Part shown: positions 1 through 64,000 of the stretch, piece by piece
Layout of the letters: each line of letters opens with the position of its first letter
Position numbering within the stretch: the first letter of the stretch is position 1
Assembly (NCBI RefSeq): GCF_004341505.2
Contig: NZ_SLYP02000001.1
Span: 2,628,501 to 2,692,500, forward strand
Direction: 5' to 3'
Source: Sphingomonas sp. JUb134
GTDB taxonomy: Bacteria; Pseudomonadota; Alphaproteobacteria; Sphingomonadales; Sphingomonadaceae
DNA length: 64,000 bases
Position numbers and translations under genes: made by a program
Notes under the pieces: generated by a model
Told to the model about the DNA's origin: nothing
Database searches by the model: none
Seen by the model: the letters and a program-made list of their open reading frames with translations, nothing else

Positions 1-736
1 GGTGCACCAGCTCCGCGGTCAGGTCGCGGGTCGAGCCCTTGGCGCGCTGCGAGAAATCCACGTCCCACCAGCGCACCGGCTCCGGCACCCGCCGGCCGCG
101 CTCCAGCAGCAGGAAGTGGCCGGCAGGCAGCTTGCGCACGCCCGCGACGATGCTCGCGTCGTCGGGCACATAGCCGAGCGCCATGTAATCCTCGATCGCG
201 CCCAGATCGGGTGCACGACGGACCAGCGGATGGGCGAGCAGGCCCTTCAATTCCGACGCGAACGCGACCGCGCCGTCCGACAGCTCGACATAGTGGAGCG
301 GCTTCACGCCCAGCCGATCGCGGGCGAGGAACAGGCTGCGCGCCTCGGCATCGTAGAGCGCGAAGGCGAACATGCCGTTCAGCCGCGACAACAGCCCCGG
401 TCCCCAGGCGCGCCAGCCGTGGAGCAGCACCTCGGTATCGCCATCGGTGGTGAAGCGGGCGCCGAGGCCCGCGAGTTCGGCGCGCACCTCGCGGTAGTTG
501 TAGATCTCGCCGTTGAAGACGACGACGTGGCTTTCACCGGGCGTCGCCATCGGCTGCGGGCTTCCGGCAACGTCGATGATCGAGAGCCGCCGGTGGCCGA
601 GCCCGACGCCGGGTGCCGTCCAGATGCCCGATCCGTCGGGACCGCGATGCGCGAGCGCGTTGGTCATGGCCGTGATCCGCGCGGGCTCGATCGGCTTGGG
701 AAGCGCGGGATAATAGAGGCCGGCGATGCCGCACAT
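1..736 (-). CDS. Asparagine synthase-like amidotransferase, XrtA-associated (partial)
   Basis: The protein begins MCGIAGLYYP, the hallmark of class II glutamine amidotransferases, with Cys2 as the nucleophile that releases ammonia from glutamine. About 245 residues are visible and the gene runs off the left edge, so the C-terminal asparagine-synthase ATP-pyrophosphatase domain is not seen. An HRGPDG motif and an FNGEIYN segment follow as expected for the glutaminase domain. The start ATG shares one base with the xrtA stop (TGATG), so the gene is the last visible member of the exopolysaccharide operon. In XrtA loci this gene is thought to amidate a sugar or precursor rather than make free asparagine; that role is inferred from family context. 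Confidence 0.9.
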   Translation of the reverse strand, partial: MCGIAGLYYPALPKPIEPARITAMTNALAHRGPDGSGIWTAPGVGLGHRRLSIIDVAGSPQPMATPGESHVVVFNGEIYNYREVRAELAGLGARFTTDGDTEVLLHGWRAWGPGLLSRLNGMFAFALYDAEARSLFLARDRLGVKPLHYVELSDGAVAFASELKGLLAHPLVRRAPDLGAIEDYMALGYVPDDASIVAGVRKLPAGHFLLLERGRRVPEPVRWWDVDFSQRAKGSTRDLTAELVH

Positions 737-2265
737 CAGCGCGCACTCCCAGCGACCGAGGCGACTAGCCGGTCGATCGGACCTGCTGCAGCGAGGAAGT
801 CTTCGGCCACTGCGCGTGCCGCCGGACCGCCGCCATGCGCCGACACCAGCACGGCGACGGCAAGCGGCGAGCCGCCGAGCAGCTTCACCTTGAGCGTCTC
901 CAGCTTGACGCGGCGGGCGCTGCCGGTCGTGACGTCGCCCAGCCGGTACCAGGTGAAGGTCTGGCGTTCGACCGGACCAGGCGCGGTCATGCGCACGCCA
1001 CTGCTGCCGGCGAGCGGCGGCAGGTCCTCGATGCGGACCCAACGATCGTTCTCGCGGATCGCGCCCTGGCCGAAGCCGACCAGTTCCTTGCCCTCGTGCT
1101 GGCCCGCATAGATCGCCACCGCCAGGTCGACCCGGCGGCCTTGCGCGTCGGCATAATGGCCCAGCAACAAGCGATCCGCTCCCGGATAGTTGGGCGCCCA
1201 GGCGGGTGCGTCGTCGGCCGCCACCTGGCGCCAGCCGGGCACCGCCGGCAGGGCCGAGCGGGCCGGCAACGGCGCCGCTCTGCCCTCGCCGGCCCAGCCC
1301 CAGCCGGCGAACAGCAGCGCGATGGCCAGTACCAGCGCGGTTGCGAGCGGCAGCCGTAGCGTCCAAGTGACCGGCGCCTGCAGCGCGGCGGGATCGAACC
1401 TGGGTGCGTCGGGGTCGCGATCGAACCAGTGCCAGCCGATCGCCATCACCGCCGCCATCACCAGCGCGAAGAAGACCCAGCCATAGACGATGTGGTCGAA
1501 GCCGGTGGCCGCCTCCACCGAGGTCAGGTGCGCGGCATAGATGGTGCCCGCCGCGCGCACGCCGTTCGCGAGCACCGGCACGATCAGCGCCATCGCCAGG
1601 AACGCCGCGCGCCGCTGCCAGCGGACGTAGCAGACGTTGGCGACCAGCACGCCGTACGCCGCCATCGCGATCACGAACTTCGTGCCCGAACAGGCCTCCG
1701 CCACTTCGAAATAGCCGTTCGGGATGGTGATCAGCACGCCATCGACGACGGCGGGCACGTTCAGCAGGTGGAGCAGCCCCATGGTCTGGCGGACGGTCAG
1801 CGCCTGGAGCGGCATCTCCAGGAAGTCGCCGAACGGCACCAGGAACGCCATGTAGCCGAGCGGAAAGGCGAGCCCTCGCGCGACGTTCGGGCCGAGCAGC
1901 GCCACCACCGCGCCCGCGAGCATCGTCACCAACCCGGCGTGGCGGAACAGCGCGACGGCCGCTGCGTCGCCGACGAGCCAGACGAAGGCGCCGACCGCCA
2001 CCGCCAGCAGGCCGGGTCCCCACGCCTGGGGGTGCAGCTGCGCCAGCTCCCGCCGTCGCTGCCACACCAGCCAGGCGAGGATCGGCGGCACGAACAGGCA
2101 ATGGCCATAGGTGGTGGAGTTCCACCAGATGCCCAGCATGTGCGCGACGTCGCGGCGGAAGATCAGCAGCAACGCGGCCCAGGTGCCGGCGAGACAGGCC
2201 AGCGAGGTGAGCCATCGCGAGGCGAGGCCAGCGGTGAGTGGCGGCGATGCGATCGTCCCGCTCAT
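736..2265 (-). CDS. xrtA: Exosortase A fused to EpsI domain
   Basis: Exosortase A is a polytopic inner-membrane transpeptidase-like protein that cleaves PEP-CTERM sorting signals. The 509-residue product has many hydrophobic helices in its first 290 residues. The conserved triad is visible: Cys192 in EACSGTKF, Arg237 in NGVRAAG and His258 in FDHIVYG. The C-terminal ~200 residues form a soluble EpsI/DUF3485-type domain, so this is the fused XrtA-EpsI architecture. I chose the ATG at 2265, which overlaps the upstream stop as ATGA, over an in-frame upstream ATG at 2316 that lies within the upstream gene. No protein with an obvious PEP-CTERM tail is encoded in this window, so substrates must be elsewhere. 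Confidence 0.92.
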   Translation of the reverse strand: MSGTIASPPLTAGLASRWLTSLACLAGTWAALLLIFRRDVAHMLGIWWNSTTYGHCLFVPPILAWLVWQRRRELAQLHPQAWGPGLLAVAVGAFVWLVGDAAAVALFRHAGLVTMLAGAVVALLGPNVARGLAFPLGYMAFLVPFGDFLEMPLQALTVRQTMGLLHLLNVPAVVDGVLITIPNGYFEVAEACSGTKFVIAMAAYGVLVANVCYVRWQRRAAFLAMALIVPVLANGVRAAGTIYAAHLTSVEAATGFDHIVYGWVFFALVMAAVMAIGWHWFDRDPDAPRFDPAALQAPVTWTLRLPLATALVLAIALLFAGWGWAGEGRAAPLPARSALPAVPGWRQVAADDAPAWAPNYPGADRLLLGHYADAQGRRVDLAVAIYAGQHEGKELVGFGQGAIRENDRWVRIEDLPPLAGSSGVRMTAPGPVERQTFTWYRLGDVTTGSARRVKLETLKVKLLGGSPLAVAVLVSAHGGGPAARAVAEDFLAAAGPIDRLVASVAGSAR

Positions 2266-3446
2266 GCCGCCTGCCGCTCCAGCAGCGCATCGAGCGGTGC
2301 CAGCTGCGCGTCCCAACCATAGCGGCGCTGCACCTGCGTGCGCGCCCGGGCACCGATTTTGGACGCCTCGGCGGGATCGGCGAACAAGTTCGAAATGGCG
2401 TGTGCGAAGTCTGTCGGCGCGCGGGCCACGGAAAGGCAGCCGTCGTGGTCAATCCCCTCCGCCGCTTCCGACGAGGCGACCACCGGACGCGCCATGGCCA
2501 TTGCCTCTAGCACCTTGTTCTGGACACCGCGGGCGATGCGCAGCGGCGCGACCACCACGCTTGCCGCAGCGAGCCAACCGCGCACATCCGGCACCTCGCC
2601 GGTCACGAGCACGCCCGGCTGCCCGGCAAGGGCGCGGACGGTCGGGGCCGGCGCCCGCCCGACGATCGCGAAGCGTGCGCCGGGATGCCGTTCCCGGACC
2701 TGGGGCAGCACGGCCTCTGCGAACCAGGTGACTGCTTCGACGTTGGGGCGATAGTCCATCTGGCCGGTGAAGACGATCAGCGGCCGGGCTTCGCAGACCG
2801 GCTCGGCCGCGGACGGATCGTAGAAGGCCGTGTCGATGCCGTTGCCGATCGCTCGCACGCGCGGCGCTCCCGTCGCTTTCCGGAACAGCGCGGCCTCTGC
2901 CTCGCTCACGAACAGGCTGGCGTCAGCGCGCTCGGCAACCTTGGCCTCGAACGCCTGGAGCAGCCGCGCCTCGCGTGCGAGCAGCCAGCGCATCGGCCCC
3001 GTCGCTTCGCCGGCATATTGGGCGAACTTGGCGGAATCCATGTCGACGAAATCCATCACCACCCGCGCGTTCGTATCGGCAGGCAAATATTGCGCCATCT
3101 GGCCGGAGAAGACGTAGATCGCCTCGATCGGCTCGCGTGCCAGTACGTCGCGTACCGCCGCGCGCATCGCGGCGGCATCGAACGCGGTGAGCGAGAACGG
3201 GCGACGGGTCGCCAGCGCCTCGGCGACGGCGCGCGTACGCCCCTTGCCGCGCCACAGGATCGTGCGGCTGGCGGTCGCCTCCACGAGTTCGGGACGCGGC
3301 CGGAGATCGCGGCGATCGTCGGCAAAGGCGCAGAGATGGACCCGGTGGCTGCGGGCGAGATGCCGCAGCACGTGCCAGCCGCGGATCTTGTCGCCGCGGT
3401 CGGGCGGGAACGGCATCCGGTGCGCCAGGAACAGGATCGATCCCAT
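2262..3446 (-). CDS. Glycosyltransferase, XrtA/PEP-CTERM locus type (GT4-like)
   Basis: The 394-residue protein starts MGSILFLAHRMPFPPDRGDK, typical of the sugar transferase subfamily found with exosortase A. A C-terminal GT-B donor-binding half is visible, with GVQNKVLEAMAMARPVVAS near residues 310-330 (the E-x7-E type region of retaining GT4 enzymes). It probably adds a sugar to the lipid-linked exopolysaccharide repeat at the cytoplasmic face. It overlaps the FemAB-like gene upstream by one base and xrtA downstream by four, so translation is likely coupled. The donor sugar cannot be read from sequence. Confidence 0.88.
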   Translation of the reverse strand: MGSILFLAHRMPFPPDRGDKIRGWHVLRHLARSHRVHLCAFADDRRDLRPRPELVEATASRTILWRGKGRTRAVAEALATRRPFSLTAFDAAAMRAAVRDVLAREPIEAIYVFSGQMAQYLPADTNARVVMDFVDMDSAKFAQYAGEATGPMRWLLAREARLLQAFEAKVAERADASLFVSEAEAALFRKATGAPRVRAIGNGIDTAFYDPSAAEPVCEARPLIVFTGQMDYRPNVEAVTWFAEAVLPQVRERHPGARFAIVGRAPAPTVRALAGQPGVLVTGEVPDVRGWLAAASVVVAPLRIARGVQNKVLEAMAMARPVVASSEAAEGIDHDGCLSVARAPTDFAHAISNLFADPAEASKIGARARTQVQRRYGWDAQLAPLDALLERQAA

Positions 3447-4516
3447 CAGCCGAGCCCGCGCGCGATCCAGGGGCCGACGCGGTTGGCGACCGCGAGCGGC
3501 AGCCGCTGCCAGGCGGCGATCTTCAGCCGATACTTCGGGTTGAGCGGGCTGGCGTCCCGGGGCGCCGCGCCGTCGCGGGTCCAGGTCGCATAGGCGAGCG
3601 GTTGGGGCGTGAAGCCCCAGTTCTTCTTGAACGCAGCCGGCCCGGTGCCGGCCTTGGACCGGCCGAAGTCGAAGGCGGTGCAGCCGCGATCGCGGGCGTG
3701 CTGCATCAGGGCGAAGTACATGGCGTCGTTGGCGCGCAGCGCGCGCGCGGCGCGGGTCCCGCCGCCCCAATAGGGATAGACGGTGCCGCGCCAATAGAGG
3801 CTGAGCACGCTCGCGACCGGGCTCCCCTCATGGCGCACGGTCAGGATGTCGGCGCCTTCCGGTCCGAACGCGTCGAGGACTTCGCGGAACAGCGCCGGCG
3901 GGAACACCGGCGTGCCCAGATTGCGAACGGATTCGCCATAGACAGCGAAATGCTCCGCTAGGTCCCGGCGGCTTCGGCCGGTTGCGACCTCGAAGCCGGT
4001 GGCGAGCGCCTTGCGGACCTCGGCGCGTTGCTTGCGGGGGATGGCGGTGAGTTCAGCGGCGTCGTCCGCGGCGATCGGACGGACGAAGCCCAGGTAGCGG
4101 CCCGCGTCCACCGTCCAGCCGGCGCCAACGGGCGCGGGGCCGCCGCGCAGCTCGATCGTCGGCGCGCCTTCTGCCTCCGCGGTCGCGAGCGCCTGCTCAA
4201 TCAAGGCTGCCTGCGCCGCTTCATCGTCGCCGAGCGGACCGCCCGCGACGCCGAAGCCGGTCGAGACCAGCGCGGTGCCGAACAGGCGCGATCGCACGGT
4301 GGTGAGCGGCAGGATCGCCGCCAGCGTGTCGCCGCGCTCCGCCACCAGCATCGCGAAGCGCTGGCCGGTCGCCCGCGCCGTCGCCATGCCCCAGGCGGGC
4401 AGGTGAAAAGGCGTGCCCCCCGGCTGCTCCGCCACGAAGCCGGCGATGCGCGCGCGTTCGGCCGCATCGTCCAGCCGGGCGGTTCGGACGGTCACTCCCG
4501 CGACGAGTTGCGTCAC
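3446..4516 (-). CDS. FemAB-like N-acyltransferase, XrtA-associated
   Basis: This 356-residue protein has the GNAT-fold layout of the FemAB/XrtA-associated family, including a C-terminal AFDFGRSKAGTGPAAFKKNWGF-like segment (roughly residues 300-322). FemAB relatives transfer aminoacyl groups; the acceptor in XrtA loci is unknown and probably an amino sugar of the exopolysaccharide. The start is a GTG that overlaps the upstream stop (GTGA). The reading frame stays open far upstream, but that extension is arginine-rich shadow of the deacetylase gene and was rejected. The end overlaps the next start by one base. Confidence 0.88.
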   Translation of the reverse strand: MTQLVAGVTVRTARLDDAAERARIAGFVAEQPGGTPFHLPAWGMATARATGQRFAMLVAERGDTLAAILPLTTVRSRLFGTALVSTGFGVAGGPLGDDEAAQAALIEQALATAEAEGAPTIELRGGPAPVGAGWTVDAGRYLGFVRPIAADDAAELTAIPRKQRAEVRKALATGFEVATGRSRRDLAEHFAVYGESVRNLGTPVFPPALFREVLDAFGPEGADILTVRHEGSPVASVLSLYWRGTVYPYWGGGTRAARALRANDAMYFALMQHARDRGCTAFDFGRSKAGTGPAAFKKNWGFTPQPLAYATWTRDGAAPRDASPLNPKYRLKIAAWQRLPLAVANRVGPWIARGLG

Positions 4517-5352
4517 GCGCGCTGCGCCTCCGCGGCCACGATGGCGTCGGCACGTCCCCAGCGGTGCCGGCGCAGCAGCCGGCGCAGCTTGCCCTCCATC
4601 GCGCCCAGGCGGGCGTAATGGCGCACGCGCGACCGCATCGGCGCACCGGCCACCCGGGGCTGGCCGGCGTCGATCTCCCACGGGTGGAAGTAGAACATGG
4701 CGGGGCGCCCCTCCCCGGCATTTGCCTGCACCACCGCGCGTTCGGTGATGGCACCCGGCAGCAGCCGGAAGAAGCCACCGCCGGCCGGCACCTGCCGCCC
4801 GAGCACGCGCGCGGTGGTGATCGGCCATTCGATCAGATCACTGTCGGCAAGCGGGCGGAAGGGATGCGGCGGCGCGTCCGGCCAGCCATAATGGTCGTGG
4901 CGGACCGGGGCCACGCTCGACGAATACAGATACCCCGTCTCCGCCAGCACCGCGTGCGCCCAGGGGGTGCGCGCGTCGATCGAGAAGCTGGGCGCGCGAT
5001 AGCCGGTGACGGCGACCCCGCCCGCATCCTCCAGCGCGGTCCGCGCCCGCGCGACATCGGCCCGGAACTGGTCGGGGGTGAAGGTGAAGACGCGTTGGTG
5101 ATCCCAGCCGTGGCTGGCGACTTCATGCCCCGCATCGGCGATGCGGCGGATCAGGCCGGGGGCACGCTCCGCCACCCAGCCGAGCGTGAAGAAGGTCGCG
5201 CGCGTGCCCGTTTCGGCAAACAGCGCCAGCACGCGATCGGTATTCGCCTCGACCCGGCTTTCCAGGCGCGGCCAGTCCTCGCGGGCGATCACCGTTTCAA
5301 AGGCACCGACCTGGAACCAGTCCTCGACGTCGACCGACATGGCGTTGCGCAT
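4513..5352 (-). CDS. Polysaccharide deacetylase, XrtA locus subfamily
   Basis: A 279-residue NodB-fold deacetylase. The N-terminal NAMSVDVEDWFQV places the catalytic Asp pair typical of this subfamily (SVDVED), and EVASHGWDHQRVF holds the zinc-binding His-x3-His. The C-terminal region carries the DUF3473-type FYFHPWEID segment. It likely removes N-acetyl groups from the polymer during synthesis or export. The ATG at 5352 starts 10 bases after the upstream ATPase stop. The downstream FemAB-like gene overlaps its stop, so an acyl group removed here could be replaced there; that pairing is an inference from adjacency. Confidence 0.92.
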   Translation of the reverse strand: MRNAMSVDVEDWFQVGAFETVIAREDWPRLESRVEANTDRVLALFAETGTRATFFTLGWVAERAPGLIRRIADAGHEVASHGWDHQRVFTFTPDQFRADVARARTALEDAGGVAVTGYRAPSFSIDARTPWAHAVLAETGYLYSSSVAPVRHDHYGWPDAPPHPFRPLADSDLIEWPITTARVLGRQVPAGGGFFRLLPGAITERAVVQANAGEGRPAMFYFHPWEIDAGQPRVAGAPMRSRVRHYARLGAMEGKLRRLLRRHRWGRADAIVAAEAQRA

Positions 5353-5362
5353 GGGCGGCGGC

Positions 5363-6448
5363 TCAGGCGGCGTTGCCGCGCAGCCGGTCGATGTTGGGCC
5401 GGCGCTCCTCGCCCTCCACCCAGTCGACCAGCAGCATCAGCACGCGGCGCAGCGTCTCGTCCTGATCGGCAAGGCGCGCCTCCAGCTTGGCGATGCGATC
5501 GTTGAGGGCCGCAAGCTCTGCGGTCTGCGCGCTGCCCGGCGAGGGCACGGCGTGGAGCACGCCGCGCGCCGGGCGGGCGGTGTCGGGCGATGGCGCAGCG
5601 GCGGGCACATGCTCCTCCGCCTCTTCCGAGTGGCCGACGTCCTCCGCCAGTTCGACGCCGACCGCGTCGATCTCGGCCGCGTCGAAGCGCTCGATCTCCT
5701 CGACGCCGCCCATCAGGAGCACGCGGCTCATCAACAGGTTCAGCCGGCGCGGCACGCCGCCCGACCAGCGATGCAGCGCCTCAATCGCCTCGGGCGTGAA
5801 ATCGGGCCGGCCGTTCCAGCCGACCAGCGACAGGCGATGGACGATGTAGGGTTCGACCTCATGCGCCTCCATCGGATCGAGATGGTGCATCGCGATCACG
5901 CGCTGGCGCAGCTGCTCGACGCGGCCGGAGCCCTGCAGGCGCTCGCGGAACTCGGGCTGCCCGAGCAGGAAGATCTGGAGCAGCGCGTGGCCGCCGGCCT
6001 GGAAGTTCGACAGCATCCGCAGCTCTTCGATCGCGGAGAGCGGCAGCGACTGCGCCTCGTCCACCACCAGCAGCGTGCGGCGGCCGGCGCGCGCGACCGC
6101 GTGGAGCCCGCGCTCGATCGCGGACAGCAGCTGCGCCTTGGAAAGCCCCGCCGGATCGGTGCCCAGGCCCGATGCGATGACCTGCAACAGGTCCTCCGGC
6201 TCCAGCTGGGTCGTCACCAGCCGGATGACGTTCAGGCGAGCGGGATCGATGGTGGAAAGGACGTGGCCCAAGAGCGTGGTCTTGCCCGCACCCGGCTCGC
6301 CGGTGATGACGATGAAGCCCTCACCCTCGCTCAGGCCATAGGTGAGGTACGCCATCGCCTTGCGATGGGTGCCCGTGTCGAACCAGAAGGCCGGGTCCGG
6401 CGTGAGCTGGAAGGGCTTGCCCGAAAGGCCATAGAAATCGTCGTACAT
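5363..6448 (-). CDS. XrtA-associated AAA ATPase
   Basis: The 361-residue protein begins MYDDFYGLSGKPFQLTPD, characteristic of ExeA/general-secretion-type ATPases in exosortase loci. Walker A is GEPGAGKTT (about residues 45-53) and Walker B is LLVVDEAQSLP (about residues 124-134). A variable, Ala/Glu-rich C-terminal tail ends in a short coiled-coil segment (AELAALNDRIAKLEARLADQ). It probably energises or organises polymer export at the cytoplasmic membrane. I took the ATG at 6448 because the family consensus starts there; the longer upstream frame overlaps the outer-membrane protein gene. Confidence 0.9.
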   Translation of the reverse strand: MYDDFYGLSGKPFQLTPDPAFWFDTGTHRKAMAYLTYGLSEGEGFIVITGEPGAGKTTLLGHVLSTIDPARLNVIRLVTTQLEPEDLLQVIASGLGTDPAGLSKAQLLSAIERGLHAVARAGRRTLLVVDEAQSLPLSAIEELRMLSNFQAGGHALLQIFLLGQPEFRERLQGSGRVEQLRQRVIAMHHLDPMEAHEVEPYIVHRLSLVGWNGRPDFTPEAIEALHRWSGGVPRRLNLLMSRVLLMGGVEEIERFDAAEIDAVGVELAEDVGHSEEAEEHVPAAAPSPDTARPARGVLHAVPSPGSAQTAELAALNDRIAKLEARLADQDETLRRVLMLLVDWVEGEERRPNIDRLRGNAA

Positions 6449-6461
6449 CGTCCCGGCCTCC

Positions 6462-8081
6462 TCAGAAGCGGTAGCCGAAAGCGAGCAGTGCCTGGGCGAT
6501 CCAGGCGCTTTCGCTCCGTTCGACATCAAAAGTGTACAGCCCGGCCGAAAAGGTCCCATAGGCCCGGCCGAAGTTGCGATAATAGGCGCCCTGGGCGCCG
6601 CCGCCCCAGCTGTCGAGCGCGCCGTCGATCCCGCTGGTGAAGTAGTTGGCGTAGAGGTCCGCGGTCACCCCCGAACGCGAATCCAGCGCCCGCTGGGCGA
6701 ACGCCTGCGCGTAGTAGCTCTCGTCATTGCTGCGGTAGATGTCGGCACCCGGCACCTCCGGCAGGAAATAGTGGCGGTTGCTGTAGCCTGCCCCTACCCC
6801 GAGCCGGGTATTGCCGCGGCTGACGGCATAGACCGCATCGACCCCGCGCGCGCGGTAGACCGCGGTGGAGATCGACTGGAACACCGGGGTCAGGCAGGTG
6901 CCGGGCTGCGGAACGCCGCCGGGCGTGGTGCCGCCGCTGAACACGCAGCCGCTGTAGCGGTTGCCGAACGGATCGGTGCCGCCGTTGTAGAAGCTGGTCG
7001 GCAGCGATGCGAGCCCGCTGGTCAGCTGCTGGCCGAAGGTGGTGACCGTGTCATAGACCCGCACCTGAAGACCGGCATTGGGTGCGGTCTGCCACGTCAG
7101 CGATCCCGTGTAGATCATGCTGCCGTAGCGCTGGCCGATCCGCGCCTCCAGCTGGAAGCGCGGGCTCGGGTGCCAGACGACGCCCGCGTCCCAGATCACG
7201 CCATCGACGTCATAGGCCAGGCGGATCGGAGAATCGGGATCGGTCACATAGCGGCCGTTCCCGTCGACGACGGGGAAGCCCTGTGCGTCCAGCAGCGGAT
7301 CGCGCTGGCCGACCTCGATCTTCTCCCAGCCGATGCCGCCGACCACCGCCAGTTCGCGGCTCACCGGCATCAGCGCGTCGAGGCGCAGGAACTTGCCCTC
7401 GTAGAACTGGTCGAGCTGGCTCGTGTCCTCCCGCACCAGCCCGCCCGAAAGCGTGAGGCCGACCGGCAGCACCGTGCCCGGCCGGGTCGAAAGACTGCCG
7501 GTCAGCTGGTGGCTGGTGGAATCGTCGTAGAAGTCCAGCTCGCGACCGGTCTCGTCGCGGAACAGGTCCGGCGCCTCCACCTTGGTGTAGCCGAGACGAT
7601 AGGCGGCGTTGACCGCGACCGGGCCGGCCCTTGTCGAGAGCGTCGGCCCGCCGTAGAGCGAGTAGACCTGCGTGCTGCTGCCGTCATAGCCGGCGAGATA
7701 GGCGGGCGAGCCGCCACCGATGCCGGCGCGGGTGCGCGTCGCGAGCGCCCCCGCCTCGACCGAGATGGTGCGGGTGAGCTGCGCATTCGCCCGGGCGAGG
7801 CCGGAATGGACGTCGCTGTCGCGGGCGTCGTCTCCCCATCCGATGGTGCGCTGGTACTGATAGGACAGCTGCACCTGCACCCGCCGGCTCTGCACCACCG
7901 CGTCCACGCCGGCGGTCAGCTGGGTATAGGTGAGCACATCGTCGTTGGTGAGGTCCGCCGACAGCACCTGGCCGACCTCGATATAGGGCGACACCTCGAC
8001 CCGGCGTCCCTGCGCCTGAGCCGGATCCGGCATCGTCAGCACCAGCACGCCCGCACCGGCCAGCCATGCGGCTCGGTTCAC
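6462..8081 (-). CDS. Outer-membrane beta-barrel, XrtA/PEP-CTERM system-associated
   Basis: A 539-residue protein with a clear signal peptide (hydrophobic LAGAGVLVLTMPDPAQAQ, cleavage after AQA). The body is rich in alternating polar/aromatic strands and the C-terminus is FGYRF, ending in Phe as outer-membrane barrels do. It matches the layout of the large uncharacterised outer-membrane proteins conserved in exosortase A loci, a likely exopolysaccharide export channel partner. The start is a GTG overlapping the tyrosine-kinase stop (GTGA). It is less conserved than its neighbours, so function rests mainly on position. Confidence 0.85.
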   Translation of the reverse strand: MNRAAWLAGAGVLVLTMPDPAQAQGRRVEVSPYIEVGQVLSADLTNDDVLTYTQLTAGVDAVVQSRRVQVQLSYQYQRTIGWGDDARDSDVHSGLARANAQLTRTISVEAGALATRTRAGIGGGSPAYLAGYDGSSTQVYSLYGGPTLSTRAGPVAVNAAYRLGYTKVEAPDLFRDETGRELDFYDDSTSHQLTGSLSTRPGTVLPVGLTLSGGLVREDTSQLDQFYEGKFLRLDALMPVSRELAVVGGIGWEKIEVGQRDPLLDAQGFPVVDGNGRYVTDPDSPIRLAYDVDGVIWDAGVVWHPSPRFQLEARIGQRYGSMIYTGSLTWQTAPNAGLQVRVYDTVTTFGQQLTSGLASLPTSFYNGGTDPFGNRYSGCVFSGGTTPGGVPQPGTCLTPVFQSISTAVYRARGVDAVYAVSRGNTRLGVGAGYSNRHYFLPEVPGADIYRSNDESYYAQAFAQRALDSRSGVTADLYANYFTSGIDGALDSWGGGAQGAYYRNFGRAYGTFSAGLYTFDVERSESAWIAQALLAFGYRF

Positions 8082-8980
8082 GCCTCTTCCTCCGCTTCGT
8101 AATAGCTGCCGAAGCGCCGGCCGCGCGGCTGGAGGGAGACGGCGTTCAGCAGCAGCTGCACCGTGTCGCAGCCATCGAGCAGCGCCACCGCCTCGCGCAG
8201 GTCGCTCTCGCTGGTGCGATCCGCGCGCACCACGACCAGCACCTGGCCGACATGCTCCGCAAGCGCCGTGGCGGTCGACGCCGCGAGGACCGGCGCCGAA
8301 TCGAACACCATCAGGCGGCGCGGATTCGCCCGCTCCAGCCGCTGGAGCAGGGCATGGGCACGGTCGCTCGCCAGCAGCTCCGTATCATTGTCGCTGCGGG
8401 CGCCGGCCGGCAGCACCGACAGGTTCGGCACGTCCGTCGGGATGATGCAGCCCTCGACGTCGATCGTCGGGTCAGCGAGCGCATCGAGCAGTCCCGGCCC
8501 GCTCGGGATGCCGAGCGTGTCCGGCACGTCGGGCTTGGCGAAATCGGCGTCGACCAGCAGCACTTCCAGGTCGCGCTCGGCCGCAAGCGACAGCGCGAGG
8601 TTGACCGAGCAGAAGGTCTTGCCCTCGTCGGGCTGGGCCGAACAGACGAGCACGCTGCGCGAGCGGGTGGCGTCGCCCTCCCGCGCGGCGAGCAGCAGCT
8701 GGCGCTTCACCAGGCGGAATTCCTCGGCCAGCGCAGAGACGGGGCCGCCGGGGACGAGCATGCCGCGCTCCGCCAGCCGCACCCGGTCGATCGGCTCGGG
8801 TGCGCGAGCGGGAACCGAGGGGGCGGCGGGTTCGGCCGGGTTTGCCGCGGGCGCAGGCGCCGGGCCCATCGGGCGCAGGCCGGCGCCCGGCTGGAAGCCA
8901 TAGCGCTCGACGGCGCGCTCGAGCAGCGAGCCGCGACGGCGCGGGGGCGGCGGAGCGCCGTTGATCGGATCTCCCCTCAT
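8078..8980 (-). CDS. Exopolysaccharide tyrosine-protein kinase (BY-kinase), XrtA-associated
   Basis: A 300-residue cytoplasmic BY-kinase domain. Walker A is SAQPDEGKTFCSVN, Walker A' is LLVDADFAKPD and Walker B is LMVFDSAPVL. The N-terminal ~90 residues are Pro/Ala-rich linker. The C-terminus, RRFGSYYEAEEEA, has a short tyrosine cluster suited to autophosphorylation. It pairs with the chain-length determinant encoded immediately upstream, whose reading frame overlaps this one by four bases (ATGA). Together they regulate polymer length, as Wzc halves do in split systems. Confidence 0.92.
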   Translation of the reverse strand: MRGDPINGAPPPPRRRGSLLERAVERYGFQPGAGLRPMGPAPAPAANPAEPAAPSVPARAPEPIDRVRLAERGMLVPGGPVSALAEEFRLVKRQLLLAAREGDATRSRSVLVCSAQPDEGKTFCSVNLALSLAAERDLEVLLVDADFAKPDVPDTLGIPSGPGLLDALADPTIDVEGCIIPTDVPNLSVLPAGARSDNDTELLASDRAHALLQRLERANPRRLMVFDSAPVLAASTATALAEHVGQVLVVVRADRTSESDLREAVALLDGCDTVQLLLNAVSLQPRGRRFGSYYEAEEEA

Positions 8981-10506
8981 GCCGCCGCGAGCCCCCGCAT
9001 CAGGAACTCGACGGCGATCAGCGCGACAAAGGCGACGCCCAGCGCCGCGGTGGCCCCGGTGAACAGCTTCAGACGCCGCTGCCGCAGCTGCTGCTGCGTC
9101 TGCGTCAGCACCTCGCCGATCGAGCCGATCACCGGCAGGCCGCTCGCCCGCTCCAGCCGCGCGGCGGTGGAGAAGCCAGACCGCAGCTTGCCGAGCGCGA
9201 AGGCGCTGGCGACGCCACCGCCCAGCCCGACGATCAGCACCCCGAAGAGCAGCAGCGGCCGATTGGGGGAGGCAGGCACGCTCGACTGGCTGGGCGGATC
9301 GATCAGGCTGAACTTGACCGCATCCGTCTCGTTCTGGACCTGGCGGCGCAGGCGGACCTGCTCACGGTCCGCGAGCAGCTGGTCGTACTGCGTCTTCATG
9401 GCCGCGATGTCCTGATCGAGCTGGGCCTGCTGGGCGGCGGCTGCCGGATCGCGGGCCATGCGGGCCTGGACGCCGGCGAGCTGCGCCTCCAGCTGTCCCT
9501 TGCGCTGCGACAGCTCGGCCACGCGGGCGGCGCGTTCGGTGCGCATCGACTGGAGTTGAAAATAGAGCGGGTTCGTCTGAGCCGCCGATCCGCCGCTGCG
9601 CGTCACCGGCTCATTGCGGGCCGCGGCGCGTGCGGCGGCAAGCTGGCGGTTGAGCGCGATCATGTCCGGATGCTGGTCGGTCCAGCCGCGCCCGCGGCCT
9701 TCCGCCAGCTGGCCCTCGATCAACGCAACCCGCGCCCGGGCCGGGCCGGCCGCGACATTTCCCGCGTCGCCTGCGACCGTCGCCGCCGTGGCGGCAAGCT
9801 GGTTGTTTACCGCGGACAGGCTGGTGTTCGCCGCGGCAAGCTCGCCGTCGATCTGTGCGAGCTGTTCGCGTGCCTGGCTCATCCGCTCGTCGAGCGAGCC
9901 GGTGCCCGGCAGCAGGTTCAGGAACTGCGCCTGAAAGCCCTGCCGCTTCGCCTCTACCTGCGCGATCTGCTGCTGGCGGGCGCCCAGCTGCTGGTCGAGG
10001 AAGCGCAGCGACTGGCTGGTCGCATCGCGCCCGCTCGCCAGATTGTCCTCGACGAACAGGTCGATCATCTTTTGCACGACTTCCCGCGCCAGCCGGGGAT
10101 CGCCCAGTGTCGCCGAAATCTCGAACAGATTGTCCTGCTGCGCGACGATGCGGATCGCCTGTTGCAGCATCGCGATGCGATCGTTGACGTCGCGATCGCT
10201 CGCGATGGTTTTCGCCAGGCTGGTGCCGCGGACGACCTTTTCGAGGTTGTAGGCGGAGGCGAGCGTCTGGCGGACGCGCTCGATGTCCTCCGCCTGCTGG
10301 TCCTGAATGCCGCCCGTGGCGGTGCTGGTGGGCAGGATCGAACGCAGCTGGACCGACAGGCGCGCGGTGGAGGTGTAGCGATTGGGGATCTGCGACACGG
10401 CAAGCCAGCCGACCAGGCAGATCGCCCAGGCTACGCCCAGCGCCACCCAGCGGCGGAGCCACACCAAGTGCGCGGCGACCCGCAGTTCGTCGAAGAGACC
10501 CTCCAC
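8977..10506 (-). CDS. Polysaccharide chain-length determinant (Wzz-type), XrtA-associated
   Basis: This 509-residue inner-membrane protein has a transmembrane helix near residues 18-38 (WVALGVAWAICLVGWLAV), a long coiled-coil periplasmic region (Gln/Ala-rich, about residues 150-400) and a second helix near residues 425-450. That is the Wzz/GumC architecture. I chose the GTG at 10506 (VEGLFDEL) because an AAGGG Shine-Dalgarno lies 8-10 bases upstream. The in-frame ATG at 10548 lies inside the upstream gene and lacks a clear site. It acts with the adjacent tyrosine kinase to control polymer length and connects to the export lipoprotein. Confidence 0.88.
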   Translation of the reverse strand: MEGLFDELRVAAHLVWLRRWVALGVAWAICLVGWLAVSQIPNRYTSTARLSVQLRSILPTSTATGGIQDQQAEDIERVRQTLASAYNLEKVVRGTSLAKTIASDRDVNDRIAMLQQAIRIVAQQDNLFEISATLGDPRLAREVVQKMIDLFVEDNLASGRDATSQSLRFLDQQLGARQQQIAQVEAKRQGFQAQFLNLLPGTGSLDERMSQAREQLAQIDGELAAANTSLSAVNNQLAATAATVAGDAGNVAAGPARARVALIEGQLAEGRGRGWTDQHPDMIALNRQLAAARAAARNEPVTRSGGSAAQTNPLYFQLQSMRTERAARVAELSQRKGQLEAQLAGVQARMARDPAAAAQQAQLDQDIAAMKTQYDQLLADREQVRLRRQVQNETDAVKFSLIDPPSQSSVPASPNRPLLLFGVLIVGLGGGVASAFALGKLRSGFSTAARLERASGLPVIGSIGEVLTQTQQQLRQRRLKLFTGATAALGVAFVALIAVEFLMRGLAAA

Positions 10507-10516
10507 CAGCGGCCCT

Positions 10517-11155
10517 TTAGAACATGGTTTCCGGGATGATAATAACATCCCCCGGCGCCAGCCGCACGTTCGCGGAAGTGTCGCCGTCCTTCAGCAGGCT
10601 GGCGATGCGCAAACCATATTCCTGCTGCTTGCCGGTCGTCCGGTCATAGCGCACCAGCCGCGCGCGATTGCCGGCCGCGAACTCGTTCACGCCGCCAACC
10701 GCGATCATCGCGTCGAGCAGCGTCATGTTGGCGCGATACGGCAGCGATGCCGGCTTTTCGGTGGCACCGACGACGCGCACCTGCTGGCTGTAGGTGCCGG
10801 AGAAATTCTCCACGATCACCGACACCAGCGGGTCCTTGATATACTCGCCGAGCGCGAGCTTCATGTCCTGGGCGAGCATCGCCGGCGTCTTGCCAACGGC
10901 GGGCATGTCGCTGATCAGCGGCGTGGTGATGCGGCCATCGGGGCGGACCTGCACCTTTGCCGACAGCTCGGGGTTGCGCCACACGAAGACGTTGAGCTGG
11001 TCGAGCGGGCCGATGACGTAATCCTCGCCCGGCGTCTCCTGCGCGGTGACGAAGGGTGCGGCCGGCAGTTCGGGGCGGGTCGCGGCGCATCCGCCCAGCA
11101 GCATCGCTGCCGTGGCCATGATGCCGGCCGCCGCCGGGAAGCTGTGCACGCGCAT
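10517..11155 (-). CDS. Polysaccharide export lipoprotein (Wza-type), XrtA-associated
   Basis: A 212-residue protein with a lipobox MLLGGC (lipidated Cys23). A Poly_export domain follows (EDYVIGPLDQLNVFVWRNPEL, split here at residue 45 onward) and then a SLBB region (VRVVGATEKPASLPYRANM). It is the periplasmic/outer-membrane exit component for the polymer. It is the first gene of the minus-strand operon that continues to the left edge of the window. The ~190 bases upstream (11156-11348) separate it from the decarboxylase gene and must contain the operon promoter; a TATAGG box lies at about 11210-11216, but I found no well-spaced -35. Confidence 0.92.
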   Translation of the reverse strand: MRVHSFPAAAGIMATAAMLLGGCAATRPELPAAPFVTAQETPGEDYVIGPLDQLNVFVWRNPELSAKVQVRPDGRITTPLISDMPAVGKTPAMLAQDMKLALGEYIKDPLVSVIVENFSGTYSQQVRVVGATEKPASLPYRANMTLLDAMIAVGGVNEFAAGNRARLVRYDRTTGKQQEYGLRIASLLKDGDTSANVRLAPGDVIIIPETMF

Positions 11156-11348
11156 ATCGAACCCCTCGCTCCATCACCCGCCGCCCAAAGGGCGCAGGAT
11201 CGTTGCCGCCCTATACCCGGCCTGGTAAAGATAGGGTTAGGTGGAAACCGGCGGCTCCCCAGGGTCGGCGTGCCATATCGGGAAGTTTCCCGATGCCCGC
11301 CTGCCGCACTCCAGCCCCCCAGGCCGTTCGGAAGCGGCTCAACGGCCC

Positions 11349-12587
11349 TCAGGTCCGGCGGTTCCCCTGGACCACCAACTCGCGCGCCGCCGGGTGGCCG
11401 AGAAAGGCGGCGGGGCTGGCAGTCGCGCCATAGGCCCCGGCCAGGAAAATCGCGATGAGATCGCCTACGGCGACTTCGGGCAGAGCGACCTTGTCGGCGA
11501 GCCGGTCGAGCGGTGTACACAGGCAGCCCACGACGGAGGCGGTCTGGATCGCGGGCTCCGCCATGCGCCCGGCGGCGGCAAGCGGGTAGTTGCGGCGCAC
11601 GACCGTTCCGAAATTGCCGCTGGCGGCGAGCTGATGGTGCAGCCCGCCGTCGACGATCACGAACCGCTCGCCGCCGCTCTCCTTCACGTCGATGACGCGG
11701 GTGAGGTACACGCCCGCCTCCCCCACCAGCCATCGCCCGAGCTCGATCGCAAACGCGCTGTCGACCAACGTGGCGGGGCGCGCCGCCAGCGCTTCGCCGA
11801 GCGCGGCGCCGACCGCCGCAACGTCGACGGGCAGGTCGCCTGCGAAATAAGGGATACCGAAGCCGCCGCCCAGGTTGACCAGCGGAGGCGCCGCTCCGGC
11901 TGCGTCCGCCAGCCGGGCAGCGAGCGCCACGGTGGCGGCCTGGGTCTCGATGATCGCGGCGGTGTCGAGCGCCTGGGAGCCGGCAAAGATGTGGAAGCCG
12001 CGCCACGCTGCCCCGGAGGCAAGGATCGTGCGGACCAGCGCCGGCACGCGCGCGGCATCGACCCCGAAGGGAGACGCGCGCCCGCCCATCCGCATGCCCG
12101 AGCCGCGCAGCTCGAAGTCCGGGTTCACCCGCACGGCCAGCCGCGGGGGGATGCCGAGCCGCTCGCCGATGGCGATCGCGCGGGCGACCTCTCCCTCGGA
12201 CTCCGCGTTCAGGGTGGCGCCGACCTCAATCGCCGCCGCCAGTTCGTCGTCGCGCTTGCCGGGGCCGGCGAAGCTGATCTCGGCGGCAGGCTTCACCGCC
12301 AGCGCCTGCGCCAGTTCCCCGCCCGAGGCGACGTCGAGCCCGTCGACTAGCGGCGCGATGCCGGCGAGCAGTTCGGGATGCGGGTTCGCCTTGATCGCAT
12401 AGTGGATGCCGACCTCCGCCGGCAGCGCGCTTCGCAGCACGTCCACCCGCTCCGCGACAAAACCCAGGTCGTAGACGAACAGCGGCGTGTCACCCGCGCG
12501 GGCGACCAGCGCCTCGGCATCCTCGCCGCCGATCGCCAGCCGCTGCTGCCCGGCAAAGGCGGGCGGGATCGGACCGATCGGCTTCAT
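11349..12587 (-). CDS. PLP-dependent decarboxylase, exosortase A system-associated
   Basis: A 412-residue fold-type III (alanine racemase-like) decarboxylase of the diaminopimelate/ornithine decarboxylase family. The PLP lysine is Lys66 in YAIKANPHPE, and the glycine-rich phosphate site GGGFGIPYF and the C-terminal substrate motif VVGCLCTPLD are present. It probably decarboxylates an amino-acid-like group loaded on the neighbouring acyl carrier protein, giving an amine or acyl substituent for the exopolysaccharide; this is inferred from the XrtA-locus gene set. The ATG overlaps the ligase stop (ATGA). Confidence 0.9.
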   Translation of the reverse strand: MKPIGPIPPAFAGQQRLAIGGEDAEALVARAGDTPLFVYDLGFVAERVDVLRSALPAEVGIHYAIKANPHPELLAGIAPLVDGLDVASGGELAQALAVKPAAEISFAGPGKRDDELAAAIEVGATLNAESEGEVARAIAIGERLGIPPRLAVRVNPDFELRGSGMRMGGRASPFGVDAARVPALVRTILASGAAWRGFHIFAGSQALDTAAIIETQAATVALAARLADAAGAAPPLVNLGGGFGIPYFAGDLPVDVAAVGAALGEALAARPATLVDSAFAIELGRWLVGEAGVYLTRVIDVKESGGERFVIVDGGLHHQLAASGNFGTVVRRNYPLAAAGRMAEPAIQTASVVGCLCTPLDRLADKVALPEVAVGDLIAIFLAGAYGATASPAAFLGHPAARELVVQGNRRT

Positions 12588-14131
12588 TGCGGCGTCTCCT
12601 GGAACTCGGCGAGCACGGCGGCGCGCAAGCCGCTGCGGTCGAGCTTGCCATTGGCGTTGCGCGGCAGCGCATCGCGCCAGCGATAGTAGGCGGGCTGCTG
12701 AAAGGCGGGAAGCTCGCGGCGCAGGCGCTCGCGCAACGCTGCCTCTGCCGCCTCGACCGGGCCGTTGGCACGGGCCACGACCAGCACTGCCTGGCCGAGC
12801 CGCGGATCGGGCACGCCGAACGCCGCCGCTTCCGCCGCTTCCCCGCCCGCAAGCACCGCCTCCTCCACCTCGGTCGGGCTGATGCGGTTGCCGGCGCTCT
12901 TGATCATCTCGTCGTCGCGGCCGACGAAGCGGAGCAGGCCGTCCTGCCCCTCCACGACCGTGTCGCCGGACCAGACGGCGGTGCCGCCGTGCTCGGCGAA
13001 GGCAGGCGCGGGACGGAAGCGCTGCGCGGTCCGCTCCGCATCCTGCCAATAGCCCTGCGCCACCAGCGGGCCGGCGTGGACGAGTTCGCCCGGCTCACCC
13101 GGCTGCGCGCGGCTGCCGTCGGGGCGCACCACCAGCACCTCGGCAAAGGGAATGGCGCGGCCGATCGCGTCCGGTGCGCCGTCCACCAGCGCGGGATCGA
13201 GGAAGGTCGAGCGGAATGCCTCGGTCAGGCCGTACATCGGGTAGAGATCGGCCTGCGGAAACCGCTGGCGGAGCGCACGCACCATCGAAGTCGTCAGCGC
13301 GCCGCCCGAATTGGTGAGCCGGCGCAGCTGTGCCGCCGTTTCGGCCGGCCAGTTCGCCTCCAGCAGCTGCGTCCACAGCGGCGGCACGCCGGCCAGGCTG
13401 GTGATCCCCTCGCGCTCCACCGCCTTCACCACGTCTCGCGCGGTCAGATAGTCGAGCGGCACCACGCAACCGCCCGCCGCCCAGGTGGAGAAGAGCTGGT
13501 TCTGGCCATAGTCAAAGCTGAGCGGCAGCACCCCCAGTACGCGGTCGGCGGGCACGAGGCGGAGATAATGGGCGACCGAGATCGCGCCGAGCCACAGGTT
13601 CGCGTGGCTGAGCATCACGCCCTTGGGCCGCCCGGTGGAGCCGGAGGTATAGAGGATCGCGGCAAGCGCGTCCGTGTCGCCGCGCGACGGCGGTAACGCC
13701 CCCGCCGCATGGGCGAGCGCCTCCTCCTCCAGTGCGACCTCGCAACCCTCCGGGACGTCGCCCGCTTCCAGCAGCCCGGCACGCGTCGGCTGGGTCAACA
13801 GCAGCGCGGCGCCGCTGTCGGCGAGGATATGCGCCACCTGCGCCCGCTTGAGCACCGGGTTGATCGGCACGTGCACCAGCCCGGCGCGGACGGCGGCGAG
13901 CGGCATCAGGCAGGCCGCGCGCGACTTGGGCAACCAGCTGGCGACGCGACTGCCAGGCGCCAGCCCCCGCACGTGGAGCCAGTGCGCGAGGCGCCCCACC
14001 GCCGCCTCCAGCTCGGCGTAGGAGAGCGTGCCGTCCTTGCCGGCCAATGCAGGCGCCGTCGGGCTTCCCCGCAACGGCAGCGTGTCCAGGGGTTGGGGCA
14101 CAGGATCGAGTGGAACCATCGGCGAGCGCAT
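12584..14131 (-). CDS. Acyl-CoA/AMP-forming ligase, exosortase A system-associated
   Basis: An ANL-superfamily adenylating enzyme of about 515 residues. The AMP-binding P-loop is ILYTSGSTGRPKGV, the adenine motif is YPMYGLTEAF, and the C-terminal hinge and Lys motif are FVGRDDEMIKSAGNRISPTE and NANGKLDRS. It likely activates a carboxylic acid and loads it onto the acyl carrier protein encoded divergently at 14233. Three in-frame starts exist (14155, 14131, 14119) and none has a convincing Shine-Dalgarno; 14131 is a compromise. It is the first gene of a two-gene operon with the decarboxylase. Confidence 0.9.
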   Translation of the reverse strand: MRSPMVPLDPVPQPLDTLPLRGSPTAPALAGKDGTLSYAELEAAVGRLAHWLHVRGLAPGSRVASWLPKSRAACLMPLAAVRAGLVHVPINPVLKRAQVAHILADSGAALLLTQPTRAGLLEAGDVPEGCEVALEEEALAHAAGALPPSRGDTDALAAILYTSGSTGRPKGVMLSHANLWLGAISVAHYLRLVPADRVLGVLPLSFDYGQNQLFSTWAAGGCVVPLDYLTARDVVKAVEREGITSLAGVPPLWTQLLEANWPAETAAQLRRLTNSGGALTTSMVRALRQRFPQADLYPMYGLTEAFRSTFLDPALVDGAPDAIGRAIPFAEVLVVRPDGSRAQPGEPGELVHAGPLVAQGYWQDAERTAQRFRPAPAFAEHGGTAVWSGDTVVEGQDGLLRFVGRDDEMIKSAGNRISPTEVEEAVLAGGEAAEAAAFGVPDPRLGQAVLVVARANGPVEAAEAALRERLRRELPAFQQPAYYRWRDALPRNANGKLDRSGLRAAVLAEFQETPQ

Positions 14132-14218
14132 AGCCGATGCCATCGCCAAAGCCACGCCCGCATCACGCCCGCAGCTTGGCTTTCGGGCCTGCGACGACTA
14201 ACAGCGGGTCCAATCAGC

Positions 14219-14224
14219 AAGAGG
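14219..14224 (+). promoter_or_regulatory. Shine-Dalgarno deciding a TTG start
   Basis: The bases AAGAGG sit eight bases before a TTG at 14233. No ATG or GTG in this frame lies in the usual place downstream, and the first conserved residues of the acyl carrier protein follow the TTG directly, so the site fixes TTG as the start. Confidence 0.7.
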
Positions 14225-14232
14225 AAAATCCC

Positions 14233-14505
14233 TTGGTTCCGGAACAGGCGAACGAGATCGAGAACACCGTGCGGGCCGTGCTGCGGGACGTGCTGGGCCT
14301 GTCGGCCGAGCGGGTGGCGGCGTTCGACGCGGAAACGCCGCTGTTCGGCGCGCTGCCGGAGCTCGACTCCATAGCGGTCGCAGGCGTGCTCACCGAGATC
14401 GAGGACCGGCTGGGGATCCTGATCGAGGACGACGACATCGACGGCGATACGCTGGCGACCTTCGGCTCGCTGACCCGCTTCGCCATGGGCAAGGCGGTGC
14501 ATTGA
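14233..14505 (+). CDS. Acyl carrier protein, exosortase A locus
   Basis: A 90-residue acidic acyl carrier protein. Ser46 in PELDSIAVAG is the expected 4'-phosphopantetheine attachment site, set in the usual DS(I/L) motif with a helical bundle around it (ENTVRAVLRDVLG, EIEDRLGILIEDDDID). The start is TTG at 14233. It opens the plus-strand operon with the two hydrolases and is divergent from the ligase/decarboxylase operon, which together form a small acyl-activation module. Its stop overlaps the next gene's TTG start. Confidence 0.9.
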   Translation: MVPEQANEIENTVRAVLRDVLGLSAERVAAFDAETPLFGALPELDSIAVAGVLTEIEDRLGILIEDDDIDGDTLATFGSLTRFAMGKAVH

Positions 14506-15323
14506 TCGACCGCTACGACTGGCCCGGCGGCACGGAGGCGATGCTTCGCTTCGGTCCCGCCAGCGGGCCGGTCGTGGTGCTTGCCCTGCCGCCCTTCGAG
14601 GAGGCGAACCGCACCCGCACGCTGATGGTGTCGGTGCTGCGCCAGCTGGCCGATGTGGGCATCGGCGGCGTGCTCCCGGACCTGCCGGGTCAGGACGAGA
14701 GCCTGGTTGCGACCGAAGACGCCACGCTGGCGGACTGGCGCGCCGCGTTTGCCGCATGCGTCGCGACGCTGCCCCAGCCTCGGTTCACCGCGAGCATCCG
14801 CGCCGGTGCACTGGTCGACGGCGAAGCGGACGTTCAGGCGCGCTGGTCGCTGTCGCCGCAGACCGGTGCCGAGCTGTTGCGCGAGCTGAACCGCACCGCG
14901 CGTTCGGCCGGGACGCCGGACGGCGTGAGGCCGTTGGGAATGACGCAGGGCACCTCAGGATACAACCGTATCCCTGCGCAGGCAGGGATCCAGGGCCAAG
15001 CAGAACAACGGCTTGCGGAGCAGAGAAACCCTGGGCTCCTGCCTGCGCAGGAGCACGGCGACGGGGTGCGCGAGGGTGCCGCAGGAGCCGCGATCGAGAT
15101 CGCGGGCAACCGGATCGGCCTTCGCCTGCTTGATGCGCTCGCCGGGGCGGACATCGGCACGCCGGACAGGATCGTCCGGCTGGAGAGCGATGCCCGCGCG
15201 GCCGACCGCCGCCTCCCCTATCCGCCGCCCTGGCGGCGCGCCGAGCCGGACGCGGATCCCGCGGTCGCCCAGGCACTTGCCGCCGACATTACCGACTGGG
15301 TGCGAACGTGGCGCGCCGCCTGA
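14502..15323 (+). CDS. Exosortase A system-associated hydrolase 2-like, with repeat insertion
   Basis: A 273-residue alpha/beta-hydrolase-fold protein. The N-terminal half (VVVLALPPFEEANRTRTLMV; DLPGQDESLVATEDATLADW) matches the hydrolase 2 family of XrtA loci. At the nucleophile elbow position the sequence reads ASIRAGALV, so no serine is visible and a classical esterase mechanism is doubtful. About 50 residues (roughly 143-198) are encoded by an inserted palindromic repeat that keeps the frame open. The start is TTG overlapping the acyl carrier protein stop (TTGA). The next gene begins 16 bases before this one ends. Confidence 0.75.
   Translation: MIDRYDWPGGTEAMLRFGPASGPVVVLALPPFEEANRTRTLMVSVLRQLADVGIGGVLPDLPGQDESLVATEDATLADWRAAFAACVATLPQPRFTASIRAGALVDGEADVQARWSLSPQTGAELLRELNRTARSAGTPDGVRPLGMTQGTSGYNRIPAQAGIQGQAEQRLAEQRNPGLLPAQEHGDGVREGAAGAAIEIAGNRIGLRLLDALAGADIGTPDRIVRLESDARAADRRLPYPPPWRRAEPDADPAVAQALAADITDWVRTWRAA
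14968..15056. repeat. Palindromic (REP/MITE-like) element inserted in a gene
   Basis: Two 28-base arms, 14968-14995 and 15029-15056, are imperfect inverted copies of each other. Each arm contains its own hairpin: TCCCTGC-GCAG-GCAGGGA at 14971-14988 and GCTCCTGC-CTGC-GCAGGAGC at 15035-15054. The element lies inside the hydrolase 2-like gene without breaking the frame; flanking bases from about 14926 to 15085 also look non-native. Such Pro/Ala/Gly-coding palindromes (here IPAQAGIQ) resemble dispersed repeats of sphingomonad genomes, from general knowledge. Confidence 0.75.
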
Positions 15324-16102
15324 TCGAGTTCCCCTGCGCTGGCGAGCGGCTTGCCGGGACGCTGGACGCGGCGCCGGGCAGCACCGGACTGCTCGTCGTC
15401 TCGGGCGGCAACGAGCTGCGGATCGGCGCGCATCGGGGCATGGCCCTGCTCGCGCAGCGGATTGCGGCCGGCGGGTGGCCCGTGTTCCGCTACGACCGGC
15501 GCGGCATCGGCGATTCGACGGGCGAGAACCGCGGCTTTGCCGACAGCGGTGCGGACCTCGTCGCCGCCGCCGCGGCGTTTCGCGCGGAGGCACCCGGCGT
15601 CTCCCGCATCCTGGGCTTCGGCAACTGCGATGCCGCGACGGCGCTGGCCCTGTTCCATCAAGCGGCGGGTATCGACGCGCTGCTCCTCGCCAATCCGTGG
15701 CTGGTCGAAAACGAGGGCGACACGCCCCCACCCGCCGCAATCCGCGCGCGCTATGCCGAGCGGCTGCGGGACCCGAGTCAGTGGCTCCGGCTGCTGCGCG
15801 GGCAGGTCGATTTGGGCAAGCTGGCACGTGGCGTGCGCGCGCTCGCGCGCCCGCGGTCGCGCGGACTTGCCGACCAGGTCGCCGCCAGCCTCGCCAAGAG
15901 CGAGGTCCCGGTCACGCTCCTGCTTGCCCGACGCGACAACACGGCGATCGCCTGCGCCGACGCATGGCGCGGTCGCGCGTTCGACGCCGTGCGGGGCCGC
16001 ATCCCCGTGCGGGAACACGACACCGCCAGCCACAGCTTTGCCCGCGCCCCTGACGCGGAATGGCTGCACGCGCGGGTGCGAGAGGCGCTGGCAGGCCTGT
16101 AG
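15308..16102 (+). CDS. Exosortase A system-associated hydrolase 1
   Basis: A 264-residue alpha/beta hydrolase whose VVSGGNELRIGAHRG segment (residues 31-44) is diagnostic of the hydrolase 1 family in XrtA loci. The nucleophile elbow reads GFGNCDAAT, which puts Cys107 where most relatives of the fold have Ser. The acid/base region RYDRRGIGDSTG follows strand 4, and a His occurs in ASHSFAR near the C-terminus. It probably acts as a thioesterase or acyltransferase on the carrier-protein-bound intermediate. The start is GTG at 15308, overlapping the upstream gene by 16 bases. Confidence 0.88.
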   Translation: MARRLIEFPCAGERLAGTLDAAPGSTGLLVVSGGNELRIGAHRGMALLAQRIAAGGWPVFRYDRRGIGDSTGENRGFADSGADLVAAAAAFRAEAPGVSRILGFGNCDAATALALFHQAAGIDALLLANPWLVENEGDTPPPAAIRARYAERLRDPSQWLRLLRGQVDLGKLARGVRALARPRSRGLADQVAASLAKSEVPVTLLLARRDNTAIACADAWRGRAFDAVRGRIPVREHDTASHSFARAPDAEWLHARVREALAGL

Positions 16103-16120
16103 CCTGCCCGCGCCCGCCGC

Positions 16121-17850
<1,730 letters not shown>

Positions 17851-17956
17851 CCTCCCGCTTCGGCGGAGCCGGCGCACCGGCCGCCGCAAGCCGCGTGCCT
17901 CGCTCGGCCGCGCCGCCGAGAGGGAACGTCGTTTCCGTTGAACGAGTTTGCCCTTC

Positions 17957-19801
17957 ATGTCCGACGCCTCGAACCGCCTTCGCTTCACCCGCCGTTCGCT
18001 CCTGCCGCTCTCGGGGCTCGCCGCAGTGGGCGCCTTTGCGGCCACGCATTCGAGTGCCGGCGGCGGGGCCGGCGCCGAGGGCGAGGATGCCGACTGGCCC
18101 AGCTGGGCGCCGACCCGGCGCGCCCTCTATGCCGGCTTCGCAGCCGCGCGCAGCAAGGGACGCGACATCCGCAGCTTCGGCGCGACACTCGACGGCAAGA
18201 CCGACGATACCGCGGCCCTCGAGAAGGCGATCGCCAGCGGGGTGAAGGTACTGCTGATCCCGGCGGGCGCGATCCGCGTAACCCGCCAGATCAAGCTTTC
18301 GGCACCGATCACGATCCTGGGCGCGGGCGACGCGTCGGTGATCCGGGTGGAGGGCAAGGATACCGGCCTGTTCACCGCAGCGCCCGCCAGCGGCGACCCG
18401 GCCGACTTCCTGCGCGACATCCATATCGACAGTATCCGCGTGGTGCGGCCCGAACCGCTCAAGCCGCTGGGGCTGATCCTGGTCGGCAACAATCTGCGCA
18501 ACGTCTCGGTCACCCGCTGCTCGACCGACCGCATGGGCGCGCTGCTGGTCACGCACCTGCGCAAGGTGAACCGCAACTACAACAAGGGGCGCGAGGAGAT
18601 GGTGGACCCGGCCGTCGCTGCGGGCTTCCATCCGACCCGGCCCGACGACCTCAACGAGGACATCTTCGTCTACGACAATCGGGTCGATGCGGGCTCCTAC
18701 ATGAGCCAGGTCGTGCGGTTCAACTTCGCGCGGCGGGTCGCCGCCGTCGGCAACGTCGGCCGCTTCGCCAAGGTGAGCTGGTGGGGTGGTGGCGCCCGCT
18801 ACCGCGAAGGCGGCGCCCCACAATTCATGCGCCGCGTGCGCGAGGTCTACATCACCCACAACAAGTTGTCGGGCGGGAACGGCGGCGTCTATGGCAACAA
18901 CGGCGACGGGATCCTCGTCGCCTACAACGAAATCGATTCCATGACGGACGTGGGCGTGGATTTCGAGGGCTGCTTCAATGCGCTTGCCCACCACAACATC
19001 GTCAAGAACGTCGGCAACTTCTGCTACGTCACCTTCTACGCGGCGAAGAACATCGTCTTTCGCGACAACTACGGCAGCCAGGACGGCAGTGGCTCCACTC
19101 TCCACATCCGCTTCGGCAAGGGGCGCTATGGCAAGCCCAGGGGCGCGTCGCTGCTGGCCCTGAGGAGCTCCGGCTTCCGCCGCAACGACGGCAGCATCGA
19201 CGTCCAGTTCCTCAACAACCATCTGGTGTGGGCCGGGGAACGCGGCGCCGGCACCTGCACCGCCAGCTATTTCAGCCGGATGCTGGTGCAGGGAAACCGG
19301 TTCGAGAACGTCGGCTGCGACTTCTCCTATCTCAGCACCGGGGAGTTGCAGATGCTCGACAACCGCCTGGTGTTCGACAAGCCCGCCGGCGATCCAGTGC
19401 GCATGCTGGGCGGCGGCGCCACGCGGACCGTGATCCGCGGCAACGAGGTGCGCGTCTTGGTCCCGCAGGCCGAGGAGTCGATCGGCATCCGCGCACGCCC
19501 GCTCGGGGCCAACCCGACCATCGAGGTGAGCGACAACCGCTTCATCCTGGGCAACGGGGTGGCACCGCTGCCGATCGCGTTGTTCGTGCCGTCCAAGACC
19601 GCCGCGCGCTATCGCGTGACCGGCAACAGCGTCGGGCCGATCTACGCGATGGCGCCCGAGCAGGTATCGGCGTCGGCGAACAAGGATCCCGCCGGGCGCC
19701 CGGTGACTCCTGCGCCCCTCCCGACGAAATACCTCCCGAAGCCCAAGGAGCCCAAGGAGCCGGAGGCCCAGGAACCGGCGGAAGAAGCGCGCGAGGACTA
19801 G
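17957..19801 (+). CDS. Tat-exported right-handed beta-helix protein
   Basis: A 614-residue protein with a twin-arginine signal (RFTRRSLLPLSGLAAVGAFA). A pectate-lyase/GH28-type opening follows (IRSFGATLDGKTDDTAALEKAI, the common start of phage-tailspike and polysaccharide-lyase helices), then repeated N-rich turns (YNEIDSM, HHNIVKN, RDNYGSQ, GNRFENV) typical of parallel beta-helix coils. It ends in a Pro/Glu/Lys-rich tail. It most likely binds or cleaves a polysaccharide in the periplasm or outside. Catalytic residues are not obvious. I preferred the ATG at 17957 to an in-frame TTG at 17948. Confidence 0.82.
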   Translation: MSDASNRLRFTRRSLLPLSGLAAVGAFAATHSSAGGGAGAEGEDADWPSWAPTRRALYAGFAAARSKGRDIRSFGATLDGKTDDTAALEKAIASGVKVLLIPAGAIRVTRQIKLSAPITILGAGDASVIRVEGKDTGLFTAAPASGDPADFLRDIHIDSIRVVRPEPLKPLGLILVGNNLRNVSVTRCSTDRMGALLVTHLRKVNRNYNKGREEMVDPAVAAGFHPTRPDDLNEDIFVYDNRVDAGSYMSQVVRFNFARRVAAVGNVGRFAKVSWWGGGARYREGGAPQFMRRVREVYITHNKLSGGNGGVYGNNGDGILVAYNEIDSMTDVGVDFEGCFNALAHHNIVKNVGNFCYVTFYAAKNIVFRDNYGSQDGSGSTLHIRFGKGRYGKPRGASLLALRSSGFRRNDGSIDVQFLNNHLVWAGERGAGTCTASYFSRMLVQGNRFENVGCDFSYLSTGELQMLDNRLVFDKPAGDPVRMLGGGATRTVIRGNEVRVLVPQAEESIGIRARPLGANPTIEVSDNRFILGNGVAPLPIALFVPSKTAARYRVTGNSVGPIYAMAPEQVSASANKDPAGRPVTPAPLPTKYLPKPKEPKEPEAQEPAEEARED

Positions 19802-19916
19802 CGCCCCGCCCTTCCACAACCTGCCTCCTGCCGCGCCTGCCCAGCCCCGCCGAAACGGTGCCATCGCCCGTCCGATAGCCCTGCTTGTCGCTGGTAAAGC
19901 AGCATCCATGTTGATA

Positions 19917-19935
19917 CTCCACTAAATCGGTGGAG
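19917..19935. promoter_or_regulatory. Inverted repeat upstream of TonB receptor (possible operator)
   Basis: CTCCAC and GTGGAG form a perfect 6-base dyad separated by 7 bases, about 33 bases before the receptor start. Its place between a likely promoter and the start is suitable for a repressor site. No regulator gene lies next to it, so the binding protein is unknown. Confidence 0.35.
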
Positions 19936-19967
19936 ATTGGCGCGGATAGACAACAGGGAGGTTGATT

Positions 19968-22343
19968 GTGCCGAGTTCGCTTGCGGTGATACTGGCGTTG
20001 CAGACCACGGCTCCGCTGGCGACCACGGCGCCGCCCATCCCGGCGGCCGAAGCCGTTGCGGCAGCCGAGGTGCAGGAGGCGCCTGCCGCCGAACCCGCTG
20101 GAGGCGAGGACGTGGTGGTGACCGCCCGTCGTCGCGCCGAGCGGGCGCAGTCGGTGCCGATCGCGCTGTCGGTGCTCGGCGCCGAGCAGATCGCCCGCAC
20201 CGGCACCTTCACCATCCAGCAGGTGTCGCAGCAGGCGCCGACGCTGCAATATACCTCGTCCAACCCGCGCAACACCGCGCTCAACATCCGCGGCCTGGGC
20301 GTATCGTTCGGCCTTGCCAACGACGGCCTGGAGCAGGGCGTCGGCTTCTATGTCGATCAGGTCTACAACAGCCGCCCGGCCGCCTCCGCGTTCGACCTGC
20401 TCGATATCGAGCGGGTGGAGATCCTGCGGGGGCCGCAGGGCACGCTGTTCGGCAAGAACACCACCGCAGGCGCCGTCAACATCACCACTAAGTCGCCGAG
20501 CTTCACGCCCGAGGGCGAGTTCGAGGCGTCGGTCGGCACGCAGAAGTTCGGGCAGATCAAGGCGGCGGTGACCGGGCCGATCAGCGAGACGCTGGCGTTC
20601 CGCGTGGCGGCGGGCAAGACCACGCGCGACGGGTTCGTGCGGAGCACGCTCACCGGCCGCAACGTCAACGACCTCGACAACTTCGCCGTCCGTGGGCAGC
20701 TGCTGTGGCAGCCGAACGACGACGTGCGGGTACGCCTGATCGCCGACTACAACCTCTCCGATGCCGATTGCTGCACCCAGGTCTATGCCGGCTTTGGCGA
20801 GACGCTGCGGCCTGCCAACCGCCAGTTCCCGGCGCTTTCCGCCGCGCTCGGCTACCGTCCGCCGAGCCTCGACCCCTATGACCGGCTTGCCGACGCGGAT
20901 GGCAAGCTGAAGGCGCGGTCCGAGATCGGCGGCATCTCGGCGATCGCGGATGTGGACCTGGGCAGCAGCACCCTCACCTCGGTCAGCGCCTATCGCTGGT
21001 GGGACTGGCAGCCGGCGAACGACCGCGACTATACCGCGCTCGACATCCTCCCGCAGTCGGCGAACCCGGTGCAGCAGGATCAGCTGAGCCAGGAGATCCG
21101 GCTCGCGTCCAACGGCCAGAACCGGCTCGACTACACGCTCGGCCTCTATGCCTATTACCAGGAGCTGCGCGGGCAGAACGTCACCGAATGGGGTTCGGAC
21201 GCCGCCTTCTGGCTGCTGGGGACGCAGACGGCGAACGGCACCGCGATCCCGTCCAACCTGCTCGACGGCTACATCACCACCTCGTCGGCGCTGTCGACCA
21301 TCCAGAGCTATGCGGCCTTCGCGCAGGTCACGTGGCACATCACCGATACGCTGCGGCTGACGCCGGGGCTTCGCTACACCTATGAGCACAAGACCGCGGA
21401 CTACGAAGCGGTCGTGTCCGGCGGCCTCCAGACCAACGACCCGGCGCTCCAGGCGGCAAAGCTCTCGATCTTCCGTCCGCAGGCCTATGACGTGAAGTTC
21501 AGCGACGACGCGCTGACCGGCGACATCAACCTGTCGTGGCAGGCGCGGCCGAACCTGCTCGCCTATGCAAGCTATGCCCGCGGCTTCAAGTCGGGCGGCA
21601 TCAACCTGGCGGGCCTGCCGTTCAACGCCACCAACAACCCCGCGCTCGATCGCGCGATCGTCAGCCCGGAAAAGTCGCAGTCCTACGAAGTGGGCATCAA
21701 GAGCCAGTGGTTCGGGCGCAAGCTCACGGCCAATTTCGCCCTGTTCCGCACCGACGTGGACGATTTCCAGGCGAACGTCGTCGATACCGGCCCCGGTGCG
21801 CTGCGCGGCTATCTCGCGAACATCGATTCGGTGCGGTCGCAGGGCGCGGAGCTGGACCTGGTGCTGGCGCCGGTCTCCGGCCTCTCGGCCTATCTGCGCA
21901 CCGCCTTCACCGACGCCGACTATGTGTCCTTCGACAATGCCCCGTGCCCGCTCGAGCTGATCGCATCGGGGACGACGGTGTGCGACCTTTCGGGGAAGGA
22001 TCTGCCGGGCACCTCGCGCTGGGCCTTTTCCTATGGCGCGGAATATCGCCGCCCGACCGGCCTGAACGGCGACGCCTATGTCGGCATCGAGGGCCAGTCG
22101 CGCACGGGCTATTTCGCGGATGCGTCGGATTCGAAGTACCTCCGCATCGACGGCTACACGACCATCAACCTGCGCGTCGGCTTCGCCGCGGACGCCGGCT
22201 GGGAAGTGTTCGGGCTGGTCCGCAACCTGTTCGACAAGGACTATATGACCCTGCTCACGCCGCAGTCGGGCAATTCGGGCATGTTCTCCGGCGTGCCGGG
22301 GGACCCGCGCACCGCCCAGGTGACGGCACGCTATCGCTTCTAG
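19968..22343 (+). CDS. TonB-dependent outer-membrane receptor
   Basis: A 791-residue receptor. After a short atypical signal region (VPSSLAVILALQTTAPL) comes a TonB-box-like EDVVVTARRRAERAQSVP and a plug domain (IARTGTFTIQQVSQQAPTLQ; LDIERVEILRGPQGTLFGKN). A 22-strand-type barrel follows, with the usual NLFDKDY and a C-terminal ARYRF. It imports a ligand across the outer membrane using the proton motive force via TonB. The substrate cannot be read from sequence. I chose the GTG at 19968, six bases after GGGAGG; a TTG at 19962 is the alternative. The TauE-like exporter downstream may be functionally linked. Confidence 0.93.
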   Translation: MPSSLAVILALQTTAPLATTAPPIPAAEAVAAAEVQEAPAAEPAGGEDVVVTARRRAERAQSVPIALSVLGAEQIARTGTFTIQQVSQQAPTLQYTSSNPRNTALNIRGLGVSFGLANDGLEQGVGFYVDQVYNSRPAASAFDLLDIERVEILRGPQGTLFGKNTTAGAVNITTKSPSFTPEGEFEASVGTQKFGQIKAAVTGPISETLAFRVAAGKTTRDGFVRSTLTGRNVNDLDNFAVRGQLLWQPNDDVRVRLIADYNLSDADCCTQVYAGFGETLRPANRQFPALSAALGYRPPSLDPYDRLADADGKLKARSEIGGISAIADVDLGSSTLTSVSAYRWWDWQPANDRDYTALDILPQSANPVQQDQLSQEIRLASNGQNRLDYTLGLYAYYQELRGQNVTEWGSDAAFWLLGTQTANGTAIPSNLLDGYITTSSALSTIQSYAAFAQVTWHITDTLRLTPGLRYTYEHKTADYEAVVSGGLQTNDPALQAAKLSIFRPQAYDVKFSDDALTGDINLSWQARPNLLAYASYARGFKSGGINLAGLPFNATNNPALDRAIVSPEKSQSYEVGIKSQWFGRKLTANFALFRTDVDDFQANVVDTGPGALRGYLANIDSVRSQGAELDLVLAPVSGLSAYLRTAFTDADYVSFDNAPCPLELIASGTTVCDLSGKDLPGTSRWAFSYGAEYRRPTGLNGDAYVGIEGQSRTGYFADASDSKYLRIDGYTTINLRVGFAADAGWEVFGLVRNLFDKDYMTLLTPQSGNSGMFSGVPGDPRTAQVTARYRF

Positions 22344-22357
22344 AAAAAAGGGGCGAT

Positions 22358-22394
22358 GCCGGCGCGGTGGACGCGCTCCCCCCGCCGCGCCGGC
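22358..22394. terminator. GC-rich hairpin after TonB receptor gene
   Basis: GCCGGCGCGG at 22358-22367 pairs perfectly with CCGCGCCGGC at 22385-22394, 14 bases after the receptor stop. There is no T-run after the stem, so it is a possible rather than typical intrinsic terminator. Confidence 0.4.
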
Positions 22395-22485
22395 GTCCGA
22401 CCGCCCGGACCAGTTTAAACCATATCTATGTTGTTGAGCGAACTCCGCCACGGCATGGTCGAACCGCAACAACAGGGAAGATGCC

Positions 22486-23247
22486 GTGGATCCTTCGTTC
22501 AGCGTAGAAGCGTTGCTGCCGTTCATTGCCGTGGGATTCGGGGCCCAGATCGTCGACGGGGCGCTCGGCATGGCATTCGGCGTCATCTGCAACACGCTGC
22601 TGGTGGCGGTGATCGGGCTGCCGCCGGCGCGCGCGTCCGCCAACGTTCACGTGGTCGAGACCTTCACCACCGCGGTTTCCGGCATCAGCCACGTCCTGTC
22701 GGGCAATGTGGACAAGAAGCTGTTCCTGCGGCTGCTGATCCCCGGCGTCGTCGGTGGCGTGAGCGGCGCCTTTCTGCTGACCAACCTGGATGGCGATGCG
22801 GTGAAGCCGTTCGTGCTCGGCTATCTGGTGGCGGTCGGCATCTACCTGCTGATCCGCGGCATCCTGTTCCCGCCCAAGCACGCCAAGCCCAAGGTCGTCG
22901 AGCCGCTGGGCCTCGTCGGCGGGTTCCTGGATGCGGCGGGCGGCGGCGGCTGGGGCCCGATCGTCACCTCCAACCTGCTCGTCCAGGGCGTTGAGCCGCG
23001 CAAGGTGGTGGGCACCGTCAACAGCGTCGAGTTCTTCCTGACGCTCACCGTCTCGGCGACCTTCATCTACCATCTGGGCATCCGCGACTTCGCCACGGCG
23101 ACGCTCGGGCTGCTGATCGGCGGCATCGTCGCGGCGCCGTTCGGCGCGGTGATGGCCAAGCGCATCCCGACCAAGACGATGCTGATCCTGGTCGGCACGG
23201 TGCTGACGATCACCAGCACCTATGGCTTCATCCGCGCGCTCGGCTGA
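22486..23247 (+). CDS. TauE/SafE (TSUP) family membrane exporter
   Basis: A 253-residue polytopic protein with about eight hydrophobic helices arranged as two repeats (VGFGAQIVDGALGMAFG early, GGFLDAAGGGGWGPIV later), the TSUP signature. Family members export sulfite, sulfoacetate or related organic sulfur anions. The start is GTG at 22486, five bases after CAGGGAAG. The leader resembles that of the TonB receptor upstream, which hints at shared control. Confidence 0.92.
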   Translation: MDPSFSVEALLPFIAVGFGAQIVDGALGMAFGVICNTLLVAVIGLPPARASANVHVVETFTTAVSGISHVLSGNVDKKLFLRLLIPGVVGGVSGAFLLTNLDGDAVKPFVLGYLVAVGIYLLIRGILFPPKHAKPKVVEPLGLVGGFLDAAGGGGWGPIVTSNLLVQGVEPRKVVGTVNSVEFFLTLTVSATFIYHLGIRDFATATLGLLIGGIVAAPFGAVMAKRIPTKTMLILVGTVLTITSTYGFIRALG

Positions 23248-23312
23248 GGCGGCGGAGCGCCCCTGGCGCCGGCGAAGCTGACAAGCGCAGGCCCAGCGGC
23301 TAAGGCGGGACC

Positions 23313-24035
23313 ATGAAAGCGGTCATCCTGAGCGCGGGCTATGGCTCCCGGCTGCTGCCCCTCACCATGGAAATCCCCAAGTGCCTGGTGAAGGTGCAGG
23401 GGCGCGAGATCCTGCTGCAACAGCTGACCGCGCTGGCCGAAGCGGGGATCGAGGAAGCCGCGGTCGTCGTCGGATATCGCCACCGGCAGGTGCGCCAGTT
23501 CGTCGCCGAACGCGCCCTGCCGCTGCGCGTCTCGACCGTGTTCAATCCGTTCTGGTCGGTGAGCAACAGCATCGGCAGCGTCTGGGTCGCCCGCGCGCAC
23601 CTGCTCGAGCCCTTCTGCCTCCTGAACGGCGACACGGTGTTCGAGCAGGCGGTGCTGAGCGAAGCCCTGCGCCAGCCGCCGCCCGGCATCGGCCTGGTCG
23701 TGGAGCCGATCCGGGGCCCCGTGCTGGACGACATGCGGGTCGCCGTGGCGAACGGCCGCGTGACTGCGGTTGCCAAGGACCTGGACAGCGCGCGCACCAC
23801 CCACCGGTCGCTGGGCGTCATCACCAGCACCGGGGATGACGGCGCCTATGCCCGCGCGCTGGAAACGGTGATCGAGCGCGACAGCGGCCATGCCGCCTAT
23901 CATCACGCGATCGTCGCCGAACTGGCGGCGACCGTCGGCGTCACCGCCATCGAGCATCACGCCGGCAAGTGGCAGGAGATCGACCGGCCCGAGGACATCG
24001 ACACCTGGGGCACGGCGCAGGGGACGCCTGCCTGA
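23313..24035 (+). CDS. Nucleotidyltransferase (LicC/CTP:phosphoalcohol-type)
   Basis: A 240-residue GT-A-fold nucleotidyltransferase. The NTP-binding signature is LSAGYGSRLLPLT with the follow-on Lys in IPKCLVKV (residues 21-28), and LLNGDTVF carries the metal-binding Asp. The overall length and the EIDRPEDID C-terminal motif resemble cytidylyltransferases that activate phosphocholine or polyol phosphates. It opens a run of overlapping plus-strand genes (its stop shares one base with the next start), so it probably makes the CDP-activated headgroup used by the downstream genes. The exact substrate is unknown. Confidence 0.82.
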   Translation: MKAVILSAGYGSRLLPLTMEIPKCLVKVQGREILLQQLTALAEAGIEEAAVVVGYRHRQVRQFVAERALPLRVSTVFNPFWSVSNSIGSVWVARAHLLEPFCLLNGDTVFEQAVLSEALRQPPPGIGLVVEPIRGPVLDDMRVAVANGRVTAVAKDLDSARTTHRSLGVITSTGDDGAYARALETVIERDSGHAAYHHAIVAELAATVGVTAIEHHAGKWQEIDRPEDIDTWGTAQGTPA

Positions 24036-25162
24036 TGCGCGACCGGGTCGCCTTCCTGTTCCTGGGCGAAACACTGCTGATCCCGCACCTCTTCCCGATC
24101 GTGGAAGCGCTCTCGGACCTCGCGCCGGAGCTGCCGCAGGACCTGTGGGTCAGCACGTCGATGCACGAGGCGCTGATCGGCGGCTGGCTGGCCGAGCGGC
24201 CGCACGCGCCGATCCGCATCCGCCGCGCGCCCGGCTTTCGCACGGTTGCGGTCGACGCGGGTACCAACCCGCCGCTCCCGCCCAAGCTGCCGATGCTCGC
24301 GCGGCTCGCACCCCGGCTGGCCCGGGTGCCCGTCGCCGTCTGCGCCGAGCAGACGAGCCTGTGGCTCCCGCGGGTGCTCCCGATCCTGCCGACGCGCTTC
24401 GTGAAGACCTCGCACGGGGTAGGCTCGATGAGCGCGCGCGACGATCGCCGCCGCCGCGCGGCCTGGCGAACGCTGGTGCCGAGCGAGCGCGAGCGCCAGA
24501 CCTATCTGGTGCGAGGCATGCCGCCGGAGCGGATCGTCGCCTCCGGCTATGTGAAGGCGGGATTCCGCCAGCGCAGCTATGCCACGCCGGACTTCGCAGA
24601 GGACCGCCCGGTCCTGCTCTACAATCCGCACTGGCAGCAGCACCGCTCCTCCTGGTGGCGCTGGGGCGAGCAGGTCGTCCGGCGGGTGCTGGCCGAGGGC
24701 AAGTGGAACCTGATCTTCGCGCCCCACCAGCGGCTCGTCGAACGCGCACCCGAGGTTCGCGCGTTGTGCGAGGAACTGAAGGGACGCGGCGACACGCATT
24801 GCGACTACCAGAGCTTCGCCGCGGTGGACGGCAGCTACACCGCCGCCGCCGACGTCTACCTGGGCGACACGTCCAGCCAGGTGCTGGAATTTCTGGTGCG
24901 GCCGCGTCCGTGCGTGTTCCTGAACGCGGGCGGCGCACACTGGCAGGACGATCCCTCCTACGCGATGTGGGTCGCCGGCGAAGTGGTGGACAGCCTCGAC
25001 GGCGTCCTGCCCGCCCTGTCGCGCGCCGGGACCGAGCACCCGCGCTTTGCGGATGCGCAGGCAGCGCTCGCAAGCGATTCGCTGGGTGACACGAGCGGCG
25101 CCGCACCGACACGTGCCGCATCCGAAATCCTCCGCGTATTGGCGGAGCGCCACTCGGGATGA
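24035..25162 (+). CDS. CDP-glycerol glycerophosphotransferase-like (TagB/TagF fold)
   Basis: A 375-residue GT-B protein. Motifs shared with teichoic-acid-type glycerophosphotransferases are TSHGVGSM (about residues 128-135), LLYNPHWQ, IFAPHQRL and the donor-site run YTAAADVYLGDTSSQVLEF. These enzymes transfer a polyol phosphate from a CDP-polyol to an acceptor. That fits the cytidylyltransferase gene it overlaps and the CDP-alcohol transferase that follows. In a Gram-negative this would build a phospho-polyol cap or chain on a lipid or glycan; the acceptor is unknown. The next gene starts 46 bases downstream. Confidence 0.78.
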   Translation: MRDRVAFLFLGETLLIPHLFPIVEALSDLAPELPQDLWVSTSMHEALIGGWLAERPHAPIRIRRAPGFRTVAVDAGTNPPLPPKLPMLARLAPRLARVPVAVCAEQTSLWLPRVLPILPTRFVKTSHGVGSMSARDDRRRRAAWRTLVPSERERQTYLVRGMPPERIVASGYVKAGFRQRSYATPDFAEDRPVLLYNPHWQQHRSSWWRWGEQVVRRVLAEGKWNLIFAPHQRLVERAPEVRALCEELKGRGDTHCDYQSFAAVDGSYTAAADVYLGDTSSQVLEFLVRPRPCVFLNAGGAHWQDDPSYAMWVAGEVVDSLDGVLPALSRAGTEHPRFADAQAALASDSLGDTSGAAPTRAASEILRVLAERHSG

Positions 25163-25208
25163 CGGCTTTCCTCTCGCAATCGGCGCACGATCGGGTATCG
25201 GCCCGAAT

Positions 25209-26339
25209 ATGACACCCAAGGATGCCCAGCCCCGGCCGGCAGTCACGCCCGTCGGCAGCAACCCGACGCCGCTGTGGGGAATGACCAACGAAGAGCGTGT
25301 GCGGCGGATCGCCGCCTCGCGCGATCTGGCCTTCACCGACCAGCCGACCGGCCCGACGATCCTGGTCAACCTGCGGTTCGCGTCCGATCCCGTCTGGATC
25401 GCGCACCTGACCGGCAGGCCGGGAACGCTGGTGAGCCGCAACGGCGTGCCCGCGCTCGCGCACGTGACGAACGCCGCGCAGCGTGAGGCGGTGCTCGCCG
25501 CGATGCAGGCGCAGGCGCCCGTCTCGCCCGAAGCGGGCATGGACGAAATCCGGGCCGAGGCCGAGGAAGGCATCTTCAACGAGGCGCTGCGCAAGCGCGA
25601 GCAGCCGTTCGTCGAACTGCTGGTGCCCGAGGCAGTGCCCGGCATCGAGCGGGCGAGCTACACCGGCGCCTACAAGGGGGTGACCGACCTCCTCACCAAA
25701 TATCTCTGGCCGGAATGGGCCTTTGCCCTCACCCGCATCGCCGCGCGGCTGGGGATCACCCCCAACCAGGTGACGGCTGCCGGCAGCGTGCTGTGCATCA
25801 TCGCGACGATCGCCTTCTGGCACGGATGGTTCTGGACCGGCCTTGCCACCGGGCTCGTCTTCATGGTGTTCGACACCGTGGACGGAAAGCTCGCGCGCTG
25901 CACCATCACGTCCTCCAAGCTCGGCAACGCCTGGGACCATGGCGTCGACCTGGTCCACCCGCCCTTCTGGTGGTGGGCCTGGGCCGCCGGCTGTGCCGAT
26001 TACGGCCGGCCGCTCACCGACCAGATGTTCTGGCTGGTGATCGGCACGATGCTGTTCGGCTATGTCGCGCAGCGGCTGATCGAGGGCGCGTTCATCGTCC
26101 GCTTCGGCATGCACATCCATGTGTGGGAGCGGTTCGACAGCTGGTTCCGGCTCATCACCGCGCGGCGGAACCCGAACATGGTGATCCTGTTCTTCCTGCT
26201 GCTGGTGCAGCGTCCCGACTGGGGCATCATCGGGGTCGCGGCCTGGACCGCGATCTCGCTGGTGGTGCACCTCGTCCGGCTGTTCCAGGCGATGTGGGCG
26301 GCCCGTCACGGCGAAAGGATCACCAGCTGGCTCGCGTGA
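25209..26339 (+). CDS. CDP-alcohol phosphatidyltransferase with N-terminal soluble domain
   Basis: A 376-residue membrane enzyme. The CDP-OH-P signature D-x2-DG-x2-AR-x8-G-x3-D-x3-D is intact in DTVDGKLAR...GNAWDHGVD (about residues 222-247), followed by several transmembrane helices. It displaces CMP from a CDP-alcohol or CDP-lipid to form a phosphodiester. The first ~150 residues form a soluble domain (ILVNLRFASDPVWIAHL, HVTNAAQREAVLAAM) reminiscent of the nucleotidyltransferase-like half of inositol-phosphate enzymes of this family, which is an uncertain resemblance. It overlaps the flippase start by four bases (GTGA). Confidence 0.85.
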   Translation: MTPKDAQPRPAVTPVGSNPTPLWGMTNEERVRRIAASRDLAFTDQPTGPTILVNLRFASDPVWIAHLTGRPGTLVSRNGVPALAHVTNAAQREAVLAAMQAQAPVSPEAGMDEIRAEAEEGIFNEALRKREQPFVELLVPEAVPGIERASYTGAYKGVTDLLTKYLWPEWAFALTRIAARLGITPNQVTAAGSVLCIIATIAFWHGWFWTGLATGLVFMVFDTVDGKLARCTITSSKLGNAWDHGVDLVHPPFWWWAWAAGCADYGRPLTDQMFWLVIGTMLFGYVAQRLIEGAFIVRFGMHIHVWERFDSWFRLITARRNPNMVILFFLLLVQRPDWGIIGVAAWTAISLVVHLVRLFQAMWAARHGERITSWLA

Positions 26340-27679
26340 ACCCGTTCGCCGCGCGCACCGGCACCCCGCGCAAGGGGCTCGGCAGCGTCGCGCACAATCT
26401 GGGATGGCTGCTCGCCGGGCGCGGCGTCACCGCCGTGCTGTCGCTCTTCTACCTGGCGATCGTCACGCGCACGCTGGGCGTGACCGACTTCGGGCGCTTC
26501 TCCATCATCGTCGGCGCCTCGCAAGTGCTGGTCGCGCTGGTCGGCTTTCAGACCTGGCAGATCATCGTCCGCTACGGCACCGCCCACCGTTCGGCGGGCG
26601 ACCTCGATCGGCTGGGGCGGCTGTTCCGGGCCTGCACCGCCCTCGACGCGACGAGCGCGGTGGTGGGCGTGGGCGTCGCCGCCACGATCCTGAGCCTGTG
26701 GGGCGAGATGCTGGGCATCGGCCCGACGCTGTGGCGGGCGACCTTCATCTTCACGATCATCCAGCTGCTGTCGCTGCGCTCGACGCCGCTCGGCATCCTG
26801 CGGCTCAACGACAATTTCTCGCTCGCCGCACTGGCGGACAGCGCGACGCCGGTGGTGCGCCTGGTCGGCGCGGGGCTGGTCGCGCTGATCCACCCGACGC
26901 TCCAGGGCTTCCTGGTGGCGTGGATGGCGGCCGAGCTGCTGACGGCCACTGCCTATTGGCTCATGGTCGCGCGGACCGGCAACCTGCGGCTGATGCGCCG
27001 CCACGGCCCCGGCCTGCGCGCGGTGGTGACCGACAACCCCGGCATCGTCCAGTTCGCGGTCAGCACCAACGCCAATGCGACCTTCACCCTGTCCAGCAAG
27101 CAGTTCCCGCTGCTGCTGGTGGGCGGCGTCGCCGGCACCACCGCGGCGGGCGAGTTCCGGCTGGCGGTGCAGCTGGCACAGGCGATGACGAAGCTGTCGC
27201 AGCTCCTCGCCCGCGCCGCCTTCCCGGAGATCGTGCGCTCGATCGATGCGGGCGGCCTGCGCAAGGTGGGCAAGTTCCTGGTGCGCTCGGTCTCGGTCGC
27301 GACGCTGGTCGCCGCGCTGGTGTTCGGGCTTCTGCTGCTGGGGGGCCAGCATGTGCTGGCGCTGGTCGGCGGATCGGAGTTCACCAACGCCTACTCCAGC
27401 CTGTTGTGGCTGACGGCGGCCGGCTGCATCGACCTGTGCACGGTGGGCTTCGAGCCCGTGCTGATGGCGGCAAATCGGGCCGGCAGCGCCTTCTTCGTCC
27501 GGCTGGCTGCCACGGGCACCATGTTCGCGGCGGCATTCCTGCTCTCGCCCAGCATGGGCGCGAACGGCATCGCGGCCGGGGTGCTGATCGCCTCGGTCGT
27601 CACGGCCGTGCTGCTTGCGCTGATGCTGGGCCTCGCGATCCGGCGGGACCGGCTGCGGACCGAAGGAGCGGTGGCGTAG
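26336..27679 (+). CDS. Oligosaccharide/lipid flippase (MOP superfamily, Wzx-like)
   Basis: A 447-residue polytopic protein with about 12 hydrophobic helices and the N-terminal VAHNLGWLLAGRGVTAVLSL-type opening of Wzx/RfbX flippases. It would translocate the lipid-linked product of the cluster across the inner membrane. The start is GTG at 26336, overlapping the CDP-alcohol transferase stop (GTGA), so it belongs to the same operon. Confidence 0.85.
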   Translation: MNPFAARTGTPRKGLGSVAHNLGWLLAGRGVTAVLSLFYLAIVTRTLGVTDFGRFSIIVGASQVLVALVGFQTWQIIVRYGTAHRSAGDLDRLGRLFRACTALDATSAVVGVGVAATILSLWGEMLGIGPTLWRATFIFTIIQLLSLRSTPLGILRLNDNFSLAALADSATPVVRLVGAGLVALIHPTLQGFLVAWMAAELLTATAYWLMVARTGNLRLMRRHGPGLRAVVTDNPGIVQFAVSTNANATFTLSSKQFPLLLVGGVAGTTAAGEFRLAVQLAQAMTKLSQLLARAAFPEIVRSIDAGGLRKVGKFLVRSVSVATLVAALVFGLLLLGGQHVLALVGGSEFTNAYSSLLWLTAAGCIDLCTVGFEPVLMAANRAGSAFFVRLAATGTMFAAAFLLSPSMGANGIAAGVLIASVVTAVLLALMLGLAIRRDRLRTEGAVA

Positions 27680-27749
27680 CCCCCGACCATCTCCCGTTCA
27701 TCCGGGCAGGCGCATAGCGAACGCCCAGTTGTTGCAACGAGAGTCTTCG

Positions 27750-28223
27750 ATGTCGCGTACCGCTCTTGCCGCGCTTGCCCTGCTCGCGGGCGCCACTGCC
27801 CTCTCCGCTCCCGCCCAGGCTGCGCCGGCCTGCGTCGGCACGCCGGGGAACGGCAAGGTGAAGCTGGAGGTTGCCGCCACCAGCTTGCGCAGCGCCGATG
27901 GCGAGGTCGCCTTCACCGTCTATCCGGACGACAGCAGCCGCTTCCTGAAAGGCGGCGCCAAGCTCGCGCGTGCGCGGGTCAAGGTGACGGCGCCGACCAC
28001 CCGCGCCTGCTTCTGGCTGGCGCCCGGCCATTATGCGCTCGCCACCTATCACGACGAGAACGGCGACCATAAGTTCAACCGCACGACGCTTGCGCCCAAG
28101 GAAGGATACGGCTTCTCCAACGATGCGCCGACCACCTTCAGCCTGCCCGCGTTCAAGGCGACGCGCTTTCCGCTGCCCGCCAGCGGCGGCAGCATCGCCA
28201 TTCGCACGCGCTATGGCCGATAA
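27750..28223 (+). CDS. DUF2141 secreted protein
   Basis: A 157-residue protein with signal peptide (ALAALALLAGATALSAPAQAA). The DUF2141 pattern follows: VAFTVYPDDSSRFLKGG, then LAPGHYALATYHDENGDHKFN and PKEGYGFSNDAP. The HDENGD segment resembles a calcium-binding loop. The function of the family is unknown. Two cysteines (VGTPGNG upstream Cys and ACFWLAPG) could form a disulfide. It sits 70 bases after the flippase gene and may be part of the same transcription unit. Confidence 0.85.
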   Translation: MSRTALAALALLAGATALSAPAQAAPACVGTPGNGKVKLEVAATSLRSADGEVAFTVYPDDSSRFLKGGAKLARARVKVTAPTTRACFWLAPGHYALATYHDENGDHKFNRTTLAPKEGYGFSNDAPTTFSLPAFKATRFPLPASGGSIAIRTRYGR

Positions 28224-28411
28224 GTCGTAAAAGCCGGGCGCTTCCCCGGCGAAAGCGTGCGATAGGGGTTGCCGAAGGCGGCGGTCGCCACAAAACTGCC
28301 ACGATATGGGCGCGGACGGGCCAATCGTGCGGTGCATGGGCCCGCCTCCCGTTCAAGCATCGTACCCCGGGGGCGCGTTTGAAGAAGATTACCTCGGAAC
28401 CGGCAGAGCAG

Positions 28412-29398
28412 ATGGCGTCCCCTACTCCCCCTGGAACGATGGTCCCGGACCGTGGCGCACGCCGCGCCGGCCATCCGCGCACCGGGATCATCAGCAACAG
28501 CCGAAGCCATCGCAACCGCACCCGCGGTGCCGAGGCGGCGGTGGTGCCGGCCGATACGCCCAACCTCCTGTACCGCGGCCCCCGGACCCACCCGGCGCTG
28601 GCTCAGGCGCTGCGCGAATTCCGGGACGCCGGCATCGAGCTGCTGGTAGTCGACGGCGGCGACGGCACCGTGCGGGACGTGCTGACCTGCGCGCAGGAGA
28701 TTTTCGGCGACGCCCTGCCCCGGCTGGCCGTCGTCCCCTCGGGCAAGACCAACGCGCTCGCGCTCGACCTCGGCATCCCGAACGACTGGACGGTGCAGGA
28801 CGCGCTGGAGGCAGGCGTCCATGGCGGAGCCCGGGCCCGTGCGTCCGTGGAGATCCTGCGCGGCGATGCGAGCAAGCCGGAGCTGTGCGGCTTCCTGTTC
28901 GGGGCCGGTGCGTTCGTGCGCGCGACCGAACTGGCGCAGCGCACGCACAAGGCGGGTGCCTTCAACAGCTTTGCGGTCGGCATCTCGCTGTTCTGGGGCG
29001 TCGCCCAGACGATGTTCGGCGGGCACGCCAACGAATGGCGCGCGGGCGAGCCGATGCGGCTGCAGCTGGACGGGGGCACACCGGTCGACAAGACCTTCTA
29101 CATCCTGTTCAGCTCGACGCTGGAGCGGCTGCCGCTGCGGCTCAAGCCTTTCGGTCACGAGCGCGCCGGGTTGAAGATGCTGGCGGTCGATGCGCCCCCC
29201 ACTCGCCTCTCGCGCGCGGTGCCGGCCCTGCTGCGCGGCTCCGAAGCCGCGTGGCTGGAGCAAGCCGGCTACCGCCGCCATGACGTCCATTCCTTCACGG
29301 TCACGCTGGAGGGCGGCTTCATCCTCGATGGCGAACTCTACGACGGCGGCACCATCACCGTGCGCCAGGGCCGACCACTCCAGTTCGTGACGCCGTGA
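28412..29398 (+). CDS. DAG/sphingosine-kinase-like lipid kinase
   Basis: A ~328-residue protein with a diacylglycerol-kinase catalytic domain. The nucleotide loop is VVDGGDGTVRDVL, and VVPSGKTNALALDLG follows as in YegS/DGK enzymes. The C-terminal half is the usual beta-sandwich, ending in ILDGELYDGG. It would phosphorylate a lipid such as diacylglycerol or ceramide. In-frame starts exist at TTG 28379, ATG 28412 and ATG 28439; I chose 28412 without strong ribosome-site support. The next start shares one base with its stop (TGATG), so the two products are probably made together. Confidence 0.85.
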   Translation: MASPTPPGTMVPDRGARRAGHPRTGIISNSRSHRNRTRGAEAAVVPADTPNLLYRGPRTHPALAQALREFRDAGIELLVVDGGDGTVRDVLTCAQEIFGDALPRLAVVPSGKTNALALDLGIPNDWTVQDALEAGVHGGARARASVEILRGDASKPELCGFLFGAGAFVRATELAQRTHKAGAFNSFAVGISLFWGVAQTMFGGHANEWRAGEPMRLQLDGGTPVDKTFYILFSSTLERLPLRLKPFGHERAGLKMLAVDAPPTRLSRAVPALLRGSEAAWLEQAGYRRHDVHSFTVTLEGGFILDGELYDGGTITVRQGRPLQFVTP

Positions 29399-30318
29399 TG
29401 CGCCCGCTGCGTCGTGCCATTGCCGACATGCTGGCGGCCGAGGTCCGGCCGGAGATCGTCGAGGCAGCCGCGGTCGTCGCCGGCCGGCTCGGCGGGTCGG
29501 CGGTGCTCTTCTACGGCTCGGTGCTGCGGACCGGCGACCTCGACGGGCTGCTCGACTTCTATGTCCTGACCGAAGGGCCGCCGGCGCCCGGCGTCCGCGG
29601 CATGGTGTCGCAGCGGATCTGGCCCGACATCAGCTTCGAGGAGGTTCGCGTCGGCGGCCGCATGCTGCAGGCCAAGGTCGCGACCATGCCGCTCGCCGTC
29701 TTTGCGGAGGCCGCGAGCGGGGAGCTGGCCGACACGACCATCTGGACCCGCTTCGTGCAGCCGAGCGCCCTGCTGTGGATCGCCGGCGCCGCGCAGGCGG
29801 AGGCGGAGGCGGTCGTGGACGCGATCGCGGCGGCTGCGATCACTGCCGCCCGCTTCGCCGCCGTGCTCGGTCCTGCCCATGGCGCGCCGGCCGCCTATTG
29901 GAAGGCGCTGTTCCGGGAGACCTATCGCGCGGAATTGCGGGTCGAGCAGCCGGGGCGCGAGGACCAGATCCTCGCCTATGACCCGCAACGCTATGCCGAG
30001 CTGCTCCTCCTCGCCTGGGAAGCAGCCGGGATCGAGGTGCGCCGCACGCCGGACGGGGTGTCGCCGATCCTGGACGCCGAGACACGGGCGCAGTTGCTGC
30101 GCCGCTGGCGGTCGCGGCGGCGGCTGGGCAAGCCGCTCAACGCGCTGCGGCTGGTGAAGGCCGCCTTCCTGCTCGATGGCGCCGCGCGCTACGGCGCGTG
30201 GAAGGTCGAGCGGCATACCGGCGTTCCCGTCAAGCTGACGCCCTGGGCCGAACGCCATCCGCTGCTCGCCGCACCCGGCGTGCTGTGGAAGGTCTGGCGC
30301 GCGCGGACGCGGGCATGA
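29398..30318 (+). CDS. Tam41-like nucleotidyltransferase (candidate CDP-lipid synthase)
   Basis: A 306-residue soluble protein. The region AVLFYGSVLRTGDLDGLLDFYVL has the Gly-Ser and acidic pattern of nucleotidyltransferase folds (YGS...DF). Downstream, GGRMLQAKVATM, IWTRFVQPS and WKALFRETYRAELRVEQ follow the same order as blocks I recall from mitochondrial Tam41 CDP-diacylglycerol synthase. Such an enzyme would turn a phospholipid acid into a CDP-lipid, which suits its one-base overlap with the lipid kinase upstream and its four-base overlap with the MobA-like gene downstream. The assignment is by pattern memory and needs a profile search. Confidence 0.55.
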   Translation: MRPLRRAIADMLAAEVRPEIVEAAAVVAGRLGGSAVLFYGSVLRTGDLDGLLDFYVLTEGPPAPGVRGMVSQRIWPDISFEEVRVGGRMLQAKVATMPLAVFAEAASGELADTTIWTRFVQPSALLWIAGAAQAEAEAVVDAIAAAAITAARFAAVLGPAHGAPAAYWKALFRETYRAELRVEQPGREDQILAYDPQRYAELLLLAWEAAGIEVRRTPDGVSPILDAETRAQLLRRWRSRRRLGKPLNALRLVKAAFLLDGAARYGAWKVERHTGVPVKLTPWAERHPLLAAPGVLWKVWRARTRA

Positions 30319-31061
30319 GCGCGTTCCACGCCCTGGTGCTCGCCGGCTCGCGCGGCGGTGCCGATCCGGTCGCGGACTATGCTGGGGTGCCTGCCAAGGC
30401 GCTGATCGAGGTCGGCGGCGTGACGATGCTCGCCCGGGTCGTCCGGTCGCTCCGCGCAGCCGGCGCCACCCGCATCGGCGTCTCCGTCTCGGATCCGGCA
30501 GTCGCCGCCCATGCAGAAACGCTCGGTGTCGAGGTGCTGACCGCCGAGGCCGGCCCCAGCCGGAGCACCCGCAGCGGGCTCGCAACCCTGGGCACGCCGC
30601 TGCTGGTCACCACCGCCGACCATGCGCTGCTCGAACCGGAGTGGATCACCGCGTTCCTGGCGGCGACGCCGGCGGGCGCGGACGTTACCGCGCTGCTCGC
30701 CCGCCGCGACGTGATCGAGGCAGCAGTGCCGGAAACGCAGCGCACCTATCTGCGCTTCGCCGATGGCAGCTGGTCGGGGTGCAACCTCTTTTACCTGGCG
30801 ACGCCCAAGGCGAACGCGGCGCTCGACCTGTGGTCGCAGGTGGAGGCGGACCGCAAGCGGCCGTGGCGGATCGTGCGTCGGCTCGGCACCGGAACGCTGC
30901 TGCGCTATCTGGTCGGGCGGCTCACGCTCGATCAGGCACTCATGCGGCTCGGAGCCGCCGCAGGCATCTCGGCGCGCGCGATCGCAAGCCCGTTCGGCCT
31001 GGCGGCGGTGGATGTCGACAAGCCTGCCGACCTCGACCTCGTCCGCCGCCTGGTCGGCTAG
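30315..31061 (+). CDS. MobA-like NTP transferase
   Basis: A 248-residue GT-A nucleotidyltransferase. ALVLAGSRGGADPVADYAG and KALIEVGGVTMLARVV give the NTP-binding loop and Lys, and LLVTTADHALL gives the metal-binding Asp. It is distinct from the LicC-like enzyme at 23313, so the cluster has two headgroup or sugar activators. The ATG at 30315 overlaps the upstream stop (ATGA). Its end overlaps the convergent glycosyltransferase gene by four bases. Confidence 0.82.
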   Translation: MSAFHALVLAGSRGGADPVADYAGVPAKALIEVGGVTMLARVVRSLRAAGATRIGVSVSDPAVAAHAETLGVEVLTAEAGPSRSTRSGLATLGTPLLVTTADHALLEPEWITAFLAATPAGADVTALLARRDVIEAAVPETQRTYLRFADGSWSGCNLFYLATPKANAALDLWSQVEADRKRPWRIVRRLGTGTLLRYLVGRLTLDQALMRLGAAAGISARAIASPFGLAAVDVDKPADLDLVRRLVG

Positions 31062-32095
31062 CGCCGGAGGCCCAGCAGCACCGGCGCACTGGCGGTCAGC
31101 CACCCCCGCGCCGGACCGCGGATCAGTCCCCGCGCCAGCGGCGAGCGCAGGTAGGTCCGCACCGCCGCGGCCCGGCCCAGGGTCGGCATCGCGACGCGGC
31201 AGGCGAGCAGCCAGAACCAGCCCGTCGCCAGCGCCATCCCCTCGGGCGGGACGTAGCGGCTCTCCGCATTGCACGCGCGCAGGGTCTGGAGCCAGTCGGC
31301 GGCCCACCGCAGAAAGTCCGGCGGCGCCTCGACGCCCTTCAGCTTCGTCTTGCCCAGCATCGTGTGGCGGCGAAGATCCTCGGCGTCGAACCGCATGCCG
31401 AGCTCCGTAAGCGGCCCGGCGTAGAGCCCGCCCTTGCACTCGCGGATGCGGTCCTGCCGCTGGCACACGGTCTGGCCAGGATGCACCCGCCGGTCGACCA
31501 GCACCTGCGGCAGGTTCGCGAGCCTATAGGTCCGCGAGAGGCGGACGAAGAGCTCCAGGTCCTCGCACACGTCGAAGCTCGGCTGATAGGGATTTGCCTT
31601 GAGCACCTCGGCCCGGCCCATCACCGAGGATTGCTGAAAGGCCGACCGGAACAGCAGCCATGCCGCGATGTCGCCGGATTCGAGCGGCGGGACGCGCACG
31701 CCGCGCTTGCGCCGGCCGTCCTTGTCGATCTTGCCCGCGCAGCCGCCGACGAGGGCGACGTCCGGGTTGCGGGCAAGGAAATCGACCTGTGCACCCAGCC
31801 GCTCCGGCCGGGCGATGTCGTCGCTGTCGAGCCAGGCGATCAGCCGGCCCCGCGCGGCGTCCAGGCCGGTGTTGCGCGCGTCCGGGATGCCGAGGTTCCG
31901 GGCGTGCCGCACCACCCGGATGCGCGGATCGCCGAAGCCCTCGACAACCGCGACCGAGTCATCGGTGGAGCCGTCGTCCACCACCACCAGCTCGAAGTCG
32001 CCGAACCGCTGGCCCAGGATGCTGCGGATCGCATCCCCCACCAGATGCGCCCGGTTGTGGACCGGGATGAGGACGGAGACGGTCGGAGTTGCCAT
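31058..32095 (-). CDS. Family 2 glycosyltransferase
   Basis: A 345-residue GT2 enzyme with the nucleotide-sugar domain VSVLIPVHNRAHLVGDAIRS, the acidic VVVDDGSTDDS, and DXD-type LIAWLDSDD (about residue 90-98). A putative ED motif is VCEDLELFVRL. It transfers a sugar from an NDP-sugar. It is on the opposite strand to the preceding lipid cluster and overlaps it tail to tail, so it may serve the same product but is transcribed separately. Confidence 0.9.
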   Translation of the reverse strand: MATPTVSVLIPVHNRAHLVGDAIRSILGQRFGDFELVVVDDGSTDDSVAVVEGFGDPRIRVVRHARNLGIPDARNTGLDAARGRLIAWLDSDDIARPERLGAQVDFLARNPDVALVGGCAGKIDKDGRRKRGVRVPPLESGDIAAWLLFRSAFQQSSVMGRAEVLKANPYQPSFDVCEDLELFVRLSRTYRLANLPQVLVDRRVHPGQTVCQRQDRIRECKGGLYAGPLTELGMRFDAEDLRRHTMLGKTKLKGVEAPPDFLRWAADWLQTLRACNAESRYVPPEGMALATGWFWLLACRVAMPTLGRAAAVRTYLRSPLARGLIRGPARGWLTASAPVLLGLRR

Positions 32096-32172
32096 GCCGC
32101 GGGGATAGCCGCCTCCCCCGCCAAAGCCACGCGAATTTGCGACACCCGGCCCAGGTGGGTATCGCGGGTCGC

Positions 32173-33999
32173 ATGGAACAACAGGCTCTCCTCTTCGCGC
32201 TGATCGGCGTGCTCGGCATCGGCGCGCAATGGGTCGCCTGGCGAACGGGCTGGCCCGCCATCGCGCTGATGCTGGTGGCGGGGATCTTCGCGGGTCCCGT
32301 CACCGGATTGATCGACCCGCATGCCGCCTTCGGCCCGCTGCTCGAACCCGCCATCTCGATCGCGGTCGCCGTGATCCTGTTCGAGGGCGGCCTCAGCCTC
32401 AACTTCCGCGAGCTGCGCAAGACCGAGGGCGCCGTCACCCGCCTGGCGCTGATCGGCATCCCGGTCGGCTGGGCGCTGGGTGCACTCGCCTGCTATTATG
32501 TCGCCGGGCTGGTATGGCCGGTCGCGATCCTGTTCGCCGGCATCATGGTGGTGACCGGCCCCACCGTGGTCCTGCCGCTGCTGCGCCAGAGCAACGTCGC
32601 GCCGCGGCCCCGCGCGATCCTGAAGTGGGAGGCGATCGTCAACGATCCCTTCGGCGCGCTCTGTGCGGTCATCACCTATGAATATCTCCGTCGATCGGAG
32701 GCGGGCGCGTCGCTGGGCGGCGTCATCGTGTCGCTGCTTGCGGCCGCCGTGCTCGCGGGCCTGATCGGCTATGCGGTGGCGCGCGCGATCGCCTGGGCGT
32801 TCCCGCGCGGGCATGTGCCGGAGTATCTGAAGGCCCCCGTCCTGCTGGTCGCAGTGATCGGCACCTTCGTGCTGTCGAACCTGATCCAGCAGGAAACCGG
32901 GCTGCTCGCGGTGACGGTGATGGGCATCGCGCTTGCGAACATGAAGCTCGACTCGCTGCGCGACGTCCACCCGTTCAAGGAGAACATCACCGTCCTCCTG
33001 ATCTCCGGCGTGTTCGTGCTGCTCTCCGCCCAACTCGACCTGGAGGTGCTGCGCCGCTTCGAATGGCGCTTCGCCGGCTTCCTGGTCGCGCTGCTGCTGC
33101 TGGTGCGGCCGGCGACCGTGCTGCTGAGCCTCGCGTTCAGCCGGGTGCCGTGGAACGAGCGGCTGCTGATCGCCTGGATCGCGCCGCGCGGCGTCGTCGC
33201 GGTCGCGGTGTCGGGGCTGTTCGCGCTCCGGCTCGACCGGCTCGGCTACAGCGACGGCGACATTCTGGTGACCCTGTCCTTTGCGGTCGTGGTCACCACG
33301 ATCATCGCCCATGGCTTCAGCATCCGCACGGTCGCCCGCTGGCTGAAGGTCACCGGCGCGAGCGAGCGCGGCCTGCTGATCGTGGGGAGCACCGACTGGA
33401 GCCTGGCGCTTGCTGAGCATCTGCGCTCGCTCGATGTGCCGGTGCTGGTGAGCGACAGCAGCTGGCAGCGGCTCTCCCCCGCCCGCCAGCGCGGCATCCC
33501 GACCTATCACGGCGAGATCCTGGCCGAGGCGACCGAGGAGCAGCTGGACCTCAGCCAGTTCCAGGTGCTGGCCGCAACCTCCGAGAACGAAGCCTATAAT
33601 GCGCTGGTGTGCAGCGAGTTCGCGCCGCAGATCGGGCGCGACGCGGTGTACCAGCTGGGCGACGCGAGCGGCGATCCGCGCGCGCTGCCGGAGGCGCTGC
33701 GCGGCCGGGCGCTGTTCACCTCCGGCCTCGGCGTCGAGGAAATCACCGAGCGCGAGCGTGCCGGCTGGTCCTTCCGCAAGACCCGCATCAGCGAGCAGTT
33801 CGACTTTGCCGACGCCAAGGCGGTGCTGCCGGACGAGGCCGACATGCTGCTGCTGTTGCGCAAGAACGGGACGCTGCGCTTCTTCACGCATGCCACCCGC
33901 CCGACGCCGCAGCCCGGCGACGTGATCGTCTCCTACGCCCCGCCCCGCGTGCGCGAGCCGGAGACCCGAAACGAGAACCTGATTGGGGAGGAACGATGA
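32173..33999 (+). CDS. Cation:proton antiporter with TrkA-N-like C-terminus (CPA1/KefC type)
   Basis: A 608-residue protein with about 12 transmembrane helices in the first 400 residues, including AILFAGIMVVTGPTVVLPLL and WEAIVNDPFGAL of the NhaP/CPA1 ion-binding core. A cytosolic nucleotide-binding Rossmann-like domain (RGLLIVGSTDWSLALAEHL) and a TrkA-C-like end follow. It exchanges Na+ or K+ for protons. The ATG at 32173 is chosen; upstream frame is shadow. Its stop overlaps the lipoprotein start (ATGA). Confidence 0.92.
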   Translation: MEQQALLFALIGVLGIGAQWVAWRTGWPAIALMLVAGIFAGPVTGLIDPHAAFGPLLEPAISIAVAVILFEGGLSLNFRELRKTEGAVTRLALIGIPVGWALGALACYYVAGLVWPVAILFAGIMVVTGPTVVLPLLRQSNVAPRPRAILKWEAIVNDPFGALCAVITYEYLRRSEAGASLGGVIVSLLAAAVLAGLIGYAVARAIAWAFPRGHVPEYLKAPVLLVAVIGTFVLSNLIQQETGLLAVTVMGIALANMKLDSLRDVHPFKENITVLLISGVFVLLSAQLDLEVLRRFEWRFAGFLVALLLLVRPATVLLSLAFSRVPWNERLLIAWIAPRGVVAVAVSGLFALRLDRLGYSDGDILVTLSFAVVVTTIIAHGFSIRTVARWLKVTGASERGLLIVGSTDWSLALAEHLRSLDVPVLVSDSSWQRLSPARQRGIPTYHGEILAEATEEQLDLSQFQVLAATSENEAYNALVCSEFAPQIGRDAVYQLGDASGDPRALPEALRGRALFTSGLGVEEITERERAGWSFRKTRISEQFDFADAKAVLPDEADMLLLLRKNGTLRFFTHATRPTPQPGDVIVSYAPPRVREPETRNENLIGEER

Positions 34000-34613
34000 A
34001 ACGGACCTTGTGCCACACGGTGGCGGCCGGCGGGCTGGTTGCGCTCCTGGCGGGATGCGGCCCATCCCCGGACAACCGCGCCGACCCCGCCCCGCCCGAG
34101 AATAGCGCGGAGCTGGAGATCGCCAACATCGCCCCGGCGCCGGAGCCGACGCCCGAGGGCAAGTCGATCATCCGCCCGGAAACCGAACCGGACGCCGAAC
34201 CCACGCCGCCGCCGCTCGAGCCGATCGAGCGGACCGTCCAGTTCCCCAAGGGGGTCGCCCTGGACGACGCAGCCAAGGCGGCGCTCGACACGCTCCTGGC
34301 CGAACCCGCGCTCCAGGCCGGCGGTCCCATCCGGCTGAGCGGCCACAGCGACTCGAAGGGTTCGGACGCGGATAACCTGCGCTCTTCGCGGCGCCGCGCG
34401 GAGGCGGTGCGCGATTATCTGATCGCGAAAGGCGTGGCCAAGGATCGCATCACCGTGATCGCGCTCGGCGAAAACCGTCCGGTAGCGCCCAACGCCAATC
34501 CGGACGGCAGCGACGACGAAGCAGGCCGGGCACGCAACCGCCGCGTCGACATCGCGGTCGCGCTTCCCGAGCCGCAGCCGAGCCCCACGCCGGAGCCCAC
34601 TCCCGCGGAGTGA
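33996..34613 (+). CDS. OmpA-family lipoprotein
   Basis: A 205-residue protein with lipobox LLAGC (Cys21), a Pro/Glu-rich linker to about residue 75 and a C-terminal OmpA peptidoglycan-binding domain (IRLSGHSDSKGSDADNLRSS, RARNRRVDI). It ties the envelope to peptidoglycan. The start has a strong GGGGAGG site and overlaps the antiporter stop by four bases. Confidence 0.9.
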   Translation: MKRTLCHTVAAGGLVALLAGCGPSPDNRADPAPPENSAELEIANIAPAPEPTPEGKSIIRPETEPDAEPTPPPLEPIERTVQFPKGVALDDAAKAALDTLLAEPALQAGGPIRLSGHSDSKGSDADNLRSSRRRAEAVRDYLIAKGVAKDRITVIALGENRPVAPNANPDGSDDEAGRARNRRVDIAVALPEPQPSPTPEPTPAE

Positions 34614-34620
34614 CGCGGGG

Positions 34621-35109
34621 TCAGGCGCCCGCGATGCGGGGGGCGAGGCGCTGCATCAGCATCTCGCAGCCGGCGGCGTCCTCGGCATCGAAGCGCGCTG
34701 GCGAGGGGCTGTCGAGGTCGAGCACACCGAGCAGGCGGCCGTCGTGGACGATCGGCACCACCAGTTCCGAGCGGCTGGCAGCATCGCAGGCGATGTGCCC
34801 GGGGAAGGCGTGGACGTCCTCGACCCGCTGGGTCTCAAGGGTGGACGCAGCGGCGCCGCACACGCCCTTGCCGAACGGGATGCGGATGCAGGCGGCCTTG
34901 CCCTGGAACGGCCCGAGCACCAGCTCGTCGGCGACGTTGCGGTAGAAGCCGGACCAGTTGAGGTCGGGCAGATATTCCCACAGCAGCGCCGCCGCATTCG
35001 CCATGTTGGCGATCGCGTCCGGCTCGTCGGCGGTGAGCGCGTCGAGCGCGCTGGCGAGTTCGCGGTATAGCTCCTGCTTGGAGCCGGCGGCGATGTCGAA
35101 GACGTACAT
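34621..35109 (-). CDS. msrC: GAF-domain free methionine-(R)-sulfoxide reductase
   Basis: A 162-residue GAF protein. Cys74, Cys84 and Cys108 have the same spacing (10 and 24) as the three redox cysteines of E. coli fRMsr (Cys84/94/118). NWSGFYR is also conserved. It reduces free methionine-R-sulfoxide. It is convergent with the OmpA lipoprotein gene. Confidence 0.9.
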   Translation of the reverse strand: MYVFDIAAGSKQELYRELASALDALTADEPDAIANMANAAALLWEYLPDLNWSGFYRNVADELVLGPFQGKAACIRIPFGKGVCGAAASTLETQRVEDVHAFPGHIACDAASRSELVVPIVHDGRLLGVLDLDSPSPARFDAEDAAGCEMLMQRLAPRIAGA

Positions 35110-35139
35110 GGCGTTCCTTTTCCTCGTTGCGGCCGGCGC

Positions 35140-35565
35140 TCAGTCGAAGCGGACCTTGCCGCGCCCGGCCTTGACGGCGCTGCGGCCCTTTTTCTCATCC
35201 ACCCGCCGCGCCTTTGCCGCGCGGCTGGGCTTGGTGGGCTTGCGCTTGCGCGGCACGAAGGTCGCCTCCCGGATCAGGGCGACCAGCCGCTCGCGCACTT
35301 CCTCTCGATTGAGAAGCTGGGAACGCGCCCCCTCGCTCCGCAAGACCAGCACGCCTTCGCGCGTCATCCGCGACCCCGCCAGCTCGGCCAGCCGGTTCTT
35401 CACCGCTTCGGGCAGGTTCGGGGAAGCCGCCACGTCGAAGCGCAGCAGCACCGCGCTGTCGGTGGTGTTGACGTGCTGCCCGCCCGGCCCGCTGGCGCGC
35501 GTGAAGCTTTCGACCAGTTCGTCGCTGTCGATGTGGATCGAGCGGGTGATCGGGATGGCTGCCAT
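35140..35565 (-). CDS. arfB: Alternative ribosome-rescue peptidyl-tRNA hydrolase
   Basis: A 141-residue ArfB/YaeJ protein with the catalytic GGQ (Gly28-Gly29-Gln30) in ASGPGGQHVN. The long basic C-terminal tail (RKRKPTKPSRAAKARR) inserts in the empty mRNA channel. It releases nascent chains from stalled ribosomes without a stop codon. It lies 13 bases downstream of the pseudouridine synthase gene. Confidence 0.95.
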   Translation of the reverse strand: MAAIPITRSIHIDSDELVESFTRASGPGGQHVNTTDSAVLLRFDVAASPNLPEAVKNRLAELAGSRMTREGVLVLRSEGARSQLLNREEVRERLVALIREATFVPRKRKPTKPSRAAKARRVDEKKGRSAVKAGRGKVRFD

Positions 35566-35577
35566 CCGGACGGCGCC

Positions 35578-36228
35578 TCAGTTGTCCCCGAAACCGGCCG
35601 CCGCGAAGCTCGGCGGCAGCGGCGCGGTCGCCTCCACCGGAGGCTTGCTGCCGCGGGGCACGGTGAGTTGCGCGGCGTGGAGCAGCATCGAGCCGCCCGC
35701 CCGGCCATAGACCGGGTCGCCCGCCACCGGCGCGCCCAGCCCCTCTGCGGCGTGGACGCGGATCTGGTGGGTGCGGCCCGTCTCCGGGAAGAAGGCGACC
35801 AGCGCGCGGCCGCCTTCGGCGCGCAGCAGCTTCCAGTTGGTGCGCGCGGGCTTGCCCTTCGGGTCACCGACCATGCGCCAGCCCGCCTCGGGACTGCTCA
35901 CCTTGGCGAGCGGCAGGTCGATCGTGCCGGAGCTTTCCGCCGGCACCCCGTCGAGCACGGCCAGGTAGCGCTTCTGCACCAGCCCCGCCTCGAACGCCTG
36001 CTGGAAGCGGGCGTGCGCCTTGGGATTGCGGGCGAGCAGCAGGCAGCCGCTGGTGTCGCGGTCCAGGCGGTGGACCGGCGTCGGCAGCCGCTGGAAGCCG
36101 AAGGTCAGTTCGTCCAGCCGCGATTCGATGCTCGGGCTGCGGTCCCGCGGACGGTCGACCGGCAGGCCCGCCGGTTTGTCGATCACGATCGCTTCGCCAT
36201 CGATGAAGAGCACTAGGTCATCCAGCAT
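35578..36228 (-). CDS. RluA-family pseudouridine synthase
   Basis: A 216-residue rRNA/tRNA pseudouridine synthase with the HRLDRDTSG motif; Asp56 is the catalytic nucleophile. ETGRTHQIRVHAA and the GDPVYG segment follow. The ATG at 36228 is chosen (MLDDLVLFIDGEAIVIDKPAG). It lacks an S4 RNA-binding domain, so it is a short RluA type. Which uridine it modifies is not readable. Confidence 0.93.
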   Translation of the reverse strand: MLDDLVLFIDGEAIVIDKPAGLPVDRPRDRSPSIESRLDELTFGFQRLPTPVHRLDRDTSGCLLLARNPKAHARFQQAFEAGLVQKRYLAVLDGVPAESSGTIDLPLAKVSSPEAGWRMVGDPKGKPARTNWKLLRAEGGRALVAFFPETGRTHQIRVHAAEGLGAPVAGDPVYGRAGGSMLLHAAQLTVPRGSKPPVEATAPLPPSFAAAGFGDN

Positions 36229-36306
36229 GCTGGTCCCTTGCCACCGCCGCCGCCGACATGCCAGAGCGCAGGCGCCGAAAGGCGGCAGCGCCGCCCCGTG
36301 CGGTTC

Positions 36307-36312
36307 AGGAGG
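36307..36312 (+). promoter_or_regulatory. Strong Shine-Dalgarno deciding a TTG start
   Basis: AGGAGG is five bases before a TTG at 36318. The in-frame ATG at 36336 lacks a comparable site and would remove part of the signal peptide, so the TTG is favoured. Confidence 0.65.
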
Positions 36313-36317
36313 TTGGA

Positions 36318-37202
36318 TTGCGTAACTCCCTGCGGATGTCCGCTGCGCTGGTGCTGGCGCTTGCCGCCTGCTCGGCGCCCAGGCCCGCCCCCGTCGAGGC
36401 ACCGGTGGTGCCGGCCCCCACGCCTGCCCCCGCAGCACCGCCGCCAGCCGTCGCCGTCAATCGCGCGCCCATTGCGCTGTGCGACCGCGGCATCGTCCAG
36501 CCGGGGCCGGACGGCCGGCTGTTCAACCACTTCCCATACCCGGACACGATGGAGACCGCGCTGATCCCGGCGCCGGAGGAGTTCGCGCCCGGCGGCAGCT
36601 GCCGCATCCATCCGGCGATGCTGGCCGACCTGCAGGCGCTGCTCGCCCGCGCCAACCAGGATCCGGCGATCGCGGGCAAGCTGCGCGCGGTGTCCTGCCA
36701 CCGCTCGGTCCGCCTGCAGCGCCAGACCTTCTGCGGCGGCATCAACGCGGACGAGAGCAGCAGCTTTCGCGAGCGCGCCTGGGCCTCGGCCCCACCGGGC
36801 TTCAGCGAGCACGCGACCGGTTATGTCGTGGACTTCGGCACGCGCGACCGCGGCGGCTGCCCGGATGCGGAGGCGTGTTTCGCCGCCACCCCCGCGGGCC
36901 GCTGGCTGATCGCCCATGCCGCAGAGTTCGGGTTCGAGCAGTCCTTCCCCGCCGGCAACAAGCAGCAGGTGAAGTGGGAGCCGTGGCACTGGCGCTGGGT
37001 CGGTCGCACGCCGCACACGCCGGGTGCTGCAACCGCCCGCCGGGTGTTCGCGCCGGCCGCCGCGCGCTTTCCGGCCTATCCCAACCGCCCGGAGGACAAG
37101 CGGCTGCTGGCGCCGCGGCCTGCGGCACCTGCCGCTCCGGCCGCGACCCAACCGGCGGCGCCGGCTCCCGTGCAACCCACGGCGCCGACGCCGCAGGGCT
37201 GA
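36318..37202 (+). CDS. M15/VanY-like D,D-peptidase lipoprotein
   Basis: A 294-residue protein with a lipoprotein-like signal (ALVLALAACSAP) and Pro/Ala-rich linker. A peptidase M15 domain follows: SEHATGYVVDFGTRD supplies the zinc His and Asp and EPWHWRWVG the second His. It trims D-Ala from peptidoglycan. A Pro/Ala-rich tail ends the protein. The start is TTG at 36318; an ATG at 36336 is the alternative. Confidence 0.87.
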   Translation: MRNSLRMSAALVLALAACSAPRPAPVEAPVVPAPTPAPAAPPPAVAVNRAPIALCDRGIVQPGPDGRLFNHFPYPDTMETALIPAPEEFAPGGSCRIHPAMLADLQALLARANQDPAIAGKLRAVSCHRSVRLQRQTFCGGINADESSSFRERAWASAPPGFSEHATGYVVDFGTRDRGGCPDAEACFAATPAGRWLIAHAAEFGFEQSFPAGNKQQVKWEPWHWRWVGRTPHTPGAATARRVFAPAAARFPAYPNRPEDKRLLAPRPAAPAAPAATQPAAPAPVQPTAPTPQG

Positions 37203-37204
37203 GG

Positions 37205-37227
37205 CCCGCCGCTCCGGGAGCGGCGGG
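37205..37227. terminator. Hairpin between convergent genes
   Basis: CCCGCCGCTCC at 37205-37215 is the perfect reverse complement of 37217-37227, in the 34-base gap between the VanY-like and wrbA stops. It is GC-rich without a T-run, but its position suits a shared terminator. Confidence 0.5.
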
Positions 37228-37236
37228 TACCCCGGA

Positions 37237-37839
37237 TCAGGCGGTGAGCTTGGCGGCCGTCAGCGCGATGCGGCGGCCCTGGTAGCGCGCCGACTCGAGT
37301 TCCTCCGCGTGCGGCTGGCGGCTGCCGTCGCCGCCCGCGATGGTGGTCGCGCCATAGGGCGATCCGCCGCGCACCTCGTCCACGCCCATCTGCCCCTGGA
37401 AGCCATAGTCGAGGCCGACGATGGTGAGCCCATGGTGCAGCAGGTTGGTGATGATCGAGAACAGCGTCGTCTCCTGCCCGCCATGCTGGCTGGCCGTCGA
37501 GGTGAAGGCGCCGCCCACCTTGCCGATCAGCGCGCCGCGGGCCCAGACGCCGCCCGTTTTGTCCCAGAACGCCGCCATCTGGCTGGTCATGCGGCCATAG
37601 CGGGTGCCGGTGCCGACGATGATCGCGTCGTAATTGGCGAGCTCGTTGACGTCTTCCAGCACCGGATAGGGCTGGTCCATCACATAGTGGGAGGCGCGGG
37701 CGAGATCCTCCGGCACCGTCTCGGCAACGCGGCGGATGTCGACTTCGGCGCCGGCGCCGCGGGCACCTTCGGCGACCGCCTCGGCCATCTTCATGATGTG
37801 GCCGTAGGACGAGTAATAGAGCACCAGAACCTTTGCCAT
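37237..37839 (-). CDS. wrbA: NAD(P)H:quinone oxidoreductase, WrbA family
   Basis: A 200-residue flavodoxin-fold protein. The FMN phosphate loop is [14 protein letters not shown], and [14 protein letters not shown] and [15 protein letters not shown] are the family signatures. It performs two-electron quinone reduction against oxidative stress. It follows the pirin gene on the same strand, and a hairpin at 37882-37920 separates them. Confidence 0.96.
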
Positions 37840-37881
37840 CGCATGTCTCCTTGCTTCTGCCCGCCCGTCGGGCTGGTATTC

Positions 37882-37920
37882 GGGGGCCTGCCTCAGGGAG
37901 GGAGAGATCGGCAGGCCCCC
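37882..37920. terminator. Hairpin between pirin and wrbA genes
   Basis: GGGGGCCTGCC (37882-37892) pairs with GGCAGGCCCCC (37910-37920) around a 17-base loop. It could partly terminate pirin transcription or stabilise the wrbA message; no T-run is present on the minus strand. Confidence 0.4.
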
Positions 37921-37954
37921 TTCCCCGGCCGCACGTCGCGGCCCGGGAAACTCG

Positions 37955-38653
37955 TTATTCGGCGTCGACCAGGACGATCTCCGCATCCTCCAGCGCCGTG
38001 ATCGAGACGGTCGCACCGCCATCGATCGCCGCGCCGTCGCGAGCGTCGAACCGGACGCCGTCGATCTCCACCGCGCCGGTCGCCGGCACCAGATAGGCGT
38101 GGCGGCCCGCGCCCACCTCGTGGGTCAGGGTCTCGCCCGCCTTCAGCGTGGCGCCCAGCACCCGTGCGTCGGCACGGATCCGCAGCGCCTCCGCATCCTC
38201 GGCATAGCCGCTCGCCAAGGGCACGAACCGACCCGAGCGATCGTCGCGCGGGAACGGCTTGGCGCCCCAGGAAGGCGCGCCGCCCTTGAGCCGCGGCTCG
38301 ATCCAGATCTGGAAGATCCGGGTCGTCTCCGGCTCCAGATTATACTCGGCATGGCGCACGCCGGTGCCGGCGCTCATCACCTGCACGTCGCCCGCCGCCG
38401 TGCGCCCGGTGTTGCCCATCGAATCCTGATGGGTGATCGCGCCGCTGCGCACGAAGGTGATGATCTCCATGTCGCGGTGCGGGTGCGGCGGGAAGCCGCT
38501 GTTGGGTGCGATCTCGTCGTCGTTCCAGACGCGGATCGCGCCCCATCCCATCCGCTTGGGATCATGGTAGTTGGCGAAGGAGAAATGGTGCCGGGCGTTC
38601 AGCCAACCATGGTCTGCATGGCCCAGGCCTTCAAAACTGCGCTTGTCGATCAT
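37955..38653 (-). CDS. Pirin family protein
   Basis: A 232-residue bicupin. [16 protein letters not shown] carries the metal-binding His residues and [10 protein letters not shown] the next ones. Bacterial pirins such as YhhW can act as quercetin dioxygenases, but the in vivo role is unclear. It is divergent from a LysR gene, which is the usual arrangement for regulator and target. Confidence 0.94.
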
Positions 38654-38727
38654 GGGAAATTCCTTTCCGCTGGCATCGAGCCGTTGGTCAGAAGGTAGGC
38701 GCTCCCATCACCACGTAAACGGAAACG

Positions 38728-38756
38728 TTGGAAACTGATCGTTGCGGCGCTATAGC
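38728..38756 (+). promoter_or_regulatory. Predicted sigma-70 promoter for the LysR gene
   Basis: TTGGAA (38728-38733) and TATAGC (38751-38756) are separated by 17 bases and lie 24 bases before the LysR start. A palindromic AACGTT (38724-38729) overlaps the -35 and could be part of an autoregulatory site. Confidence 0.5.
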
Positions 38757-38779
38757 TGCAGGCACGGAGGTGCTGTCCG

Positions 38780-39688
38780 ATGATGCTACCCGATTTCGAG
38801 GCCTGGGCGATCTTTGCGTCCGTGGTCGAACACCGTTCCTTCAGCGGTGCCGCGCAGGCGCTCGGAACGTCCAAGGCGACGGTGTCGAAAGCGATCAGCC
38901 GCCTGGAGACGCGGCTGGGGGCGACGCTGTTCCACCGCACCTCGCGCCGCCTGACCCTGACCGAGAGCGGCCGTGCGCTTTCCGAGCGCGCCGCCCGCAT
39001 CCTGGCCGAAGCACGCGAGGCGGAGGAAGTCGCGCGCGATTCCAACAGCACGCCCACTGGCCGGGTGCGCCTGGCCGCACCGATGAATTTCGGCCTGACC
39101 CGCGTCGCCCCTGCCCTCGCCGACTTCCTGACCCTGTATCCCGGCATCGAGGTCGACCTGACGCTGTCGGACGCACCGACGGACATCGTCGCGGAGGGGA
39201 TCGACGTCGCGCTTCGGGTGGCGGAACTACCGGACAGCAGCCTGCGGGTTCGCCGGCTGGCGCCGGTCACGCTCCATCTGGTCGCGGCGCCCGCCTATCT
39301 GGAGAAGCATGGCCGACCCGAACATCCGGCCGATCTCGCCCACCACGCCTGCCTGGCCTATACCAACGCCAGCCGGCCCTTCGTCTGGCAGTTCCGCCGC
39401 GGGAACGAGGAAGTGGCGATCCGGCCGGCCGGTCCGCTCTGCACCGACAGCGGCGAGGCGATGCTCCCTGCGCTCCGCGCGGGTCTCGGCATCACGCGCC
39501 TGCCCGACTTCATCGTCGACCAGGATCTGGCGGACGGCACGCTGGTCGAGCTGCTTCAGGATTGGCGGGAGACCAACATGGCGCTGCACCTCCTCACCCC
39601 GCCCGGCACGTTGCGGCCGGCCCGCGTCGAGGTGCTGATCGAGTTCCTGGCGGAACGCTTCCGCCAGCTGTGCGCGAGCCGCCAGTGA
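38780..39688 (+). CDS. LysR-family transcriptional regulator
   Basis: A 302-residue LTTR. The N-terminal winged helix-turn-helix is FASVVEHRSFSGAAQALGTSKATVSKAISRLE, here noted in parts (residues 12-43), with effector domain from about residue 90 (RVRLAAPMNFGL). It probably controls the divergent pirin gene and perhaps wrbA. Its stop overlaps the next gene's GTG start. Confidence 0.93.
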   Translation: MMLPDFEAWAIFASVVEHRSFSGAAQALGTSKATVSKAISRLETRLGATLFHRTSRRLTLTESGRALSERAARILAEAREAEEVARDSNSTPTGRVRLAAPMNFGLTRVAPALADFLTLYPGIEVDLTLSDAPTDIVAEGIDVALRVAELPDSSLRVRRLAPVTLHLVAAPAYLEKHGRPEHPADLAHHACLAYTNASRPFVWQFRRGNEEVAIRPAGPLCTDSGEAMLPALRAGLGITRLPDFIVDQDLADGTLVELLQDWRETNMALHLLTPPGTLRPARVEVLIEFLAERFRQLCASRQ

Positions 39689-40710
39689 ACCGGCTTCGCC
39701 CGGATGCGGAGGACGCCCGCTTCCTGCGCCGCGTCGTCCTGCTGATCCTGATCGCGGCGGTCGCGGTCGCGCTCTATCGCGCGCTCAACCTGTTGATCCT
39801 GGCGTTCGGCTCGATGCTGGGCGCGACCGTGATCCACGCGCTGGCGGACATCTACGGGCGGCGCCTGCGCGTGCCCGAGCGTGCGCGGGTGCCGGCCGGC
39901 ATGGTGACGGTACTGGCCTCCGTCGGCTTCCTGGTGTGGCTGTTCGGCTATCAATTCGGATCGCAGGTGAACGCGCTGGTGCTGGCGCTGCCGGGCCTGC
40001 TCTCCGACCTCGCCGCCTGGATGTCGCACTCGCCCGTCGGCGCGCGCATCGTCGAGGCGGTGGAGGCGGCCTTTGCCGGCTCCCGCATCGCGCAGGACAT
40101 CGGCGGGCTCGTCCAGGGCTCGGGCGAACTGCTGCTGAACTGCATCCTGCTGCTCGCCGGCGCGATGTTCTTCGCCGCGGATCCCGGGATCTACCGCCGC
40201 GGCGCGCTGCTGCTGATCCCGCGTTCCAAGCGCGACGCGTTCGCGGATGCGCTCGACGACACGGCGGAGACGCTGCGGCTGTGGCTGCGCGCGCAGATCA
40301 TCCTGATGACCAGCATGGGAGTGCTGATCGGCGTCGGCCTCTGGATCTCGGGCGTGCCGTCCGCGGCCGCGCTCGGGCTGCTGGCGGGTCTCAGCGAATT
40401 CATCCCCTATGTCGGCCCGACCGCGGCGATGATCCCCGCGCTGGGGCTCGGCGCCACCCAGGGCACGGGGCCGCTGATCGGCGCACTGGTCACCTATGCG
40501 GTCGTGCGCCTGCTGCAGACCAACTTCATCACGCCCTTCGTTCAGGCGCGCGTGATCGCGATCCCGCCTGCCATCACCCTCTTCGCGATCATCGCGATCG
40601 GGATGGTGTTCGGCCTGTTCGGCCTCTTCTTCTCGGCGGCGCTGCTGGTGGTGATCTTCACGCTGATCCGCAGCCTCTACCTGCGGGAGACGCTTGGCGA
40701 AGACGTTTGA
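39685..40710 (+). CDS. AI-2E/PerM-family permease
   Basis: A 341-residue membrane protein with seven to eight helices. The conserved GLLAGLSEFIPYVGPTAAMIPA and the C-terminal IPPAITLFAIIAIGMVFGLFG are typical of AI-2E-type (TqsA/PerM) transporters. The substrate is unknown. It is translationally coupled to the LysR gene (GTGA). Confidence 0.9.
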   Translation: MNRLRPDAEDARFLRRVVLLILIAAVAVALYRALNLLILAFGSMLGATVIHALADIYGRRLRVPERARVPAGMVTVLASVGFLVWLFGYQFGSQVNALVLALPGLLSDLAAWMSHSPVGARIVEAVEAAFAGSRIAQDIGGLVQGSGELLLNCILLLAGAMFFAADPGIYRRGALLLIPRSKRDAFADALDDTAETLRLWLRAQIILMTSMGVLIGVGLWISGVPSAAALGLLAGLSEFIPYVGPTAAMIPALGLGATQGTGPLIGALVTYAVVRLLQTNFITPFVQARVIAIPPAITLFAIIAIGMVFGLFGLFFSAALLVVIFTLIRSLYLRETLGEDV

Positions 40711-40757
40711 TATCTCACCTACGTACGCGTTCGACGTAAGAGAGATTTAGGATCGCG

Positions 40758-40790
40758 TTAACCTTTTGCCTTCACTTCGGTTTAGGTTAA
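40758..40790. promoter_or_regulatory. Inverted CtrA-type half sites upstream of ctrA
   Basis: TTAACC at 40758-40763 and its reverse complement GGTTAA at 40785-40790 lie 55-87 bases before the ctrA start. CtrA binds TTAA-containing motifs (TTAA-N7-TTAA), and ctrA is autoregulated in other alphaproteobacteria. Here only half sites are visible, so the inference is moderate. Confidence 0.45.
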
Positions 40791-40844
40791 TGATTGTCCT
40801 ACGGCGCGCCGCCTCCGGTTCGCTCGCCGCACAGGGGGACTGCG

Positions 40845-41546
40845 ATGCGCGTTTTGTTGATCGAGGACGAACCCACCACCGCCAAGGCGATCGAGCTGAT
40901 GCTCGAGGCCGAGGGGTTCAACGTCTACACCACCGATCTCGGCGAGGAGGGGCTCGATCTCGCCAAGCTCTATGACTACGACATCATCCTTCTCGACCTG
41001 AACCTGCCCGACATGCACGGGTACGAGGTTCTGAAGAAGGTCCGTGTTGCCCGGGTGCAGACGCCGGTCCTGATCCTGTCGGGCATCAGCGAGATGGACA
41101 CCAAGGTCCGCTCGTTCGGCTTCGGCGCGGACGATTACGTGACCAAGCCCTTCCACCGGGAAGAGCTGATCGCCCGCATCCACGCCGTGGTGCGCCGCTC
41201 CAAGGGCCATTCCCAGTCGGTCATCAAGACCGGCAAGCTGGCGGTGAACCTGGATGCCAAGACGGTGGAGGTCGACGGCAACCGCGTCCACCTGACCGGC
41301 AAGGAATATGCGATGCTGGAGCTGCTCTCGCTCCGCAAGGGCACGACGCTGACCAAGGAGATGTTCCTGAACCATCTCTATGGCGGCATGGACGAGCCCG
41401 AGCTCAAGATCATCGACGTGTTCATCTGCAAGCTTCGCAAGAAGCTCAGCACCGCCTGCGACGGCGAGAACTACATCGAGACGGTGTGGGGCCGCGGCTA
41501 TGTGCTGCGCGATCCCAACGAGCAGCCGACGGCACAGGTCGCCTGA
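40845..41546 (+). CDS. ctrA: Cell-cycle response regulator CtrA
   Basis: A 233-residue OmpR-type response regulator. The receiver starts [20 protein letters not shown] with phospho-acceptor Asp51 in [15 protein letters not shown]. The sequence [23 protein letters not shown] and the DNA-binding domain ([31 protein letters not shown]) are those of alphaproteobacterial CtrA. It controls cell-cycle, motility and envelope genes. The C-terminal tail ends in TAQVA, similar to the hydrophobic AA tail used for ClpXP proteolysis in Caulobacter but not identical. A strong terminator follows. Confidence 0.96.
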
Positions 41547-41567
41547 TCCCGGCTGGGCCGGACACGG

Positions 41568-41603
41568 AAAGGGCCGCGGCTTTCACCAAGCCGCGGCCCT
41601 TTT
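41568..41603 (+). terminator. Rho-independent terminator of ctrA
   Basis: A 15-base perfect stem (41568-41582 with 41588-41602) closes a five-base loop and ends in TTTT, 21 bases after the ctrA stop. Confidence 0.9.
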
Positions 41604-41626
41604 CGTTCGGCCCGCCGGAGCGCCGG

Positions 41627-41863
41627 TCAGCCGCCGCGGCTCGGCTGCGGTGGTTCGTTGCTGGCGAGGCGTGCGCTCTGCTGCTGGCAGGCGGCGGCGA
41701 TCGTCGGGTAGCTCAGGTCCGTGTTGCGGACCAGCGCGTCGGGCATGGCCGCCTGGCACGACTGGATGCTGCTATAGGTCGCCGGCTCGACCCGCGCGCT
41801 GCGGCACTGGCTGGAATCATCGGCACAGCCCATGATCGCGATGACGTACAAGATCGAGCTCAT
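41627..41863 (-). CDS. Small conserved cysteine-containing protein
   Basis: A 78-residue protein starting MSSILYVIAIMGCADDSSQC. The N-terminal hydrophobic stretch is short and the protein has four cysteines (Cys13, Cys20, Cys36, Cys59). It looks like small sphingomonad proteins I have seen next to housekeeping genes, but I know no function. It is convergent with ctrA and divergent from the ABC exporter gene. Confidence 0.7.
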   Translation of the reverse strand: MSSILYVIAIMGCADDSSQCRSARVEPATYSSIQSCQAAMPDALVRNTDLSYPTIAAACQQQSARLASNEPPQPSRGG

Positions 41864-41981
41864 TCGACTTCCTTTCGGGGAGTCAAGCGATTGAGATTAC
41901 ATCCGGTTCCCTCGGCCCTGCACGGTCGGGACTTGCCCGGTCCGTTGCGCAGCGGGCCCGGACATCCCAAATCGGGATCCG

Positions 41982-43799
41982 ATGCCTCCTGATACTTCTG
42001 CTCCCGCCGCATCCCAGCGGCCGATGATCGCGACCCTCCGGCGCTTCCTCCCCTACCTCTGGCCAAAGGGTCAGGCGGGGCTGAAGCTGCGCGTCGTGGG
42101 CGCGCTGCTGCTCGTGGTCCTGTCGAAGCTGGTGCAGGTCTATGGCGCACCCTTTGCGCTGCAGAACGCGATCGACACGATGAGCGCCGGCAGCCGCGAC
42201 GCGCTGTGGCTCGTGGTCGCGCTGATCGTCGGCTATGCGGCCGCGCGCTTCGGGGCGACGCTGTTCGACAACCTGCGCAACATGGTGTTCGAGCGCGTGG
42301 GCCAGGATGCCGCGCGCCGGCTGTCGGGTACGGTGTTCCGCCACCTCCACGGCCTGTCGCTGCGCTTCCACCTCGAACGCCGCACCGGCGCCGTCACCAA
42401 GGTGGTGGAGCGCGGCACCAAGAGTATCGACACGATGCTCTACTTCCTGCTGTTCAACATCGCGCCGACGGTGCTGGAACTGGCGCTGGTGCTCGGCATC
42501 TTCGGCGTCCGCTTCGGCGGGTGGCTGGTGGTGGGCACGGTGGTGATGGTCGCCGCCTATATCCTCTTCACCCGCTGGGTCACCGACTGGCGCAACGCCC
42601 TGCGCGAGCGGATGAACGACCTCGACACGGGCGCGGTCGCGCACGCCGTCGACTCGCTCCTGAACTTCGAGACGGTGAAGTATTTCGGCGCCGAGGACCG
42701 CGAGGCCGAGCGCTACGAGCGTGCGGTCGCCGACTATGCGGCCGCGGCGGTGCGCAGCGAGAACAGCCTCGCCCTCCTCAACATCGGCCAGGCGCTGATC
42801 ACCGGCGTGATGCTGGCCGGCGGCATGGCGCTGGTGGTGTTCGGCTGGGCGAGCGGGCGCTTTTCCCCCGGCGACGTGGTGCTGGTCTCCACCCTCCTCA
42901 CCCAGCTGTTCCGCCCGCTCGACCTGCTCGGCATGGTCTATCGCACGATCCGCCAGGGGGTGACCGACATGGGTTCGATGTTCGACCTGATCGACACGCC
43001 GACCGAGGTGCGCGATGCCCCTCACGCCCCTGCGCTCGCCGTGTCGCAGGGCCATGTCCGCTTCGAGGACGTGCGCTTCGGCTATGATCCGGAGCGGCCG
43101 ATCCTGAAGGGGATCGACATCGACGTGCCGGCCGGCACCACGCTGGCGGTGGTGGGTCCGTCGGGTGCGGGCAAGTCCACGCTCGCACGGCTGCTGTTCC
43201 GCTTCTACGACCCGACTGGCGGCCGCATCACCATCGACGGGCAGGACATCGCCCGCGTGCGGCAGGATTCGCTGCGCGCCGCGATCGGCATCGTTCCCCA
43301 GGACACGGTGCTGTTCAACGACACGGTGGGCTACAACATCGCCTATGGCCGCGCCGGGGCAACGGCGGACGAGATCGCCGCCGCCGCGCGCGGTGCGGCG
43401 ATCGCGCCGTTCATCCAGGGCCTGCCGGACGGCTACGACACCCGCGTCGGCGAACGCGGGCTGAAGCTTTCGGGCGGCGAGAAGCAGCGTGTCGCGATCG
43501 CCCGCACCCTGCTCAAGAACCCGCCCGTGCTGATCCTGGACGAGGCGACCAGCGCGCTCGACAGCCGGACGGAGGCGGAAATCCTCTCCACGCTGGAGGC
43601 GATCGAGCAGGGCCGCACCACCATCGTCATCGCCCATCGCCTGTCGACCGTGGTTCACGCCGACCGCATCGTCGTGCTGGAGGCGGGCCAGGTGGTGGAA
43701 AGCGGCACCCATGGCGAACTGCTGCGCAAGAACGGCGTCTATGCGGAAATGTGGGCACGCCAGGCAGCCGAGCGCGAGGAGGCGCTCGCCGCCGCCTGA
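41982..43799 (+). CDS. Atm1-type ABC exporter (ABCB)
   Basis: A 605-residue half-transporter. Six transmembrane helices span roughly residues 30-330, and TVKYFGAEDREAERYE is the coupling-region signature of Atm1/HMT1 homologues. The nucleotide domain has Walker A GPSGAGKST, signature LSGGEKQRVAIAR and Walker B PVLILDEATSALD. Such exporters move glutathione conjugates, metal-thiol complexes or Fe-S precursors out of the cytoplasm. Confidence 0.94.
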   Translation: MPPDTSAPAASQRPMIATLRRFLPYLWPKGQAGLKLRVVGALLLVVLSKLVQVYGAPFALQNAIDTMSAGSRDALWLVVALIVGYAAARFGATLFDNLRNMVFERVGQDAARRLSGTVFRHLHGLSLRFHLERRTGAVTKVVERGTKSIDTMLYFLLFNIAPTVLELALVLGIFGVRFGGWLVVGTVVMVAAYILFTRWVTDWRNALRERMNDLDTGAVAHAVDSLLNFETVKYFGAEDREAERYERAVADYAAAAVRSENSLALLNIGQALITGVMLAGGMALVVFGWASGRFSPGDVVLVSTLLTQLFRPLDLLGMVYRTIRQGVTDMGSMFDLIDTPTEVRDAPHAPALAVSQGHVRFEDVRFGYDPERPILKGIDIDVPAGTTLAVVGPSGAGKSTLARLLFRFYDPTGGRITIDGQDIARVRQDSLRAAIGIVPQDTVLFNDTVGYNIAYGRAGATADEIAAAARGAAIAPFIQGLPDGYDTRVGERGLKLSGGEKQRVAIARTLLKNPPVLILDEATSALDSRTEAEILSTLEAIEQGRTTIVIAHRLSTVVHADRIVVLEAGQVVESGTHGELLRKNGVYAEMWARQAAEREEALAAA

Positions 43800-43889
43800 G
43801 ACGGGGGCGTCGGGAGCGAAAACGCGCCCCTACCCCCGCCGCGGGAAATCCTCTAAGCCCCTGGCCGAGAACTTATCCCCGGGGTGGAA

Positions 43890-44549
43890 ATGCGCCTGTT
43901 TGCCGTTGTTTTCGCGTTGTTCGCGTCCTTGTTCGCGCTGCCCGCCGCAGCCCAGCTGATCGATGTTCCCGGCCGCGCGGCACCGCCCGCGACGACGGAC
44001 AAGGAGAACCTGTGGCTGCTCGACCTGTCGAGCGGTGGCCGCGTCACCATCTGGCTGCGCCCGGATGTCGCTCCCAAGGCGGTCGAGCGGGTCAAGACGC
44101 TCACCCGCCAGAAGTTCTACGACGGCCTGCCCTTCCACCGCGTGATCGAGGGCTTCATGGCCCAGGGCGGCGATCCCAAGGGCGACGGCACCGGCGGATC
44201 GGAGCTTCCGGACCTGGAGAAGGAGTTCAACTACCTGCCCCACGTCCGCGGCGCCGTCGCCGCCGCGCGTGCGCAGGATGAGAACAGCGCCAACAGCCAG
44301 TTCTACATCATGCTCGCGCCGCGCCTGGCGCTGGACAAGAAGTACACGGTGTTCGGCCGCGTGCTCGACGGCATGCAGTATGTCGACGCGATCCAGCGCG
44401 GCGAGCCGCCGGCGAACCCGACCCGCGTCGTCCACGCCTATATCGCCGCCGACAATCCCCCGCCGTACCAGCCGGCACCGGCCGCTGCCGCCACCGTTCC
44501 GGCCGAGGACCAGAACCTGACGCTGCCGTCCGGCCCGGCCAAGCGCTGA
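43890..44549 (+). CDS. Periplasmic cyclophilin peptidyl-prolyl isomerase
   Basis: A 219-residue protein with signal peptide (FAVVFALFASLFALPAAAQ). A canonical cyclophilin core has YDGLPFHRVIEGFMAQGGDP and NSANSQFYIMLAP, including the catalytic Arg in FHR. A Pro/Ala tail follows. I chose the ATG at 43890 over a GTG two codons earlier. It is followed by queA after 33 bases, a common alphaproteobacterial gene order. Confidence 0.94.
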   Translation: MRLFAVVFALFASLFALPAAAQLIDVPGRAAPPATTDKENLWLLDLSSGGRVTIWLRPDVAPKAVERVKTLTRQKFYDGLPFHRVIEGFMAQGGDPKGDGTGGSELPDLEKEFNYLPHVRGAVAAARAQDENSANSQFYIMLAPRLALDKKYTVFGRVLDGMQYVDAIQRGEPPANPTRVVHAYIAADNPPPYQPAPAAAATVPAEDQNLTLPSGPAKR

Positions 44550-44582
44550 CCCATCCACGCCGGTCGTTCGGCGGACGCTGAG

Positions 44583-45608
44583 ATGAATGTAGACGATTTC
44601 GACTTCGAACTGCCCGCGGGGCGCATCGCGCTTCGCCCGGCGGCGCCGCGCGATGCCGCACGCATGCTGGTGCTCGACGACGCCGGCACGCGCGACGCGG
44701 TGGTAACCGACCTTCCCGACGCGCTCCGCCCGGGCGACCTGCTGGTCTTCAACGACACCCGCGTCATCCCCGCCCAGCTGAAGGGCCGCCGCGGCGAAGC
44801 ACGCATCGGCGCCACCCTGCACAAGCGCGAGGGACCGCGCGCCTGGCGCGCCTTCGTGCGCAACGCGCGACGCCTGCGCAACGGGGACGTGATCGATTTC
44901 GGCGTCGGCGTGTTCGCAACCGCCGGCGAGCGCGGCGACGACGGCAGCGTGCTGCTGGAGTTCGCAGGCGACGAGCCGGTCGAACTGCTGCTGGAACGCG
45001 CCGGCCGCATGCCGCTTCCGCCCTACATCGCCTCGAAGCGCGAGACCGACGCGCGCGATGCCGAGGATTACCAGACGCTGTTCGCGCGGGAGGCCGGCGC
45101 CGTCGCCGCCCCCACCGCGGCGCTGCACTTCACGCCCGGCCTGATGGCAGCGCTGGAGGCGCGCGGGATCGGCCATGCGACGCTCACCCTCCACGTCGGC
45201 GCCGGCACCTTCCTGCCGGTGAAGGCCGCCGACACCGACGAGCACCGCATGCATGCCGAATGGGGCCGACTCGACGCTGCAACCGCCGATCGGCTCAACC
45301 AGGTGCGCCGCGACGGCGGCCGCGTGATCGCGGTCGGCACCACCAGCCTGCGCCTGATCGAAAGCGCCAGCGGCGAGGATGGCATCATCCGCCCGTTCGA
45401 GGGCGACACGGCGATCTTCATCACGCCGGGCTATCGCTTCCGCGGCATCGACGGGCTGATGACCAACTTCCACCTGCCCCGATCGACGCTGTTCATGCTG
45501 GTATCGGCACTGATGGGGCTCGACCGTATGAAGGACGCTTACGCCCATGCCATTCAAAATGGCTACCGTTTCTACTCCTACGGGGATGCCTCGCTGCTCC
45601 TTCCGTAG
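44583..45608 (+). CDS. queA: tRNA preQ1(34) S-adenosylmethionine ribosyltransferase-isomerase, island-restored 3' end
   Basis: A 341-residue QueA, which makes epoxyqueuosine from preQ1 in tRNA using [46 protein letters not shown] and [18 protein letters not shown] are family blocks. The last ~34 codons (from about 45509) differ in base composition from the rest and end in LLLP. A second, native-looking copy of this 3' end, ending LLLPERPA, lies at 55789-55920. The visible gene is therefore a chimera: chromosomal 5' part plus an island-supplied C-terminus that keeps the enzyme whole. Confidence 0.95.
45489..45520 (+). repeat. attL direct repeat in queA
   Basis: Bases 45489-45508 are identical to 55789-55808, and the match continues to 45520/55820 with one A/G difference at 45509. 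It encodes [11 protein letters not shown] of QueA and is the probable integrase crossover region. Confidence 0.85.
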
Positions 45609-45794
45609 AGGGCTTTCCGGTGGGTGGCCGGTGGGTGCCTTCGAAAATGCTGTTAGCTGCTGCGCGTGACAACCGCGCCGGATCGCGCGCCATATCTGAT
45701 CGTCGTGACTTAGGGCGAAAGCGGCCTTGCGTTCCTGACCCGTTCTCATAAACAAGGCCTCATTCTGGTTACCAAAAAAAACGGAGCGCAATGC

Positions 45795-47138
45795 ATGGCG
45801 ACAGGGATTACCGCTAAAGAGCAACACAGCAAGGACGCCCTCACCGCGCACGTTCCCCACCGTGATCGCCATCCACTGCCAAGCGGCATGTCGGAGCCGT
45901 TCCTGTCCTATGACAACCGGTTGAGTGAAGCCCGAGTGCTTGAGAGCTTTCCAGTCTCGTTCTCGAAGTTTGACGGGGGCAAGTGGTCGGACGCCGCGCT
46001 GGCGTCCAATGCAACCGTGCTCTGCGATAACCTGGCTGGTCTGAGTGCCCTCGCTCGTTCCGGTGAGAAGGTACGTCTCATCTACCTTGACCCGCCCTAT
46101 AACACGGGCCTCGGTTTTCACTCTCGCAATCTCCAGCACGCCTACAAGGACGACCGCTCAACGGCAGGTTACGTCGAGTTCATGCGTCGGCGGCTGATCC
46201 TCATGCGTGAGTGCCTAGCAGACGACGGATCGATCTACGTTCACATCGGCCATCAAATGCTAGGCCACCTTAAAGTACTGATGGACGAGGTGTTTGGAGC
46301 TAAGAACTTCCGTAACATCATTGCACGTCGAAAGTGTTCTTCAAAGAATTTCACCTCGAATAGTTATTCTAATATCCATGATTATCTCCTCTTTTACACT
46401 AAGAGCAAATCCTATGTCTGGAACCAGCCCGGTCAGAAGCCGAGCGAGGAGTGGTTGAACAAGGAATACCCCAAGGTCGATGCCAACGGTCGTTACAAGC
46501 TGGTGCCTGTCCACGCGCCGGGTACCCGCAACGGTGAGACTGGCATGCTTTGGCGAGGCAAGAGCCCGCCGCCGGGAAAGCATTGGCAATACGCGCCCTC
46601 CAAGCTGGACGCACTTGACGCGCAAGGGCACATTCACTGGAGCAAAACCGGAAACCCTCGTCGCAAGGTCTATCTTACCGACGACAAGCTCGTGCCATTC
46701 ACCGACCAGTGGGATTGCTTCCGCGATGCTCATCACCAAAGCGTTGGTATCACCGGCTATCCCACGGAGAAGAACATCGACATGCTCCGCATGATCGTCG
46801 GCGCGAGCAGCAATCCTGGCGATTTGGTAGTGGACCCGTTTTGCGGGTCGGGCACCACTTTGGCGGCGGCGGACGATCAGGGTCGCCGATTCATCGGTTT
46901 CGATGAGAGCTTCGTAGCTGTTCAGGCTACACTCAACCGGCTCCGCTTTGGCGTCAAGCCAATGGGCGATTACGTTGAGCGCGAGCCTGCTGAGCAGCGA
47001 CAGGGAATGCTAGCTACGCTATCCGACGTTTCCCGCGAGGAGGTCGCGAGTTCGCCTAACCGCGAGTTCAGCTTTCTCGTGGACAGCGAGCTATTTGGCG
47101 ACTTTCGCGAGGAGATCGAGCGCATCGCGGAAGTCTGA
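45795..47138 (+). CDS. Beta-class DNA methyltransferase (N6-adenine/N4-cytosine), orphan
   Basis: A 447-residue amino-methyltransferase. Motif IV is DPPYNTG (residues 99-105) and motif I is DPFCGSGTT (about 347-355), so motif IV precedes motif I as in beta-class enzymes, including type III Mod subunits. The central ~200 residues are the target-recognition region. No restriction subunit is recognisable next to it. The 186 bases between queA and this gene contain no other ORF. Its 3' end overlaps a convergent gene remnant by 48 bases. Confidence 0.88.
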   Translation: MATGITAKEQHSKDALTAHVPHRDRHPLPSGMSEPFLSYDNRLSEARVLESFPVSFSKFDGGKWSDAALASNATVLCDNLAGLSALARSGEKVRLIYLDPPYNTGLGFHSRNLQHAYKDDRSTAGYVEFMRRRLILMRECLADDGSIYVHIGHQMLGHLKVLMDEVFGAKNFRNIIARRKCSSKNFTSNSYSNIHDYLLFYTKSKSYVWNQPGQKPSEEWLNKEYPKVDANGRYKLVPVHAPGTRNGETGMLWRGKSPPPGKHWQYAPSKLDALDAQGHIHWSKTGNPRRKVYLTDDKLVPFTDQWDCFRDAHHQSVGITGYPTEKNIDMLRMIVGASSNPGDLVVDPFCGSGTTLAAADDQGRRFIGFDESFVAVQATLNRLRFGVKPMGDYVEREPAEQRQGMLATLSDVSREEVASSPNREFSFLVDSELFGDFREEIERIAEV

Positions 47139-47269
47139 CTTCTCTTCGGCAGTCTCAGGCTCCCCCTTCAACCATTCCCGCGTGACGCGCACCTTTGCCA
47201 GCTTAAGGGTCGTCACGCGGACGTTGCCGTCCCACTCGCCGTCGATGTTGCACGCCTCTTCCCAGGTGT
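47091..47269 (-). pseudogene. 3' remnant of an unidentified gene cut by IS66
   Basis: Reading leftwards from the IS66 edge, 59 codons (HTWEEACNIDGEWDGNVRV, then a KLAKVRVTREWLKGEPE block) lead to a TAG at 47091. There is no start; the frame is cut exactly at the IS boundary. Joining it to the gene fragment on the other side of IS66 does not restore a reading frame, with or without removal of an 8-base duplication, so it is probably from a different gene or follows a deletion. I do not recognise the family. Confidence 0.6.
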
Positions 47270-47295
47270 GTAAGCGTGGCCGGTAGGCCGCCTTG
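47270..47295 (+). repeat. IS66 left terminal inverted repeat
   Basis: The 26 bases match the reverse complement of 50274-50299 at 23 positions, starting GTAAGCGTGGCC and ending GGCCGCCTTG. Confidence 0.92.
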
Positions 47296-47898
47296 TTATT
47301 GCGGCCGGCTCTTCTGGTAGGCGAGCTTGCCAGCATGGCGGCGGATGGCGATGGCGGCGACGGCGCGCCGGGTGAAGCGTTCGTCGATGTCGTCAGGGTT
47401 GTAAGGGCCGCCATACCAGTTGCGCAGTCGGTCGTGTTCCTCGTGAGTGGGGTCGCCCATGGCGTCGAGGAACATCTCGTATCCGGGCAAGCCACCGACA
47501 TCCTCGGGTGGACAGCGCCGTTCGCCGGCGACGAAGCGCGGGTATTTGACGTCAGGCTCGCCGGGGCCGACCGTTTCCACGGTGATGGTGTGCCGCCAGT
47601 CGTCGCCCATGTCGTAGGTGTAGACGAGTTCTTTCATGCCCCGGTCGAGGAGGGCGGCGAGCTTCACGTTCTTGGCGGCCGCCATGCCGCTTTCCGACCA
47701 CATCGGGTCCGGCACGCCGTAGCGGTGGTCGCCGGCCTCGAAGTGCCAGAGATGACAGTTCTCCCAGCCCATCGCAGCCTGGACGACATCGTGGAGCATC
47801 TTGAGGCTGGCGGTGACCGGCACGTCGACCCGGCGCCAGATGGCGGGTTCGATGTTGTCCAGGACGAGGTGCAGGCGGGCAACGGTTTCGGCGCTCAT
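47296..47898 (-). CDS. Plasmid pRiA4b ORF-3 family protein (IS66 accessory)
   Basis: A 200-residue protein with LHLVLDNIEPAIWRRVDVP and LVYTYDMGDDWRHTI, the family signatures. Its role is unknown; family members often accompany IS66-type elements. The ATG at 47898 overlaps the tnpC stop (ATGA). Confidence 0.9.
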   Translation of the reverse strand: MSAETVARLHLVLDNIEPAIWRRVDVPVTASLKMLHDVVQAAMGWENCHLWHFEAGDHRYGVPDPMWSESGMAAAKNVKLAALLDRGMKELVYTYDMGDDWRHTITVETVGPGEPDVKYPRFVAGERRCPPEDVGGLPGYEMFLDAMGDPTHEEHDRLRNWYGGPYNPDDIDERFTRRAVAAIAIRRHAGKLAYQKSRPQ

Positions 47899-49478
47899 GC
47901 CGCCAGCCTGGCAGGTTCGCGAGCCCAGTTCCACGGCATGAGCTCGTCCCAGCGGCTGGCGGGCCAGTCGTCGGCGACCCTGGCGATGACGTCGGCGATG
48001 TACGCCTGCGGGTCAACGCTGTTGGCCTTGCAGGTCTGGATGACGGTGTAGATCGCGGCGGCACGCTCGCCGCCCGCCCTGGAGCCGGCGAACAGCCAGT
48101 TGCGGCGACCAACGGCGACGCCGCGCAGGGCACGCTCGGCGATGTTGTTGTCGATCTCCAGGCGGCCGTCGTCGAGGAAGCGGCACAGTGCCGGCCAGCG
48201 TTTGGTGCCATAGGCGATGGCCTTGGCCATATCGGACTTGGGCGACAGGCGACGAAGGGCAGCGTCGAGCACCTCGCGCAAGGCGCCGACCAACGGCTTG
48301 GTTCGGTCCTGTCGCACTCGGTGCCGGACATCCGGTGGCTGGTCGCGCACCTCGGCTTCGACGGCATAGAGCGCGCCGAAGCGCTGGAGGATGTCGGTGG
48401 TCAGCGGCGTGGGGATGCGCTCGTGCAGGTCGAACACCTTGCGCCGGTAATGCGCCCAGCACGCTACCTCGGTGACACCGCTGCGGTACAGCCCGTCATA
48501 ACCGGCATAGGCATCGGCCTGGAGGAAGCCGCGGAAGCCGGCGAGATGCGTCTGCGGGTGCGCGGCGGTCCGGTCGGGTGTGAAGCGATACCAGGTCGCG
48601 GGCGGCGCCGTGCTGCCGGACGCGCGGTCATCGGCCGCGTATACCCACAGCCGCCCGGTCGCGGTCTTGCCTCGGCCCGGGTCGAGCACCGGCACCGGCG
48701 TGTCGTCCGCATGGATCTTGTCTGCGGTCAAGACAGCATCACGGATACGGCTGACGACCGGGTCGAGCAGGACTGCGGCCTGCCCGGTCCAGCCGGCAAG
48801 GGTGGAGCGGTCGATGTCGAGGCCCTGCGCCGCCATCATCTCGGCCTGACGATAGAGCGGCAGATGGTGGTCGAACTTGGAAACGACGACATGCGCCAGC
48901 GTGGCGAAGGTCGCCTTGCCCCGCGCCACGGCGCTGACCGGCGCGGGTGCCTGCACGATTTTCTCGCAAGCCCGGCAGCTATATTTGGGGCGAACGTTGC
49001 GCACGACCCGCCAGTGGACCGGCATGACGTCGAGCATCTCGTGCGTATCCACGCCCAAGCGACGCAACATGCCGCCACAGTCCGGGCAGGTGCAGGCACC
49101 AGATGCCGGCTCATGGACTACTTCCTCGCGCGGCAAGTGGTCCGGCAGGCTGCGGACCGGTGCCGGTCGCGGCGCTACTTCGGGTGCCGCAGTCTCGACT
49201 GCGGAAACATCGCGCTCGGTTTCCAGCTCTTCCAGTGCCAGTTCGAGCTGCTCGACCTCGCGGCCCAGCTTCTCGGATGAGGCGCCGAACTGCATCCGCC
49301 GCAGCCAGGCAATCTGCCCGCGCAGGGTGTCGATGAGCAGGTCGCGGGCGACGAGCGCGGCATTGGCCCGGGCGAGCGAAGCCTCCAGCGCGGCGATCCG
49401 CGCGATGACATCAGCTGAGGAAACGGGCGCTTCCGACACCAGGATTGCATAGCAGATCGCATGCCGACGGGCGAGCAA
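47895..49478 (-). CDS. tnpC: IS66 transposase TnpC
   Basis: A 527-residue DDE transposase. An N-terminal coiled coil (RIAALEASLARANAALVA) precedes a zinc-finger-like CTCPDCGGML, and the catalytic domain includes IHADDTPVPVLDPGRGKT, LQADAYAGYDGLY and EIDNNIAERALR. The start may instead be a GTG at 49439. It lies 22 bases after tnpB. Confidence 0.95.
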   Translation of the reverse strand: MLARRHAICYAILVSEAPVSSADVIARIAALEASLARANAALVARDLLIDTLRGQIAWLRRMQFGASSEKLGREVEQLELALEELETERDVSAVETAAPEVAPRPAPVRSLPDHLPREEVVHEPASGACTCPDCGGMLRRLGVDTHEMLDVMPVHWRVVRNVRPKYSCRACEKIVQAPAPVSAVARGKATFATLAHVVVSKFDHHLPLYRQAEMMAAQGLDIDRSTLAGWTGQAAVLLDPVVSRIRDAVLTADKIHADDTPVPVLDPGRGKTATGRLWVYAADDRASGSTAPPATWYRFTPDRTAAHPQTHLAGFRGFLQADAYAGYDGLYRSGVTEVACWAHYRRKVFDLHERIPTPLTTDILQRFGALYAVEAEVRDQPPDVRHRVRQDRTKPLVGALREVLDAALRRLSPKSDMAKAIAYGTKRWPALCRFLDDGRLEIDNNIAERALRGVAVGRRNWLFAGSRAGGERAAAIYTVIQTCKANSVDPQAYIADVIARVADDWPASRWDELMPWNWAREPARLAA

Positions 49479-49500
49479 AAGCCACGCGAAACCGCCGTTT

Positions 49501-49848
49501 TCAGCCCGCCAGTGTCGGCACGAACGTGCGCTCGGGCCGGCGCCAGTCGATGCCCTCCAGCAGCATCGACAGCTGCGCCGGCGTCAGCGTCACCGCGCCG
49601 GTCGCGGTCACCGGCCAGACGAAGCGGCCCCGGTCCAGCCGCTTCGAGAACAGGCACAGCCCCTGGCCATCGAACCACAGCAGCTTGACCAGATGACCGC
49701 GTTTGCCCCGGAACGCGAACAGCGCGCCGGAATGCGGATCCTCGCGCAGCACCTGCTGGACCAGCACCGCCAGCCCATCGAAGCCCTTGCGCATGTCGGT
49801 CACGCCGCAGGCCAGGAACACTCGCGTCGGCAACGGCGTCGGACTCAC
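49501..49848 (-). CDS. tnpB: IS66 Orf2 accessory protein TnpB
   Basis: A 115-residue protein with the family pattern GVTDMRKGFDGLAVLVQ, FRGKRGHLVKLLWFDGQG and FSKRLDRGRFVWP. It is required for IS66 transposition in studied members, but its molecular role is unclear. It overlaps tnpA by four bases (ATGA). Confidence 0.95.
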   Translation of the reverse strand: MSPTPLPTRVFLACGVTDMRKGFDGLAVLVQQVLREDPHSGALFAFRGKRGHLVKLLWFDGQGLCLFSKRLDRGRFVWPVTATGAVTLTPAQLSMLLEGIDWRRPERTFVPTLAG

Positions 49849-50249
49849 CTCAGCACCGACAGCACCCGCGCCAGCGCGCCGGCGTCCACCGAGCCGTCCA
49901 CGCTCACCCGCACGCCACCCGCCAATTCGATGCAGATGAGGCCGGGCGTGGATGTCGCCGGCTGTGGTGCAGGAACCTCAGCCACACACACCTCGGCGAA
50001 TGTTGGCAGCGCGGGCGCTATGCCGCCCAGCTTGCCCAGCCGCGCCTGCTTGCGCCACGTATACACCAGCCCGCTCGATATCTCGCGCCGCTCAAGAACA
50101 TCGCGAACCCGGACGCCAGGCCGGAACGCCTCGGCCAGGATCTCCAGCTTCTCCTCGTCCGACCAACTCCGCCGGCCCGACACCCGGCCGACCACCTCCA
50201 CGGACCCGAAAACTTCCCGCACCGCTATCGCCCTCGTCAAAGGCGACAA
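49845..50249 (-). CDS. tnpA: IS66 Orf1 DNA-binding protein TnpA
   Basis: A 134-residue protein. The helix-turn-helix RSWSDEEKLEILAEAFRPG, then VRDVLERREISSGLVYTWRK, matches IS66 Orf1 and IS3 OrfA-like proteins. It is the first gene of the element. Confidence 0.93.
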   Translation of the reverse strand: MSPLTRAIAVREVFGSVEVVGRVSGRRSWSDEEKLEILAEAFRPGVRVRDVLERREISSGLVYTWRKQARLGKLGGIAPALPTFAEVCVAEVPAPQPATSTPGLICIELAGGVRVSVDGSVDAGALARVLSVLR

Positions 50250-50273
50250 ACATCCCAGCTACGGCAAAACGGG

Positions 50274-50299
50274 CAAGGCGGCCCGCAGGCCACGCTTAC
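50274..50299 (-). repeat. IS66 right terminal inverted repeat
   Basis: Ends CCACGCTTAC at 50299 and pairs with the left end. Its GTAAG (read on the minus strand) supplies the TAA stop codon of the adjacent interrupted gene. Confidence 0.92.
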
Positions 50300-52017
50300 A
50301 AGAGACTGGCTAGTATGACCGATGAGCCAAGCACCAGGCTCCTTTCGTCTCCCCGCCACCAACCGTCGCCATCCCAAATGAAGAACTGACCCCCTAAACC
50401 GTAGAGCGCTGCCACCACCCAGGCGCTCCCTACAATCCACCATGCCTGCGCCTCTGCGTCTTCCCACGTCTGCTCGGCGATCTGATCAAGCCTAGCTTCG
50501 CTCGCCCTCTCGATTTGTGCAATCTCTTCCTGCTTGGCGCGGAGCATACCTTCAGAGATCGCCTTGTCGGCCGCAAGCTGCACGGAGCGCTGCCGCGCCG
50601 CTTCCGCTTCGCTTGCAAAGTCGCTTGCCGCTCGGCGAGCAACGTCTATTTCTGCATCAGCCAGGTGCCGCTCTTCCAGTCGGCCGAGTTCCTGCGCGCT
50701 CGATGTTACAGCGCGAAGGAGCTCTTCGCTGTTTGCAGCATCAAGCACGTCGGGGCTTCCGCCGGTCGCCACCACCAAGTCGAAGACAGCCTGCTGGGAA
50801 GAGAAGATCGCTTCCGATATTTCCTTACCCTGCTGTTCGGCGATACGTCGCTCTGCTTTTTTAAGCAGAAATCCATTGGACGCGAGAATGCGATCACAAG
50901 CTGATATCAAATGTGTCTCGGGTGCATTCCTATCAACTGTATCTCCGAATCGCATCCAAGTAATCGCTGCCAGCGTTTTAGTCTCCATCGCTGGACCAAA
51001 TGCGTAAGATGGCGGTCCTAAGTTAGTTCTTACAAAGAGGTCTGCGTACCGTGTGAATGTAGAGTTTCGCGTTATAAGAGTGAACGGCGCATCAAACGCG
51101 TCTGAGCTGTACCTACCCTGCCGACGTCGCATTACAAAGGCAACAGACAAAGCATCTCGGTATTGTTGTTCGACTTTGTCCGGTCCGTGCCAAGTTGATG
51201 ATAAGCGAAACCTGTCGATCAGTTCGTCAGCAAAAAAGTTTGCGTGAAGCGGACTTTTTCGATCCATAACTAAAACCTCGACATTGAGGCGCTTCGCCTC
51301 CTTGTCTGGGCTGCGAGCAATGAACCTTGCCCTATGTGCGAGCGGAGGGTTGGCCCGAAGGGCATCCCCGGTTAAGCCAAATCGCTGATTTACCGGCCGT
51401 TTGAGGACAGTATCGATGATCTCGGCAACTTCCTCCAAGCAATGCGTTAAAGTGGCCACTCGTGTCCCATGGCCCCGTAGTGCTCGCAAGCAATTCTCAA
51501 TGCTGCGTTGCCTCGACGGGCCGCTCAAACCCATCAAGTCAAGTAGAACAGGGGCGTCAAGGACAAGGACGTTCGATAGCTTAGCGTCTTCGATTTGTGT
51601 CGGTTGGCGCAACTCCTGAAGAAATTCGAGCGCTAGGCCCATCTCAGTCAGCGCGGCTAAATCTCTCAGCTCTTCATAACCATGACGCCCAAGCCACTTA
51701 GCGAAACCGGCAAACTCGACACTTAACGAGCTGTTTGTACCACTGAACTGTTTCGTCTCGTCAAAAATAGCAGCCTTGATCGATGGTCGACCACCCGCCA
51801 GAAGACGCCCCGCCTCAGCGCTCAATGCATCTTTGTCGGTACCGTCCAGTGATGTTGACCACCGAAATATCTCCCATTTGAATTCTGCCTCAGACACGGT
51901 CAACTTGAGCAATGGCGCATAGCGTTCCAGAAACTCACTGAACCTGCTGTGCAATCGCGATAGCTTCGCCTCGCTGGCCTCCAACGCCTGCGTGTCATTC
52001 AGTTCGGGAAGCGTCAT
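50296..52017 (-). CDS. PIN-like, coiled-coil, membrane-anchored protein, 3'-truncated by IS66
   Basis: A 573-residue protein of low GC. Residues ~145-205 (NVLVLDAPVLLDLMG, then THCLEEVAEIIDTVL) and later RDALSVAFVMRRRQG and FTLITRNSTFTRYAD follow the spacing of acidic residues in PIN-type nucleases. A coiled coil (about 455-520) precedes a transmembrane segment (WWIVGSAWVVAALYGL). The stop is the TAA from the IS66 end, so the original C-terminus is lost. The 5' side is only 10 bases from IS21, so its promoter has also been replaced. A nuclease or defence role is inferred from the pattern and from its island neighbour, the methyltransferase. I do not recognise a named family. Confidence 0.6.
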   Translation of the reverse strand: MTLPELNDTQALEASEAKLSRLHSRFSEFLERYAPLLKLTVSEAEFKWEIFRWSTSLDGTDKDALSAEAGRLLAGGRPSIKAAIFDETKQFSGTNSSLSVEFAGFAKWLGRHGYEELRDLAALTEMGLALEFLQELRQPTQIEDAKLSNVLVLDAPVLLDLMGLSGPSRQRSIENCLRALRGHGTRVATLTHCLEEVAEIIDTVLKRPVNQRFGLTGDALRANPPLAHRARFIARSPDKEAKRLNVEVLVMDRKSPLHANFFADELIDRFRLSSTWHGPDKVEQQYRDALSVAFVMRRRQGRYSSDAFDAPFTLITRNSTFTRYADLFVRTNLGPPSYAFGPAMETKTLAAITWMRFGDTVDRNAPETHLISACDRILASNGFLLKKAERRIAEQQGKEISEAIFSSQQAVFDLVVATGGSPDVLDAANSEELLRAVTSSAQELGRLEERHLADAEIDVARRAASDFASEAEAARQRSVQLAADKAISEGMLRAKQEEIAQIERASEARLDQIAEQTWEDAEAQAWWIVGSAWVVAALYGLGGQFFIWDGDGWWRGDERSLVLGSSVILASLL

Positions 52018-52027
52018 CGGCACGCGA

Positions 52028-52053
52028 TGTGAAGGGCGGTGACAAACCAGGCC
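52028..52053 (+). repeat. IS21 left terminal repeat
   Basis: Matches the reverse complement of 54575-54600 at 21 of 26 bases and shares the ending AAACCAGGCC. Confidence 0.85.
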
Positions 52054-52135
52054 ACAGGACCGCCGGCGCAGTGCCGTCGGGGGCGGAGTAAAATCCGGCC
52101 AGTTGGTAAGCTGCTCCCTTTGCGGAGCGGCGGGG

Positions 52136-53623
52136 ATGTTTGTCGTGGAGAGCTACGCAGCGGTCAGACGGTTTGTATTTGTCGAGGGGCATAGTCGCCG
52201 GGAAGCGGCGGAGGTGTTCGGGCTGAACCGGGATACGGTACGCAAGATGTGCCTGTATTCGGCGCCTCCTGGATACCGCCGGACGAAACCTCCGACCAAG
52301 CCGAAGCTCGGGACGCTGCTACCGGTTATCGACGCAATCCTGGCAGCCGACCGCGAGGCGCCGGGCAAGCAGCAGCACACGGCCAAGCGGATCTTTGAGC
52401 GGCTGCGCGACGAGCATGGCTATACGGGCGGCTACACGATGGTGAAGGACCATGTGCGGCTGTGCAGGGCCCGCGGGCGCGAGACCTTCGTGCCGCTGGC
52501 GCACCCGCCGGGGCATGCACAGGTCGACTTTGGCGAGGCGGTCGCGGTCGTCGGCGGGGAGCGGATGAAGATCCACTATTTCTGCATGTCGCTGCCGCAG
52601 TCGGATGCCTGCTTCTTCAAGGCGTATCCGCGCGAGACGACCGAGGCGTTTCTTGACGGGCACGTGTCGGCATTCGCGTTCTTCGGGGGCGTGCCGCTGT
52701 CCATCCTCTACGACAACACAACCATCGCCGTGGCAAAGATCTGCGGCGATGGAACGCGCGAGCGCACACGCGCCTTCACCGAGTTGGTCAGCCACTACCT
52801 GTTTCAGGACCGTTTTGCGCGTCCAGCGCGAGGCAACGACAAAGGCAAGGTCGAGGGGCTGGTGAAGTTTGCGCGCAACAACTTCATGGTGCCCGTGCCG
52901 GTCGCTGCCAATTTCGATGTCCTGAACGCCAGGTTCGAGGAGTCCTGCCGTACGCGCCAGGGCGAGCATGCCGGTCAGCACGCGCAGACCATTGCCGAGC
53001 GGCTGGCGGCAGACGTATCGGCATTGCGCACGCTGCCGTCCGTACCACTGGAGCCATGCGAGAAACGCGCGGCGCGCGTGTCGTCGACCGCGATGGTGCG
53101 CTACCGGACCAACGACTATTCGGTGCCGACCGCGTACGGCTACCGCGACGTGATGGTGAAGGGGTTCGTCGACGAGGTCGTCATCATATGCGCGGGCGAA
53201 GAGATTGCCCGGCACGCGCGTTGCTACGACGAAGGCGTATTCGTCTCCAACCCACTGCACTATCTCGCGCTCATCGAGACCAAGCCCGGTGCGCTCGACC
53301 AGGCGGCAGCCCTTCAGGACTGGAACCTGCCGGACATCTTCCAGCATCTGCGCCACCTGCTCGAGGCCCGGATGGGCAACAAGGGTAAACGCGAGTTCAT
53401 CCAGGTGCTGCGGCTGCTCGAGGCGATGCCGCTTCCCATCGTCACGGATGCCGTGACCGAGGCAGTCCAGTTGGGCGCACCTGGTTTTGACGCGGTAAAA
53501 CTCATCGCGCTGGCGCGTATCGAGCGCCGTCCGCCGCGCCTGGATTTAGCGGCGTATCCGCACGTGCCCAAGATGGACGTCAAAACGACGTGCGCGGCCG
53601 ACTATGCGGTGCTGGCAGCATGA
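52136..53623 (+). CDS. istA: IS21 transposase IstA
   Basis: A 495-residue DDE transposase. The N-terminal helix-turn-helix is RREAAEVFGLNRDTVRKM, and the catalytic core has HAQVDFGEAV, LSILYDNTTIAV and NDKGKVEGLVKFARNNF. The ATG at 52136 has GGAGCGG upstream. It acts with the ATPase IstB. Confidence 0.96.
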   Translation: MFVVESYAAVRRFVFVEGHSRREAAEVFGLNRDTVRKMCLYSAPPGYRRTKPPTKPKLGTLLPVIDAILAADREAPGKQQHTAKRIFERLRDEHGYTGGYTMVKDHVRLCRARGRETFVPLAHPPGHAQVDFGEAVAVVGGERMKIHYFCMSLPQSDACFFKAYPRETTEAFLDGHVSAFAFFGGVPLSILYDNTTIAVAKICGDGTRERTRAFTELVSHYLFQDRFARPARGNDKGKVEGLVKFARNNFMVPVPVAANFDVLNARFEESCRTRQGEHAGQHAQTIAERLAADVSALRTLPSVPLEPCEKRAARVSSTAMVRYRTNDYSVPTAYGYRDVMVKGFVDEVVIICAGEEIARHARCYDEGVFVSNPLHYLALIETKPGALDQAAALQDWNLPDIFQHLRHLLEARMGNKGKREFIQVLRLLEAMPLPIVTDAVTEAVQLGAPGFDAVKLIALARIERRPPRLDLAAYPHVPKMDVKTTCAADYAVLAA

Positions 53624-54471
53624 CGGACAAGGACGCCATGCCGGTGGGCACGACCGCAGGTACGCCACAGGTGCTGCTCGCCCATCATCTCAAACAACTC
53701 AAACTGCCAACCGTTCTGCGCGAGTACGAAAAGGTCGCGCGCGAATGCGCGCAAGGCGGGGTCGACCACACGCGCTACCTGTTGCGGCTTATCGAGTTGG
53801 AGCTCATCGACCGCGAGCGCCGGACCATCGAGCGACGGATCCGCGCAGCCCGTTTCCCGGCTGTGAAGAGCTTCGACACCTTCGAGTTCACCGCCATCCC
53901 CAGCCTGAACAAGATGATGGTGGTCGAGCTCGCACGGTGCGAATATATCCTGCGCCGCGAGAACGTCATTGCGCTCGGCAACAGCGGGACAGGCAAGACG
54001 CATGTAGCCCTCGCGCTCGGCCTGGCGGCTTGCCAGAAGGGCTTCACAGTCGCCTTCACTACCGCGGCCTCGCTGGTGAACCAGTTGATGGAGGCGCGAG
54101 ACGAGCGACGGCTGCTCAAGCTCCAACGCGAGATGGCGGCCGTGAAGCTGCTCGTCGTCGATGAACTCGGCTACGTCCCGTTGTCCCCGACCGGCGCCGA
54201 ACTGCTCTTCGAGGTGCTGTCGCAGCGCTACGAGCGCGGCTCGACCATCATCACCTCCAACCTGCCGTTCGAGGACTGGACGCAGGTGCTCGCCTCCGAG
54301 CGGCTGACCGGCGCACTGCTCGACCGGCTCACCCACCATGCCACCATCCTGACCATGAACGGCGACAGCTATCGCCTCAAGCAGTCCACCGGACGCAAAC
54401 GTCGCGGGGCGGAGCAAAACCAGGCCAGTGCCCTGTCCGACCCGGACACCGGTGAGATATTATCTTCCTGA
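53620..54471 (+). CDS. istB: IS21 helper ATPase IstB
   Basis: A 283-residue AAA+ protein of the DnaC/IstB family with Walker A GNSGTGKTH and Walker B LLVVDELGYVPL. It assembles on DNA and stimulates IstA. Its start overlaps the istA stop by four bases. Confidence 0.96.
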   Translation: MTDKDAMPVGTTAGTPQVLLAHHLKQLKLPTVLREYEKVARECAQGGVDHTRYLLRLIELELIDRERRTIERRIRAARFPAVKSFDTFEFTAIPSLNKMMVVELARCEYILRRENVIALGNSGTGKTHVALALGLAACQKGFTVAFTTAASLVNQLMEARDERRLLKLQREMAAVKLLVVDELGYVPLSPTGAELLFEVLSQRYERGSTIITSNLPFEDWTQVLASERLTGALLDRLTHHATILTMNGDSYRLKQSTGRKRRGAEQNQASALSDPDTGEILSS

Positions 54472-54491
54472 CCATCAGGCCGAGGACGGCA

Positions 54492-54533
54492 ACGATATGA
54501 AAAGGGCCCCGATCGGGGCCCTTTTCATATCGT
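54492..54533. terminator. Perfect 42-base palindrome after istB
   Basis: Bases 54492-54533 are their own reverse complement, centred on GATC, with GGGCCCC arms flanked by AAAA and TTTT. It is 20 bases after istB and looks like a bidirectional intrinsic terminator that would insulate the element. Confidence 0.75.
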
Positions 54534-54574
54534 CAGCGCGCGCCTCAAGTGGCCTGCTTTTACTCCGCCCCGCT

Positions 54575-54600
54575 GGCCTGGTTTTGCTCCGCCGTTGACA
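54575..54600 (-). repeat. IS21 right terminal repeat
   Basis: Ends CCGTTGACA at 54600; pairs with 52028-52053. Confidence 0.85.
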
Positions 54601-55508
54601 CTGCGGAGGAGCGGAAGCTTGATCGAACGGTGCCGACCGTCGCGCAACTGGCGGAGCGGTACCTCGATTACGTCCGATCGTACAAGCGAAGCGCTGACAT
54701 CGACGCACGGTATCTCAGGCTGCACCTGCTGCCGAAGTTTGGGAAACGGCGGATCAACCAGCTGGAGCAAACCGAGATCATGGATTGGCTGAACGGCAAG
54801 GTTCGCGAAGGCTACGCCCAGGCTACGGTGAACCGATGGCAGGTGATCCTCGGGCACATGCTCCGCATGGGGAAAGTTTGGGGCCTGGCGGGATCGGAGG
54901 TGAACCCGCTGGAGGGAGTGAAACAGAAGGACCCGAACAACAAGGTCGAGCGGTTCCTTACCCCAGCTGAGACGAAGCGGCTGCGGCAGGCAGTCGAGGA
55001 CAGCCCTAACCCGATGCTTGCCCCGATTGTCGCCCTGCTACTTCTGACCGGTTGCCGGAAGCGCGAATTGCTGGATGCGACGTGGGACGAGTTTCGGCTG
55101 GATCAGGGGTTCTGGCGCATCCCGACCGAGAAGTCGAAAACAGGCAAGTCTCGACAGGTCCCGCTCAGTGAGAGCGCGATCGCTGTGCTGAAGGCGATTC
55201 CCCGGTTGGGTGATTGTCCATACGTTGTGCCCAATCCAGCGACGCTGAAACCGTTCGGGTCGGTTTACAATTCATGGAACAGCGCGCGGAACGCGGCCGG
55301 GTTGCCGGACGTCCGGATGCACGACCTGCGCCACTCTATGGCCTCCAACATGGCGAACTCGGGACAATCCTTGCTAGTGATCGGCCAGGTGCTTGGACAC
55401 AGCCAGCCGCGGACGACGCTCAGGTATGCTCACCTCTCGGAGGGCACGCTTCAGAAGGCCGCTAACGCTGCCTCGGCGGCTAGCGGCTGGAGCGCGGACG
55501 CCGCCTAA
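54601..55508 (+). pseudogene. Tyrosine integrase truncated at its N-terminus by IS21
   Basis: About 302 residues from AEERKLDRTVPTVAQLAERY to the stop. The core-binding domain (RYLDYVRSYKRSADIDARYL) and catalytic domain are intact: Arg in TGCRKRELL, HDLRHSMAS, LGHSQ and the nucleophile Tyr in TTLRYAHLS. The arm-type DUF4102 domain expected before them is absent, because IS21 begins there. The frame happens to run on into IS21, where a spurious start occurs. Before truncation it presumably integrated the island at queA. Confidence 0.82.
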
Positions 55509-55515
55509 CCTACTC

Positions 55516-55569
55516 GCCAGCCCTTCGGGTGACACATCGTCGCTCGGAGGGCTGGCACCCTTTTATTTT
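55516..55569 (+). terminator. Terminator after the integrase remnant
   Basis: GCCAGCCCT (55516-55524) pairs with AGGGCTGGC (55548-55556) around a 23-base loop and is followed by a T-rich tract to 55569. The remaining bases to 55788 hold no convincing gene. Confidence 0.75.
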
Positions 55570-55788
55570 TGCGGCAACGCCCACGTTGACACCGACGGTG
55601 GTGGAGGATCAGGGAGGCATATGGGAGGCCACATTCCACGATCCGATCCAGCCAAAGCACGTTCGGTAGGCAACGTCGCTGCTACAATCTCGCGCCGAAC
55701 TAGGACGCCGTTGGGAGTGGGAGAAGTGCACCAGTTTTCTAGGCATAAGCGCCTGCAAGGAATAAGCTTTTTCGGATCGTCCCAGAAT

Positions 55789-55820
55789 CTGTTCATGCTG
55801 GTATCGGCGCTGATGGGGCT
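55789..55820 (+). repeat. attR direct repeat
   Basis: The right copy of the island repeat, with G where the left copy has A at the single mismatch. Confidence 0.85.
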
Positions 55821-55920
55821 AGGCCGGATGCAGGCGGCCTATGCGCACGCGATCGCCAGCGGCTATCGCTTCTACAGCTATGGCGACGCCTCGCTGCTGC
55901 TGCCCGAACGGCCCGCATGA
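55789..55920 (+). pseudogene. queA: Displaced native 3' end of queA
   Basis: Encodes [19 protein letters not shown] then [13 protein letters not shown] and a final LLLPERPA, the original QueA C-terminus. It has high-GC chromosomal codon use, and its TGA overlaps the next gene's ATG. It has no 5' part here, having been separated by the island. Confidence 0.9.
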
Positions 55921-56774
55921 GCGACCTTCGCCCCCGCCGCAGCGCGTTGTTCCTGCCGGCGTCCAACGCACGGGCGATCGAGAAGGCGCGCACCCTTCCC
56001 TGTGACGTCGTGATCCTCGACCTCGAGGATGCGGTCGCGCCCGAGCAGAAGCAGGCGGCGCGGGAGGCGGCAGTGGCGGCGGCGCGAGAAGGCGGGTTCG
56101 GCGCGCGTGAGCTGGTGCTGCGGGTCAATGGCCTCGATAGTCCCTGGGCAGCCGGCGACCTCGCCGCCGCCGACAGCGCCCCCTTCGACGCCGTGCTGGT
56201 CCCCAAGGTGAACGCCGCGGCCGACGTCGACGCGGCCGAGGCGCAGGTGCAGCGCGCTCCGATCTGGGCGATGATCGAGACCTGCCGCGCCATCCCGTCC
56301 CTCGGTGCAATCGCCGCGGCAGCCGAGCGCACGCGGCTCCAGGCGTTCGTGATCGGCACCAACGATCTCGCCAAGGAGATGCGCTGCCGCCTCTCCGCCG
56401 ATCGCGCGGAACTGCTGCCGCTGCTGACCCTCGCGCTCGCCGCCGGGCGCGGCTGGGGGCTCACGGTGCTGGACGGCGTCCACAATGCGATCGACGATGA
56501 TGCCGGGTTCGAGGCGGTGTGCCGGCAGGGTGCCGCCCTGGGCTTCGACGGCAAGACGCTGATCCACCCGCGCCAGATCGCGGCCTGCAACGCCGCCTTC
56601 TCGCCAAGCCCCGAGGATGTGGCGCGGGCCGAGGCGATCGTGGCCGCTTTTGCGACGCCGGACGCGGACGGCCGGGGCGCGATCCGCCTGGACGGCGCGA
56701 TGGTGGAGCGCCTCCACCTGGAACAGGCGCAACGCGTGCTGGCACTCGCAGCCCAAAGTCGTTCGGCCGCCTGA
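55917..56774 (+). CDS. HpcH/HpaI aldolase / citrate lyase beta-like CoA-ester lyase
   Basis: A 285-residue TIM-barrel protein: [56 protein letters not shown] and [12 protein letters not shown] are the CitE/malyl-CoA-lyase-like motifs with metal-binding Glu/Asp. It cleaves or forms a CoA ester. Native order was queA then this gene with an ATGA overlap, so the island has separated it from its operon promoter. Confidence 0.93.
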
Positions 56775-56879
56775 ACCCGGTTGCGCCTGCCGCAGGTTGG
56801 ACAGGCGCCCCGGCAGGCGATAGCCTCCATCCCGACAAAGCGTACGGCACGGCGATGCCGATCGCGAACGGGGGATGCG

Positions 56880-58244
56880 ATGCGGCCGCACGAACAGCCA
56901 CGCGACGACGGGCAGCTTCCTGCCCATGTGGATACGGGGCGCATGTCCCCCGCGATCGTGCTCAGTGCGCTGGGCGCGGCATTGGGCGGCCTGTTGTTCG
57001 GGTTCGACACGGCAGTCATCTCCGGCGCGACGCAGGCATTGCAGGCGCATTTCGCCCTGTCCGATCCCGCACTCGGGTTCACGGTCGCCTCTGCGCTGAT
57101 CGGGACGGTGATCGGCTCGCTCGTGGCCGGTGCCCCCGCTGACCGGTTCGGCCGCAGGCGCATGCTGCTGGCGATCGCCATTGCCTATCTGGTCTCGTCG
57201 CTCGGCTCCGGGCTGGCGAACAGCTGGCCGGTGCTGCTGCTGTTCCGCACGCTCGGCGGCCTTGCGATCGGCGCGGCCTCGGTGGTCACGCCGGTCTACA
57301 TCGCGGAGGTTGCGCCGACGCGCTTCCGCGGCCGGCTGGTCGCGCTCAACCAGCTCAACATCGTGCTCGGCATCCTCCTCGCCTTTCTCTCCAACTATCT
57401 GATCGCGGGCGGCATGGACGTCGACGTCGCGTGGCGCTGGATGCTCGGGATCGTAGCCGCGCCCTCCGCCCTGTTCCTGCTGGTCACCCTGCTGCTCCCG
57501 GAAAGCCCGCGCTGGCTCGTGGTGAAGGGGCGATCCGCGGACGCGCTGGACGTGCTGCAACGGCTGGGCTTCGCCGACCCGGAGCGCGAGATCGCCGCGA
57601 TGCAGGGCGCGCAGGTGCGCGAGCGCCAGCCCCAGCTGTTCCAGCGCCGCTATGCCGTGCCGGTCGGCTGCGCGATCGCGATCGCGATGTTCAACCAGCT
57701 CTCGGGCATCAATGCGCTGCTCTATTATGCACCGCGCATCTTCGCGCTGGGCGGCGCCGGCACCGACAGCGCCATGCTCCAGTCGGTGGCGGTGGGCGGC
57801 ATCAACCTGGCCTTCACCGTGCTCGCGCTGTTCCTGATCGACCGCTTCGGGCGCAAGCCGCTGCTCTACGTCGGCTCCCTCGTCTGCGCGCTCGCGCTGT
57901 TCCTGGTCGGTTTCCAGCTGGAGCAGGCGGTGGCGGACGGAACGCTGATCCTGGTCGGCATGCTCGGCTTCATCGCCGCCTTTGCCGTCAGCCAGGGCGC
58001 GGTGATCTGGGTCTTCCTCTCCGAGGTGTTCCCCAGCGAAGTGCGCGGCAAGGGCCAGGCGCTGGGCTCCACCACCCACTGGGTGATGGCCGCGGCGATC
58101 ACCTGGACCTTTCCGATCGTGGCGGGCCGCGTCGGCGGCTGGGTATTCCTGTTCTTCGGCGCGATGATGCTGCTGCAGCTGGTATGGGTGTGGCGGTTCA
58201 TGCCGGAGACCAACGGCGTCCCGCTGGAGGAGATGCGGCTGTAG
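56880..58244 (+). CDS. MFS sugar porter
   Basis: A 454-residue, 12-helix transporter. GGLLFGFDTAVISGA, DRFGRRRM, RGRLVALNQLNIVLGI, PESPRWLV, NQLSGINALLYYAP and LSEVFPSEVRGKGQA are sugar-porter signatures. It probably imports a monosaccharide with protons. The ATG at 56880 has GGGG upstream; 56943 is an alternative. Confidence 0.94.
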   Translation: MRPHEQPRDDGQLPAHVDTGRMSPAIVLSALGAALGGLLFGFDTAVISGATQALQAHFALSDPALGFTVASALIGTVIGSLVAGAPADRFGRRRMLLAIAIAYLVSSLGSGLANSWPVLLLFRTLGGLAIGAASVVTPVYIAEVAPTRFRGRLVALNQLNIVLGILLAFLSNYLIAGGMDVDVAWRWMLGIVAAPSALFLLVTLLLPESPRWLVVKGRSADALDVLQRLGFADPEREIAAMQGAQVRERQPQLFQRRYAVPVGCAIAIAMFNQLSGINALLYYAPRIFALGGAGTDSAMLQSVAVGGINLAFTVLALFLIDRFGRKPLLYVGSLVCALALFLVGFQLEQAVADGTLILVGMLGFIAAFAVSQGAVIWVFLSEVFPSEVRGKGQALGSTTHWVMAAAITWTFPIVAGRVGGWVFLFFGAMMLLQLVWVWRFMPETNGVPLEEMRL

Positions 58245-58581
58245 CTCGGCGCCTGCGCTGCGTGGTGTGCCGCCTAAAGCGCTTCAGACGGGTACTAGGA
58301 GATGGGACAAGCCCTTCGAAATGCCAGAGCAACCCACAGGATCCGACGGGAGGCAGTGCGGCGAAGAAGTAGATCAAACTGGGCTCGGCCTAGGGGCGCG
58401 AACCGGTTCGATCGCTCTAGCTGCCAGCAAGCGGAGTGAGATGATGCAGGCGTTGCCATCGGCTCGTTAGCTTAGGCTACCGAACCTATTCCGCGGATGA
58501 TCGCTCCCCTCGTCTCCGCTTCTTCCACATTGCCCAGCAGTGGCACTTGAGGCACATGATCGCCACACACGGGGGGAAAGT
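58245..58581. other. Non-coding interval, 337 bases
   Basis: No ORF with family-like composition, no tRNA and no clear terminator. Base composition drops here, so it may mark the border of the accessory acyltransferase region. Confidence 0.5.
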
Positions 58582-60597
58582 ATGACCACACGGGGGTATC
58601 GGCCCGACATCGACGGTTTACGGACCCTTGCGGTTCTTCCCGTCGTTCTGTTTCACGCGGGCTTTTCAAGCTTCAGCGGCGGCTACATCGGTGTCGACGT
58701 CTTCTTCGTCATATCCGGTTACCTTATCACCGGCATCCTGGTAGCCGACGCTGAGCGCGGCACAGCCAGCATACTGGGGTTCTACGATCGGCGCATTCGC
58801 CGTATCTTTCCGGCGCTCATCACGGTCATCGTAGCCACGCTAATCGGCTGCCTCTTCATCATGCTTCCGAGCGAGCTAATGAAGGCGGCCCAGTCGGCGG
58901 TCGGCGCCGTACTATTCTATTCAAACATCTATTTCTGGAGCACCACCGATTACTTCAGTGGAGCTCCTTACGAAAATCCACTTCTGCATACCTGGTCATT
59001 AGCGGTCGAAGAACAGTTCTACATCTTTTGGCCGCTTGTAGTTTTCTTTTTAGCAAAAGGACCCAGGCGTAAGCTTCTGCTCCCCTTGACGCTCCTCGCG
59101 GCCGTTATTTCGTTCAGCATGGCTGAGTACCTGGTTGAGCGTTCGGCGAAGACGGCCTTCTACATGTTCCCGCCACGCGCTTGGGAGCTTTTCGCGGGTG
59201 CGATCCTCGCTTTGCTTCCCCATAAGGAAATTGGCTCGCGCGGCGTCCGTCAGGTGACGAGCTTCATCGGCGCAATGCTGTTGGTCGTCCCAATCTTCGT
59301 TTATGAAGAGGGTTCACGCTTCCCTGCTGCGGCCGCTGTTCCGCCGGTTCTCGGCACCGCCCTCCTGATCCTCGCGAATGTTCGGCAAGACACGTGGATG
59401 GCACGATTGCTCAGCAACCGAGTAATGGTGGGCATCGGCCTGATCTCCTACTCGCTTTACCTCTGGCATTGGCCTTTAATCTCGCTGTTCCGCCTCGCTG
59501 TGGGCCGACCGAGCACTACCATCGAAGCGGCCGCGATCGTCTTGCTGTCAATGGCCCTTGCCTGGATCAGTTGGAAGTACGTTGAGGCTCCCTTCCGTCG
59601 TGCGAAGGCGGCACGAACGCGCGGTATCAAAGATCAGAAGCGCGTGCTCGCGTGGGGGCTTGCCTCAATTGCAACAGTGGTAGCGCTGAGCGGCGCGATC
59701 TTGATCGCTCGGGGATTTCCCCAGAGGCTTCCAGCGGATGCGGCCTTCGTGGACACGTACGCGACAGAGCCCTTCAAAGTTACCGTCGGATGTTCGCTTG
59801 GGGGTCGCATCCGCCCCGGTGCAATAGAGGACTGCATGACGAGCAGTCCTGCCGAACGTGCCGCCAAGATGCTTATCTGGGGAGATTCCCACGCCCGAGC
59901 TTATGCCCCCGGGCTGACGGAGCTGGCGCGACAGAATGGCTCCGAGCTTCTAGTCCTGGTTAGATCCTCCTGCGCTCCCCTCCCGGGTGTGACGCCGGTG
60001 GCATTTTCAGCGGACAACTCCACGAGGTGTGCTGCGTTCAACGATGCTGTTTTGAAGGCCGCCTTAGACAGCCCGACCGTAGCGACGGTGGTCATCGGAG
60101 CCTATTGGAGCAAGTTTACTCAGGCCGATCCCGCACCCGGGGAGGAGCCAAATGTGGCCCGCCTTCTGACCGATGACCGGACGACGATACCTAGCCTCTC
60201 CGACAACATGCGAGTTATCGGGGAAAGTTTGAATCGCACCGCCACCGCGCTTGAGGCTCGTGGCAAGCGACTCGTGATAATGAAGCAGCCGCCTAATTTC
60301 GCCACGTCGGCGCGAAAGTGCCTCGCGAGAGCGCGCTGGGCAAGGAAGGATGAGCACCAGTGCGATGTGCAGCTAACCAAGCTGTTGAGCGAGCGCAGAA
60401 CAATGTCCTCAGTGCTGCAAGCTATCGCGACAAACCACCGCAACGTGCGTTTGGTCGATCCAGTCTCTACCCTTTGTCACGAAGGGAAGTGCGCGGTCGC
60501 GGAAGGTCGCTTCCCGCTTTACCGGGACGCCCATCACCTTTCAGATGTCGGAAGCAGATTGGCAGCCAAAGCTTTTCCGCGTGAGCTGTTCAACTAG
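58582..60597 (+). CDS. OafA-type acyltransferase with SGNH domain
   Basis: A 671-residue protein. An N-terminal acyltransferase-3 domain with about ten helices starts YRPDIDGLRTLAVLPVVLFH (catalytic His), with RRIRRIFPAL and HTWSLAVEEQFYIFWPL. A C-terminal SGNH esterase-like domain has IWGDSHARAYAPG (about residue 432) and DAHHLSDVG (about 649). It O-acetylates a surface polysaccharide or lipid. GC is lower than in flanking genes. I chose the ATG at 58582 after GGGGGGAAAG. Confidence 0.93.
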   Translation: MTTRGYRPDIDGLRTLAVLPVVLFHAGFSSFSGGYIGVDVFFVISGYLITGILVADAERGTASILGFYDRRIRRIFPALITVIVATLIGCLFIMLPSELMKAAQSAVGAVLFYSNIYFWSTTDYFSGAPYENPLLHTWSLAVEEQFYIFWPLVVFFLAKGPRRKLLLPLTLLAAVISFSMAEYLVERSAKTAFYMFPPRAWELFAGAILALLPHKEIGSRGVRQVTSFIGAMLLVVPIFVYEEGSRFPAAAAVPPVLGTALLILANVRQDTWMARLLSNRVMVGIGLISYSLYLWHWPLISLFRLAVGRPSTTIEAAAIVLLSMALAWISWKYVEAPFRRAKAARTRGIKDQKRVLAWGLASIATVVALSGAILIARGFPQRLPADAAFVDTYATEPFKVTVGCSLGGRIRPGAIEDCMTSSPAERAAKMLIWGDSHARAYAPGLTELARQNGSELLVLVRSSCAPLPGVTPVAFSADNSTRCAAFNDAVLKAALDSPTVATVVIGAYWSKFTQADPAPGEEPNVARLLTDDRTTIPSLSDNMRVIGESLNRTATALEARGKRLVIMKQPPNFATSARKCLARARWARKDEHQCDVQLTKLLSERRTMSSVLQAIATNHRNVRLVDPVSTLCHEGKCAVAEGRFPLYRDAHHLSDVGSRLAAKAFPRELFN

Positions 60598-60623
60598 CTG
60601 GAATCAAAAAGGCGGTCTCGAAC

Positions 60624-61502
60624 ATGACACTTTCCGCTCTGGTTGCAATCCTCGCGTCTATGATCCCGGATTCGAACATGGAGCCCCGTCAGACTGCCCA
60701 GGAGCACTACCTGCTGCCTGAGCCCACCCGCGCCAACGTCCAGTACAAGGAAGGCAACAACAGGCGAACCGTCCTCGACTTTTACCAAGCAGCTAAGGCT
60801 GGCGCGCGCCCTACCGTCATATTCCTCCATGGAGGAGGCTGGCGCGGCTCGAAAGCCGGTCGAGACAAGATGCTGATGCCATTTCTCGCTCATGGCTGGA
60901 ACGTGGTTAATGTAGAATATCGGGTTCCGCCACGTGATCGGGCGCCAGCCTCCCTCGTTGACGCTCGCTGCGCGATTCATTGGGTGCGAACGCACGCGAA
61001 GGAATTGCGGGTCGATCCTTCGAAGGTGATTGTCAGTGGGTCGTCGGCCGGCGGCCAACTTGCCCTCATGGCCTCACTTCCCAATCTGCCGGCGGCATTC
61101 CGTTGCGAGCGCAACGATCACTCGACCCAATCACCTGTTGCGGGCGTCATTGCATGGTGGGGCGTCGTGGACCTGAAGGCCGTAATCACCAAGACACCGC
61201 CCCTCAGGTCTGCTCGCACTTGGATCGGGAACCGTCCGGACTTCGATCAGATGGTGACGAGTCTCTCGCCAACAGAGAACATCACAAGAGGCATGCCTCC
61301 GGTCGTCCTCGTACAAGGAGAGCGAGATCCGGTCGCGCCATTGAGCCACACAATCGAGTTCGATCGAAAACTAAACGCAACGTCGGTGCCAAGTAAGCTC
61401 ATCATTGTTCCACGCGGACGACATGGAAGGTTTTCGGTTGAGCGAATGCAGGCCATATTCAAAGATGTCTTCGACTTCTTCAAAGCCCGCGGCATTGGCT
61501 GA
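60624..61502 (+). CDS. HSL-type alpha/beta hydrolase (esterase)
   Basis: A 292-residue protein with weak signal-like N-terminus (LSALVAILASMIP). The oxyanion HGGGW (residues 69-73), the nucleophile elbow GSSAGG (Ser141), the Asp in QGERDPVAP and the His in RGRHGRF form an esterase triad. It lies 26 bases after the acyltransferase gene, so the two may add and remove acyl groups on the same glycan; this is inference. Confidence 0.87.
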   Translation: MTLSALVAILASMIPDSNMEPRQTAQEHYLLPEPTRANVQYKEGNNRRTVLDFYQAAKAGARPTVIFLHGGGWRGSKAGRDKMLMPFLAHGWNVVNVEYRVPPRDRAPASLVDARCAIHWVRTHAKELRVDPSKVIVSGSSAGGQLALMASLPNLPAAFRCERNDHSTQSPVAGVIAWWGVVDLKAVITKTPPLRSARTWIGNRPDFDQMVTSLSPTENITRGMPPVVLVQGERDPVAPLSHTIEFDRKLNATSVPSKLIIVPRGRHGRFSVERMQAIFKDVFDFFKARGIG

Positions 61503-61913
61503 ACGCAACACTCTGCAGGGCATGCGCCGAACGGCTCTCCGACTCACAGCGGGAACGATGCGTCGAGTTCGCGCGACCGAGGATTTCGTGCAGACGTCAA
61601 GGACGGAGGTTCGCGGCGGATGTGGCGGGCTTCATTTAGGTAATCGATCTCGGCGCGGCATGCGATCGCAGGCCTGACCAGCGGACCGCAAACGCGCCTA
61701 GGCACCGCACTCAGGTTTAAGGAAGTGGAGCGGGTGAAGGGAATCGAACCCTCGTCGTAAGCTTGGGAAGCTGGTGACGTAAGCCGGCCGTCGTCTGCTA
61801 TCATGCGATAACGTCCTATTTTCAGAAGCTTGCTGGGATTCCCCTCGTGTCACCGTTGTTCATGGTGCGCAATTGTTCTACATGCCGTGCTTAGCGGGTG
61901 CTTATCCGGAGGC
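61503..61913. other. Non-coding interval with an attachment site
   Basis: 411 bases between the esterase and integrase genes. The only recognised content is the tRNA-Gly 3' fragment at 61726-61772. The rest shows no convincing coding sequence. Confidence 0.6.
61726..61772 (-). pseudogene. tRNA-Gly(CCC) 3' fragment, attachment site of a second element
   Basis: Read on the minus strand, the bases give an anticodon loop TTCCCAA (anticodon CCC at 61765-61767), a T-arm GGGTTCGATTCCC and an acceptor 3' strand ending CTCCA. The 5' half (acceptor 5' strand, D-arm) is absent; sequence beyond 61772 does not match a tRNA. Such 3' fragments form when an element integrates in a tRNA gene. The geometry predicts the intact gene at the far right end of the element, beyond this window. 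Confidence 0.82.
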
Positions 61914-63278
61914 ATGGTGAAGGCGAAGCTGACCAAGCAGTTTGTGGATGCGCTGGAGCCGGACGCGGATCCTCGCAAGCGGCTCACCGTGTGGGATACT
62001 GAGCTACCCGGGTTTGGGCTAACTGTCACGCCGCCGGGAGTTCGTGGCGGATGCGTGAAGTCATACATCGTCCAGTATCGCCCAGGCGGGCGCGGGACAC
62101 CGACGCGTCGCATCACGATCGGTCGCCACGGGGCAGAATGGCAACCAGCGACAGCTCGTGCGGAGGCCGCGGAGTTGATGCGTCAGCGGCGTACGGGTGT
62201 TGATCCGTTCGAGGAGCGCAAGCGCCGACGGCAGGCCGAGATCGACGCCCGAGAGCAGACCGAACAGGCGGAGAAGGTGGCGCGGCGCTTCGAGTATGTG
62301 GCGTTCCGGGCGGAGTTCGTGGACCGATACGCCAAGCCCAACCAGGCGCGGAGTTGGAAGCAAACAGAGGCAGCGCTTCGGGATCTGGACGGCAAGTTTG
62401 CTGGGCAGCGCGTGGACCTGCTGGCCCGGGACGACATCAGTTCGGGGCTGAGCGAGTTGAAGAGGCGGAGCCCGTCGGCCGCAATCGCGGCACACAAGGC
62501 GCTTCGGAAGCTTTATAATTGGGCCAACAGCGAGACGCTGTTCAGTTGGCATCCCATGCGCGAGATGAGCGCTCCAGCGAAGACGAAAGTGCGCGCCCGG
62601 GTGCTCTCCGGTGCCGAACTAAAGGTCATCTGGGAGGCGGCCGGAGACCTCGGGTACCCATTCGGCCTGATGTATCAGGTGATCCTATGCACCGGGCTGC
62701 GGCTTACCGACGTGTCGGAGGCGACTTGGGGCGAATACCACTCCGAGCACGAGGCTCTGATCATCCGGGCGGAGCGAATGAAAAGGCACCCTCACGACGT
62801 GCGGGGCGACTTCTTGGTGCCGCTGAACCTATCGGCGGTCGCGATTATCGAGGCAATCCGAGAGGCGCCGGTCCGCTATTCGCCAGCGCTTGCGAAGGGC
62901 AACCGTCCGATCTTCACGACCTCGGGCAAAGCGCCCGTGAAGGGGTTCAGCTATTCGAAGGCCGCTCTGGACGCCAAGATCAAGGAGAAGTTGGGAGCTC
63001 CGTTGCCGCATTGGACGACCCACGACCTGCGCCGTACGATGGCAACGGCGATGCAGCCGCTCGGAGTGCCTCCCTCGATCATTGATCGTCTACAGGATCA
63101 CCGGGATAAGGAGCAGTCAAAGACCGCTCTTCACTACCAGCATTGGGACTATGTCGAGGAAAAGCGCGACGCAGCCAAGCTGTACGGGCAGTATCTTGCC
63201 GGGGTGATTTTCGGGGCGAAAGAATACGAGCCACTGGTGCGGAAGGTCTCCTTCCGCCTTGAGCGGGAAGATGAATGA
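61914..63278 (+). CDS. int: Tyrosine integrase with DUF4102 arm-binding domain
   Basis: A 454-residue P4-type integrase. The N-terminal DUF4102 domain (LTKQFVDALEPDADPRKRL, DTELPGFGLTVTPPG) is followed by the SAM-like core domain and the catalytic domain: Arg in CTGLRLTDV, TTHDLRRTMA and the nucleophile Tyr in TALHYQHWDY. It starts 142 bases from the tRNA fragment and is presumably the enzyme that integrated there. The ATG is one base after GGAGG, so the GTG at the next codon may be used instead. Confidence 0.93.
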   Translation: MVKAKLTKQFVDALEPDADPRKRLTVWDTELPGFGLTVTPPGVRGGCVKSYIVQYRPGGRGTPTRRITIGRHGAEWQPATARAEAAELMRQRRTGVDPFEERKRRRQAEIDAREQTEQAEKVARRFEYVAFRAEFVDRYAKPNQARSWKQTEAALRDLDGKFAGQRVDLLARDDISSGLSELKRRSPSAAIAAHKALRKLYNWANSETLFSWHPMREMSAPAKTKVRARVLSGAELKVIWEAAGDLGYPFGLMYQVILCTGLRLTDVSEATWGEYHSEHEALIIRAERMKRHPHDVRGDFLVPLNLSAVAIIEAIREAPVRYSPALAKGNRPIFTTSGKAPVKGFSYSKAALDAKIKEKLGAPLPHWTTHDLRRTMATAMQPLGVPPSIIDRLQDHRDKEQSKTALHYQHWDYVEEKRDAAKLYGQYLAGVIFGAKEYEPLVRKVSFRLEREDE

Positions 63279-63410
63279 CGCACGCGTCTTTCCCAGCCCG
63301 TCCCTCCGACCAAGCGTGCCGGGATCGCGTCGAGCCGTGAACCTGTGCACGGATGCCCCACGATAGCTATCCACTGCCAAAGATGGCCGCACCTCAAGAC
63401 GGAGTGCGGC

Positions 63411-63641
63411 ATGAAGGACGAAAGCAAGCTTGCAGAACCCGCGTATTTTTCGGTTCAGGACGTGGCGGAATATACCGGCCTATCCGCCGACTTTTGGAAC
63501 CGGCTTCGGAGCGCCGGCGGCGGCCCCCAGTACGTAAAGTTGTCTCCGAAGGCTGTGCGTTATCGCCGTGCGGACATCGACGCGTGGATGGCGGATCGAC
63601 TTTGCCGCAGCACCTTCGATGATGGAAAGGTAGCCGCATGA
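63411..63641 (+). CDS. AlpA/excisionase-like helix-turn-helix protein
   Basis: A 76-residue protein: YFSVQDVAEYTGLSADFWNR is a MerR/AlpA-type helix-turn-helix, and VRYRRADIDAWMAD is the usual closing motif. Such proteins act as recombination directionality factors or regulators of nearby integrase genes. The start has GGAG ten bases upstream. Confidence 0.85.
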   Translation: MKDESKLAEPAYFSVQDVAEYTGLSADFWNRLRSAGGGPQYVKLSPKAVRYRRADIDAWMADRLCRSTFDDGKVAA

Positions 63642-63773
63642 TCGGGCGGCGTGGTGGCGCCCCGGCAACGCCTAGGACGGCCGGGGCGGACCTAGCTGGC
63701 GGGCGGGGTCGGCCGGGTTCTATTGGCGTCCACTGCGCTCAGACGCTTCGTGCACAGCCCAACGGAGGCTCGC

Positions 63774-64000
63774 ATGAGTAGCAGTTGTTCTGACAATGTA
63801 GTGACCCTAACTACGGGCGCCCCTTTCTTGCGGACCGGGCACGCCTTCGCACGGGTTGAGGTTCTCGACGATGTCGAGCCAAGCCGCTTCTTGGTAGCGG
63901 TTCGATTCGCCGACGGAGGCTATCTCTTCACTCCGTGCTCTTACACCTATGCTCAAGCGTTACTGGAAGCGCGCCAGCGTGCTGATGCACTTGGCGTTAT
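63774..64000 (+). CDS. Hypothetical protein (partial)
   Basis: An open frame from an ATG with CGGAGG seven to twelve bases upstream runs off the right edge (75 codons seen; MSSSCSDNVVTLTTG, then VAVRFADGGYLFTPC). No family recognised. It lies in the second integrative element. Confidence 0.55.
   Translation, partial: MSSSCSDNVVTLTTGAPFLRTGHAFARVEVLDDVEPSRFLVAVRFADGGYLFTPCSYTYAQALLEARQRADALGV

Follow-up and report, generated by a model that had tools for sequence, protein, structure and literature searches.

Positions 23313-31061 of the window (the whole 64-kb stretch of DNA analysed) hold eight plus-strand genes that form the soil-bacterium counterpart of a gene set, described recently, for phospho-headgroups on ceramide lipids. 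We lean towards the view that these genes serve to make and export an anionic phosphosphingolipid through a modified Caulobacter ceramide-phosphoglycerate pathway. The genes, and the convergent glycosyltransferase (GT2) gene that follows them, are:

23313..24035, plus strand: CpgD-like cytidylyltransferase of a divergent clade (Pfam NTP_transferase, E 2.9e-12)
24035..25162, plus strand: TagF/TagB-like phosphotransferase, GT-B fold (assigned from relatives and predicted fold)
25209..26339, plus strand: CpgA-like CDP-alcohol phosphotransferase (CDP-OH_P_transf, PF01066, E 2e-7)
26336..27679, plus strand: Wzx-like flippase (Polysacc_synt, PF01943, E 7.7e-8)
about 27750-28223, plus strand: DUF2141 protein (PF09912, E 2.5e-22; start not certain)
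28379..29398, plus strand: CpgB-like (ceramide kinase type) lipid kinase (DAGK_cat, E 2.8e-12)
29395..30318, plus strand: CpgC-like Tam41-fold cytidylyltransferase (assigned from relatives and predicted fold)
30315..31061, plus strand: CofC/MobA-like nucleotidyltransferase of the CC_1153 type (MobA-like NTP_transf_3, E 1.1e-15)
31058-32095, minus strand: GT2 (Pfam Glycos_transf_2)

Open reading frames and Pfam matches, with relatives and folds for the TagF- and Tam41-like proteins, bore out the genes and strands named in an earlier note on this DNA, but the note overlooked the recurrent DUF2141 gene between flippase and kinase. The overlap of genes that it described exists at four junctions (1-4 bases; cytidylyltransferase/TagF-like, CDP-alcohol/Wzx-like, kinase/Tam41-like and Tam41-like/CofC-like), but the remaining junctions are gaps of 46, 70, and 155 bases, with the DUF2141 and kinase starts not certain (the true kinase start may lie downstream, e.g., at 28439). 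A search for sigma-70-like promoters over 23100-32300 gave none (0 found vs 0.3 expected). The GT2 gene had been counted as part of the cluster, a claim we do not retain. No ORF in the loci of the best 80 of 561 relatives had it as its top match (E 1e-5); it is hence no conserved partner there and looks like a bystander.

The idea of an unrecognised system, put forward in the earlier note for the complete set, was dropped given the published Caulobacter pathway, as the genes are essentially the Caulobacter CPG/CPG2 set (CpgA-D and CC_1153; PMC11324152). In Caulobacter crescentus, this pathway corresponds to CC_1168-CC_1152 and cpgABCD (PMC11324152 and the available part of PMC12275187), and Sphingomonas wittichii orthologs were reported earlier (PMC11324152). 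Judging from sequence, the kinase, Tam41-like, CDP-alcohol, and CofC-like genes probably correspond to cpgB, cpgC, cpgA, and CC_1153, respectively. The CpgB, CpgC, CpgA, and CofC types are all present in the genome that contains the window (the own genome), where types were assigned via relatives with the published Caulobacter gene order rather than by direct Caulobacter sequence. The own genome holds single CpgA, CpgB, and CpgC types, and its Spt, ACP, CerR, LptF/G, and CerS homologs lie away from the cluster, at 1.244-1.252 Mb of contig C1. Two absences count against the preferred reading: the 64-kb window showed no phosphoesterase of the CC_1158 type, and the 39 kb surrounding the spt genes of the own genome showed no AasR.

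The window kinase is the only clear CpgB relative among four DAGK_cat loci of the own genome. It contains GGDG and lacks the eukaryotic CxxxCxxC motif, as does the Caulobacter ceramide kinase CpgB, for which a DAGK domain with GGDG and no CxxxCxxC is described in the available part of PMC10331486. Neighbourhoods of the Tam41-like gene were compared in the best 80 of 561 confirmed relatives, all from named genomes and none from Caulobacter, using homology clusters as neighbour families (one or two representatives per named family were checked with Pfam). These loci contained a kinase (62), LptF/G (61), Spt (57), ACP (55), CerS (51), CerR (38), CpgA-like (26), CofC-like (25), and CpgD-like (15) genes. 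For example, one locus (L153) reads phosphoesterase-CpgA-CpgB-CpgC-Spt-ACP-CerR-AasR, the same order as CC_1158 to CC_1165 (PMC11324152). The DUF2141 gene is a recurrent neighbour of the CpgB-like kinase, lying at most 400 bp upstream on the same strand in 28 of 62 CpgB loci (from the best 80 of 561 relatives). CpgA matched 36 genomes besides the own genome, of which 33 from the sphingomonad family were examined (G258, G260, and G284, with partial or weak matches, were left out), some of the 33 stretches being cut by contig ends. Near CpgA, a CofC-like gene was present in 25/33 and a Wzx-like gene in 12/33, and the wzx, CpgD, CpgA, CpgB, CpgC, and CofC types occurred together in 7/33. The genes thus do co-occur across related genomes, a check that the earlier note had proposed. 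Its headgroup route, comprising a lipid kinase, a Tam41-type cytidylyltransferase, and a CDP-alcohol transferase, also stands, probably on ceramide given the Spt-, CerS-, and CerR-type neighbours in relatives.

Profile searches suggested in the earlier note gave a match for PF01066, but none to window proteins for PF09139 and PF04464. At E 0.1 the Tam41-like protein matched no Pfam family, and none of its NCBIfam matches passed the cut-off. PF09139 matched 2/20 of its relatives (best E 9.8e-7) and, as a genome probe, 0/14 controls, and left the own genome unmatched. The predicted model (pLDDT 92.2) is closest among solved folds to the Tam41 structures 6ig4 (E 6.9e-8, TM 0.51) and 6ig2 (E 1.7e-7, TM 0.49), and together with the relatives this points to a Tam41-like identity. 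For CC_1161, an NDP-activated ceramide has been put forward (PMC11324152), and no open-licence report was found under the terms CDP-ceramide cytidylyltransferase in bacteria or Tam41 with ceramide in Caulobacter. The CDP-alcohol protein, the only match of its kind in the own genome, is nested among CpgA-type proteins adjacent to CpgB/CpgC. Its translation contains, by eye, D-G-x2-A-R-x8-G-x3-D-x3-D, which we take to be the CDP-alcohol phosphotransferase motif. The CofC-like protein had F420 CofC as its best NCBIfam match (E 1.9e-7), under the cut-off.

For the TagF-like protein, too, Pfam gave nothing at E 0.1 and NCBIfam nothing over its cut-off. PF04464 (TagF/TagB) matched 11/43 of its relatives at E 0.01 and, as a genome probe, 3/14 controls (none of them Caulobacter); because it left the own genome unmatched, this profile appears blind to the divergent type. 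The predicted structure has the TagF GT-B fold, and the His and GDxSSQ positions are conserved. VIA-align placed TagF first for the model by about 2 Z units, whereas Foldseek alone placed sugar 2-epimerases and other GT-B enzymes first and TagF at rank 15; this ranking and the missing Pfam match count against the preferred reading. The probable assignment as TagF-like draws on relatives and predicted fold. Among sphingomonad-family genomes, a Tam41-like gene was found in 49/50 with the TagF-like gene and in 42/69 without it, a comparison made without kinship correction. TagF-like genes, matched in 49 genomes besides the own genome and viewed in 29 loci, adjoin other cluster families in 15 of these, and at loci L149 and L101 the spt clusters include tagF and wzx. 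Fold and neighbourhoods of relatives agree with the earlier note that the TagF-type enzyme and flippase belong to the set. Two further observations count against the preferred reading: only 6/33 genomes have a TagF-like gene within 8 kb of CpgA, and one genome (G206) has TagF-like and CpgA-like genes but no Tam41-like match. No report of TagF-like genes with bacterial sphingolipids appeared in titles or abstract starts of the open-licence papers listed.

The window cytidylyltransferase is a divergent relative of CpgD, as judged by sequence. It was the best match of a canonical CpgD-type query in the own genome, the one genome searched genome-wide (125 bits vs 33 for the next), and it forms its own clade with four TagF-adjacent relatives (five genomes in total); no protein named Caulobacter was seen among 120 of 2946 listed in a CpgD profile search. 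According to the available part of PMC12275187, Caulobacter CpgD makes CDP-glycerate, and functional residues of the enzyme are given there. The equivalents of Arg16, Lys26, and Asp112 are present (R13, K23, and D107) and invariant in a 15-sequence alignment. The column we infer to be Asn90, numbered without a Caulobacter sequence, is Asn in 20/20 canonical rows and Ser in 5/5 of the window clade (seven sequences without the search motif are excluded). As Asn90 contacts ribose and glycerate (PMC12275187, available part), its apparent loss suggests that the donor may not be CDP-glycerate, which counts against the preferred reading. We found no earlier description of the apparent TagF/Wzx association or of a divergent CpgD beside TagF (five genomes).

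In the proposed pathway, the CpgB-like kinase would phosphorylate ceramide supplied by Spt/CerS/CerR-type genes elsewhere in the genome, as Caulobacter CpgB does, and the CpgC-like Tam41-fold enzyme, judging by its fold, may convert ceramide-1-phosphate to CDP-ceramide. The CofC-like and divergent CpgD-like enzymes would use CTP or another NTP to activate small phospho-acids or phospho-polyols, and the CpgA-like transferase would form the phosphodiester of the headgroup. From fold, conserved residues, and neighbourhood, the TagF-like enzyme may add phospho-units from a CDP-donor, and the Wzx-like protein would flip the lipid for outward carriage by LptF2/G2-type proteins. The identity and length of the headgroup are inferred; the TagF-like transferase and flippase suggest that it may be lengthened and exported, and from the TagF-like partner we predict headgroups of more than two units in some phosphosphingolipids. 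Sphingomonads have sphingolipid-based envelopes. More tentatively, some of them could carry a teichoic-acid-like chain on ceramide, in which CpgB and CpgC types activate ceramide, the divergent CpgD gives a non-CDP-glycerate donor, the TagF-like enzyme polymerizes a short anionic phospho-polymer, and Wzx flips it. If true, this would be a Gram-negative equivalent of lipoteichoic acid, anchored in a sphingolipid.

A plain CPG2 pathway, with two phosphoglycerates on ceramide, the second added by CpgA, and the TagF-like protein accessory or redundant with no longer chain, appears rather unlikely. The CpgA, CpgB, CpgC, CofC, and CpgD types are all present, seven genomes keep these types and wzx with no TagF-like gene within 8 kb, and both CPG and CPG2 have been predicted for S. 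wittichii (PMC11324152). However, the near confinement of TagF-like genes to Tam41-positive family genomes, their position beside cluster families, and the deviation of the window CpgD-like clade at a column inferred as a substrate contact all argue against it.

The 70- and 155-base gaps, with the DUF2141 gene between, could also separate two unrelated operons, one (cytidylyltransferase to Wzx) for a teichoic-acid-like or capsular glycan built on a different carrier and one (kinase, Tam41-like, CofC-like) for a separate ceramide phospholipid; nucleotidyltransferases and Wzx proteins of these types are known also from polysaccharide loci. This is improbable, as the CDP-alcohol protein sits in a CpgA group whose members adjoin CpgB/CpgC, and both halves share one locus in the seven genomes with all six types. 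Very improbable too is a glycerolipid route from DAG through phosphatidic acid and CDP-DAG to a phosphodiester lipid. Tam41 does make CDP-DAG, and the NCBIfam families that the CDP-alcohol protein matches best, all far below their cut-offs, are synthases of the phosphatidylinositol-phosphate type, but the Spt-, CerS-, and CerR-type neighbours in relatives disfavour this route, as does the CpgB type of the kinase, since CpgB of Caulobacter phosphorylates ceramide (PMC10331486, available part).

With the Caulobacter CPG set, the cluster of the preferred phosphosphingolipid reading shares a lipid kinase, a CDP-DAG-synthase-like protein, a CDP-alcohol transferase, and CofC-like and LicC-like nucleotidyltransferases. 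The Caulobacter set also has spt, cerS, cerR, acpR, and second LptF/G genes, whereas here TagF-like and DUF2141 genes lie inside the cluster, CpgD is divergent, the ceramide genes are elsewhere, and the window showed no CC_1158-type phosphoesterase. In Caulobacter, anionic ceramide lipids allow cells to grow when LPS is absent, and polymyxin sensitivity depends on them; among the headgroup enzymes only CpgB and CpgD have a shown activity in the available part of PMC12275187. The nearly complete one-locus sphingomonad set offers a compact system in which to study the proposed CDP-ceramide step. Mitochondrial Tam41 CDP-DAG synthase shares the predicted fold and a conserved nucleotidyltransferase motif with the CpgC-like protein, but its profile PF09139 misses the window protein, and the presumed substrate here is ceramide-1-phosphate. 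IPCT/DIPPS (inositol-1-phosphate cytidylyltransferase with CDP-inositol transferase) likewise pairs a LicC/IPCT-type cytidylyltransferase and a CDP-alcohol transferase; here, in contrast, the NCBIfam matches are weak and far under cut-off, the genes are separate, and the neighbours are sphingolipid genes. The TagF/TarL wall teichoic acid polymerases and the Cps3D capsule polymerase share the GT-B fold, with TagF the best structural match, and the conserved His and GDxSSQ positions with the TagF-like protein, yet the latter is <15% identical to solved structures, has no Gram-positive teichoic context, and belongs to a type encoded beside sphingolipid genes.

Eight genes, all on the forward strand, fill 23313-31061 of the window; four of their junctions overlap by 1-4 bases each, and the remaining gaps are 46, 70 and 155 bases. 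The labels CpgA- to CpgD-like and CofC-like (CC_1153 type) mark putative equivalents of Caulobacter ceramide-phosphoglycerate genes, matched to them through protein family and gene order.

23313-24035, +, NTP_transferase protein (Pfam), 240 aa, CpgD-like
24035-25162, +, TagF-like protein, 375 aa, without Pfam match
25209-26339, +, CDP-OH_P_transf protein (Pfam), 376 aa, CpgA-like
26336-27679, +, Polysacc_synt/Wzx-like protein (Pfam), 447 aa
27750-28223, +, DUF2141 protein (Pfam)
28379-29398, +, DAGK_cat kinase (Pfam), CpgB-like
29395-30318, +, Tam41-like protein, 307 aa, without Pfam match, CpgC-like
30315-31061, +, MobA-like NTP_transf_3 protein (Pfam; top NCBIfam match F420 CofC, below its cut-off), CofC-like
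31058-32095, convergent to the cluster, GT2 gene

The closest TagF-like relative among the matches listed is from Sphingomonas desiccabilis (94% identical). Farther downstream, the window encodes a Mu-type transposase C-terminal domain protein (52103-53623) and an acyltransferase-SGNH fusion of the surface polymer acylation type (58540-60597).

Homologs of serine palmitoyltransferase (Spt), ACP, ceramide reductase (CerR), LptF/G and ceramide synthase (CerS) are grouped elsewhere in the JUb134 genome (C1:1.244-1.252 Mb); AasR was not found within 39 kb around the spt genes. The Tam41-like and CpgA-like proteins each have a single match in this genome, and only the window's DAGK_cat locus, out of four, clearly resembles CpgB. 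A canonical CpgD-type query retrieved the window cytidylyltransferase as top match (125 bits; next, 33 bits).

The neighbours of Tam41-like genes in named genomes, counted by homology cluster over the best 80 of 561 confirmed loci, included kinase homologs (62/80), LptF/LptG (61), Spt-type aminotransferases (57), ACP (55), CerS-type GNAT proteins (51), CerR-type epimerases (38), DUF2141 (36), AasR-type AMP-binding proteins (33), metallophosphoesterases (31), CpgA-like (26), CofC-like (25), fatty acid hydroxylases (22) and CpgD-like proteins (15). The Spt, CerS, CerR and AasR functions are putative assignments taken over from the published Caulobacter gene set. DUF2141 is a recurrent partner in phosphosphingolipid clusters: in 28 of 62 loci, such a gene precedes the CpgB-like kinase on the same strand at a distance of at most 400 bp (window, 27750-28223; L057-L136). 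A second, well separated type of CDP-alcohol transferase shares sphingolipid clusters with CpgA (L057-L059, L061-L063, L098). Assemblies bearing the labels Nitrospirales, Delta-type symbiont, Desulfosarcina and Candidatus Kuenenia also contain Tam41-like/CpgB-like pairs (L088, L096, L112, L116, L132); these labels lie outside the groups named in the consulted sections of the Caulobacter paper.

Among 119 sphingomonad-family genomes, JUb134 included, 91 carried a Tam41-like gene, 50 a TagF-like gene and 37 a CpgA-like gene (stricter threshold, 1e-20). Tam41-like genes were present in 49/50 TagF-like genomes versus 42/69 others (Fisher p 5e-7, kinship ignored) and in 35/37 CpgA-like genomes versus 56/82 others (p 0.002, kinship ignored). 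The exceptions were G206, with TagF-like and CpgA-like genes and no Tam41-like gene, and G284, with a weak CpgA-like match alone; in G012, of the same genus, none of the three was found. In the wider class, TagF-like genes occurred in 4/190 genomes, three of them among the 21 with a Tam41-like gene. Matches to the window's Tam41-like protein split in two, with 44 genomes (JUb134 included) at ≥262 bits and 47 at ≤158 bits.

Around CpgA (within 8 kb, in 33 of the 36 other genomes carrying it), 25 genomes had a CofC-like gene, 20 a canonical CpgD-like gene, 12 a Wzx-like gene, 7 the kinase and Tam41-like genes and 6 a TagF-like gene; wzx, CpgD, CpgA, CpgB, CpgC and CofC types stood all together in 7/33. 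Another cluster family adjoins the TagF-like gene in 15 of 29 loci examined (flanks ~1.5 kb). Locus L149 holds a full spt cluster with wzx and tagF between CpgC and AasR, and L101 is arranged similarly. In G239 (L210, 11151-14242), a tandem pair of TagF-like genes has wzx, kinase, Tam41-like and CofC-like neighbours; this genome gave no CpgA match at 1e-20, and the pair may stand in for CpgA.

The window cytidylyltransferase forms one clade with those of four genomes (G217, G231, G255, G299; local support 1.0, midpoint-rooted), each adjoined by a TagF-like gene. Canonical CpgD-type sequences carry the motif D-N-L (20/20), whereas Ser replaces that Asn throughout the window clade (5/5), in which Arg or Leu also replaces the Lys following an invariant Asp-Asp-Met (5/5). 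We infer that this Asn corresponds to CpgD Asn90, which contacts ribose and glycerate according to a structure preprint (PMC13228409). The window protein retains the residues that align with Asn110, Met147, Lys161 and Ser170. Canonical CpgD lay within 8 kb of CpgA in 0/4 of the other divergent-clade genomes versus 20/29 of the rest, which, with the Asn change, is consistent with a changed donor. G200 and G297, with close TagF-like relatives, have canonical CpgD near CpgA instead, so the TagF-like gene occurs with canonical CpgD too.

From gene presence, fold and neighbourhood, all observed, we infer every reaction of a route in JUb134. The kinase would convert ceramide to ceramide-1-phosphate, and the Tam41-like enzyme would convert this to CDP-ceramide, from which the CofC-like, CpgD-like and CpgA-like proteins would build a phosphodiester headgroup using activated small phospho-acids or polyols. 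The TagF-like enzyme would extend the headgroup, Wzx would flip the lipid, and LptF2/G2 types would transport it onward.

Olea-Ozuna et al. (PMC11324152) describe CC_1168-CC_1152 with the functions of this gene set, including Spt, CerS, CerR and AasR, give CC_1161 a CDP-DAG synthase domain, propose an NDP-activated ceramide and report Sphingomonas wittichii orthologs scattered across six regions. CpgB is identified as a ceramide kinase, and CpgD as the producer of CDP-glycerate, in PMC10331486 and PMC12275187, respectively. At L153, the order phosphoesterase-CpgA-CpgB-CpgC-Spt-ACP-CerR-AasR matches that published for CC_1158 to CC_1165. The earlier note's idea of a cluster making an unusual phospho-headgroup lipid is sound, while its view of the set as unrecognised does not hold. 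With its core already described in Caulobacter, the cluster is a variant of a known pathway; what it adds is the association with TagF, the grouping with Wzx in one locus, a divergent CpgD and a neighbouring DUF2141 gene.
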